Positions 1 through 49,152 of a DNA stretch of 49,152 nt are shown here, one piece after another. Location: positions 1-49,152 of the forward strand of contig JASLXG010000233.1 in assembly GCA_030740435.1 (NCBI GenBank), read 5' to 3'. The notes beneath the pieces are model-generated. The model saw only the letters and a list, made by a program, of their open reading frames with translations, ran no database searches and was not told the DNA's origin. Each line of letters opens with the position of its first letter. The first letter of the stretch is position 1. Origin of the DNA: Alphaproteobacteria bacterium (lineage in GTDB: Bacteria > Pseudomonadota > Alphaproteobacteria > UBA2966). Position numbers and translations under genes: made by a program.

Positions 1-123
1 TTGGTCGAGAACTATTTCGCCAAGATCAAGGAATTCCGGGGCATTGCTACGCGCTACGACAAAACCGACACAAGCTATGCCGCAAACTTGAGCCTCGTCG
101 CCACCATCATTGATTTGCGTTAA
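1..123 (+). CDS. IS5-family transposase, C-terminal 40 residues (partial)
   Basis: The open frame enters from outside the window and ends at TAA (121-123). The 40 visible residues contain VENYFAKIKEFRGIATRYDK, the usual end of IS5/IS427-type DDE transposases. In this family the Glu of V-E-x-x-F is the third catalytic acid, and the downstream K-x-F-R-x-I-A-T-R-Y-D-K block is conserved. The N-terminus and the two catalytic Asp lie outside the window, so integrity of the gene cannot be judged. An identical copy begins at the opposite end (49035-49152, minus strand). Confidence 0.85.
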   Translation: MVENYFAKIKEFRGIATRYDKTDTSYAANLSLVATIIDLR

Positions 124-140
124 TTGTCAACGGACCCTAG
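1..140 (+). mobile_element. IS5-family insertion sequence, 3' end (left copy, truncated by window)
   Basis: This is the transposase tail followed by a short terminal stretch ending in GTCAACGGACCC and then TAG. Positions 6-140 are identical to the reverse complement of 49018-49152, so the window is bounded by two inverted copies of one element. Identity stops right after CTAG (137-140), which places the IS terminus at or next to that tetranucleotide. The family call rests on the transposase C-terminus. Whether the duplicated target is TA, TAG or CTAG cannot be decided without the other ends. Confidence 0.85.
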
Positions 141-1318
141 ACCACCCGTTTTTCGCGTAACGCGCCGATCTCGGCCGCCGAATAGCCCAGCGCTTCTAGA
201 ACACCGTCCGTGTGTTCGCCCAGCGTCGGGGCGCGGCGCTGGATGCCGCCCGGCGTGGCCGAGAGCTTGACCGGGGTGTCGGCCACCGGGGCCGGGCCCT
301 TGAGGCCGGGATAGTCGGACTCCTGGAAATAGCCCACGGCGTTGACATGGACATCGTCGAGTGCGTCTTGCGGGCTGTAGACCTGGGCCGCCGGGATGCG
401 GGCCTCTTCCATCGCCGCCAGCACTTCGGCCGTGCTGCGCTCGGCGCACCAGGCGGTCATGCGCTGGGAGAGCAGGGCGCCGTTGTCGCCGCGGTCCTGG
501 TCGCCCTCGAAGCGGGGATCCTCGAGCCAGTGCTGCTCGCCCATCAAGCGCGCCCAGCGCTCGAAAAGCGGCCGGCCCACCACGTGCACCAGCACCCAAC
601 CGTCCTTGGTGGCGAAAGTGTCGGCGGGACCGCCGCCCTGGCTGCGGTTGTGCGAGGCCACGCGGTCGATCCCCAGCGCCGCCTGTTCCATCAAGAAGGC
701 ATTGCCGACCCACAGCGCCGAGCCCAACAGCGAGCCCTCGACCTGTTGGCCACGGCCCGATTTGTCGCGCTCCCTAAGCGCCATCATGGTGCCGAAAGCC
801 ATCAGGATGGCGGTGGTGAAATCGACATAGGGGGCCCAGGACTTCATGGGCTGGTCGGCATGGCCGGTCAGGTGCATGTTGCCCGACATGGCCTGGCCGA
901 TGCCGTCGAAGCCGACCTTGGCGGCATAGGGACCGGTCGAGCCGAAAGCCGACGGCGTGACGCTGATGATGTCCTCTTTGATGGCTTTCAGCGATTGGTA
1001 GTCGAGCCCCATGGCCTCCAGCGTCTCGAAAGGCAAATTGGCCAACACCACATCGGCCGTGGCCACCAGGCGGGCCAGCACTTCACGGCCCTCGGGCTTC
1101 ATGGGGTTGAGCGTCAGGCTTTGTTTGTTGCGCGCCAGCTGGAGGAAAAGGCAGCCCTCGCCGTCCTCGGTAATGGGGGCGGTGAAGCGGTCCTCGCTGC
1201 CGTCCACTTTCTCGACGCGGATGACCTCGGCGCCGAAATCCCCCAACAGCGTGGCGCAGCAGGGTCCGGCGATATAGCGCCCGAAATCGAGAACCCGGAT
1301 GCCTTCCAAAACGCTCAT
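137..1318 (-). CDS. CaiB/BaiF family (class III) CoA-transferase
   Basis: This 393-residue protein has the size and N-terminus of family III CoA-transferases (L-x-G-I-R-V-L-D-F-G-R-Y-I-A-G-P near residues 4-19). These enzymes move CoA between an acyl-CoA and a free acid. Asp166 in YVDFTTA sits where formyl-CoA transferase has its catalytic Asp169, so the active site looks intact. The start codon overlaps the stop of the upstream dehydrogenase by 4 bp (ATGA, 1315-1318), so the two genes are translationally coupled. The stop TAG (137-139) forms the CTAG at the IS junction. The substrate is unknown; the methylamine context suggests an organic acid from that pathway, but this is inference. Confidence 0.9.
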   Translation of the reverse strand: MSVLEGIRVLDFGRYIAGPCCATLLGDFGAEVIRVEKVDGSEDRFTAPITEDGEGCLFLQLARNKQSLTLNPMKPEGREVLARLVATADVVLANLPFETLEAMGLDYQSLKAIKEDIISVTPSAFGSTGPYAAKVGFDGIGQAMSGNMHLTGHADQPMKSWAPYVDFTTAILMAFGTMMALRERDKSGRGQQVEGSLLGSALWVGNAFLMEQAALGIDRVASHNRSQGGGPADTFATKDGWVLVHVVGRPLFERWARLMGEQHWLEDPRFEGDQDRGDNGALLSQRMTAWCAERSTAEVLAAMEEARIPAAQVYSPQDALDDVHVNAVGYFQESDYPGLKGPAPVADTPVKLSATPGGIQRRAPTLGEHTDGVLEALGYSAAEIGALREKRVV

Positions 1319-3750
1319 GCTCTTAGCCTTTCGTTGTCGGGATCGTAGGGCGATTCGGGGATCACCGTGGCCCGGTGCTTCTGTCCCAGGATGACGATCT
1401 CGAGCTCCGTGCCTTCGGCCGCCATTTCAGGCGCCACCATGCCCAGCGCCAGGCTTTTTTGCACTCGCCAGCCATAGGCGCCGCCGGTGGCCCGGCCGAC
1501 AATCTCGCCGCCGGCCATGATGGGCTCGCTGCCGCGGGCGTCGGCCTCCTCGACGTCGTGCACCTCCAAGGTGACGAATTGGTACTTGAACCCCTGGCGC
1601 TGCCACTCGGCCAGGGCGTCGCGACCCAGGAAGTCGCCCTTGTTGAGATGGACGAAGCGTTGCAGTCCGGATTCGAAAGCGGCGTACTCGATGGAAAGTT
1701 CGGTGCCCCACATGCGATAGGACTTTTCGATACGCAGCGATTCCATGGCCCGCATGCCGAAGGGCTTGAGCCCGAACTCGGCACCGGCTTCCATAAACAA
1801 GTCGAAGATGGTGTTCTGCATCTCTATGGGATGATGAAGCTCATAGCCCAGCTCGCCGACGAAGTTGATGCGCATGGCCCGGGCCTGGGCGCAGCCCACG
1901 TCGATCAGGCGTCCGGAAAGCCAGGGAAAGGCGGCGTTGGAAAGATCGGCGTCCGAGACCTTGGCCAGCAGATCGCGCGATTTCGGCCCGGCCAGCACCA
2001 GCACGCCCAGTTGCGAGGTCAGGTGGTCCAGGCGCACGCTGCCGTCGGCCGGCAGCTGCTTTTCCAGGGCGTCCCGGTCCATGCGCTCGGCGGCCCCGGC
2101 GGAGACCAGGTAGAAGCTTTGCGGGCCATCGCGCATGATGGTGAATTCCGAACGCACGCCGCCGTTGGCCGACAAGAGGTGGCCGAGATTGACGCGCCCC
2201 ACTTGCCGGGGTAGGCGGTTGGCCAGCAAAAGGTCGAGCCAGGCCTCGGCACTGGGGCCCGAAACCAGGAACTTGGAAAAAGCCGTGAGGTCCAAAAGCC
2301 CGACGGATTTTTCTACCTGGCGGCATTCGTTGCCCACGTGATCGAAATAGTTGGTGCGGCGAAAGCTCATGTCGTCGCAGGGCTCGACGCCCTCGGGGGC
2401 GAACCAGTTGGGCCGTTCCCAGCCGTACTTTTGCCCGAAAACGGCGCCGAGATCCTTCATGCGCTGGTAACAGGGCGCCGTCTTCAGCGGCCGCGCCGCC
2501 GGGCGTTCCTCGTCGGGGAAGTGGATGGTGAAGACGCCGGCATAGGTCTCCTCGTTCTTGGCCTTGAGGTAGCCGCGCGAGGCGTAAGCGCCGAAGCGGC
2601 GGGGGTCGACGCCCAGCATGTCGATACTGGGTTCGCCCTCGACCAGCCATTCGACGAGCTGCCAGCCGGCGCCGCCGGCCGCCGTGATGCCGAAGCTGTG
2701 GCCCTCGTTGAGCCAGAAATTCCGCAGCCCCCAGGCCGGCCCGACGATGGGGTTGCCGTCGGGGGTGTAGGGGATGGGACCGTTGACCACCTCCTTGACG
2801 CCGACCTCGCCGAAAGCCGGCACTCGGTTGATGGCAGCCTCGATGTGGGGCTCCAGGCGGTCGAGGTCGGCGGGGAAGAGGTCGTTCTCGAAGCTGGCCG
2901 GCGGGCCGTCGACGAAGCAGGCCGGGGCGCCTTTTTCGTAAGGTCCCAGCAACAGGCCGCCGGCTTCCTCGCGCAGGTAGTAGGAGCTGTCGGATTCACG
3001 AAGCACGCCCATCTCGGGCAAACCCTGTTCACGCCGGGCGACGATCTCGGGATGGGGCTCGGTGACGATGAACTGGTGCTCGACCGGGATCACCGGCACG
3101 TCGAGGCCGACCATGGCGCCGGTCTGGCGGGCGTGGTTGCCGCTGGCCGCCACCACGTGCTCGCAAGTGATGTCGCCAGCATCGGTCTTGACCAGCCATT
3201 CGCCGCCGGGTGTCTGCTCGATGGCCGTGACCAATGTACGGCGGTAGATCTCGGCACCGCCCTGGCGCGCTCCCCGGGCCATGGCCTGGGTGACGTCGGC
3301 CGACTGGATGTAGCCGTCCTCGGGATGCACGATGGCGCCGACCAGGCCCTCGGTCTGACAGAGCGGCCACAGGTCCTTGACCTCGTCGGGGCTGAGAAAA
3401 TTCACCTCGACACCGATGGTGCGGGCGACGCCGGCATAGAAGTGGTATTCGTCCATGCGGTCCTGGCTGCGCGCCAGCCGGATGTTGCCGACCTTGCGAA
3501 AGCCCACGTCCTGGCCGGTCTCCGCTTCCAGCGTCTGATAAAGCGCCACCGAGTACTTGTGGATCTGGCCCACGCTGTAGCTCAGGTTGAACAGCGGCAG
3601 CAGCCCGGCCGCGTGCCAGGTCGAGCCCGCCGTCAGTTCGGTGCGCTCGATCAGCACCACGTCCGACCAGCCCTTCTTGGTCAGATGGTAAAGCGTCGAG
3701 ACGCCGACGACACCGCCGCCGATGACCACCACACGAGCATGAGTTTTCAT
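1315..3750 (-). CDS. Dimethylglycine/sarcosine dehydrogenase-like FAD enzyme with GcvT folate domain
   Basis: The 811-residue protein has an N-terminal DAO-type FAD domain (VVVIGGGVVGVS, residues 7-18, then E35 for the ribose) and a C-terminal aminomethyltransferase (GcvT) module from about residue 430 onward. TAGSTWHAAG places His46 where dimethylglycine and sarcosine dehydrogenases carry covalently bound FAD. Such enzymes oxidise an N-methyl group and pass the one-carbon unit to tetrahydrofolate. ATG 3750 was chosen because it begins the FAD fold and has AGGGGG seven bases upstream; a longer frame to 3825 would run into the palindromic repeat. It is transcribed with the CoA-transferase and diverges from the MttB-family gene. 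The exact methylated substrate is not determined. Confidence 0.9.
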   Translation of the reverse strand: MKTHARVVVIGGGVVGVSTLYHLTKKGWSDVVLIERTELTAGSTWHAAGLLPLFNLSYSVGQIHKYSVALYQTLEAETGQDVGFRKVGNIRLARSQDRMDEYHFYAGVARTIGVEVNFLSPDEVKDLWPLCQTEGLVGAIVHPEDGYIQSADVTQAMARGARQGGAEIYRRTLVTAIEQTPGGEWLVKTDAGDITCEHVVAASGNHARQTGAMVGLDVPVIPVEHQFIVTEPHPEIVARREQGLPEMGVLRESDSSYYLREEAGGLLLGPYEKGAPACFVDGPPASFENDLFPADLDRLEPHIEAAINRVPAFGEVGVKEVVNGPIPYTPDGNPIVGPAWGLRNFWLNEGHSFGITAAGGAGWQLVEWLVEGEPSIDMLGVDPRRFGAYASRGYLKAKNEETYAGVFTIHFPDEERPAARPLKTAPCYQRMKDLGAVFGQKYGWERPNWFAPEGVEPCDDMSFRRTNYFDHVGNECRQVEKSVGLLDLTAFSKFLVSGPSAEAWLDLLLANRLPRQVGRVNLGHLLSANGGVRSEFTIMRDGPQSFYLVSAGAAERMDRDALEKQLPADGSVRLDHLTSQLGVLVLAGPKSRDLLAKVSDADLSNAAFPWLSGRLIDVGCAQARAMRINFVGELGYELHHPIEMQNTIFDLFMEAGAEFGLKPFGMRAMESLRIEKSYRMWGTELSIEYAAFESGLQRFVHLNKGDFLGRDALAEWQRQGFKYQFVTLEVHDVEEADARGSEPIMAGGEIVGRATGGAYGWRVQKSLALGMVAPEMAAEGTELEIVILGQKHRATVIPESPYDPDNERLRA

Positions 3751-3784
3751 GTCAAACCCCCTGGAACGGCCGCGGGCCGGCTCA

Positions 3785-4051
3785 AGTACCCCCTTGCGCA
3801 AAAGGATGGCACGTCTGACGGCCATGATGGACCATCGGCTAGGAGCGTGGTCCGCCGTGACGGGGGACCATCACAAGGACCGCGCGACGACGTCCGATGG
3901 TCCATCATGGCCGCCCTTCGGGTCGCTTTTCCGGCCCTCTGGAGGGCGTCAGCAGCGCTTGCCGATGGCCCCGCATCGCCGGCCCGCTGCTTCCTACCCA
4001 GAGGGCCGGCAAAGCGATCGGACGTACCATCCTTTTGCGCAAGGGGGTACT
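3785..4051. repeat. Nested palindromic element A (three-way-junction fold), 267 bp
   Basis: The outer arms 3785-3815 and 4021-4051 are 31-bp inverted repeats with one mismatch. Inside are two further inverted repeats: 3820-3838 with 3894-3912 (19 bp, perfect) and 3923-3942 with 3998-4017 (20 bp, one mismatch), the latter extended inward by GCAGCG/CGCTGC and CGATG/CATCG. The whole can fold as one closing stem carrying two arms. It fills most of the 407-bp gap between two divergent genes, starting 34 bp before the dehydrogenase start, so promoters must lie in or beside it. Motifs TAGGAGCG (3840) and GCCGCCC (3910) recur at the same spacing in the element at 9505-9766. Confidence 0.85.
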
Positions 4052-4157
4052 GGTTTGTCTCTAGCAGATGGCCGCGGGGGGAACAAGCCAACGACGCGCG
4101 AACCCTGGTCATGGTTGCGCCGTTGAGGCAAAGTCGGGACCCACGGAGGATCACACG

Positions 4158-5684
4158 ATGAGCCAGCCCAAAGCCCGGCGCGGCGGCCGCGAGGCCCGCC
4201 GGGCCCAACGCAACCGCCCCAAAAAGGCGACGCTGCCGGCCATTGTCCGGCACCTGCCGGTGCTCGACGTCCTGGGTGACGAAGGCCTCGAAATCATCGA
4301 AGCCAACGCCGAGACGGTGCTGGCCGAAATTGGCCTCGACTTTCGCGGCGACGCCGAGGTGCTCGAACTCTGGCGCCAGGCCGGGGCCGAGGTCGAAGGC
4401 GAACGCGTGCGCCTGCCGCGTGGCCTGGCCGCCAAGCTGCTCCAGACCGCGCCCGGCGAATTTACCCAGCACGCCCGCAATCCTCGGCGCAGCGTGCCCA
4501 TCGGCGGCCCCAATACCGTCTTTGCGCCGGTCTACGGGCCACCCTTCGTGCGCGATCTGGAGGGCGGCCGGCGTTACGCCACGCTTGGGGACTTCGAGAA
4601 CCTGGTCAAGCTCAGCTATCTCGCGCCGGCGCTGCATCATTCGGGCGGCGTCATCTGCGAGCCGGTCGACGTGCCGGTGGCCGAGCGCCACCTCGACATC
4701 CTGGCCGGCCACATCCGGCTTTCCGACAAGCCCTTCATGGGGGCGGTGACGGCGCCCGAGCGCGCCGCCGACAGCGTCGCCATGGCCGAGCTGGTGTTCG
4801 GCGCCGATTTCGTCGCCGCCCACACGGTGCTGCTCAGCCTGATCAACGCCAACTCGCCGCTGGTCTTCGATGCCACCATGCTGGGGGCGCTAAAGACCTA
4901 TGCCCGGGCCAACCAGGCCACCATCGTGGCACCCTTTATCCTCTCCGGTGCCATGGGCCCGGTGACGGTGGCCGGTACGCTGACCCAGGTGCTGGCCGAA
5001 GCCCTGGCCGGCATGGCCTTGACGCAGCTGGTCAGGCCGGGCGCCCCCGTGGTCTTCGGCGCCTTCGCCAGCTCCATCTCGATGCAGTCGGGCGCCCCCA
5101 CCTTCGGCACGCCCGAGCCCACGCTGGTGCTGCTGGCGGCGGCCCAGCTGGCGCGCCGCCTGGGGGTTCCCTTTCGCTCCGGCGGCTCGCTCAGCGCCGC
5201 CAAGATCGCCGATGCCCAGGCCGCATACGAAAGCGCCCAGACGCTGCTGCCGGCGCTGCTGGCCGGCAGCAACTTCGTGCTGCACGCCGCCGGCTGGCTC
5301 GAGGGCGGGCTCTGTGCCGGCTACGAGAAATTCGTGCTCGATGCCGACCAGCTCGGCATGATGCAGGTGCTGGTCAACGGCATCGACCTGAGCCCCGAGG
5401 CCCAGGCCCTGGAAGCCATAGCCGAGATCGGGCCGGGCAACCACTTTCTCGGCGCCGCCCACACCCAGGCGCATTTTGAAAGCGCCTTCTGGCGCTCGCA
5501 CCTGGCCGACAACAATTCCTTCGAACAATGGCAGGAAGAAGGCGCCCAGGACGCCTCCCAACGTGCCTTTGAGAACTGGCAGCGCCAGCTCGCCAGCTAC
5601 CAGCCTCCGCCGCTCGACCCCGCCATAGACGAAGCCGTCGGCGGTTTCGTGGCGCGGCGCAAGGCGGAATTGGCATCGTCATAA
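4158..5684 (+). CDS. Trimethylamine methyltransferase (MttB) family protein, non-pyrrolysine type
   Basis: The 508-residue protein matches the MttB/COG5598 family, corrinoid-protein methyltransferases acting on trimethylamine or, in the non-pyrrolysine branch, on quaternary amines such as glycine betaine. Recognisable blocks include GPNTVFAPVYGPPFVRDLE near residue 120 and GAFASSISMQSGAPTFGTPE near residue 310. No in-frame TAG interrupts the gene, so it lacks the pyrrolysine of archaeal MttB. ATG 4158 has GGAGG eight bases upstream and follows a basic, disordered start. The neighbouring dimethylglycine-dehydrogenase-like gene supports a role in methylated-amine breakdown. No corrinoid protein gene is in the window, so the methyl acceptor is unknown. 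Confidence 0.85.
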   Translation: MSQPKARRGGREARRAQRNRPKKATLPAIVRHLPVLDVLGDEGLEIIEANAETVLAEIGLDFRGDAEVLELWRQAGAEVEGERVRLPRGLAAKLLQTAPGEFTQHARNPRRSVPIGGPNTVFAPVYGPPFVRDLEGGRRYATLGDFENLVKLSYLAPALHHSGGVICEPVDVPVAERHLDILAGHIRLSDKPFMGAVTAPERAADSVAMAELVFGADFVAAHTVLLSLINANSPLVFDATMLGALKTYARANQATIVAPFILSGAMGPVTVAGTLTQVLAEALAGMALTQLVRPGAPVVFGAFASSISMQSGAPTFGTPEPTLVLLAAAQLARRLGVPFRSGGSLSAAKIADAQAAYESAQTLLPALLAGSNFVLHAAGWLEGGLCAGYEKFVLDADQLGMMQVLVNGIDLSPEAQALEAIAEIGPGNHFLGAAHTQAHFESAFWRSHLADNNSFEQWQEEGAQDASQRAFENWQRQLASYQPPPLDPAIDEAVGGFVARRKAELASS

Positions 5685-5697
5685 CAATCGCCCAACA

Positions 5698-5727
5698 TTG
5701 ACGTTAACGTAAACGTCAAGGTAGACT
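5698..5727 (+). promoter_or_regulatory. Palindromic operator overlapping a sigma-70-type promoter
   Basis: Positions 5698-5719 form a 22-bp near-perfect palindrome, TTGACGTT-N6-AACGTCAA (10 of 11 positions symmetric). Its left half also reads as a -35 box (TTGACG, 5698-5703), followed after 18 bp by TAGACT (5722-5727), a good alphaproteobacterial -10. The site resembles those of MerR-family LiuR-type regulators of acyl-CoA and branched-chain degradation (from memory, not a motif scan). It precedes the four-gene operon 5782-9504 and lies just after the mttB-like stop. No regulator gene is adjacent. Confidence 0.6.
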
Positions 5728-5781
5728 CGGGGATCAATCTGGCGTTTTTGCGGCTCCGGCCTCCAAACAGAAAGCGAAACC

Positions 5782-6831
5782 TTGTCCACTGAACTTCAGT
5801 ATCCCCTACCCACGCCTCCCGAGCTCGGCGCCGCCCTGGAAATCGCCCCCGGCGTCTTTTGGCTGCGCCTGCCGCTGCCCTTCGTGCTCGACCACGTCAA
5901 CATCTGGCTCTTGGCCGACGGCGATGGCTGGACCCTGGTCGACACCGGCCTCAAGAGCAGCAAGATCGAAACGCTGTGGCGCCAGATCATGGCCGATCAC
6001 TTCGCCGGCAAGCCGCTGAAACGGATCATCGGTACGCATTTCCACCCCGACCACATCGGCCTCGCCGGCTGGTTCGAGGAACACTGGCAGGTGCCGCTCT
6101 GGATGACCCGGCAGGACTGGTCGATGGGCCGCATGCTGCAGCTCGATAGCCACGACGATCTGCCCCAGCCGGTGCTCGACCATTTCGCCCGCACCGGCCT
6201 TTCCCAAGCCGAGGTGGCCGAGATGCAGGCCATGGGCTACGCCAACTTCGGCCGCCGCATCTCGCCCATCCCCATGGTCTACCAGCGCATCGCCCACGGT
6301 GACGAGATGACCATCGGCAAGCACGCTTGGCGCGTCGTGGTGGGCCGCGGCCATACGCCGGAACAAGCCTGCCTTTTTTGCGATGAGTTGAAACTACTGA
6401 TCTCGGGCGATCAGATCCTGCCGCGCATCACGCCGATGATCGGCGTCTATCCCTCCGAGCCCGATGCCAACCCGCTGCAAGAGTTCCTGCATTCGCTGGA
6501 CCGTTTCAAGGGCCTGCCGGCCAACACCCTGGTGCTGCCCTCGCACGACAACCCCTTCGTCGGCGTCGGCCCGCGCATCGACACCATCCGCCAGCACCAC
6601 CGCGACCGGCTGGACGACATCTACGGCGCCTGCATCGAGCCCAAGACGCTGCGCCAGACCGTGCCCTACATGTTCGACCGCGAATTCACCGACGGCGAGA
6701 TCTTCATGGCCGTGGCCGAGGGCCTGGCGCACGCCAATTACCTGATGGCGGAGGGCCAGCTCGACCGCGAGTTGGGCGATGACGGTGCCTATCGCTATCG
6801 CCAGGCCGGCAAGCGCGCCGCCGCGGCCTAG
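5782..6831 (+). CDS. Metallo-beta-lactamase-fold hydrolase
   Basis: The 349-residue protein carries THFHPDHIG (metal ligands His86, His88, Asp90, His91), then GHTPEQ, SGDQIL and LPSHDN, the ordered metal-site motifs of MBL-fold hydrolases. The C-terminal ~80 residues look like the winged-helix-like extension of the LACTB2-type subgroup. The likely start is TTG 5782; no ATG lies between it and the conserved fold, and the Shine-Dalgarno is weak (AAGCGAAA). It is the first gene after the palindromic operator and is followed by crotonase, nitronate monooxygenase and SDR genes, so a thioester or similar ester substrate is plausible, though this is inference. Confidence 0.85.
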   Translation: MSTELQYPLPTPPELGAALEIAPGVFWLRLPLPFVLDHVNIWLLADGDGWTLVDTGLKSSKIETLWRQIMADHFAGKPLKRIIGTHFHPDHIGLAGWFEEHWQVPLWMTRQDWSMGRMLQLDSHDDLPQPVLDHFARTGLSQAEVAEMQAMGYANFGRRISPIPMVYQRIAHGDEMTIGKHAWRVVVGRGHTPEQACLFCDELKLLISGDQILPRITPMIGVYPSEPDANPLQEFLHSLDRFKGLPANTLVLPSHDNPFVGVGPRIDTIRQHHRDRLDDIYGACIEPKTLRQTVPYMFDREFTDGEIFMAVAEGLAHANYLMAEGQLDRELGDDGAYRYRQAGKRAAAA

Positions 6832-6853
6832 GCGTACAAGAGAGGAGAAAACC

Positions 6854-7651
6854 ATGGCCGAGACCGTGCTCAGCCAGCGCGACGGTGCGGTGTTGACGCT
6901 GACGCTCAACCGGCCCGATCGGCTCAATGTCCTGGACGAGCAGATGTGCCAGGACCTGGCGGCGGCCGGCCAAGCCGCGGCGGCCGACGCCAGCGTGCGT
7001 TGCGTCGTGCTCGAGGGCGCCGGGCGCGGCTTTTGCGCCGGCGGCGATATCGCCGCCCTGAGCCGGCGCTTCGATGCCGACGCCGATACCCAGTTGGCCA
7101 ACTATCGCGACTTCGTGGCCGGCTACCACGCCGCCGTGGCGCCCTTGCAGGGCATGCCGAAGCCGGTGCTGGCCAGCGTTCACGGCCCGGCCGCGGGCGG
7201 CGGCATGAGTTTGGCCATGGCCTGCGACATGATCGTGGCGGCCGATGACGCGGTCTTTTCGCTGGCCTATTCGACACTCGGCGTCAGCCCCGACGGCGGC
7301 AGTACCTTTTCGCTGCCGCGCATCGTCGGTATGAAAAAGGCCATGGAACTGGCCATGATGGGCGAGCGTCTCGACGCTCGTGAGGCGTTGGATCTGGGGC
7401 TCGTCAACTGGGTTGTACCGGCGGCCGAGCGCCAGGCCGAGGGCGTCCGGCTGGCAGCCAAATTGGCCGGCCGCGCCACCGTCGCGCTGGGCCGCACCAA
7501 GGCGCTCTTGTATGAATCCTCGCGCGCCACCCTGGCCCAGCAGCTCGAGGCCGAGTGCGAGAATTTCGCCGCCTCGACGCTCACCGAGGATTTCAAGAAC
7601 GCCGCGGAAGCGTTCCTCGCCAAGCGCACCCCCGAATATAAGGGGCGCTAG
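6854..7651 (+). CDS. Enoyl-CoA hydratase/isomerase (crotonase) family, PaaG-like
   Basis: A 265-residue crotonase. GRGFCAGGDIAAL (from residue 58) and HGPAAGGGMSLAMACD (from residue 110) form the CoA site and oxyanion hole. By eye alignment, the two Glu of classical hydratases (Glu144 and Glu164 in the rat enzyme) are replaced here (Ser and Tyr), while Asp147 in GVSPDGG matches the acid used by PaaG-type isomerases. It may therefore be an isomerase rather than a hydratase. ATG 6854 follows a clear AGAGGAG. It lies 22 bp after the MBL gene and 18 bp before the next gene, so it is part of the same operon. Confidence 0.9.
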   Translation: MAETVLSQRDGAVLTLTLNRPDRLNVLDEQMCQDLAAAGQAAAADASVRCVVLEGAGRGFCAGGDIAALSRRFDADADTQLANYRDFVAGYHAAVAPLQGMPKPVLASVHGPAAGGGMSLAMACDMIVAADDAVFSLAYSTLGVSPDGGSTFSLPRIVGMKKAMELAMMGERLDAREALDLGLVNWVVPAAERQAEGVRLAAKLAGRATVALGRTKALLYESSRATLAQQLEAECENFAASTLTEDFKNAAEAFLAKRTPEYKGR

Positions 7652-8644
<993 letters not shown>

Positions 8645-8655
8645 CGGAGGGAAAC

Positions 8656-9504
8656 ATGTCCGAGGGCCTGAAGGACAAAACGCTTTTCATCAGCGGCGCC
8701 AGCCGCGGCATCGGCCTGGCCATTGCCTTGCGGGCGGCGCGGGACGGCGCCAACATCCTCATCGTCGCCAAGACCGCCGAACCCCACCCCAAGCTTCCCG
8801 GCACCATCTTCACCGCCGCCGGCGAGATCGAGGAGGCCGGCGGCCAGGCGCTGCCGGTGGTCACCGACATCCGTGACGAACACCAGGTCGAGCACGCCGT
8901 CGAACGCGCGCTGGAGGCCTTCGGCGGCATCGACGTTTTGGTCAATAACGCCAGCGCCATCAGCTTGAGCGGCACCATGGAAACGCCGATGAAGCGATTC
9001 GATCTCATGCACCAGGTCAACACGCGCGGCACCTATGCCTGCTCGCAAGCCTGCATCCCGCATCTGATCAAGGCCCAGAACCCGCATATCCTCAACCTTT
9101 CGCCGCCCTTGAGCATGAGCCCGCGCTGGTTCGCGCCGCACGTCGGCTACACCCTGGCCAAGTACGGCATGAGCCTTTGCGTGTTGGGCATGGCCGAGGA
9201 ATTCCGTGACGCCGGCGTCGCCGTCAACGCGCTCTGGCCGCGCACCGGCATCGCCACGGCGGCCATCCGGATGATTGGCGGCGAGGAGACCATGAAACGC
9301 TGCCGCAAGCCCGAGATCATGGCCGACGCCGCTCACGCCATCCTCTGTCGCGAGGCCGGGTCGTGCAGCGGCAACTTCTTCATCGACGACGAGGTGCTGG
9401 CAGAAGAAGGCGTGACCGACCTTTCGGCCTACGCCGTCGACCCCGAGGCCGAGCTGGTGCTCGACTTCTTCATCGACGGCCACGAAGACACGGCCATGGT
9501 CTAG
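8656..9504 (+). CDS. Short-chain dehydrogenase, HSDL2-like
   Basis: The 282-residue SDR has the nucleotide motif SGASRGIG (residues 13-20), NNAS (97-100), Ser149 in LNLSPP and the catalytic pair Tyr165/Lys169 in GYTLAKYG. The LPGTIFTAAGEIEEAGGQAL stretch and the LSPPL motif are typical of hydroxysteroid-dehydrogenase-like 2 proteins, which act on acyl or lipid substrates. It is 11 bp after the previous gene with GGAGGG before its ATG, so it is the last gene of the operon from 5782. Its stop (TAG, 9502-9504) is immediately followed by palindromic element B. Confidence 0.9.
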   Translation: MSEGLKDKTLFISGASRGIGLAIALRAARDGANILIVAKTAEPHPKLPGTIFTAAGEIEEAGGQALPVVTDIRDEHQVEHAVERALEAFGGIDVLVNNASAISLSGTMETPMKRFDLMHQVNTRGTYACSQACIPHLIKAQNPHILNLSPPLSMSPRWFAPHVGYTLAKYGMSLCVLGMAEEFRDAGVAVNALWPRTGIATAAIRMIGGEETMKRCRKPEIMADAAHAILCREAGSCSGNFFIDDEVLAEEGVTDLSAYAVDPEAELVLDFFIDGHEDTAMV

Positions 9505-9766
9505 CCCGCATTTCTCACCGGGTCATGGCCTGCGCGGCGCTGTCGCGCCAACAGGGTAGGAGCGCTGCGCCGCGCGATGTGGGACATCGGGCAAGCAGCG
9601 CGACACACCCTGTCGGCGCGACAGCGCCGCCCGAAGGGTCGCCCCCAGCCGCGCGCCCGCTACAGAAAAGTACGAAGAACGTAGCCCCGCTACGATCTTC
9701 GGACTTTTCCTTCCGGATCGCATCACCTGGGGGCGACGCAGGCCGTGACCCGGTGAGAAATGCGGG
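9505..9766. repeat. Nested palindromic element B (three-way-junction fold), 262 bp
   Basis: The outer arms 9505-9534 and 9737-9766 are 30-bp inverted repeats with one mismatch. Arm 1 is 9534-9556 with 9608-9630 (23 bp, one mismatch), with a further GATGT/ACATC hairpin inside. Arm 2 is 9638-9648 with 9727-9737 (11 bp, perfect), enclosing 9666-9685 with 9689-9708 (20 bp, two mismatches). The element occupies every base between two convergent stop codons and could terminate transcription in both directions. GTAGGAGCG after the first half-arm resembles the core of REP sequences. Confidence 0.88.
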
Positions 9767-10762
<996 letters not shown>

Positions 10763-10848
10763 GGTGTATCCCCGGGGTGGACGTAGAGGCCAATTTACTG
10801 CGCATCGCCCGTTGATTACCATGGGCCGGCCAAGCCGGGGGAACGGAG

Positions 10849-13713
10849 ATGGCCAGCACCGTCGAGGAAGACCTCAGCCGAGAGGAATCCGAGGCCCGCA
10901 CCGCCCGGCTGCTCGAGGTCTGCCGCCAGCTCGTGCTCGAACTTCACCCGCACAAGGCGGCGACACTTGCCCTGGTCCTCGATAGTTCGCTGGAGCGTGA
11001 CCTCGGTCTCGACAGCCTGGGCCGGGTCGAGTTGCTCATGCGCCTCGAACAAGGCTTAGAGGTGCAGCTTCCGGAACAGCTCCTGGCCAGCGCCGAATCG
11101 CCGCGCGATCTCTTGCGCGCAGTCGCAAACGCCGGCCCGGCCCGGCCCCGGGGGCCGGCTCCGGAGGTGCTGCGCAGCGCCGAGCCGAGCCGGGCCGAGG
11201 CCCTGCCGCTGGGCGCCACGACGCTGGTCGAGATGCTCGACTGGCACGTGCTGACGCATCCCGACCGGCCCCACGTGCGCTTCCTGGCCGAGGACGGCTC
11301 CGAACACGAGATCAGCTACCGCGAGCTCCGCGAGCGGGCCCGCGAGGTGGCCGCCGGGCTGCGCCAGCGCGACGTCATGCCGGGGCAGGGGGTGGCCATC
11401 ATGCTGCCCACGGGGCTCGATTTCTTTTACGCCTTCTTCGGTATCCTGCTGGTTGGCGCCGTGCCGGTGCCCAACTACCCGCCGGCACGCTTGAGCCAGA
11501 TCGAGGACCATTTCAGGCGTCAGGCCGGCATCCTGGCCAACGCCCGCGTGCCGGTGCTGATCACCGTGCCCGAGGCCAAACCGCTGGCGCGCTATCTGCG
11601 CTCGCAAGTGCATGAGCTTGCCCAGGTCGTCACTGTCGACGATCTGCGCCAGCCGCCGGGCGACCAGCCCTGGCCGGTGGTCAAACCCGACGACCTGGCC
11701 TTTTTGCAGTACACCTCGGGCAGCACCGGAGCGCCCAAGGGCGTCATGCTGACGCATGCCAACCTGATGGCCAACGTGCGCGCCATGGGCCTGGCGCTGA
11801 AGGCCGATTCGACCGACGTCTTCGTCAGTTGGCTGCCGCTCTATCACGACATGGGCCTGATCGGCGCCTGGCTCGGCAGCATGTACCACGCCGTCAAACT
11901 GGTGGTGATGTCGCCGCTCACCTTCCTGGCCCACCCCGAGCGCTGGCTCTGGGTCATCCACGAACACCGCGGCTCGATCTCGGCGGCTCCCAATTTCGCC
12001 TATGAGCTCTGCACCCAGCGTATCGACGAGGCGGCTCTCGAAGGTCTCGATCTGGGCTCCTGGCGGATCGCCGCCAACGGTGCCGAGCCGGTGATTCCCG
12101 AAACCATGGAGGCCTTTATCGAACGCTTCGCACCTTATGGCTTCGAGGCGGCGAGCATGAAACCGGTCTACGGCCTGGCCGAGTCCTCGGTCGGCCTGGC
12201 TTTTCCGCCGCTCGAGCGCGGGCCGCTGGTCGACCGCATCCGGCGTGAGCCCTTCACTGCCGCCGGCCAGGCCATCCCGGCCGCCGAGGACGACGACAAT
12301 CCACTGGCCTTCGTGGCCTGTGGTCAACCGCTGCCGGGTCACGAGTTCCGCATCGTCGACGATGGCGGTCGCGAGTTGCCCGAGCGCCAGGAGGGGCGTC
12401 TGCAGTTTCGCGGCCCCTCCAGTACCAGCGGCTATTTCCGCAACCCCGAGGCCACGAAGGAGATGTTCGACGGCGACTGGATCGATACCGGCGACTTCGC
12501 CTACATGTGGGGGGGCGATGCTTTCCTCACCGGCCGGCGCAAGGACATCATCATCAAGGCCGGCCGCAACATCTATCCCCAGGAGGTGGAGCGCGCGGTA
12601 GGCGATCTCGACGATGTGCGCACCGGCTGCGTCGCCGTCTTCGGCTACGCCGACGCCCACAGCGGCACCGAGCGCCTGGTGGTGATGGCCGAAACCCGCC
12701 TCGAGGACGCCGCCCCGCGCCAGCAACTGGAGAGAGACATCGAAGGCATCGTCAGCGACCTCTTGGGGGCGCCGCCCGACGACGTCGCTCTGGTGCCGCC
12801 CCAGGCGGTGCTCAAGACCTCGAGCGGCAAGATCCGCCGCGCCGCCTGTCGCGACCTCTACCGCAGCGGCGCGGCGGACAAGGGCCGGGGCGCCGTGTGG
12901 CTGCAATTCGCCCGCCTGGCCGGCGCCAGCCTGGTGCCCGAGGCCCGCCGCCTGTTGCGCCGCGGCGGCGACTATCTCTATGCCGGCTGGTGGTGGCTGG
13001 TCATCGCCCTGGCTGCCGTCTTGCTCTGGCCCGTGCTGACGGTGTTGCCCTGGCGGCGCTTCAACCAGGGGCTTTTGCGCCAGATGGCGCGCCTTGTCTT
13101 CGGCCTCACCGGAACGCCGCTGAAGGTGCGCGGGCTCGACGAACTGCCCCCGGGCACCGCCATCATCTGTAGCAACCACGCCAGCTACATCGATCCTCTG
13201 GTGCTGGCGGCAGCGTTGCCCAGGTCCTTCGGTTTCGTGGCCAAGGGCGAGCTCAGATCGAACCTATTGATCCGGCTGTTTCTCGATCATCTCGGGGTGT
13301 TTTTCGTCGAGCGCTTCGACCCCCGGCAGGGCGTCGAGGACACTGGCCAGATCTTGGCGACGGTCAAAGCAGGGACCTCGATCGCGCTCTTTCCCGAAGG
13401 CACGCTGACGCGAATGCCGGGGCTGCTGCCGTTCCGCATGGGCGCCTTCCAGATGGCGGCGGAGGGGCGGATACCGGTAGTAACCGTGGCCATCCGGGGC
13501 AGCCGCTACGTGCTGCGCGACGGCACCTGGTTCCCCCGCCGCGGCAGCCTCACCGTAAGCGTCAGCGAAAGCGTCGAGCCCGACGGTGCCGATTGGGCCG
13601 CCGCCATCCGGCTGCGCGACGCGGTGCGCGAAAAAATGCTGCGTACTTGCGGCGAGCCGGATCTGGCTTACGAGACCAGCCAGGGCGCCTACCAGGATGG
13701 CGGAAAAAACTGA
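10849..13713 (+). CDS. ACP - acyl-AMP ligase - PlsC acyltransferase fusion protein
   Basis: The 954-residue protein contains three modules. Residues ~20-95 form an acyl carrier domain with GLDSLGRVEL, where Ser56 would carry phosphopantetheine. Residues ~120-690 form an AMP-forming fatty acyl ligase of the FAAL/FadD type (YTSGSTGAPKG near 286, SWLPLYHDMGL near 328, and GRRKDIIIKAGRNIYP near 562). A hydrophobic segment near 720-742 precedes a PlsC-type acyltransferase (NHASYID near 775, FPEGTLTR near 848). It could activate a fatty acid, load it on its own carrier and transfer it to a lipid at the membrane, much as E. coli Aas does with separate ACP. That pathway is inference. GGGGAACGG precedes ATG 10849. 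Confidence 0.88.
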   Translation: MASTVEEDLSREESEARTARLLEVCRQLVLELHPHKAATLALVLDSSLERDLGLDSLGRVELLMRLEQGLEVQLPEQLLASAESPRDLLRAVANAGPARPRGPAPEVLRSAEPSRAEALPLGATTLVEMLDWHVLTHPDRPHVRFLAEDGSEHEISYRELRERAREVAAGLRQRDVMPGQGVAIMLPTGLDFFYAFFGILLVGAVPVPNYPPARLSQIEDHFRRQAGILANARVPVLITVPEAKPLARYLRSQVHELAQVVTVDDLRQPPGDQPWPVVKPDDLAFLQYTSGSTGAPKGVMLTHANLMANVRAMGLALKADSTDVFVSWLPLYHDMGLIGAWLGSMYHAVKLVVMSPLTFLAHPERWLWVIHEHRGSISAAPNFAYELCTQRIDEAALEGLDLGSWRIAANGAEPVIPETMEAFIERFAPYGFEAASMKPVYGLAESSVGLAFPPLERGPLVDRIRREPFTAAGQAIPAAEDDDNPLAFVACGQPLPGHEFRIVDDGGRELPERQEGRLQFRGPSSTSGYFRNPEATKEMFDGDWIDTGDFAYMWGGDAFLTGRRKDIIIKAGRNIYPQEVERAVGDLDDVRTGCVAVFGYADAHSGTERLVVMAETRLEDAAPRQQLERDIEGIVSDLLGAPPDDVALVPPQAVLKTSSGKIRRAACRDLYRSGAADKGRGAVWLQFARLAGASLVPEARRLLRRGGDYLYAGWWWLVIALAAVLLWPVLTVLPWRRFNQGLLRQMARLVFGLTGTPLKVRGLDELPPGTAIICSNHASYIDPLVLAAALPRSFGFVAKGELRSNLLIRLFLDHLGVFFVERFDPRQGVEDTGQILATVKAGTSIALFPEGTLTRMPGLLPFRMGAFQMAAEGRIPVVTVAIRGSRYVLRDGTWFPRRGSLTVSVSESVEPDGADWAAAIRLRDAVREKMLRTCGEPDLAYETSQGAYQDGGKN

Positions 13714-13725
13714 ACGGAGGTCACC

Positions 13726-14775
13726 ATGCCCATCTTCTCCTCGCCCGCCTACGACGACCACGAAGAGGTCCACTTCTTCAACGACCGGGCGACCGGCTTG
13801 CGCGCCATCATCGCCATCCACGACACCACCCTGGGCCCGGCCGCCGGGGGCTGCCGCATGAAGACCTATGCCAGCGAACAGGACGCCATTGTTGATGCGC
13901 TGAGGCTGGCGCGCGGCATGACCTACAAGGCGGTGATGGCCGATCTGCCCTATGGCGGCGGCAAAAGCGTCATCATCGGCGATCCCCACAGGGACAAGAC
14001 GGAAGCGCTTTTCCGCGCCTTTGGCCGGGCCGTGGAATCTTTGGCCGGGCGCTACCACACCGGCGAGGACATGGGCGTGACCATGCAGGACATGGATTGG
14101 GCGGCCCAGGAATCCGCCTACGTCCACGGCACCAGCGCCAGCCAGGCCCAGGATCCCTCGCCCGATACCGCCGTCGGTGTGTTGGCCGGCATCCAGGCGG
14201 CGGTCCGGCATAAGCTCGGGCGCCACGACCTCAAAGGTCTTGGCGTCGCCGTCCAGGGGCTGGGCAACGTCGGCTATCATCTTTGCCGTCTGCTGGCGGC
14301 CGAGGGTGCGCGCCTGAGCGTGGCCGACGTCGATGACGAATTGGTGGCGCGCTGCGTCGCCGAATTCGAGGCGGTGGCCATGCCGCCCGACGAGATTTAC
14401 GCCGTCGATGCCGAGGTCTTCGCGCCCTGCGCCATGGGCGCCATCCTCAACGACCAAACCATCGGCCGGCTGGAATGCGACATCGTCGCCGACTCGGCCA
14501 ACAACCAGTTGCTCGAGGAGCGCCACGGCCAGGCCCTGAGCCAGGCCGGCATTCTTTATGCCCCCGATTACGTCATCAACGCCGGCGGCTTCATCAGCAT
14601 CGCCGACGAGATGGTGGCCGGCCGGCGCGACGAACAGCGCGTGCTGCGCCGCCTCCATGGCATCGGCGACTTGCTGGGCGAAATCTTCGTCCGGGCGGCG
14701 GCGGAAGGGCAGGCGACCGGCGACATCGCCGATGCCATGGCCCGTGAAAAGCTGGCCGCCAAGCGGGCCGGATAG
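13726..14775 (+). CDS. Glu/Leu/Phe/Val dehydrogenase, leucine-dehydrogenase-like
   Basis: The 349-residue enzyme starts with the leucine dehydrogenase hallmark IIAIHDTTLGPAAGGCRM and has Lys68 and Lys80 (GMTYKAVMADLPYGGGKSV) at the same numbers as the substrate and catalytic lysines of Bacillus LeuDH. GLGNVGYHL around residue 185 is the NAD-binding turn. It would oxidatively deaminate branched-chain or aromatic amino acids to 2-oxo acids, or run in reverse. GGAGG lies before ATG 13726, 12 bp after the ACP-ligase fusion, so the two are probably co-transcribed. Substrate preference between Leu, Val and Phe cannot be read from the sequence. Confidence 0.9.
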   Translation: MPIFSSPAYDDHEEVHFFNDRATGLRAIIAIHDTTLGPAAGGCRMKTYASEQDAIVDALRLARGMTYKAVMADLPYGGGKSVIIGDPHRDKTEALFRAFGRAVESLAGRYHTGEDMGVTMQDMDWAAQESAYVHGTSASQAQDPSPDTAVGVLAGIQAAVRHKLGRHDLKGLGVAVQGLGNVGYHLCRLLAAEGARLSVADVDDELVARCVAEFEAVAMPPDEIYAVDAEVFAPCAMGAILNDQTIGRLECDIVADSANNQLLEERHGQALSQAGILYAPDYVINAGGFISIADEMVAGRRDEQRVLRRLHGIGDLLGEIFVRAAAEGQATGDIADAMAREKLAAKRAG

Positions 14776-14784
14776 ACGGCCCAA

Positions 14785-15480
14785 TCAGCCTTCGGCGTTG
14801 TCGCGCTCGTATTGCAGTGCCTGGGCGAACGAGGCCAGGTCCTCCAAGAGGTCCATCAGCGGGCTGGTGTGGTAGCTGATGATGCCGGCCGCTGTCTGGG
14901 GCAGCACCAGGCCCGAGCGCGTGGCCCGGCTGCAGGCTGCCTGCAATGCGGCGGCGGAGGGGTAGGGGTCGGGCACCATGGCCTGTTTGAGGGCACGCCA
15001 GCCGCTGGCCAACTGTTCCTCGACGCTGTCGCCAGTGTCCAGCATCCGTCGGTCGATACGCAACATGGTGGCGATCAGGGTGACTTCCTCGGGTGTCAGC
15101 GCGGCGATGATGTCGGCATACACCAGATAACGGTCCGGCGTGGTGTCGCCGGACAACACGGTGGCGATCATGATGCGGGCCAGGAGGCGCAGGTTGACCC
15201 GGGCGGCGCCCTCCAGGGCGGCGCGGCGGTAGCGGTAGATGGCGGCGTAGACGGCATCGTCGTTGGCCACCAACAGCTCTTTTTCGGCCCGGGCGTTGAG
15301 TTCCTCGACCACCACCGTCCGGCCCTTGGTGTCGCGGTGGTGCAGCAGGTCATGGATGCCGCTGGTCAGCATGCCGGCCCCGGCCGCCGTACTGGCATCG
15401 ACCCCCTCGGGGGGCTGATCGAAATAGAGCTCGACGTAGGCCGCCAGGTTTTGCGTCGAGGTGGGCACGTCGGATGACAT
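14785..15480 (-). CDS. Uncharacterised helical protein
   Basis: The 231-residue protein is not recognised. It looks soluble and mostly helical, without a signal peptide, membrane span, Cys cluster or nucleotide motif. Notable stretches are the GMLTSGIHDLLHHRD segment near residue 36, the long helix RYRRAALEGAARVNLRLLAR near 103, and LTPEEVTLIATMLRIDRRML near 137. ATG 15480 has TGAGGAA eight bases upstream. It converges on the dehydrogenase gene with only nine bases between stops and diverges from the amidase. Codon use resembles its neighbours, so it is probably a real gene. Confidence 0.75.
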   Translation of the reverse strand: MSSDVPTSTQNLAAYVELYFDQPPEGVDASTAAGAGMLTSGIHDLLHHRDTKGRTVVVEELNARAEKELLVANDDAVYAAIYRYRRAALEGAARVNLRLLARIMIATVLSGDTTPDRYLVYADIIAALTPEEVTLIATMLRIDRRMLDTGDSVEEQLASGWRALKQAMVPDPYPSAAALQAACSRATRSGLVLPQTAAGIISYHTSPLMDLLEDLASFAQALQYERDNAEG

Positions 15481-15632
15481 TGGGTTTCCTCAAGGGCTGA
15501 TGGCGGGCATCGTCTGGTTCTTCTGATACCTGGGCCGGGGCGGTGGCGCAAGCCGGTGCCGCTTGCACGATTGGCGCCCGGCCGCAACAATGGTGCAGCC
15601 GAACGGCTTGGCGAAATCTTGGGAGAAGACGT

Positions 15633-17045
15633 GTGTCGGAAGATCTTTGTTACCTGTCGGCCAGCGAACTGCTGCGGCGTTATGGCGAAAAGTCGCTCTC
15701 ACCCGTCGACGTCACCCAGGCCACGCTGGCCCGCATCGAGCGCTACGACGGTGCCATCAACGCCTACTGCCTGGTCGCCGAAGACGAAGCCCTGGCCGCG
15801 GCCCGCCTGTCGGAGGATCGTTGGAACCGGGGCCAGCCGCTGGGCCTGGTGGACGGCGTACCGACCTCGATCAAGGACCTCAACGCCGCCAAGGGCTGGC
15901 CGCTCCGCAAGGGCTCGCGCACCGTGGCGGCCGATCAGCCCAGCGACGAAGACACACCCATGGTGGCCCGCCTGCGCGAGCAGGGCGCCGTCTTTCTGGG
16001 CAAGACCACGACACCCGAGTTCGGCTGGAAGGGCATCACCGACAGCCCATTGACCGGCATCACGCGCAATCCCTGGAATACCGAATGCACGCCCGGCGGC
16101 TCCTCCGGGGGCGCCGCGGCGGCCCTGGCGGCCGGCTTCTGTGCCCTGGCTACCGGCGGTGACGGCGGCGGCTCGATCCGTATCCCCTCGGGCTTCAGCG
16201 GCACCTTCGGCATCAAGGCTCAGTTCGGCCGCGTGCCGGCCTATCCCGCCAGCCCCTACAACACCCTCAGCCACCCCGGGCCGATGGCCCGCACCGTCGA
16301 GGACGCGGCCCTGATGCTGACGGTGGTCACCCAGCCCGATGCGCGCGATTGGCTGGCGCTCGAATACCACGGCAGCGATTGGCGCGATGGTCTCGATGAC
16401 GGGGTCGCCGGCCTGCGCATCGGTTTCAGCCCCGATTTGGGCTACGGCCGGGTCGACGCCCAGGTCGCCGACCGCGTGGCCAAGGCGGCCCAGGCCTTGG
16501 CCGAGCTTGGCGCCCACGTCGAAGAAGTTGCGCCGCCCTTCGCCGATCCCACCGAGGCCTTCCGCACCATCTGGTGGGTGGCCTCGGCCAACGCCATGCG
16601 CGATTTTTCGCCGGCCCAGATGGCCGAGCTCGAGCCCGATCTCGCCGACATCTGCGAACAGGGCCGGCGTATCGACCTGATCGAATACCTGCGCGCCGTC
16701 GATTGCCGCGCCGAGGTAGGCCTGGCCATGAAGACCTTCGGCCAGACCTACGACCTTTTGCTGACGCCCTCGCTGGCGGTGCCGGCGTTCGCGGCGGGGA
16801 AGCTTTCGCCCTGGCCGGACGACGGCTTCAAGTGGCTCTCCTGGACGCCTTTCAGCTATCCCTTCAACATGACCGGACAGCCGGCCGCCAGCGTGCCCTG
16901 CGGCTTCACCGACGAAGGCCTGCCGGTGGGCCTGCAGATCGTCGGCCGGGCCTACGAGGAAGCCACCGTGCTGCGCGCCGCCCGAGCCTACGAGACAGCC
17001 CATCCCTTTCACCTGCAACGTCCCTCCCTGGCGGAACCGGAATAG
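15633..17045 (+). CDS. Amidase-signature family hydrolase
   Basis: The 470-residue protein has the full Ser-cisSer-Lys triad: Lys81 (PTSIKDL), Ser157/158 (PGGSSGG) and Ser181 (GGDGGGSIRIPSG). These enzymes hydrolyse amides, and related GatA subunits act in tRNA amidation. The absence of gatB and gatC neighbours and the C-terminal region argue for a stand-alone amidase. GTG 15633 was chosen because GGGAGAA lies seven bases upstream and the family N-terminus begins there; a longer open frame to 15543 is unconvincing. The methyltransferase gene follows after 5 bp. Confidence 0.88.
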   Translation: MSEDLCYLSASELLRRYGEKSLSPVDVTQATLARIERYDGAINAYCLVAEDEALAAARLSEDRWNRGQPLGLVDGVPTSIKDLNAAKGWPLRKGSRTVAADQPSDEDTPMVARLREQGAVFLGKTTTPEFGWKGITDSPLTGITRNPWNTECTPGGSSGGAAAALAAGFCALATGGDGGGSIRIPSGFSGTFGIKAQFGRVPAYPASPYNTLSHPGPMARTVEDAALMLTVVTQPDARDWLALEYHGSDWRDGLDDGVAGLRIGFSPDLGYGRVDAQVADRVAKAAQALAELGAHVEEVAPPFADPTEAFRTIWWVASANAMRDFSPAQMAELEPDLADICEQGRRIDLIEYLRAVDCRAEVGLAMKTFGQTYDLLLTPSLAVPAFAAGKLSPWPDDGFKWLSWTPFSYPFNMTGQPAASVPCGFTDEGLPVGLQIVGRAYEEATVLRAARAYETAHPFHLQRPSLAEPE

Positions 17046-17050
17046 CAACG

Positions 17051-17752
17051 ATGTCTGAACGCAAAACCCTCGAGGCCGCCAGCGATATCGAGGCTCTCGA
17101 TCAACTGCTCGAGGTGGCCGGCCTGGATCTGGTCGACGTGGGCTGCGGCGCTGGCAAGCTGAGCCGCGAATTGGCCCAGCGCGGCGCCCGTGTGCTGGGT
17201 GTCGATCCCGATGCCATCCAGGCCGCCAAGAACCGCGAGGCCCCGGCCGAGGAGGGATTGCGCTTTGCCGAGGCGCCGGCCATCGCCTTGCCGCTGGACG
17301 ACGGCAGCCAGGACGGCGTGATCATGTCGCGCTCGCTCCACCACATGGCTATCGACGAGATGGAGCCGGCACTGCGCGAGGCGGTGCGCGTGCTCAGGCG
17401 AAGCGGTTTTCTCTATGTGCTCGAGCCCGATTACTCCGGCAGCTACTGGGATCTGCAGAAGTCCTTCAATAACGAATCACCGGCCCGTCTGGCCGCGCTC
17501 GAGATCTTGGACCGGGCGGCGCCTGCGCTGTTTGGCGAGATGCAGGAATATTGGTACGACTTGTCGATGAGCTTCGCCGACTTCGAGACCTACCTAGAAG
17601 CCACGCTCAGCCGCACCCATGTCAAGTTCGAGCGCCACCGGGTCGACACGCCGGAAGTGCGGGCGCGTTTCGAGGCGGCGCGTGGCGAGGACGGCCACCG
17701 CTTTGCCCAGCCCGTGCGCCTGCGCCTCTATCGCGGCATCAATAATGGCTGA
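17051..17752 (+). CDS. Class I SAM-dependent methyltransferase
   Basis: The 233-residue protein shows motif I LVDVGCGAGKLSREL (about residues 26-40), the acidic end of strand 2 in VLGVDPDA, and the motif IV/V region DGVIMSRSLHHMAIDEM, as in UbiE/Methyltransf_11 proteins. The substrate is unknown. It follows the amidase by 5 bp and overlaps the nnr gene start by 8 bp, so the three genes are probably one transcript. A reading frame extending far upstream inside the amidase is a shadow; ATG 17051 is the first start after the amidase stop. Confidence 0.88.
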   Translation: MSERKTLEAASDIEALDQLLEVAGLDLVDVGCGAGKLSRELAQRGARVLGVDPDAIQAAKNREAPAEEGLRFAEAPAIALPLDDGSQDGVIMSRSLHHMAIDEMEPALREAVRVLRRSGFLYVLEPDYSGSYWDLQKSFNNESPARLAALEILDRAAPALFGEMQEYWYDLSMSFADFETYLEATLSRTHVKFERHRVDTPEVRARFEAARGEDGHRFAQPVRLRLYRGINNG

Positions 17753-19244
17753 AAGCGGCTGGTTGAGCCAGGCGCTGCTGACGGTCGAGGACATCTATCG
17801 GGCCGACGCCGCGGCCATCGCCGGCGGTGTGCCCGGGATCGAGCTGATGGAGGCCGCGGGGGCCGGCGTCGCCGCCGAGATCACCCGGCGCTGGCCGGCC
17901 CAGAGCGCCGCCATCCTGACTGGGCCGGGCAACAACGGCGGCGACGGATTCGTGGTGGCCAGGCTGCTGGCGGAGGCGGGCTGGCAGGTGCGCCTTGGCC
18001 TGTTGGGCCCGGTCGAGGCGCTGGAGGGCGACGCCGCGGCCATGGCGGCGCGCTGGACGGGCCCGGTCGAGGCCCTGGAGCCGGCGCTGCTGGAGGGCTG
18101 CACCCTGGTGGTCGACGCCGTCTTCGGGGCCGGTCTGGCGCGCGATGTCGGCGGCCTGGCGGCCGAGACTTTGCGATCTGTGGGCGAGCGCGGCCTCGTT
18201 TGCGTCGCCGTCGATATGCCCAGCGGCGTCTCGGGTGACACCGGCGCGGTGCTGGGTACTGCCGCGCCAGCCGCCCTGACGGTGACGTTTTGTCGGCCCA
18301 AGCCTGGCCATTTGCTGCAGCCGGGAGGGGCGCTTTGCGGCGAGACCGTGGTTGTCGACATCGGCATCGCCGACGACGTGGTGGCGAAGATCGCCCCGCG
18401 GGCCGCCGCCAACCATCCCGATCTCTGGCTGGCCGACTATCCCTGGCCGCAAGCAGGGCAGCACAAGTATGGCCGCGGCCACGCCGTGGTGGTGAGCGGC
18501 GGCCCGGCCACCACCGGAGCCGCCCGCCTGGCCGCCCGGGGAGCGCTGCGCAGCGGTGCCGGGGTGGTCACGGTGGCCGGGCCGCCGGCGGCCTTGATCG
18601 TCAACGCCAGCCAACTCACGGCGGTCATGACGGCGAGCTTCGATGGCGCCGAGGAACTGGCCCGTTTTTTGGCCGAGCGCCGTCGCAACGCCGTATTGCT
18701 GGGGCCGGGCAACGGGGTTGGTAAGGCCACCCGCGAGAACGTCCTGGCGGCCCTGGCCGGGAGGGCGGCCGTGGTTCTCGATGCCGACGCCCTGACAACT
18801 TTCGCCGAGCATCCCGAGGCCCTGTTCGCGGCTTTGCGCGAGGACGTCGTGCTGACGCCGCACGGCGGCGAATTCGCGCGGCTTTTCGCCGACTTGGCTG
18901 GGCCCCACGGCGGCGACAAGCTGGCCGCCACGCGGGCCGCCGCCGCTCGTTCAGGCGCCGTGGTGCTGCACAAGGGCCCCGACACGGTGATCGCCGAGCC
19001 CGGCGGCCGGGCCGTGATCAATGCCAACGCGCCGCCTGAGTTGGCCACCGCGGGGTCAGGCGACGTGCTGGCCGGCTTGGTGCTCGGATTTCTGGCCCAG
19101 GGGCTGCCGGCCTTCACGGCGGCCTGCGTGGCAACCTGGCTGCACGGCGCCGCCGCCGCCGCCTTCGGGCCCGGCCTGATCGCCGAGGACCTGGAGCGCT
19201 CGCTGCCGGCGGTGCTGCGAAATCTGCAACGTGAAGAATTTTAG
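17745..19244 (+). CDS. nnr: Bifunctional NAD(P)HX epimerase / ADP-dependent NAD(P)HX dehydratase
   Basis: The 499-residue protein joins an N-terminal YjeF_N epimerase (GPGNNGGDGFVVARLL near residue 62) and a C-terminal carbohydrate-kinase-like dehydratase (HGGEFARLF near 371, NAPPELATAGSGDVLAGLVL near 429). Together they repair hydrated NADH and NADPH. The length matches bacterial Nnr fusions. ATG 17745 overlaps the methyltransferase stop region by 8 bp and sits exactly where the family N-terminus (LLTVEDIYRADA) begins. It is the last gene of its run; an AT-rich stretch follows. Confidence 0.93.
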   Translation: MAESGWLSQALLTVEDIYRADAAAIAGGVPGIELMEAAGAGVAAEITRRWPAQSAAILTGPGNNGGDGFVVARLLAEAGWQVRLGLLGPVEALEGDAAAMAARWTGPVEALEPALLEGCTLVVDAVFGAGLARDVGGLAAETLRSVGERGLVCVAVDMPSGVSGDTGAVLGTAAPAALTVTFCRPKPGHLLQPGGALCGETVVVDIGIADDVVAKIAPRAAANHPDLWLADYPWPQAGQHKYGRGHAVVVSGGPATTGAARLAARGALRSGAGVVTVAGPPAALIVNASQLTAVMTASFDGAEELARFLAERRRNAVLLGPGNGVGKATRENVLAALAGRAAVVLDADALTTFAEHPEALFAALREDVVLTPHGGEFARLFADLAGPHGGDKLAATRAAAARSGAVVLHKGPDTVIAEPGGRAVINANAPPELATAGSGDVLAGLVLGFLAQGLPAFTAACVATWLHGAAAAAFGPGLIAEDLERSLPAVLRNLQREEF

Positions 19245-19329
19245 GTATTTTTTTCAGAAAGTATTCGAAAGTAATACGTTAAAGATAAACGATAGTTTCG
19301 CCGACCGTCTTGAATAAAATGGTTAATTT

Positions 19330-19361
19330 CCCCAAATATAGAATTACAATAATTTGGGGAG
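19330..19361 (+). promoter_or_regulatory. Hairpin sequestering the Shine-Dalgarno of the small gene at 19368
   Basis: CCCCAAAT (19330-19337) pairs perfectly with ATTTGGGG (19352-19359) around a 14-base loop. The right strand contains most of the GGGGAG that would serve as the Shine-Dalgarno of the ATG at 19368. In the mRNA the ribosome site would be partly hidden, as in RNA thermometers or protein-binding leaders; as DNA the same symmetry could be an operator. It lies in a 123-bp AT-rich stretch (19245-19367) unlike the rest of the window. Confidence 0.5.
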
Positions 19362-19367
19362 AGCATC

Positions 19368-19637
19368 ATGATGCATTTACTGCGACGCAAACCAAGGCAT
19401 TTCGACGAAGTCGCCGTGGGCGGCCTTTATCATCGTCTCCTCGCCACCAACGTCAGCGAGACGGCGGAGATCGTGGCCCTGGCCGAAGACGCCTATGGCG
19501 TGCCCCATGTGCGCTTCGAATTGACCGCCCACCTCTCTGGCAAGATCCTCGATACCGGCCAGCGCACCCTGGCCACCGCCGCTTTCCTGGCCGATTTTCG
19601 CCCGGGTCCGCCGCAGGAATTGGCCGCGGCCAGTTGA
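19368..19637 (+). CDS. Small conserved-looking hypothetical protein (89 aa)
   Basis: The function is not recognised. The 89-residue protein has a basic start (LLRRKPRHF), a GGLYHRLL stretch, then alternating beta-like segments (AEIVALAEDAYGVPHVRFEL) and RTLATAAFLADF. It looks like a small single-domain cytoplasmic protein with an SH3-like or similar beta fold. GGGGAG six bases before ATG 19368 supports the start; ATG 19371 is also possible. The coding part has the normal G+C of the window, while both flanks are AT-rich, suggesting an independently regulated single gene. It stands alone between nnr and malonyl-CoA decarboxylase. Confidence 0.7.
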   Translation: MMHLLRRKPRHFDEVAVGGLYHRLLATNVSETAEIVALAEDAYGVPHVRFELTAHLSGKILDTGQRTLATAAFLADFRPGPPQELAAAS

Positions 19638-19841
19638 GGAGTACGATAATTTGGCAATAATAGATTATTAAAATATTAAAATACAGATAGTTAAGATATT
19701 TTCTTAACCTGTTACTTTATATTGCGGGGCAGTCCTCGGGCGCCTGTTTCGGGTGCCCTCGTACGACTTGCGAGCGAGCCAGCCGGGGACGACCAACCTG
19801 GGGCTTGCGGTTTGTCGTCCGGCGTCACACATTAGCAAGGC
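19638..19841 (+). other. AT-rich spacer with hairpins upstream of malonyl-CoA decarboxylase
   Basis: The first ~95 bases are strongly AT-rich and contain a 7-bp perfect hairpin GTTAAGA-TATTT-TCTTAAC (19690-19708), a possible terminator for the small gene or a protein site. The second half returns to high G+C and holds GGACGAC (19787-19793) complementary to GTCGTCC (19814-19820), a possible leader structure. No coding sequence is evident. Confidence 0.45.
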
Positions 19842-21278
19842 ATGAGCACACAAGAGCAGCCAGGGGAATCCGCCGGCCCGGCGCCAGCCGGGTTTTTCGA
19901 CCGCGCGGTACGCAATATTCGGCGGGCCTGGAAGGACGTCGCCGGTTCGGCCCGGGTGGCGCTCACCGGCAGCGTTCGGGCCGACCTGCCGGACGAGGAC
20001 GCCGAACGCCTGGCGGGCCAGATCGCGGCTTGTCTGGAGGCCCGCGGCGGCGAGGTTTCGGCCCGCGCCCGGGCGGCCGACCTGGGCCGCACCTATCTTG
20101 GTCTCAGCGCCACTGGCCGGCAGCGCTTCCTGCGTCTGCTGGCGGCCAACTACGGCGTCGACCGTGACGCCCTCAAACTGGCCACGGCGGCCCTGCAGGC
20201 GGCCGAAGGCGCCGCCTTCGATGCCGCCGAAACGAAGCTGCGGGCGGCCCTGGTGCCGCCTCGGGTCAAGCTTCTGACCCAGTTCAACGCCCTTGATCAG
20301 GGCGTCAAGTTTCTCGTCGACATGCGCGCCGACCTGCTGCCGTTGGCCCGGCGTGAGGTCAGCCTGAAAGCCCTGGACGACGATCTCAGGGGCCTGTTGG
20401 CGTCGTGGTTCGATATCGGCTTTCTCGACCTCAAGCGCATCACCTGGGAGGCCCCGGCGGCGTTGCTGGAGCGCCTCATCGCCTACGAGGCGGTGCACGC
20501 CATCCAGTCCTGGGACGACCTCAAGAACCGGCTTGGCTCGGACCGACGCTGTTATGCCTTCTTTCATCCGCGCATGCCGCAAGAGCCGCTGATCTTCATC
20601 GAGGTGGCGCTGGTCGCCGGCATGGCCGGCAACGTCCAGGAACTGCTCGACGAAGGTGCCCCGGCGGGTGATGCCGAAGATGCCGACACGGCCATCTTCT
20701 ATTCCATCTCCAACGCCCAGAAAGGACTTGCCGGGGTCAGCTTCGGCAGCTTTTTGATCAAACGCGTGGTCGACGACCTGCTGCCCGAGTTGCCGGGCCT
20801 CAAGCGTTTCGCCACGCTGTCGCCGATGCCGGGCTTTCGGGGTTGGCTGGAAAGCGCCGCGGCGGCCGGTGCCATCGACTTCGGCGCCGCCGAGGAACGC
20901 AGCTTCAAGGCCCTGACCGGGGCCGACAACGCGGCCAGCGGACTGGCGGTGCTGCTGGCCCGGCCCGACTGGCCCGATGATGGCGAAGTGGTACAGGCAT
21001 TGCGGCCGCTGCTGCTGCGCAGCGCCGCCCGCTATTTGCTGGAGGAAAAGCGCCATGGCGCGGCGCTCGACCGGGTGGCTCATTTCCATCTCTCGAACGG
21101 GGCTCGCGTCGAGCGTCTCAACTGGTTGGGCAACGCCTCGCCCGAGGGCCTCGGGCAATCGGCCGGACTGATGGTCAACTACCGCTACAAGCTGGCCGAT
21201 ATCGAGGCCAATCACGAAGCCTACGCCACCGACGGCACCGTCGTGGCCTTGCCGGCGGTGCGCAACTTGCTGAAGTAA
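19842..21278 (+). CDS. Malonyl-CoA decarboxylase
   Basis: The 478-residue protein matches malonyl-CoA decarboxylase (malonyl-CoA to acetyl-CoA and CO2) over its length. The N-terminal half is the helical domain. FYSISNAQKGLAGVSFGSFL (near residue 286) contains the catalytic Ser, and FHLSNGARVERLNWLGNASP (near 414) contains the catalytic His, as in the human enzyme. LMVNYRYKL near the end is also conserved. ATG 19842 has only AAGG upstream, so initiation may be weak. The gene stands alone; no malonate transporter or malonyl-CoA synthetase is nearby, so whether it serves malonate use or malonyl-CoA balance is unknown. Confidence 0.92.
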   Translation: MSTQEQPGESAGPAPAGFFDRAVRNIRRAWKDVAGSARVALTGSVRADLPDEDAERLAGQIAACLEARGGEVSARARAADLGRTYLGLSATGRQRFLRLLAANYGVDRDALKLATAALQAAEGAAFDAAETKLRAALVPPRVKLLTQFNALDQGVKFLVDMRADLLPLARREVSLKALDDDLRGLLASWFDIGFLDLKRITWEAPAALLERLIAYEAVHAIQSWDDLKNRLGSDRRCYAFFHPRMPQEPLIFIEVALVAGMAGNVQELLDEGAPAGDAEDADTAIFYSISNAQKGLAGVSFGSFLIKRVVDDLLPELPGLKRFATLSPMPGFRGWLESAAAAGAIDFGAAEERSFKALTGADNAASGLAVLLARPDWPDDGEVVQALRPLLLRSAARYLLEEKRHGAALDRVAHFHLSNGARVERLNWLGNASPEGLGQSAGLMVNYRYKLADIEANHEAYATDGTVVALPAVRNLLK

Positions 21279-21319
21279 CATGCCTTCCCCGGGGTCTCCC
21301 GAGATCCTCCTGGGGACAC

Positions 21320-21343
21320 TCGCCTTAGCGCTGGCAAAGGCGA
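21320..21343 (+). terminator. Inverted repeat after malonyl-CoA decarboxylase
   Basis: TCGCCTT (21320-21326) pairs with AAGGCGA (21337-21343), followed by ATTCTTGT. The T-tract is poor, so this is a weak candidate terminator, or part of the tRNA-Leu promoter region. A second, looser pairing (TCCCC with GGGGA) lies just upstream, after the decarboxylase stop. Confidence 0.35.
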
Positions 21344-21413
21344 ATTCTTGTGTGATATAGAGGGTGGCCTTTCCGCAGGAGGTGGAGCTTAGGCATCCCT
21401 GGAACAGCCAGAT

Positions 21414-21498
21414 GCGGCTGTGGTGGAACTGGTAGACACGCATGCCTTAGGAGCATGTGCCTTCGGGCGTGGGGGTTCGAGTCCCTCCAGCCGCACCA
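21414..21498 (+). tRNA. tRNA-Leu (anticodon UAG)
   Basis: The acceptor GCGGCTG pairs with CAGCCGC, followed by A and an encoded CCA. The anticodon arm CATGC-CTTAGGA-GCATG presents TAG, reading CUA/CUN codons. GTGCCTTCGGGCGT is the variable arm typical of a class II tRNA, and GGGGGTTCGAGTCCCTC is the T arm. It lies between malonyl-CoA decarboxylase and trigger factor. Confidence 0.96.
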
Positions 21499-21581
21499 GG
21501 ATGGTCATTCGTCCGTCACACCGCCAACCGGAGCGCGCCGTTCGGCGACCTTGATCCTTCCGAAATTCCAACGAGAGCTTG

Positions 21582-23108
21582 ATGCAGGTAACACAGACCA
21601 CTGCCGACGGACTCAAGCGTGAGTTCGCTGTCGTTGTCGCGGCCGCCGAGATCGAGACCAAGATCGCGGCCCGGCTGGAGCAACTTGCCACCACGACGCA
21701 GCTGCCCGGGTTCCGCCCCGGCAAGGTACCGGTGGGGCTGATGCGCCAGAAATACGGCGACGCCGTGACCGGCGAGGTGCTCGAGGACTCGGTCAACCTG
21801 GGCACCCAGCAGGCGCTGGCCGAGAACGAGTTGAAACCGGCGCTGCAGCCCCAGATCGAGATCACCAAATTCGAGCCCGGCAGCGATCTCGAATACACCA
21901 TCGCGGTCGAGGTGCTGCCAACAATCGTCGCCACCGACTTTTCCCAGCTCAAGCTCGAACGTCTCAAGGCCGAGCCCAGCGAGACCGAGGTCGAACTTGC
22001 CATCGACCGCCTGGCCCAGGCCCAACGCGTCTATACCGAGGAAGAGGGGCGGCTGGCCGCCGACGGCGATGCCGCGGTGATCGATTTCGCCGGCTCCATC
22101 GACGGCGAACTCTTTGACGGCGGCAGCGGCCAGGATCACGAACTGGTGCTGGGCAGCCAGTCCTTCATCCCCGGCTTCGAGGAGCAGTTGTTGGGCGCCA
22201 AGGCGGGTGACGAGATCAGCGTCAAGGTCGACTTTCCCGACGACTATCCGGCGCCCCACCTGCAGGGCAAGGCGGCAGTCTTCGAGACCACCGTCAAGGC
22301 GGTCAAGGTGTGCGAAGAGCTGGCGCTCGACGATGCCTTCGCCCAGCGTCTCGGCCTGGAGAGCATGGAAGCCCTGCAGAAAGCCGTGCGCGAACAGATC
22401 GGCCACGACTACGACGGCGCCTCGCGGGAAAGGCTCAAGCGCAGCCTGCTGGACGCCCTGGCCGGCAGCCATGACTTCGAGGTGCCGCCGGGCATGGTGG
22501 CGGCCGAGCTTGACGCCATCTGGCAGACCTTCGGCGAGCAGGCCACCGAAGCGGCGCAGCAGGGCGAGAGCCCCGACCAGGCCGAGCTACCCGACGAAGC
22601 CGAGACCAAGGAACGTTACGCGCCAGTGGCCGAACGCCGGGTGCGGCTGGGTTTGCTGCTCTCGGAAGTGGGGCAACAGAACAACATCGAGGTCCACCCC
22701 GAGGAGGTCAACCAGGCCATCTCGGCCCAGGCCAGGCGCTTTCCCGGCCAGGAACGCCAGGTCATCGAGTACTTCCAGAAAGACCCCCAAGCCCAGGCCC
22801 AGTTGCGGGCGCCGATCTTCGAGGACAAGGTCATCGACTTCATCCTTGAATTGGCCGAGGTCGAGGATCGCCTGGTGGCGATCGAGGCGTTGATGCGCGA
22901 GCCCGAGGACGAGATGACGGCGCTACTCGAGGGGGACGGGGAAAAGAAGCCGGCCAAGAAGCCGGCCAAGAAGTCGGCCAAAACCAAGGACGAAGCTGAC
23001 GGCGAGGAGGCGGCCAAGCCCAAAGCCAAAGCCAAAGCCAAAGCCAAAGCCAAAGCCAAACCCAAGGCCAAGGCCAAGCCCAAAGCCAAAACCGCGGCCC
23101 AGGAATAA
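21582..23108 (+). CDS. tig: Trigger factor with Lys/Ala/Pro-rich C-terminal tail
   Basis: Trigger factor is the ribosome-bound chaperone that meets nascent chains. The N-terminal ribosome-binding signature GFRPGKVP is near residue 45, the FKBP-type prolyl isomerase domain spans about 160-250 ([26 protein letters not shown]), and the helical chaperone arms follow. The 508 residues exceed the usual ~430-450 because residues ~453-508 form a low-complexity tail of KKPA and KAKA repeats. Many alphaproteobacterial copies have short basic tails; this one is long. ATG 21582 is preceded by an in-frame TTG and a weak GAGAG. It heads the tig-clpP-clpX-lon quality-control cluster. Confidence 0.95.
22944..23090 (+). 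repeat. Short tandem repeats encoding the trigger factor tail
   Basis: Three 12-bp units (22944-22955, 22956-22967, 22968-22979; the third has one change) encode K-K-P/S-A. After a short acidic stretch, an AAAGCC hexamer array with CCCAAG variants (about 23016-23090) encodes alternating Lys, Ala and Pro. Such arrays expand and contract by slippage without shifting frame. They lie inside the tig reading frame and are not a CRISPR array. Confidence 0.85.
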
Positions 23109-23157
23109 CGGCGCCACGCCCGCCGGGCCGCCTGCCCAAGGAGCGAAGCAGAACGAC

Positions 23158-23787
23158 ATGAGTGATATCCGGATGCAAACCCTGGTGCCCATGGTGGTCG
23201 AGCAAACCAACCGTGGCGAGCGGGCCTACGACATCTATTCGCGCCTGCTCAAGGAGCGCATCATCTTCCTCAGCGGCCCCGTCGACGACCACGTGGCCAC
23301 CGTGGTGACGGCGCAATTCCTCTTTCTCGAGGCTGAGAATCCGCAAAAGGACATCGCGCTCTACATCAATTCGCCGGGCGGCATCGTCTCCTCGGGGCTG
23401 GCCATCTACGACACCATGCAATACATCCGGCCCGACGTCTCGACGCTGTGCTTCGGCCAGGCGGCCTCGATGGGATCGCTGCTGCTGGCCGCCGGGGCCA
23501 AGGAAAAGCGTTTCGCCTTGCCCAATTCGCGCATCATGGTGCACCAGCCTTCGGGCGGCGCCCAGGGCCAGGCCACCGATATCGAGATCCAGGCCCGCGA
23601 GATACTGGCCCAGCGCGAGCGCCTCAACCAGATTTACGTACGCCACACCGGCCAGCCGCTGGATAGCATCGAAAGCACTATGGATCGCGACACCTTCATG
23701 ACCCCCGATGCGGCCAAGGAATTTGGCCTGGTCGACGACATCGTGAGCAACCGGCCGGAACTCGACGAAGAAGAGGATGACGGCTAG
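23158..23787 (+). CDS. clpP: ATP-dependent Clp protease proteolytic subunit
   Basis: The 209-residue serine peptidase has Ser104 in [10 protein letters not shown], His129 in MVHQPSGG and Asp178, a complete catalytic triad. It would form tetradecameric chambers fed by ClpX (encoded next) or ClpA. The start [17 protein letters not shown] agrees with alphaproteobacterial ClpP; AAGGAG lies about 14 bases upstream, a long spacing, and the Met at residue 6 is an alternative. It lies 49 bp after tig and 241 bp before clpX. Confidence 0.97.
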
Positions 23788-23860
23788 GGGTGGGAGCGGC
23801 TGGCCCTGCGGCCTTTGACCGACTTCGTCGTTAACGAATTCTTGATTGGCTGGCGGCGAA

Positions 23861-23902
23861 AATGATGAACGATGTCAAGATAATGATGAACGATGTCAAG
23901 AT
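23861..23902 (+). repeat. Perfect tandem duplication of 21 bp upstream of clpX
   Basis: Positions 23861-23881 and 23882-23902 are identical 21-bp units (AATGATGAACGATG then TCAAGAT). 21 bp is two helical turns, so bound proteins would sit on the same face of the DNA. The repeat is 127 bp before the clpX start, inside the clpP-clpX gap, and may be a regulatory site or a simple duplication. Confidence 0.8.
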
Positions 23903-24028
23903 GGGGATTGGTTTTTGGCTTGAGCCTCAACATTTGGCGTTGTGGCGGGCGGGGCTGAGTGGCTAACATGCGTTCGACCACGGGGCTGCCAGTCCGGCCG
24001 AGGCAAAAGGCGTAGCGACGGGGACGTC

Positions 24029-25294
<1,266 letters not shown>

Positions 25295-25400
25295 CCCCAA
25301 GCCCCCAAGCCCCGAGCCCCGAGTCCCAGGTGCCAAGAGCCAGGCGCCGAATCCAGTGCTTGAAGTGGAACGCCGCCGATGCCACTTCTTTCGAAGTCAT

Positions 25401-25428
25401 CTTGCGAAACCGTCGCGTCGCCCCATTT
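25401..25428 (+). promoter_or_regulatory. Sigma-32 (heat-shock) type promoter of lon
   Basis: CTTGCGA (25401-25407), a 13-bp spacer and CCCCATTT (25421-25428) match the sigma-32 consensus CTTGAAA-N13-15-CCCCATNT, with a perfect -10 block. The lon start is about 80 bp downstream. Another CTTGAA lies upstream near 25360 but has no CCCCAT partner at suitable distance. Heat-shock control of lon is well established in proteobacteria. Confidence 0.65.
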
Positions 25429-25507
25429 AGTTTGATGGCGGGCCAGCTGATCGCCTGATCGGTTCGCCCGCTGCCGTAGTCACCGTCGCCCTGGAGTACA
25501 TTCTGCC

Positions 25508-27952
<2,445 letters not shown>

Positions 27953-28012
27953 TCTGCTGTTCCCCCACGGCAGAAAAAGGGGAGAAAACTAGGGGCCATA
28001 AGGTTTTTCCCT

Positions 28013-28041
28013 TTGACGGGTTGCCCCCTCCGCTCTAGACT
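28013..28041 (+). promoter_or_regulatory. Sigma-70-type promoter of hupB
   Basis: TTGACG (28013-28018), a 17-bp spacer and TAGACT (28036-28041) form a strong alphaproteobacterial promoter. The same -10 word appears at 5722-5727. The HU gene starts 84 bases downstream. The preceding bases after lon contain a loose CCCC/GGGG hairpin followed by no clear T-tract. Confidence 0.65.
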
Positions 28042-28124
28042 TTGCCTCGCCTATCTGGTCGACTACTAGAACACGTCCATCCCGGATTTAACCATTGATC
28101 GACAAATGACGGAGGAGGCCAATC

Positions 28125-28397
28125 GTGAACAAGAACGATCTCGTGGCGAGCGTTGCCGGTGGAGCCGGACTGTCCAAGGCTGACGCAGCAAAGGCCGTTG
28201 ACAGCGTATTCGATACCATTACGAATTCGCTCTCCAATGCCGGTGAGGTACGCCTCGTCGGATTTGGCACCTTCAGTGTGGCGCGGCGCCGTGCCTCGGA
28301 AGGCCGCAATCCCCGGACCGGCGAAAAGATTCAAATCCCGGCCTCCAACCAGCCCAAGTTCAAGGCCGGCAAAGCATTGAAGCAAGCGGTCAACTAA
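28125..28397 (+). CDS. hupB: DNA-binding protein HU
   Basis: The 90-residue histone-like protein has the HU fold order: helical N-terminus MNKNDLVASVA, GFGTFSVARRRASEGRNPRTG leading into the DNA-binding arm, and the C-terminal PKFKAGKALKQAVN. It bends DNA non-specifically as a dimer. The start is GTG 28125, with GGAGGAGG seven to ten bases upstream. Placement after lon and before tRNA-Val is the conserved alphaproteobacterial order. Confidence 0.97.
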   Translation: MNKNDLVASVAGGAGLSKADAAKAVDSVFDTITNSLSNAGEVRLVGFGTFSVARRRASEGRNPRTGEKIQIPASNQPKFKAGKALKQAVN

Positions 28398-28423
28398 CAT
28401 ATTTCCGCTTGCGGGAGTAGAGA

Positions 28424-28447
28424 ACCGGCCGCCCTGGGGTGGCCGGT
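28424..28447 (+). terminator. Rho-independent-like terminator after hupB
   Basis: ACCGGCC (28424-28430) pairs perfectly with GGCCGGT (28441-28447) around a 10-base loop, followed by CTTGCTTT. The T-run is interrupted but acceptable for a high-G+C genome. It separates hupB from tRNA-Val. Confidence 0.6.
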
Positions 28448-28459
28448 CTTGCTTTGGCG

Positions 28460-28535
28460 GGGCGATTAGCTCAGCTGGGAGAGCATCTCGTTTACACCGA
28501 GGAGGTCGGCGGTTCGAGCCCGTCATCGCCCACCA
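28460..28535 (+). tRNA. tRNA-Val (anticodon UAC)
   Basis: The acceptor GGGCGAT pairs with ATCGCCC, then A and encoded CCA. The anticodon loop TTTACAC closed by CTCG/CGAG presents TAC. GGCGGTTCGAGCCCGTC is the T arm. The length is 76 bases including CCA. Confidence 0.96.
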
Positions 28536-28554
28536 AGCCATATGCCGCCCAACC

Positions 28555-29208
28555 TTAATCCCAGGCGAAAACCGGTTGCTCGTAGTGGGCGACGCGGATG
28601 GTCCGGCCCTGTAGCGCGACCTCGCGGAATTGGTAAAGGTAAGCGCCGCTGGGTGCGTTGAGGCGGCGCTCCGCCAGTGGCAGGCGCAGCACCGGCCGGT
28701 CGCTTTCCGGGATGTCGACGAACTCGGGCGAATCCTCACGCATCAGCTCGGCCAGCGGGATCGGGTAGACGCGCACCACCTCGTCGGCATTGAGGTCGAA
28801 ATTGGCCTCCTCGATCCAGACCACCACGGGCGTGATGAGATAGCCCGAACGCGTCGGGTAGTCATCGAGAACACCCAGCACGTTCTCGCTGCCGGGGCTT
28901 AAGCCCACCTCTTCCTCGAGCTCACGCAGCGCCCCGGCCACGGCGTCTTCGTCGCCGTCCAAACGGCCGCCGGGCAAGGCCCACTGGCCGGCATGGCTGC
29001 GCAGCCGGCTCGAGCGCCTGGTCAGCAGAAAGGCGGCATTGCCGGCGCCGTCATCGAGCACGGTGATGGCCACGGCGGCACCCTTGAGGCCGGCGGCGGG
29101 CTGGTCCAGGCGCTCGAAGCCGGCCAGATTGGCTTCGATCCTGGCCCGCAAGGCGGAATCGAACGGGATCTGCCGGCCCGCGGAATGGGGGAACTCTGAA
29201 AAAGGCAT
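28555..29208 (-). CDS. Nudix hydrolase, CoA-pyrophosphatase (NudL/NUDT7)-like
   Basis: The 217-residue protein carries a complete Nudix box: G-x5-E-x7-REL-EEE-VGL within GGRLDGDED...ALRELEEEVGL near residues 95-118. The preceding LRSHAGQWALPGG matches the CoA-pyrophosphatase branch, which cleaves CoA and acyl-CoA to phosphopantetheine and 3',5'-ADP. ATG 29208 is the usual family start, but it has no clear Shine-Dalgarno. TTG 29274 has GGGGG upstream and would add 22 residues. The neighbours are not CoA-related, so the substrate call rests on the motif alone. Confidence 0.85.
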   Translation of the reverse strand: MPFSEFPHSAGRQIPFDSALRARIEANLAGFERLDQPAAGLKGAAVAITVLDDGAGNAAFLLTRRSSRLRSHAGQWALPGGRLDGDEDAVAGALRELEEEVGLSPGSENVLGVLDDYPTRSGYLITPVVVWIEEANFDLNADEVVRVYPIPLAELMREDSPEFVDIPESDRPVLRLPLAERRLNAPSGAYLYQFREVALQGRTIRVAHYEQPVFAWD

Positions 29209-29308
29209 GGCCGGGGACAATAACCCAAAGACAGGCCCTCCCAAAGCCGCGCGTTCTGGGTTAGATTGCGCCAATTCTTGCCCCCAGGGGCTTCACACGG
29301 AGGACACT

Positions 29309-29707
29309 ATGGACGCTACCTATCAAGAGATTGCCGAGGCCCTGGCCGTTTACTTCGACGGCTTCTACGAAGGCGATATCGACAAGCTTAAGCGTATCTT
29401 CCATCCCAGCGCCCACCTGTTCAGCGCCACTGACGGGCCGCTGGCGGACGACCCCATCGAGGCCGTCTACGCGCGCGTGAGCGGCCGGGCCAGTCCGGTC
29501 GACAGCGGCCAGCAGCGCATGGACCGCATTCTCTCGATCGACAAGTCGGGTGCCGAATCGGCCCTGGCCAAGGTGCAGATCGCCATCGGGCCGAAGTTTT
29601 TTACCGATTACCTCAATCTTCTGAAGATCGACGGCCGCTGGCAGATCATCTCGAAAATCTACACCTACGTGCCGCTCGAGGAAGCCCAGGCGGCCGCCGC
29701 CGAATAG
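29309..29707 (+). CDS. NTF2-like (SnoaL/lumazine-binding-like) family protein
   Basis: The 132-residue protein has the NTF2-like pattern: an N-terminal helix (EIAEALAVYFDGFYEGDIDKL), FHPSAHLFSA, and the closing strands FFTDYLNLLKIDGRWQIISKIYTY. Such cone-shaped folds may bind small molecules or act as enzymes; no catalytic residues can be assigned. GGAGG precedes ATG 29309. Its stop TAG lies within the first copy of the direct repeat at 29700. It converges with the TPP-enzyme gene. Confidence 0.82.
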   Translation: MDATYQEIAEALAVYFDGFYEGDIDKLKRIFHPSAHLFSATDGPLADDPIEAVYARVSGRASPVDSGQQRMDRILSIDKSGAESALAKVQIAIGPKFFTDYLNLLKIDGRWQIISKIYTYVPLEEAQAAAAE

Positions 29708-29792
29708 CGCCGTCGATCGGCCTCAATTCTTCTGGGAGATAGGTCCCTGTCCCCGAAACTCCGAATAGCGCCGTCGATCGGCCTCAATTCTT
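29700..29792. repeat. 32-bp direct repeat flanking a 29-bp REP-like insert
   Basis: Positions 29700-29731 and 29761-29792 are identical 32-bp direct repeats, each spanning the words that form the NTF2-like stop (GAATAG) and the TPP-enzyme stop (TCAATTCTT on the plus strand). Between them are 29 bp whose reverse strand reads GGGGACAGGGACCTATCTCC, a type of sequence common in proteobacterial REP/RAYT-related repeats (from memory). The ancestral gap between the two stops was probably about 20 bp. Confidence 0.85.
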
Positions 29793-31427
29793 TTGTTTGA
29801 TGGCGGTGCTCTCCAGCGTCTGCCAGGGATCGGGCATTTCGCCCACCGGGGCGTCGATCAGCACCGGGCCAGGGTGGGCGAAACCGGTCTCGATGGCGCC
29901 CTTCAACTCGTCAGGCGACCCGGCCCGCAGTCCCAGCGCGCCGAAGGATTGGGCCAAACCCACGAAGTCAGGGTTCTTCAGGTCGGTGGCGATGAGGCGG
30001 CCGCCGTATTCGTTTTTCTGCATGCGCCTGACATTGCCGTAGGCGCCGTCGTTGAAGACCACGGCGACGACATTGATGCCGTGCTGCACCGCCGTCGCCA
30101 GCTCGGGCATGGTGTAGAGGAAACCGCCGTCGCCGTTGATCGACAGCACCGGCCGCTCGGGATGCGCCACCTTGACCCCCAGTGCCGTGGCAAAACCGAA
30201 GCCCAGCGTGCCCTGGTAGCCGGTACTGATGAAAGTGCGCGGCTGGTAGACGGGAAAGGCGGCCCGGTTCATGTAGCCCACCTGAGTGAGCTCGTCGACC
30301 ATGATGCCGTCATCGGGAAGGGCGGCACGCAGCGCCCGGCTGTAGCCCATCTGGGGCCCGAGCTCGGCGTCGAACCGGGCCATCACCTCGGCTTTCAGGG
30401 CGGTGAGCTCTTCTTCGCGCGAGGGGCGCTGGCGGTTTTGCTTCTCCAGCACCGGCAACAAAGCCTTCAGGGTCTCGCGGGCGTCGGCCACCAGGCTCAC
30501 GTCGGCGCGGCCGATGCGGCCGATTTCGGTGGGATCGATATCGATGTGGACGATCTTGCGTGGTGCTGCCGGCCCCCGTTCTGGCCATTGCATGCGCGGT
30601 CCCTGCAGGCGTGACCCCACTCCCACGATGACGTCCACCTGAGGCCAGATCTTCTTGGCGGCAACGGTACTCTGGGCCAGGTAGTGGCGGTCGCTGAGCA
30701 CGCCCTTGCCCATGCGGTGGGTGACCACCGGCGCCTGCAGCAGCTCGGCCAGCTGTTTGAGTTCGGCCTCGGCGCCGATGGCACCGCTGCCGGCGAAAAT
30801 CATCGGGCTTTGAGCCTCGCCCAGCAGCTTGGCGGCGGCCTTCACCAGCTCGGGATCGGGCTCCAGCGGCGGCGGCGGGGCCTGCGCTTCCAGTGCCGTA
30901 ACGGCCGCCCGGCGGGCCATCTGGTCGGGTGGCATTTCCAGGCCCACGGGTTGCGGCCGGCCGCTTTGCAGCTGCCGGAAGGCCTCGGCCACAGCCGCCG
31001 GCACTTCGCTGGGGTGGTTGATGCGCCCGGCCCATTTGGTCAGGCCGCGCAGGATGGCGAGCTGGTCCGGGATCTCGTGCAGCATGCCCAAGCCACGGCC
31101 GATGTGGCGCGTCGGTACCTGGCCGGCCAGGCACAGCACCGGGGCGTTGCAGCCATAGGCCGTGGCTAGGGCGGCGGTAGTGTTAAGCAAGCCGGGCCCG
31201 GGCACTACGGCAAAGCAACCCACCCGGCCGGTCGATTGGGCATAACCGAAGGCCATGTAGGCGGCGGCCTGTTCGTGCCGCACCTGGATCACCCGCACGG
31301 CGTTGCCTTCGTCGTGCAGCGCATTGAAGAAGTGGTCGAGCTGGACGCCGGGAATGGTGAAGATAGTGTCGACCCCTTGGTTCAGGACCGATCGCACCAG
31401 CGCCTTGCCACCGCTCATACCTGTCAT
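29784..31427 (-). CDS. Acetolactate-synthase-like thiamine-pyrophosphate enzyme
   Basis: The 547-residue protein has the three-domain layout of the IlvB/POX family: N-terminal Pyr domain with catalytic Glu in VRHEQAAAYMAFGYA near residue 52, central Rossmann-like domain (MIFAGSGAIG), and C-terminal PP domain with GDGGFLYTMPELATAVQHGI, the GDG-x(n)-N thiamine motif completed by FNDGAYGN. Reactions in the family include acetolactate synthesis and 2-oxo acid decarboxylation; no ilvN small subunit is nearby, so a biosynthetic role is unlikely. ATG 31427 was chosen for its GGAG six bases upstream; an ATG at 31463 would add 12 residues. Confidence 0.85.
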   Translation of the reverse strand: MTGMSGGKALVRSVLNQGVDTIFTIPGVQLDHFFNALHDEGNAVRVIQVRHEQAAAYMAFGYAQSTGRVGCFAVVPGPGLLNTTAALATAYGCNAPVLCLAGQVPTRHIGRGLGMLHEIPDQLAILRGLTKWAGRINHPSEVPAAVAEAFRQLQSGRPQPVGLEMPPDQMARRAAVTALEAQAPPPPLEPDPELVKAAAKLLGEAQSPMIFAGSGAIGAEAELKQLAELLQAPVVTHRMGKGVLSDRHYLAQSTVAAKKIWPQVDVIVGVGSRLQGPRMQWPERGPAAPRKIVHIDIDPTEIGRIGRADVSLVADARETLKALLPVLEKQNRQRPSREEELTALKAEVMARFDAELGPQMGYSRALRAALPDDGIMVDELTQVGYMNRAAFPVYQPRTFISTGYQGTLGFGFATALGVKVAHPERPVLSINGDGGFLYTMPELATAVQHGINVVAVVFNDGAYGNVRRMQKNEYGGRLIATDLKNPDFVGLAQSFGALGLRAGSPDELKGAIETGFAHPGPVLIDAPVGEMPDPWQTLESTAIKQKN

Positions 31428-31465
31428 TGCCGTCTCCGCCAAAATTGGGAACCAAAGGCCCATAT

Positions 31466-31497
31466 TTAACCCGCATTCCCCGCCGGGTCACGGCCTA
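31466..31497. repeat. Half-arm related to element B
   Basis: TTAACCCGCATT followed by five differing bases and CCGGGTCACGGCCT matches the outer arm of element B read from its right end (positions 9769 back to about 9738), including the flanking TTAA. About 27 of 34 bases agree. No partner arm lies nearby, so it is a solo or decayed copy. It is about 38 bp upstream of the TPP-enzyme start. Confidence 0.65.
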
Positions 31498-31545
31498 TGG
31501 CGCTTGACACCCCGTTGGCGCTAAAGTACACGAAAGCGCCCTTGC

Positions 31546-31623
31546 GGGGGTGTAGCTCAGTCTGGTTAGAGCGCTGGCCTGTCACGCCAGAGGTCGCGAG
31601 TTCGAGTCTCGTCACTCCCGCCA
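31546..31623 (+). tRNA. tRNA-Asp (anticodon GUC)
   Basis: The acceptor GGGGGTG pairs with CACTCCC (one G-T pair), followed by discriminator G and encoded CCA. The anticodon arm CTGGC-CTGTCAC-GCCAG presents GTC. GCGAGTTCGAGTCTCGT forms the T arm. Confidence 0.95.
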
Positions 31624-31697
31624 CTTTTCCTCTCGAAAGATTCCGGATTCAGGCCTTTCGGCGATTGGAACAGCCTTTCGATCGTGCCAATCTGCAC

Positions 31698-31726
31698 TTT
31701 GCACTTTGTTGGCTTGGCGTTATGAT
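31698..31726 (+). promoter_or_regulatory. Probable promoter of the nuo operon
   Basis: TATGAT (31721-31726) is a strong -10 candidate, with TTTGCA (31698-31703) 17 bp upstream as a weaker -35, inside a GCACTTT direct repeat. It lies in the 180-bp gap between tRNA-Asp and nuoA, about 78 bases before the nuoA start. No other good promoter was seen before the 17-gene run that follows. Confidence 0.45.
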
Positions 31727-31803
31727 CCGGTCGCGCCGAGCCTGGTGGCCCAGACACTCTGAGAGCACCTTGCGAGGGCGATTTTTTTGCGGGCGTTTGA
31801 GTG

Positions 31804-32169
31804 ATGCAAGATCTGCTGCTCGAGTATCTACCGATCCTGATCTTCCTCGTGATCGCCATCGCCCTGGCCGTCGTCATTGTTGGCGCCTCCTGGCTGGTGA
31901 CGCCGCAGAAGCCGGATAGCCAAAAGCTGCTGCCTTACGAGTGCGGCTTCAACACGCTCAGCGATTCGCGGCGCCAGTTCGATGTGCGCTTCTATCTCGT
32001 GGCCATTCTTTTCATCATCTTCGACCTCGAGGTTGCCTTCCTCTTTCCCTGGGCCATCTCTCTGGGCAAGATCGGCGTCTTCGGCTTCTGGTCGATGATG
32101 ATCTTCCTCGGCATCCTGACCATCGGATTCGTTTACGAATGGAAGAAGGGGGCTTTGGAATGGGAGTAG
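31804..32169 (+). CDS. nuoA: NADH-quinone oxidoreductase subunit A
   Basis: The 121-residue membrane subunit has three hydrophobic helices ([19 protein letters not shown], then [19 protein letters not shown], then [16 protein letters not shown]) and the conserved loop LPYECGF before the second helix. It helps form the quinone-site region of complex I. ATG 31804 follows an in-frame GTG (31801); the Shine-Dalgarno is unclear. Its stop overlaps nuoB by 10 bp. Confidence 0.96.
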
Positions 32170-32699
32170 AAAACCCGGCCCCGAACCTGGTCACTGCCAG
32201 CGCCCTCGATCAGCCCTTCGCCGGCATGGCCAGCGACCTCAGCGACAAGGGTTTTCTGATCACCCAGGTCGACAAGGTGGTCAACTGGTCGCGCACCGGC
32301 TCGATGTGGTGGATGACGTTCGGTCTGGCGTGCTGTGCCATGGAGATGATGCACGGCTCGATGCCGCGCTACGACATGGACCGCTTCGGCATCATTCCCC
32401 GGGCCAGCCCGCGCCAGTCCGACGTCATGATCGTGGCTGGCACGCTGACCAACAAGATGGCGCCGGCGCTGCGCCGGGTCTACGACCAGATGGCCGAGCC
32501 GCGCTGGGTGATCTCGATGGGCAGCTGCGCCAACGGCGGCGGTTACTATCACTATTCCTATTCCGTGGTACGCGGCATCGATCGCATTGTACCGGTTGAC
32601 ATCTACGTGCCGGGCTGTCCGCCGACGGCCGAGGCCTTGATCTACGCATTCCTGCAGTTGCAGCGCAAAATCAGGCGTACCGGGACCTTGCGGCGCTGA
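32160..32699 (+). CDS. nuoB: NADH-quinone oxidoreductase subunit B
   Basis: The 179-residue subunit carries cluster N2, the last iron-sulfur centre before quinone. Its ligands are the paired Cys in [11 protein letters not shown], the Cys in [10 protein letters not shown] and the Cys in [17 protein letters not shown] and the RYDMDRFG stretch near the quinone channel are conserved. ATG 32160 is inside the end of nuoA and has AAGGGGG upstream, a classic coupled overlap. Confidence 0.97.
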
Positions 32700-32737
32700 G
32701 CCGCGGGATTTCGCTCTAGGTTATCGAGTAGCAGGGT

Positions 32738-33346
32738 ATGGACGAAGAGGCGCTTGCCGAACTGGGGGCCTACGTGGCCGCCGCGCTGCCCGACAAGATC
32801 AGCGCCGTCTCCGTGGCCAATGGCGAGCTGACGCTCGAGGCGCCGGCCGCCGAGGTGGTCAAGCTGCTGACGTTTTTGCGCGATGACGCCAACTGCCAGT
32901 TCAAGCAATTGATCAGCGTCTGCGGTGTCGATTGGCCTCAGCGCGAGGCGCGTTTCGACGTCGTCTACAATCTGCTGTCGCTGATCCACAACCAGCGCAT
33001 CCGGGTCAAGGTGACGGCCGACGAGGCCACGCCGGTGCCTTCGGTGTGCGGCGTCTTTTCCAGCGCTAACTGGTACGAGCGCGAGGTTTGGGACCTTCTC
33101 GGCGTGATGTTCGCCGACCATCCCGACCTGCGCCGGCTGCTCAGCGACTATGGCTTCGAGGGCCATCCGCTGCGCAAGGACTTCCCCCTCTCGGGCCATC
33201 TCGAGGTGCGCTACGACGACGAGGAAAAGCGCGTCGTGCGTCAGCCCGTCAGCCTGCCCCAGGAGATGCGGCGCTTCGATTATCTCAGTCCCTGGGAGGG
33301 CGCCGACTACGTCCTGCCGGGCGACGAGAAGGCGGAGGAAGCCTGA
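32738..33346 (+). CDS. nuoC: NADH-quinone oxidoreductase subunit C
   Basis: The 202-residue hydrophilic subunit of the complex I Q-module shows [27 protein letters not shown], then the family signature [22 protein letters not shown] near residue 109, then [12 protein letters not shown]. It is separate from nuoD, unlike the nuoCD fusion of E. coli. Its TGA shares one base with the nuoD ATG (TGATG). Confidence 0.96.
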
Positions 33347-34524
33347 TGGCCGAAGTCCAGATCAGCAACTATTCGCTCAACCTGGGCCCGCAGCATCCGG
33401 CGGCCCACGGCGTGCTGCGCATGGTGCTGGAACTGGACGGCGAGATCATCGACCGGGCCGATCCGCATATCGGGCTTTTGCACCGCGGCACAGAGAAGCT
33501 GATCGAGCACAAGACCTACCTCCAGGCGGCGCCCTATTTCGATCGCCTGGATTACGTCGGGCCGCTGATGCAGGTGCATCCTTTCGTGCTGGCGGTGGAA
33601 AAGCTGCTGGGCCTCGAGGTGCCCAGGCGTGGCCAGTACATCCGCGTGCTCTATGCCGAGCTCACGCGCATTCTCAACCATCTGCTGGGCGTCACCACGC
33701 AAGGCAACGACGTCGGCGCCGTGACGCCGGTGCTGTGGGGCTTCGAGGAACGCGAGCGCATCTTCAATTTTGTCGAGCGCGTCTGCGGCGCCCGCATGCA
33801 TGGCGCCTATTTTCGCGTCGGCGGTGTGCACCGCGACTTGCCGGCCGGGCTGGCTGAGGACATCGCCGCCTGGTGCCCCAATCTTCTCAAGGTCATCGAC
33901 GACATCGAGACGCTGCTCACCGACAACCGCATCTTTCGCCAGCGCAACGTCGATATCGGCACCGTGACAGCCGAGGAGGCCATGGACCGGGGTTTCACCG
34001 GCGTCATGATCCGCGGCTCGGGCGTGCCCTGGGACCTGCGCAAGTCGCAGCCTTACGAGGTCTACGAGGAGCTCGACTTCGACATTCCGGTGGGCAAGCA
34101 CGGCGACAATTTCGACCGCTATCTCTGCCGCGTCGAGGAAATGCGCCAGAGCGTGCGCATCATCGAGCAATGCCTGGCGGAGATGCCCGAAGGGCCGGTG
34201 TCGAGCGAGGACCGCTCGGTGGTGCCGCCCAGGCGGGCCGAGATGAAGACCTCCATGGAGGGGCTGATCCAGCACTTCAAGCTCTTTAGCGAAGGCTTCC
34301 ACGTGCCGGCCGGCGAAACCTACACGGCGGTCGAGGCTTCCAAGGGCGAGCTCGGCGTCTACCTGGTGGCCGACGGTTCCAACCGGCCCTACCGCTGTTT
34401 CATCCGTTCGCCCGCCTATGCCCACCTTTCAGCCATCGATTTCCTCATCCGCGGCCACATGCTGGCCGACGTGGTGGCGGTGATCGGTTCTATCGACATC
34501 GTCTTCGGCGAGATCGACCGATGA
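33346..34524 (+). CDS. nuoD: NADH-quinone oxidoreductase subunit D
   Basis: The 392-residue 49-kDa-type subunit forms the quinone-binding cavity with Nuo[13 protein letters not shown] near the N-terminus holds the conserved His of the quinone site; [20 protein letters not shown] and the closing DIVFGEIDR are family marks. GGAGGA within the end of nuoC serves ATG 33346. A longer open frame starting inside nuoC is an artefact. The stop overlaps the nuoE start by 4 bp (ATGA). Confidence 0.97.
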
Positions 34525-35112
34525 GCAGTGACGCCACTTTCAGCTTCAGCCCCGAGAGCCTGGATCGCGCCCGCCAGATCCTGGCCCGCTATCCCGAGGA
34601 GCGCCGCGCCAGTGGCGTGATTCCGCTCCTGGACCTGGCCCAGCGCCAGAATGATGGCTGGCTCCCGCGTCCGGCCATGGATGCCGTGGCCGAGTTCCTG
34701 GAGATGGCACCGATCCGGGTCTACGAGGTGGCCACCTTCTACACCATGTTCAATCTCCAGCCCGTGGGCCGGCACCACGTCCAGGTCTGCACCAATCTGC
34801 CCTGTTGGCTCAGGGGCTCGGATGAGGTCGTCGAGGGCTGCCGCAAGTCGCTGGGCATCGATCTTGGCGAAACCACTGCCGACGGTGAGTTCACGCTCTC
34901 CGAGGTCGAATGCGCCGGTGCCTGCGTCAACGCCCCGGTGGCGCAAATCGGCGATCATTATTATGAAGACCTAGATGGCGATAGCGTCGCGGCCGTGCTC
35001 GAGGCCCTGAAACGCGGCGAGACGCCCCGCCATGGCAGCCAGACGGGACGCCAGACCTCGGCACCCTCCGGGCGGCCCGACGACGCTGAAGACGGCGACG
35101 GGAGAGGCCTGA
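34521..35112 (+). CDS. nuoE: NADH-quinone oxidoreductase subunit E, frame-fused to nuoF
   Basis: The 24-kDa-type subunit carries cluster N1a: Cys ligands in CTNLPC (near residue 92) and CAGAC (near 133). After GRQTSAPSG the open frame does not stop but continues as far as 36416 through all of nuoF. In the +1 frame from 35068 the codons instead read [13 protein letters not shown] and stop at TGA 35110-35112. That is the expected NuoE ending, and the TGA would overlap the nuoF ATG as TGATG. One extra base near 35065-35070 therefore best explains the fusion. It may be a real mutation, a true fusion (about 631 residues), or a sequence error. Confidence 0.9.
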
Positions 35113-36416
35113 TGGCGCTCGACGACAAGGACCGCATCTTCACCAACCTCTACGGCCAGCAGGACGCCGGCCTGGCCGCGGCGCGCGGGCGCGGCGACTG
35201 GGACGGCACCCGGGCGCTGATGGACAAGGGCCGTGACTGGATCATCGACGAGGTCAAGGAATCGGGCCTCCGGGGGCGCGGCGGTGCCGGTTTTCCGGCC
35301 GGCGTGAAGTGGTCGTTCATGCCCAAGGAAAGCGATGGCCGGCCCGGCTATTTGGTCGTCAATGCGGATGAGGGCGAGCCCGGAACTTGTAAGGATCGCG
35401 ATATCTTACGCCATGAACCTCATAAATTGGTTGAAGGTTGTTTGCTGGCCGGATTCAGCATGGCAGCCGAGGCCGCATACATCTACGTGCGTGGCGAATT
35501 CTACGACGAAGCCTCGGCCCTTCAGGGCGCCGTCGACGAGGCCTATGCGGCCGGCCTGATCGGCCCCGACGCCTGCGGCTCGGGCTATGCATATGATGTT
35601 TATCTGCATCGCGGCGCCGGCGCCTACGTTTGCGGCGAGGAGACGGCGCTGATCGAAAGTCTCGAGGGCCGCAAGGGCCAGCCCCGGATGAAGCCGCCGT
35701 TCCCGGCCGGGGCCGGGCTCTATGGCTGCCCCACCACGGTCAACAACGTCGAGACCATCGCGGTGGCGCCCGAGATCCTGCGCCGCGGCGGGACCTGGTT
35801 CGCCGGCCTGGGCCGGCCCAACAACACCGGCACCAAGATCTTTTGCATCTCGGGCCACGTGGAAAATCCCTGCAACGTGGAAGAGGAGATGGGTATTCCG
35901 CTGAAGGAGCTCATCGAACGCCATGCCGGCGGCGTGCGCGGCGGCTGGGACAATCTGCTGGCAGTGATTCCCGGGGGCTCGTCGGTGCCGCTGATCACCA
36001 AGTCGTTGGCCGACACCGCGCGCATGGATTTCGACGGCCTTTCCGAGGTCAAGTCGGCGCTGGGCACGGCGGCGGTGATCGTGATGGACAAATCCACCGA
36101 CATCGTTCGCGCCATCACCCGGCTTTCGCGCTTTTACCAGCACGAAAGCTGCGGCCAGTGCACGCCCTGTCGCGAGGGCACGGGCTGGATGTGGCGCATG
36201 ATGGAGCGCCTGGCCGAGGGCCGGGCCGAGATCGCCGAGATCGACATGCTCCACGAGGTCACCAAACAGATCGAAGGCCATACCGTCTGCGCCCTTGGCG
36301 ATGCCGCGGCCTGGCCCATCCAGGGCCTGATCCGCCATTTTCGCCCCGAGCTCGAGCGCCGCCTCGCCGGAAGCCGCCTAGGAGCCCCGGATGCCGACCC
36401 TGACCATCGACGGTAA
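35112..36416 (+). CDS. nuoF: NADH-quinone oxidoreductase subunit F (NADH-binding)
   Basis: The 51-kDa-type subunit binds NADH, FMN and cluster N3. [20 protein letters not shown] and [14 protein letters not shown] make the FMN/NADH site; [12 protein letters not shown] plus the Cys in [13 protein letters not shown] bind the 4Fe-4S cluster. From ATG 35112 it is 434 residues, the usual length, and GGAGAGG lies before that ATG, so independent initiation is likely even though the frame is open back to nuoE. Its end overlaps nuoG by 26 bp. Confidence 0.95.
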
Positions 36417-38451
36417 CGAGGTTACGGTGGAGCCGGGCACCACGGTGTTGCAGGCCTGCGAGGCCCAGGGCATCGAGGTTCCGCGCTTTTGCTACCACGA
36501 ACGCCTGGCCATTGCCGGCAACTGCCGCATGTGCCTGGTGGAGATGGAGAAGGCGCCCAAGCTGATTGCCAGTTGCGCCCAGCCGGTCGGCGACGGCATG
36601 GTCATTCGCACCAACACGCCGGCCGTCAAGAAGGCGCGCGAGGGTGTGATGGAGCTTTTGCTCATCAACCATCCGCTGGACTGCCCGATCTGCGACCAGG
36701 GCGGCGAATGCGACCTGCAGGACCAGGCCATGGCCTACGGCACCGGCGCCTCGCGTTTCGGCGAGGCCAAGCGGGCCGTCGCCAACAAGTTCCTGGGGCC
36801 GCTGGTCAAGGCCACCATGACGCGCTGCATCCACTGCACGCGCTGTGTGCGCTTTCTCGATGATGTGGCCGGCGTCGAGGAGATGGGGGGGCTCTATCGC
36901 GGCGAGCGCACCGAGATCGGCACCTTCGTCGGACAGGCGCTGAGTTCGGAGCTTTCCGGCAACCTTATCGATCTTTGCCCGGTCGGCGCCCTGACCTCGA
37001 AGCCCTACGCCTTCCACGCCCGGCCTTGGGAACTGAGGCCCACCGAGAGCATCGACGTGCATGACGCCGTGGGCAGCAACATCCGCGTCGACGCCCGCGG
37101 CCGCGAGATCCTGCGCGTGCTTCCGCGCCTCAACGAAGAGGTCAACGAGGAGTGGATCTCGGACAAGACCCGCTTCGCCAACGACGGCCTCAAACGCCAG
37201 CGCCTGGACCGGCCCTATGTGCGCCGGGATGGCCGCTTGCAGCCGGCCAGCTGGGACCAGGCCTTCGCCGCCATCGCCGCCCGTCTCGACGGGCTCGAGG
37301 GCGCACGAATCGCTGCCTTGGCCGGCGATTTGGCCTGTGCCGAATCCCTGACGGCGCTCAAGGACCTGATGGCGGCGCTGGGCTCGCCGCATCTCGATTG
37401 CCGCCAGGACGGCGCCAAGCTGGGCGGCGGCGTGCGCGCCGGCTGGCTTTTCAACACCACCATCGCCGGCATCGAAGAAGCCGACGCCTGCCTGCTGATC
37501 GGCAGTAATCCGCGCCTCGAAGCGCCGGTGCTCAACGCGCGGCTGCGCAAGCGCTGGCTGGCCGGCGGCTTCCAGATCTTCAATCTGGGCGCGGCCGCCG
37601 ATCGCACCTATCGCACTTTGGAACTCGGCAGCGACGCCCGGCTGCTGGACCGGATCGCCGGCGGCGAGCACGAGGTGGCAAAGGCCCTCAGCGCCGCCCA
37701 GCGGCCCATGCTGATCCTCGGCCAGCAGGCGCTGAACCGGGCCGACGGCGACGCCATCCTGGCCGCGGCGCGCGCCATTGCCGAACGCTGCGGCCTGGTA
37801 GGCGAGGGCTGGAACGGCTTCAACGTGCTGCACACGGCCGCCGCCCGCGTGGCCGGCCTCGATCTCGGCCTCTTGCCCGGTCCCGAGGGCCGCGATACCG
37901 CCGGCATCCTGGCCGGGGCGGCCGAGGGGGAGCTCGACTTCATCTATCTGCTGGGCGCCGACGAGATCGACACCAAGGTGCTGGGCGAGGCCTTCGTGGT
38001 CTACCAGGGCCACCATGGGGATTCCGGTGCCCAGCGCGCCGACGTGGTGCTGCCCGGTGCCGCCTATACCGAAAAGGGCGGCACCTGGGTCAATACCGAA
38101 GGCCGCGTGCAACGCGGCCAGCGTGCCGTCTTCCCGCCCGGCGAAGCCCGCGAGGACTGGACCGTTTTGCGCGCGCTTTCGGAAGTCCTGGGCCACACCT
38201 TGCCTTACGACGGGCTGTCCGAGCTGCGCCGGCGCATGGCCGAATTGGCGCCGCATATGGCTGAGCTCGACGACATCGGGCCGGCGCCTTGGGGCGAATT
38301 CGGCCAGGCCGGAGCGATCGGCGCCGAGCCGCTCGAGGGTTACGGCGGCGACTTCCACCTCAGCGACCCGATCTGCCGGGCCTCGGCCACCATGGCCGCC
38401 TGTAGTGCCCAGCGCAGCACCGACCAGCAGGGGACGGGCAGCGATGGCTGA
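36391..38451 (+). CDS. nuoG: NADH-quinone oxidoreductase subunit G
   Basis: The 686-residue 75-kDa-type subunit has the N-terminal 2Fe-2S site ([20 protein letters not shown]), then [14 protein letters not shown] and [10 protein letters not shown] for the 4Fe-4S clusters, and a long molybdopterin-oxidoreductase-like C-terminal domain that keeps the fold without a cofactor. It relays electrons from NuoF to NuoI. TAGGAG lies just before ATG 36391. The stop overlaps nuoH by 8 bp. Confidence 0.96.
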
Positions 38452-39451
38452 GCTTTGGTCCGGCTATCTTTGGCCCCTGATCATCATCGTGGCCCAGATT
38501 CTGGCCATCGTGGTGCCGCTGCTGCTCTGCGTCGCCTACCTCACCCTGGCCGAGCGCAAGGTCTGGGCGGCCATGCAGATGCGCCGCGGCCCCAACGTGG
38601 TGGGCCCCTTCGGCCTGATGCAGCCGCTGGCCGACGGTGCCAAGCTCTTGTTCAAGGAAACCATCCTGCCCAGCCGGGCCAACAAGGGCGTCTTTCTGGC
38701 CGCGCCCATGCTGACCTTCACGCTGAGCCTGATCGCCTGGGCCGTGATCCCCTTCCAGGCGGGCGTCGTGCTGGCCGACATCAACGTCGGCATCATGTTC
38801 CTCTTCGCCATCTCGTCCATGGGCGTCTACGGCATCGTCATGGCGGGCTGGGCCTCGAATTCGCGCTATGCCTTCCTCGGCGCCTTGCGCTCGGCGGCCC
38901 AGATGGTGTCCTACGAGGTTTCTATGGGCTTCGTCATCATCACGGTGCTGATCTGCGTGGGATCCTTGAATCTCTCCGACATCGTCGAGGCCCAGCGCAC
39001 GGTCTGGTTTTTCCTGCCGCTGTTCCCCATGTTCGTCATCTTCTTCGTCTCGATCCTGGCCGAGCTCAGCCACCATCCCTTCGATCTGCCGGAGGCCGAG
39101 GCCGAGCTGGTGGCCGGCTTCCAGGTCGAGTATTCGGCCATGGCCTTTGCCCTTTTCTATCTCGGCGAGCGCGCCAACATGATCCTGATGAGCGCCATGA
39201 TGTCGGTGCTGTTCCTCGGCGGCTGGCTGCCGCCGATCGACGTGGCGCCCTTCAACTGGATCCCCGGCGTCCTCTGGCTGGGCCTCAAGACGGCGCTGGT
39301 GCTGTTCGTCATGATGTGGGTTTTCGCCACCTTCCCGCGCTACCGCTATGACCAGCTCATGCGGCTGGGCTGGAAGGTGTTCCTGCCGGCCTCGCTGTTT
39401 TGGGTGGCGCTGACGGCCGGCGTCGTCACCGCCTTCGATCTGGCGCCGTAG
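38444..39451 (+). CDS. nuoH: NADH-quinone oxidoreductase subunit H
   Basis: The 335-residue membrane subunit links the hydrophilic arm to the proton-pumping arm. [20 protein letters not shown] near residue 29 and [19 protein letters not shown] are the NuoH signatures, and [18 protein letters not shown] is the conserved acidic loop near the quinone entrance. About eight hydrophobic helices are visible. ATG 38444 lies within the end of nuoG with GGGGACGGG upstream. Confidence 0.97.
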
Positions 39452-39466
39452 GAGGGCAGGCGGGCC

Positions 39467-39955
39467 ATGTCGTTCATCGATCGCACCCTTCGCTCGGTCC
39501 TGCTGCTCGAGCTCCTGTCGGGCATGTCGCTGACGTTCAGGTACATGTTCCGCAAGAAGGTGACCATCAACTATCCCTACGAGGGCAGCCCGCTGAGCCC
39601 GCGCTTTCGCGGCGAGCACGCGCTGCGCCGCTATGCCAACGGCGAGGAGCGCTGCATCGCCTGCAAGCTCTGCGAGGCGGTCTGCCCGGCGCTGGCCATC
39701 ACCATCGAGGCCGAGCCGCGCGACGACGGCAGCCGCCGCACCACGCGCTACGACATCGACATGACCAAATGCATCTATTGCGGCTTCTGCCAGGAGGCCT
39801 GCCCCGTGGATGCCATCGTCGAGGGCCCCAACACCGAGTTCTCTACCGAGACCCGGGAGGAGCTCTACTACAACAAGGACAAACTGCTGGCCAACGGCGA
39901 CCGTTGGGAGCGCGAGATCGCCCGCAATCTCGAACTGGATGCACCCTACCGATGA
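39467..39955 (+). CDS. nuoI: NADH-quinone oxidoreductase subunit I
   Basis: The 162-residue ferredoxin-like subunit carries clusters N6a and N6b, with [16 protein letters not shown] (near 63) and [16 protein letters not shown] (near 103), both complete C-x2-C-x2-C-x3-C-P motifs. The amphipathic N-terminus [19 protein letters not shown] anchors it to NuoH. The stop overlaps the nuoJ start by 4 bp. Confidence 0.97.
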
Positions 39956-40566
39956 TCGTCCAGGCCCTCACCTTCTACCTGTTTGCCGCCGTCTTGCTGG
40001 CCGCGGCGCTGATGGTGATCAGCGCCCGCAACCCGGTACATTCGGTGTTGTTCTTGATTCTTTCGTTTTTCACCGCCGGCGGGCTCTTCGTGCTCATGGG
40101 GGCCGAGTTCCTGGCCATGATCCTGGTCATCGTCTACGTCGGCGCGGTGGCGGTGCTGTTCCTCTTCGTGGTCATGATGCTGGACATCAATTTCGTCGAA
40201 CTGAGGCAGGGCTTTCTGGTCTACCTGCCGGCCGGAGCGCTGGTCGGCCTGATCATGCTGGTCGAGCTCTTTTTGGTGATCGGCAGTTGGGCGGCCGGGC
40301 CGGAGCTTGCGGCCATGGCGGCGGCACCGACGCCGGCGCCGGCCGAGCTCAGCAACACCCATGCGCTGGGCGAGCTCATCTATACGCGCTACGTCTACCT
40401 CTTCCAGGCTGCCGGCATGATCCTGCTGGTGGCCATGATCGGCGCCATCGTACTGACGCATCGGGTGCGCGAGGGCGTGCGCAAGCAGAAGATATCGGAC
40501 CAGGTTTCCAGGCGCCGCGAGGATTCGGTGGAGCTCAAGAAGGTAACGCCGCGGGGAGGTATCTGA
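39952..40566 (+). CDS. nuoJ: NADH-quinone oxidoreductase subunit J
   Basis: The 204-residue membrane subunit has five hydrophobic helices, with the conserved [20 protein letters not shown] segment and the [20 protein letters not shown] helix containing the pi-bulge region, followed by [11 protein letters not shown]. The start ATG 39952 overlaps nuoI (ATGA) and the stop shares one base with nuoK. Confidence 0.96.
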
Positions 40567-40874
40567 TGGCCATCGGGCTCGGACATTACCTCACGCTGGC
40601 GGCCATTCTGTTCACGCTGGGTGTGCTCGGCATCTTCCTCAATCGCAAGAACGTCATCGTCATAATGATGTCGATCGAATTGATGTTACTCGCCGTCAAC
40701 ATCAATTTGGTGGCGTTCTCCAGCCACCTCGGCGATCTGGTGGGGCAGGTCTTCGCCATGTTCGTGCTCTCGGTGGCGGCGGCCGAGGCGGCCATCGGGC
40801 TCGCCATCCTGGTCATCTATTTCCGCAACCGCGGCTCCATCGCCGTCGAAGACCTCAACGTCATGAAGGGTTGA
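40566..40874 (+). CDS. nuoK: NADH-quinone oxidoreductase subunit K
   Basis: The 102-residue three-helix subunit keeps the two membrane glutamates needed for proton transfer, in [14 protein letters not shown] and in [14 protein letters not shown] 40566 shares its A with the nuoJ stop. GGGGAGG upstream is a strong Shine-Dalgarno. Confidence 0.97.
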
Positions 40875-40879
40875 GGCGG

Positions 40880-42820
40880 ATGATCAACATTTACGCAGCC
40901 CTGGTTTTCCTGCCGCTGGCGGCGGCCATCGTGGCCGGCTTCTTCGGCCGCCTGATCGGCGACCGCGCGGCCATGCTGGTGACTTGTTTGGCGGTCACGC
41001 TGTCGGCCCTGATCTCGTTCCTGGTGCTCTACCAGGTCGGCTTGCAGGGCCGGGTCGAGATCGTCCATCTGTTTACCTGGATCGATAGCCAAGCCTTCGA
41101 GGTGAGTTGGGCGCTGCGCTTCGACCAGTTGACGGCGGTGATGCTGATCGTCGTCACCGGGGTTTCGGCGCTGGTGCATTGGTATTCCATCGGCTACATG
41201 TCGCACGACGGCTCCAAGCCGCGCTTCTTCGCTTATCTCTCGCTGTTCACCTTCATGATGTTGATGCTGGTGACGGCCGACAACTTCGTCCAGATGTTCT
41301 TCGGCTGGGAAGGCGTGGGGCTGTGTTCCTACCTGCTGATCGGCTTCTGGTACGACCGGCCCGCCGCCAACGCCGCCGCCATCAAGGCTTTCGTCGTCAA
41401 TCGTATTGGCGACTTCGGTTTTGCCCTGGGCATCATGGCCATCTTCCTGATCTTCCAGGCCGTGGACTTCGATACCGTCTTCGCCGCGGCCCCCGGTTTT
41501 GCCGGCAAGTCGCTCGACTTCCTGGGTACCGATGTCGATATTCTTACCTTGATCACGCTGTTGCTGTTCGTCGGTGCCATGGGCAAGTCGGCCCAGCTCG
41601 GCCTGCACACCTGGCTGCCCGACGCTATGGAGGGCCCGACGCCGGTGTCGGCGCTGATCCATGCCGCCACCATGGTGACGGCCGGTGTCTTCATGGTGGC
41701 GCGCTGTTCGCCGCTGTTTGAATACGCTCCCGTCTCGCTGGCCGTGGTCACCATCGTGGGAGCGCTGACGGCGGTGGTGACGGCGACCATCGGTCTGGTG
41801 CAGAACGACATCAAGCGGGTGATCGCCTATTCGACCTGCAGCCAGCTGGGCTACATGTTCTTCGCCGCCGGCGTCTCGGCCTATTCGGCCTCGATCTTCC
41901 ACTTGATGACGCACGGCTTCTTCAAGGCGCTCTTGTTCCTTGGTGCCGGCTCGGTCATCCACGCCCTTTCGGACCAGCAGGACATGCGCAAGATGGGCGG
42001 CCTTTATACGCTGTTGCCGCTGACCTACACGGTGATGTGGATCGGCAGCCTGGCGCTGGCCGGCATGCCCTTCTTCGCCGGCTTCTATTCCAAGGACATC
42101 GTGCTCGAGGCGGCCTATGCGGCCCATTCCCAGGTCGGTGGCTTCGCTTTCGTGATGGGCGTGATCGCTGCCTTCCTGACCGCTTTTTATTCCTGGCGCT
42201 TGCTCTTCATGACCTTCCACGGCAAGGCCCGGGCCTCGGAAAAAGTCATGGCCCATGCCCACGAGGCGCCCAAGGTGATGATGATCCCGCTTTTGCTGCT
42301 GGCCGTCGGCGCCATGTTCTCGGGCTTCTTGGCCTACGATCTGCTGGTCGGCGAGGGCAGCACTTTTTGGGGCGATTCGCTGCTGGTATTGCCGGCAAAC
42401 GACAGCGTCGCGGCGGCCCATCACGTGCCGCTTTGGGTCAAGATCCTGCCCACCGCCATCGGCCTCGCCGGCATCCTCCTGGCCTGGTGGTTCTACATCA
42501 AGCGCCCGGCCATCCCGGAGCGCCTGGCCGGCGCGCATCGCGAGCTGCATCTCTTCTTGCTCAACAAGTGGTACTTCGACGAGCTCTATGACTTTCTCTT
42601 GGTGCGTCCGGCCAAGTTCATCGGCTGGTCGCTGTGGCGCGGCGGTGACGGCCGCATCATCGACGGCTTCGGCCCCGACGGCGTGGCCGCCACGGTGTTG
42701 CGCACGGCGCGCCGCGCCGGCCGCATCCAAACCGGCTACGTCTACCACTACGCCTTCGCCATGATGGTCGGCTTGGTGCTGTTCGTTTCGTGGTCGCTTT
42801 ACCTGATGGTCGGGGGCTAG
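40880..42820 (+). CDS. nuoL: NADH-quinone oxidoreductase subunit L
   Basis: The 646-residue antiporter-like proton-pump subunit includes [19 protein letters not shown] (with the conserved Glu) near residue 140, the [20 protein letters not shown] lysine/proton channel segment near 240, and the long C-terminal amphipathic helix region ending [12 protein letters not shown] 40880 is preferred over an in-frame TTG at 40871. It follows nuoK after 5 bp. Confidence 0.97.
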
Positions 42821-42822
42821 CC

Positions 42823-44331
42823 ATGAGCGACTGGCCGCTGCTCTCGATCGTCATTTTCCTGCCCCTGGTGGGCGCCGCTTTCATCCTGCTGGTGCGTGGC
42901 GAGGAGGAACTGGTGGCCCGCAACGCCCGCAACGTGGCGCTGTGGACGACGCTGATTACCTTCGTGGTGTCGCTGCTGCTGTGGACCGGCTTCGATAACT
43001 CGACGGCGGCCTTCCAGTTCGTCGAAAAGAAGGCCTGGATCAGCGAAGGCATCGCCTACCACCTGGGCGTCGACGGCATCTCGATGCTGTTCGTCATCCT
43101 CACCACCTTCCTGATGCCGCTTTGCATCCTGGCGTCGTGGCGCGCCATCGACACCCGGGTGAAGGAATACATGGTCGCTTTCCTGGTGCTCGAGACCACC
43201 ATGGTGGGGGTCTTCTGCGCGCTCGATTTCGTCGTCTTCTACCTCTTCTTCGAGGGCGGCTTGATCCCCATGTTCCTGATTATCGGCGTCTGGGGCGGCC
43301 CCCGCCGGGTCTACGCCACCTTCAAATTCTTCCTCTATACGCTGCTCGGCTCGGTGCTGATGCTGCTGGCCATCCTTTATATGTACCTGCAAGTCGGCAC
43401 CACCGATATCCCGACGCTGATGAACGCCGGCTTCGATCCCGCCTGGCAACGCTGGCTGTGGTTGGCGCTGTTTGCCGCCTTTGCCGTCAAGATCCCCATG
43501 TGGCCGTTCCATACCTGGCTGCCCGACGCCCATGTCGAGGCGCCGACGGCGGGATCGGTGGTGCTGGCGGCGGTGCTGTTGAAGATGGGCGCCTATGGCT
43601 TTTTGCGCTTTTCCATCCCCATGCTGCCCGACGCCACGGCCTACTTCACACCGCTCGTCTTTAGCCTCAGCGTGGTGGCCATCATCTACACCTCGCTGGT
43701 GGCCCTGATGCAGGAGGACATGAAGAAGCTGATCGCCTATTCCTCGGTCGCCCACATGGGCTTCGTGACCATCGGCATCTTCAGCTTCACCGTCCAGGGC
43801 GTCGAGGGCGGGCTCATCGTCATGCTCAGCCACGGCCTGGTGTCGGGGGCGCTGTTCCTGGTCGTCGGCGTGGTCTACGACCGTATCCACAGCCGCCTGA
43901 TCGAGCGTTACGGCGGGCTGGTGCACCGCATGCCGGTCTACGCCGCCACCTTCATGATCTTCACCCTGGCCAACGTCGGCCTGCCCGGAACCAGCGGTTT
44001 CGTCGGCGAGTTCCTGGTCCTGGTGGGCATCTTCCAGGTCAACACCTGGGTTGCCATGCTGGCCACCACCGGCATCGTGCTCAGCGCGGCCTATGCGCTC
44101 TGGCTCTATCGCCGGGTCATCTTCGGCACCCTGGAGAAGGCGGATCTGGCCGACATTCTGGACATGAACAAGCGCGAGATCCTGATCTTCGCGCCGCTGC
44201 TGGCACTGGTCATTTTGTTTGGCGTCTACCCGGCGCCGCTGTTGGACGTGATGCACGTCTCGGTGGCCCAGTTGATCGAGAACCACGAGGTGGCGCTGCG
44301 GGCCGCCGAAACCGCGTTGGCCGCACGCTAG
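42823..44331 (+). CDS. nuoM: NADH-quinone oxidoreductase subunit M
   Basis: The 502-residue antiporter-like subunit is marked by [20 protein letters not shown] (with the conserved Glu) near residue 140 and [20 protein letters not shown] near 227. [16 protein letters not shown] is also typical. ATG 42823 lies two bases after the nuoL stop. Fourteen hydrophobic helices are expected and the pattern is consistent. Confidence 0.97.
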
Positions 44332-44354
44332 GCGAAACCGGAGAACCGAATCCC

Positions 44355-45800
44355 ATGTCGCCTGCAATCGTTCCTGATCTGGCCCCGGCGCTGCCCGAGA
44401 TTTTCCTCGCCCTCGTGGCCATGGCGCTCCTCATGCTGGGCGCCTTCCGCGGCAACGGCGCCACCATGAGCGTCTCCTGGCTGGCCGTGGTGTCCTTCGT
44501 GGTGGCGGGTTTCCTGGTCGTCATGGGGCCGGACAAGGCGACGCTCACTTTCGCCGGCATGTTCGTGGTCGATCCCCTCTCGACTTTCCTCAAGATCCTG
44601 ATCCTGCTGGGCTCGGGTCTGGCCATCGTCATGTCGCTGGGGTATCTGCGCCGCGAGGGCATGGAGCGCTTCGAGTTTCCCATCCTGATCGTGCTGGCGA
44701 CGCTGGGCATGCTGATGATGGTCTCGGCCAGCGATCTGATCTCGCTTTACGTTGGCCTCGAGCTGCAAAGCCTGTCGCTCTATATCGTCGCCGCCTTCAA
44801 GCGCGATTCACAGCGCTCCTCGGAGGCCGGGCTCAAGTACTTCGTGCTCGGCGCGCTGTCGTCGGGCATCCTGCTCTACGGCGCTTCGCTGATCTACGGC
44901 TTTGCCGGCAGCACCAACTTCGCCGATCTGGGACGCCTGCTGGACCAGGGCGAGGCGCCGCTGGGCGTCGTCGTCGGACTGGTTTTCGTGCTCGCCGGCC
45001 TGGCTTTCAAGGTTAGCGCCGTGCCCTTCCACATGTGGACGCCCGACGTCTACGAAGGGGCGCCGACGCCGATCACCGCCTTCTTCGCCGTGGCCCCCAA
45101 GATCGCCGCGCTCGGGCTATTCCTGCGTACCATGCTCGATCCCTTCGCAACCATGGTGCACGACTGGCAGCAGATCGTGGTGCTGGTCTCGGTGCTGTCG
45201 ATGGTGCTGGGCGCCTTCGCCGCCATCGGCCAGTCGAACATCAAGCGCCTGATGGCCTACTCGTCGATCGGCCACATGGGCTATGCCCTGGTGGGCCTGG
45301 CCGCCGGCACGCCCGAGGGCCTGCGCGGCGTGCTGATCTACCTCACCATCTATCTCGCCATGAACGTCGGTGCCTTCGCCGTCATCCTCAACATGCGCCG
45401 CGAGGGTGCCATGGTGGAAGAGATCGACGACCTGGCCGGCCTGGCCCGCAACAACCCGATGCTGGCGCTGGCCATGGCCATCTTCCTCTTTTCCCTGGCC
45501 GGCGTGCCGCCGCTGGCCGGCTTCTTCGGCAAGTTCTACATCTTCATGGCGGCTCTGAACGCCGGCCTCTACACCTTGGCGGTGATCGGCGTACTGGCCA
45601 GCGTGGTGGGCGCCTACTACTACGTGCGCATCGTCAAGATCATGTACTTCGACGACCCGGCCGAGCCCTTCGAAGGACCGTTGGGCCCCGCCATGGGGTC
45701 CATTCTCGCGCTCAGCAGCATCTTTACGCTACTCTTCTTCGTCTATCCGGTGCCGCTCCTGGCCGGTGCCCAAAGTGCCGCCCAGGCGCTGTTTCCGTGA
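44355..45800 (+). CDS. nuoN: NADH-quinone oxidoreductase subunit N
   Basis: The 481-residue third antiporter-like subunit has [20 protein letters not shown] (with the conserved Glu) near residue 132, [20 protein letters not shown] near 223 and [16 protein letters not shown] near 299. CGGAGAA lies nine bases before ATG 44355. Its TGA overlaps the GTG start of the biotin ligase gene, so the next gene is translationally coupled to complex I. Confidence 0.97.
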
Positions 45801-46558
45801 GTTCTAGCCTGCATCTCGACCCTTTCTTCCAGCTTTTCGCCCACGACAGTCTGGGCAGCACCAACGACGAGGTCCGCCGCCTGGCCGCGGCCGGCGAGGA
45901 GGCCGGAGTGCTGGTCTGGGCCCGCGAGCAGACGGCCGGCCGGGGCCGGCGCGGCCGGCACTGGGTATCGGGGCGGGGCAATCTTTTCTGCTCTCTGTTG
46001 CTGCGGCCCGATTGCCCGCCGGCCCAGGCCAATCAGCTCTCATTCGTGGCGGCGCTGGCGGTGGCCGGGGCGCTGGGAGAGCTGCTGGAGGTGCCGGAGA
46101 TCGACCTCAAATGGCCAAACGACGTGCTCATCAGCGATGCCAAGATCGCCGGCATCCTGCTGGAATCGAAAATTGCGCCCGCCGGCCCGGTCGACTGGGT
46201 CATCATCGGCACCGGCATCAACGTCGAACACCACCCTGTTGATCCGGAACGGCCGGCCACCTCGCTCCGCGCCGAGGGCTCGGGGGCCGAGGTGGAAGCC
46301 GTGCTGGAAAACTATTCGAAGCACCTGCTGGGCTGGTTGCGGCGCTGGCGGGAAGAAGGCTTTGCCCCGGTGCGCGAGGCTTGGCTGGCCGACTGCCGCG
46401 GCCAGGGCCGCCGCATCGAGATGCGGCTGGGCGATCGGACATTGACCGGCATTTTCGAGACCGTCGACCCCGGCGGTGCCCTGATCCTGGCCGACGACGA
46501 CGGCCAGCGCCACAGCGTCGGTTCCGGCGAGATGGTGCGAACACATTTGCCAACCTGA
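45797..46558 (+). CDS. birA: Biotin-[acetyl-CoA-carboxylase] ligase (no DNA-binding domain)
   Basis: The 253-residue ligase attaches biotin to the AccB carrier protein. [13 protein letters not shown] near residue 46 is the biotinyl-AMP loop, [10 protein letters not shown] near 104 and KIAGILLE near 117 are the catalytic core. There is no N-terminal helix-turn-helix, so it is a class I enzyme that does not repress biotin genes. GTG 45797 overlaps the nuoN stop (GTGA). Its position after nuoN is conserved in Alphaproteobacteria. Confidence 0.93.
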
Positions 46559-46568
46559 CGAGGCCGCC

Positions 46569-47357
46569 ATGCTGCTAGCCATCGACGCCGGCAATACCAA
46601 CACCGTCTTCGCCGTCTACCGCGGCGACGACGTTCTTGGTCAATGGCGGGCCGCTACCAACGCCGCGCGCACGGCCGACGAGTACGCCGTCTGGCTGTCG
46701 CAGCTCATGGCGCTCAAGGATCTGGCCCGCGAGGATGTGATTGACGCCATCATCTCGACGGTGGTGCCGCAGGCGCTATTCAGCCTGCGCACCCTTTGCC
46801 GCAACTACTTCGACTGCGAGCCGCTGGTGGTGGGCCAGGGCGTCGAGCTGGGCCTCGAGGCCCTGGTCGACAACCCGGCCGAGGTCGGCTCGGACCGCCT
46901 GGTCAACGCCGTGGCGGCCCATCAAAGCTATCCCGGGCCCTTGATCCTGATCGACTTCGGCACCGCCACCACCTTCGACGTGGTCGACGCCGCGGGCAAC
47001 TTCCGCGGCGGCGCCTTTGCGCCCGGCATCAATCTCAGCCTCGAAGCGCTGCATTCGGCAGCCGCTGCTCTGCCGCGCATCGCGGTTGCGCGTCCGACCG
47101 AGGTCATCGGCCGCAACACCGTGGCCTGCATGCAGTCGGGGGTCTACTGGGGCTACGTCAGCCTGATCGAGGGTATCGTCGGGCGCATCAAGCAGGAATA
47201 TCGCGCCACCATCGACGATAGCGACATGACCGTGGTCGCCACCGGCGGTCTGGCGCCACTCTTTGCCGACGGCACCGAGGTCATCCAGCACGTCGACGCC
47301 GAATTGACGCTGCGCGGCCTGGTGGCGCTTCACCGCCACAACCGGGCCACAGAATGA
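46569..47357 (+). CDS. coaX: Type III pantothenate kinase
   Basis: The 262-residue kinase performs the first step of CoA synthesis. [17 protein letters not shown] holds the phosphate-1 Asp, [20 protein letters not shown] near residue 130 is the second ASKHA motif, and [12 protein letters not shown] lines the pantothenate site. ACGAGG lies before ATG 46569. Its stop overlaps the RNase J start by 4 bp (ATGA). Confidence 0.95.
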
Positions 47358-49021
47358 ACCCTATGAGATCTGATCCTGCCGACCTGGTCTTGCTGCCGCT
47401 GGGTGGTTGCGGCGAGATCGGCATGAACACGAGCCTCTATGGCCATGCCGGCAAGTGGCTGATGGTCGATCTGGGTCTGACCTTTGCCGACGAACGCCAG
47501 CCTGGCATCGACCTGATCGTGCCCGATCCCGGCTTCATCAGCGAACGCCGCCACGATTTGCTGGCCATCGTGCTGACTCATGCCCACGAAGACCACCTGG
47601 GGGCGGTTCCCTACCTTTGGCCCAGGTTGGGCTGCCCGGTTTATGCCTCGCCCTTCGCCGCCAACCTCTTGAGCCGCAAACTCGACGAGGTGGGGCTTCT
47701 GGAAGAGGTGCCGCTGCACGTCATCACGGCTGGCCAGCGGCTGGAGCTCGGGCCCTTCACCATCGATTTTCTCGGCGTCACGCATTCCATTCCCGAGGCC
47801 AGCTCGTTGGCCATTCACACCAGCGCCGGCAGCGTCGTCCACTCGGGCGATTGGAAGCTCGACCCGGGACCGGTGGTGGGGCCGCTGACCGACGCCGCCG
47901 GCTTTGCCGCCCAGGCCAAGAACGCCCCGGCCCTGGTCTGCGATTCGACCAACGTCCTGCAGCCCGGCCGTTCGGGTTCCGAGGCCGACTTGCGCTCCAG
48001 CCTACTTGAGATCATGAGCGGGCACCCGGGCCGTATCGCCGTCACCACCTTCGCCTCCAACGTCGCCCGCATCGAGACCGTGGCCCGGGTGGCGGCCGAG
48101 CTCGACCGCCACCTCATCCTGGCCGGCAGGGCGCTGAGAAGGAACAGCGAGGCGGCGCGTGAGTGCGGCTATTTGGGCGATTTGCCGGAGATCCTCAGCG
48201 AGGACGATTTCGCCCACCTGCCGCCGGACCGGGTGCTGCTCATGTGCAGCGGCTGCCAGGGCGAGCCCCGCGGCACCATGACGCGTGTGGCCCAGGGCAG
48301 CCATCCGCGGCTCTACCTCGATCCCGGCGACCTGGCGGTGTTTTCCTCCAAGATCATTCCCGGCAACGAACTCGCCATCGGCCGCGTGCACAACGACCTG
48401 GTGCTGGCCGGCGTCGAGGTGATCAGCGAAAAGGACGCTTTCGTCCACGTCTCCGGCCATCCCGCACGTGACGAGGTTGCCGAGCTCTACGGCTGGCTCA
48501 AACCCTCCCTGGCGGTGCCGGTGCATGGCGAGGCCCGGCATCTGGAATCCCACGTTCGCCTGGCGCGATCGCTGGGCGTGCCCGAAGCGGTGATGATCGC
48601 CAACGGCGACATGCTGCGCCTGGCGCCGGGCCCGGCCGAGGTCGTCGAGCGGGTGCCGGTGGGGCGCCTCTTGGTGGAAGGCGACAACCTGGTGCCCGAG
48701 GGTGGCCAGGCATTAAGTGCGCGGCGCAAGATCATGTTCAATGGTCTGATTACCGTCACCCTGGTGATCGACGCCGTCGGCAGCGTCTTGGCGCCACTCA
48801 GGGTAGGCAACTTTGGAGCCTTCGATGCCATCATCGAGCCCGATTTGCCGGCCGCCCTCGAGGCGGCGGCCGAAGGCGCGCTGGACAAGCTTTCGCGCCA
48901 GCGCCGGCGCGACGACGAGGCGCTGGCCGAGGCCGTGCGCGTGGCCGTGCGCCGGGCCGCCCGGGCGGCCAGCGGGCGGCGACCGCTGGTCAAGGTCGAG
49001 GTGGTGCGTCTGGCGGGCTAG
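47354..49021 (+). CDS. rnj: Ribonuclease J
   Basis: The 555-residue beta-CASP metallo-nuclease has [11 protein letters not shown] (His76, His78, Asp80, His81), HSGDWKLD as the later metal motif, [10 protein letters not shown], the [13 protein letters not shown] segment of the beta-CASP domain, and [10 protein letters not shown] with PVHGEARHL near the end. It would act in RNA maturation and decay as endo- and 5'-exonuclease. ATG 47354 overlaps coaX (ATGA); an internal Met four codons later is possible. The stop TAG (49019-49021) is part of the CTAG at which the right IS copy begins. Confidence 0.95.
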
Positions 49022-49152
49022 GGTCCGTTGACAATTAACGCAAATCAATGATGGTGGCGACGAGGCTCAAGTTTGCGGCATAGCTTGTGTCGGTTTTGTC
49101 GTAGCGCGTAGCAATGCCCCGGAATTCCTTGATCTTGGCGAAATAGTTCTCG
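49018..49152 (-). mobile_element. IS5-family insertion sequence, 3' end (right copy, truncated by window)
   Basis: The reverse complement of this stretch is identical to 6-140. The element end reads GGGTCCGTTGACAATT going inward, directly after CTA of CTAG. It interrupts the usual gene order downstream of rnj. Confidence 0.85.
49035..49152 (-). CDS. IS5-family transposase, C-terminal fragment (partial)
   Basis: Read on the minus strand, the open frame comes from beyond the window edge and ends at TAA (49037-49035) with the same residues as the left copy (NYFAKIKEFRGIATRYDK, then YAANLSLVATIIDLR). The gene is cut by the window, so completeness is unknown. Perfect identity with the other copy implies recent transposition or that both ends derive from one repeat collapsed during assembly. 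Confidence 0.82.
   Translation of the reverse strand, partial: ENYFAKIKEFRGIATRYDKTDTSYAANLSLVATIIDLR

Follow-up and report, generated by a model that had tools for sequence, protein, structure and literature searches.

A probable RpoH-type heat-shock promoter sharing its -10 element with an inverted repeat over the Shine-Dalgarno sequence of a small alphaproteobacterial gene

The analysed window, which is a whole contig of 49,152 nucleotides, most likely carries an RpoH (sigma-32)-type heat-shock promoter ahead of a small conserved gene, and induction of this gene would then occur at the level of transcription (Table 1). The two promoter boxes, CTTGAA-N16-CCCAAATA, span 19309-19338 and match, in bases and in spacing, those of heat-shock genes of the same genomes; they are also conserved between related species. 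As read from these sequences, the left arm of a perfect inverted repeat, originally predicted to be a regulatory RNA hairpin over the Shine-Dalgarno (SD) sequence, would be the -10 box, and its right arm would be the SD plus the four bases before it. Transcription from sigma-32 promoters begins a few nucleotides past the -10 element. Under heat or protein-folding stress, RpoH-bound RNA polymerase would be expected to initiate at about 19341-19346, giving an mRNA leader of approximately 22-27 nt with a free SD. Because the predicted start falls after the -10 box, the left arm should be missing from the heat-induced message. The hairpin could then not form in RpoH-started mRNA and would be possible only in RNA begun further upstream. 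In RNA models begun at 19341 or 19345, the transcript folds no better than shuffles, and the predicted cost of opening the SD is about 2.4 kcal/mol for each of two starts there.

Table 1 Coordinates of the features discussed, in positions of the window
Feature	Position	Strand	Basis or remark
nnrD/nnrE (NAD(P)H-hydrate dehydratase/epimerase)	17619..19244 as listed	+	adjoins the 89-aa gene upstream; start probably further in
-35 element CTTGAA of the predicted RpoH-type promoter	19309..19314	+	hsp20 likeness, weight matrix (PWM), conservation
Left arm TCCCCAAAT	19329..19337	+	perfect inverted repeat, 9 bp
-10 element CCCAAATA of the predicted RpoH-type promoter	19331..19338	+	includes the larger part of the hairpin's left arm
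Expected transcription start region (predicted)	19341..19346	+	sigma-32 promoter geometry
Right arm ATTTGGGGA	19352..19360	+	perfect inverted repeat, 9 bp; overlaps the SD
Shine-Dalgarno GGGGAG	19356..19361	+	6 nt ahead of ATG; sequence; also kept in the sister species
89-aa protein, unnamed alphaproteobacterial family, predicted small beta-barrel (SH3/Sm/tudor-like)	19368..19637	+	homologues; fold model
Second perfect repeat GTTAAGA/TCTTAAC	19690..19708	+	7 bp; without T-run
RpoH-like promoter CTTGCG-N14-CCCCATTT, positive control	25401..25428	+	107 nt before lon (25508); weight matrix

The small gene and its surroundings

Judging by its homologues in the sister species and in the class, the 89-aa frame is a genuine gene. 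The homologue of the sister species (G001, contig NZDS01000037.1, a Rhodospirillaceae metagenome assembly), the sole other species of the genus in the comparison, is 73-74% identical to it, and a search with a 12-member alignment found members of the family in 73 of 385 genomes of the class. No family in Pfam, NCBIfam or PHROGs matched the 89-aa protein. Further, PDB sequences gave weak stretches only (the best being VirB8, at E 0.07), and no relatives were found in viral contigs. An AlphaFold2 model built from a 5-row alignment (mean pLDDT 83) predicts four strands with one helix before and one after them. The solved structures closest to this model were Sm, tudor and SH3-like barrels with middling scores (Foldseek best E 0.015, TM 0.40; VIA best Z 6.6). 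The modelled barrel likeness is that of a common arrangement and says nothing on function.

The AT-rich flanks noticed at the outset were confirmed, with a GC content of 0.32 in 19245-19367 and 0.22 in 19638-19720 against 0.63 within the gene. The hairpin reported after the gene exists as a 7-bp perfect repeat, but the downstream region differs in the sister species, and no terminator-like site was called at 19690-19708. Malonyl-CoA decarboxylase (19842-21278) lies beyond the region 19245-19735, followed further downstream by trigger factor and clpP. The small gene seems to keep its nnrD/malonyl-CoA decarboxylase neighbourhood widely. In one related genome (G004) it is preceded by a divergent PAS-domain frame instead of nnrD. 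In other families, by eye, a malonyl-CoA decarboxylase-like frame ends ahead of the homologues in L005 and L012, and an nnrD-like frame ends ahead of the one in L013. In a third genus of the family, the homologue in G005 (L007, reverse strand, approximately 1480-1533) carries a TAA in frame some 17 codons in; an RpoH-like promoter above chance was not found there, and two other genomes of the same genus (G003 and G006) gave no match to the 89-aa protein. As for the contig itself, its ends (1-120 and 49040-49152) are similar and inverted, the same stretch occurring at 87 on the forward and at 49071 on the reverse strand, and the frame at its start reads by eye like the C-terminus of a transposase; the contig therefore probably broke at two insertion sequence copies.

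Promoter boxes and their likeness to heat-shock promoters

In the same genome, an hsp20 gene (PF00011, L040) has identical boxes at identical spacing, CTTGAA-N16-CCCAAATA. Upstream of hsp20, clpB and groES genes in the same family lie elements that begin with CTTG and continue, 17-18 nt on, with a C/T-rich box that contains A. The pattern CTTG-N17-18-CYYAMATA has four sites in the genome (hsp20, the 89-aa gene and two others) and none in the reversed control, and the looser pattern CTTGAA-N15-16-CYNANAT has 12 sites against one. Inspection of 13 distinct pattern sites placed four directly ahead of recognisable genes (hsp20, the 89-aa gene, hflK and rimP); the others fall inside reading frames, straddle them or lie at a greater distance. 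The RpoH-like sites ahead of hflK and rimP are those of L119 and L118. A search of the genome with the strictest E. coli-like pattern showed bare enrichment (4 sites against 1 in the control).

We scored the window with a weight matrix made from 11 heat-shock promoters of hsp20, clpB and groES genes of the family. These were chosen by hand among 35 upstream regions, after setting aside near-duplicates and loci in which no site stood out clearly. The site at 19309 scored 21.8, the second in the window 13.2, and the third, ahead of lon, 12.8. When the three hsp20 sites of the genus were removed from the matrix, 19309 still scored 18.3, whereas 20 simulated sequences of 98 kb reached no more than 16.1. 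The lon site, which served as a positive control, is likely the RpoH-type promoter of that gene. The RpoH1 consensus published for Sinorhizobium meliloti (PMC4843759) is CTTGAA-N15-16-CCTATAT. At a spacing of 16, the site at 19309 matches 11 of the 13 bases in that consensus and is the sole such site in the window, where 0.45 would be expected; both deviations from it are in the -10 element (CCCAAAT vs CCTATAT).

The boxes recur in relatives. Upstream of the gene, a site of this form scores best in each of the four species from the two nearest genera (reached by 0 of 60 shuffles in each); the three other species read TTTGAA, CTTGTA and CTTGTA at -35, and CCCAAAT is present in all four. RpoH is encoded in each of the seven genomes of the family (TIGR02392, above cut-off), and its use at this site, like the start position and the heat induction, is predicted from these likenesses. 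The promoter could not be extended to the protein family as a whole: seven of 37 homologue leaders (36 distinct genes, L015 and L107 being the same gene) have an RpoH-like promoter at p<0.05, and four of the seven come from the four species of these two genera. The AT-rich upstream stretch was also scanned for an ordinary sigma-70 promoter by consensus, and none was called.

The inverted repeat and its possible roles

The hairpin of the original prediction, CCCCAAAT at 19330-19337 and ATTTGGGG at 19352-19359, was located exactly, but its stem has 9 bp instead of 8, with a loop of 14 bases between the arms. In the RNA form, flanking U-G and U-A pairs lengthen it to 11 pairs, and the predicted fold of 19320-19370 has an energy of -15.0 kcal/mol (z -3.36, equalled by 0 of 200 shuffles). 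A 9-bp stem arose in 9 of 5000 shuffles of the whole 37 nt (19326-19362). With the -10 element and the SD fixed and the intervening stretch alone shuffled, it arose in 118 of 5000, so the stem is only mildly surprising once these two elements are granted. A stem able to hide the SD thus exists, as first proposed, and its arms are unchanged in the one sister species. There, 6 of the 14 loop bases differ, and the upstream spacer is identical in 90 of 123 columns.

Aligning the leader among relatives for covariation and for conservation of the stem had been suggested as checks on the hairpin. The two species of the genus yield no covariation, because no base pair of the stem differs between them. 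The conservation check gave a mixed result. Both species of the next genus retain the gene, an SD and the -10 element and lack the compact stem, but they are predicted to pair the -10 element with the SD through a different structure, with three compensatory changes. Their SD does not carry the right arm ATTTGGGG, and the CCC of the -10 element pairs in the predicted fold with the GGG of the SD via a longer stem.

This arrangement allows a further reading, which would add to the heat-shock promoter and would not replace it: the -10 element may double as an anti-SD, making read-through RNA with both arms untranslatable and leaving RpoH-started RNA translated, so that the gene would be kept off outside RpoH control. 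We consider it possible, though on balance doubtful. For read-through RNA of the four species, the predicted cost of opening the SD is 14.1, 11.1, 6.2 and 4.1 kcal/mol; for RNA from the promoter start, modelled from 6 nt after the -10 element, it falls, in the same order, to 2.4, 2.9, 3.2 and 1.7 kcal/mol. Pairing between the -10 element and the SD is predicted in all four species, in two unlike loop architectures. Nevertheless, with both elements fixed, shuffles of the single sequences equalled the observed pairing in 3, 11, 18 and 17 of 200. The two species of the second genus share 11 consensus pairs, of which three are changed on both sides and none is broken. Among 400 column shuffles that keep the -10 element and the SD, two reached 11 linking pairs and none reached three linking covarying pairs. 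However, the linking windows had been chosen with the fold already in view, and neither the alifold energy as a whole (35 of 400) nor the covariation as a whole (111 of 400) was exceptional. Moreover, the sample comprises only two species per genus.

Other heat-shock leaders served as controls (15, two of them without a start). Of the 13 with a start found, 12 show no such pairing, some automatic starts being doubtful (L037 and L053) and most control leaders being longer than that of the 89-aa gene; the clpB leader of the sister species, on the other hand, pairs likewise (2.99 pairs). No terminator-like site was called between nnrD and the 89-aa gene, which lie on the same strand, and nnrD is a possible source of read-through RNA, but in G004 the gene does not stand behind nnrD. 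In its full form, with the read-through RNA translationally dead, the RpoH-initiated RNA live, and this double use of the -10 box kept across two genera by different RNA architectures, the proposal is a tentative one, to which we give rather less than even weight.

The repeat could also act as DNA, as an operator at which a dimeric repressor binds over the -10 element and the start site. Its perfect symmetry would suit such a protein, as would arm centres approximately 22-23 bp apart, near two helical turns, and arms that stay unchanged in the sister species while 6 loop bases differ. A repeated operator was sought, but CCCAAAT-N8-24-ATTTGGG has no second copy in the genome, and the next genus lacks the right arm, which makes an operator improbable.

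The switch of the original prediction, in which the leader stem opens with temperature or by ligand binding, fares poorly. Placement of the SD within a perfect stem that is kept in the sister species speaks for an RNA thermometer or other cis switch. Against it, the left arm is most likely the promoter -10 element, and a thermometer is unlikely because that arm would not be in the message. Even in a full-length RNA model, the unpaired probability of the SD is 0.008 at 37 °C, 1-2% between 42 and 45 °C (0.017 at 45 °C) and 0.066 at 70 °C, so that the modelled stem remains shut up to 70 °C. No thermometer or riboswitch in Rfam matched, and among 32 homologue leaders only two, both from this genus, hide the SD more than shuffles do, which leaves SD hiding without standing as a family-wide feature. 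A thermometer or other switch is accordingly very unlikely here. Separately, the hsp20 leaders of this genus (L034, L040 and L045) extend 97 nt from the -10 element and closely resemble one another from copy to copy. A ROSE-type thermometer might lie in them; when the leaders were compared with Rfam, no family, ROSE included, reached its gathering score.

Relation to known systems and meaning

The predicted heat-shock promoter resembles the RpoH1 promoters of S. meliloti (PMC4843759) in its -35 element, its spacing of 16 and the C-C-x-A-x-A-T form of its -10 element; it differs in having CCCAAAT where that source has CCTATAT, and use of RpoH is predicted here. For the possible second role of the -10 element, phage T4 offers a precedent. 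According to PMC3014915 and PMC2988022, long transcripts of gene e, soc, 49 and I-TevI hide the SD, and short RNAs that lack the 5' strand arise, in the case of gene e and I-TevI, from a late promoter a little way upstream. If the heat-shock promoter is granted, the layout described for gene e and I-TevI, a promoter within the 5' strand of an SD-hiding hairpin, is shared; here the promoter would be a bacterial heat-shock promoter, the gene is chromosomal, and the hiding of its SD in a longer transcript is predicted. A heat-shock promoter combined with SD hiding in read-through RNA was not found in the open-licence PMC literature at title and abstract level.

In the leaders of the IS10 and IS50 transposases, the SD is hidden only in read-through RNA. 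The likeness lies in a repeat that has its 5' arm ahead of the start site of the gene and shields that gene from promoters outside it, whereas the 89-aa gene is no transposase and no transposon ends were seen at it. ROSE and FourU thermometers also have the SD paired in the leader and share the heat theme; unlike them, the stem here is too stable in the model, its left arm would lie outside the heat mRNA, and Rfam gave no match.

The mechanism is thus most likely, in the main, a heat-shock promoter, and the hairpin at most may silence stray messages reading in from upstream. With this reading, a suspected RNA switch becomes a promoter call that can be tested. The case is also a caution for hairpin scans: where one arm of a stem is a promoter element, the mRNA may lack that stem. 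Should the double use of the -10 element prove true, the silencing of read-through RNA known from T4 late genes would gain a chromosomal counterpart tied to stress. For the group itself, the analysis places an unnamed but widespread alphaproteobacterial protein in its likely heat-shock regulon.
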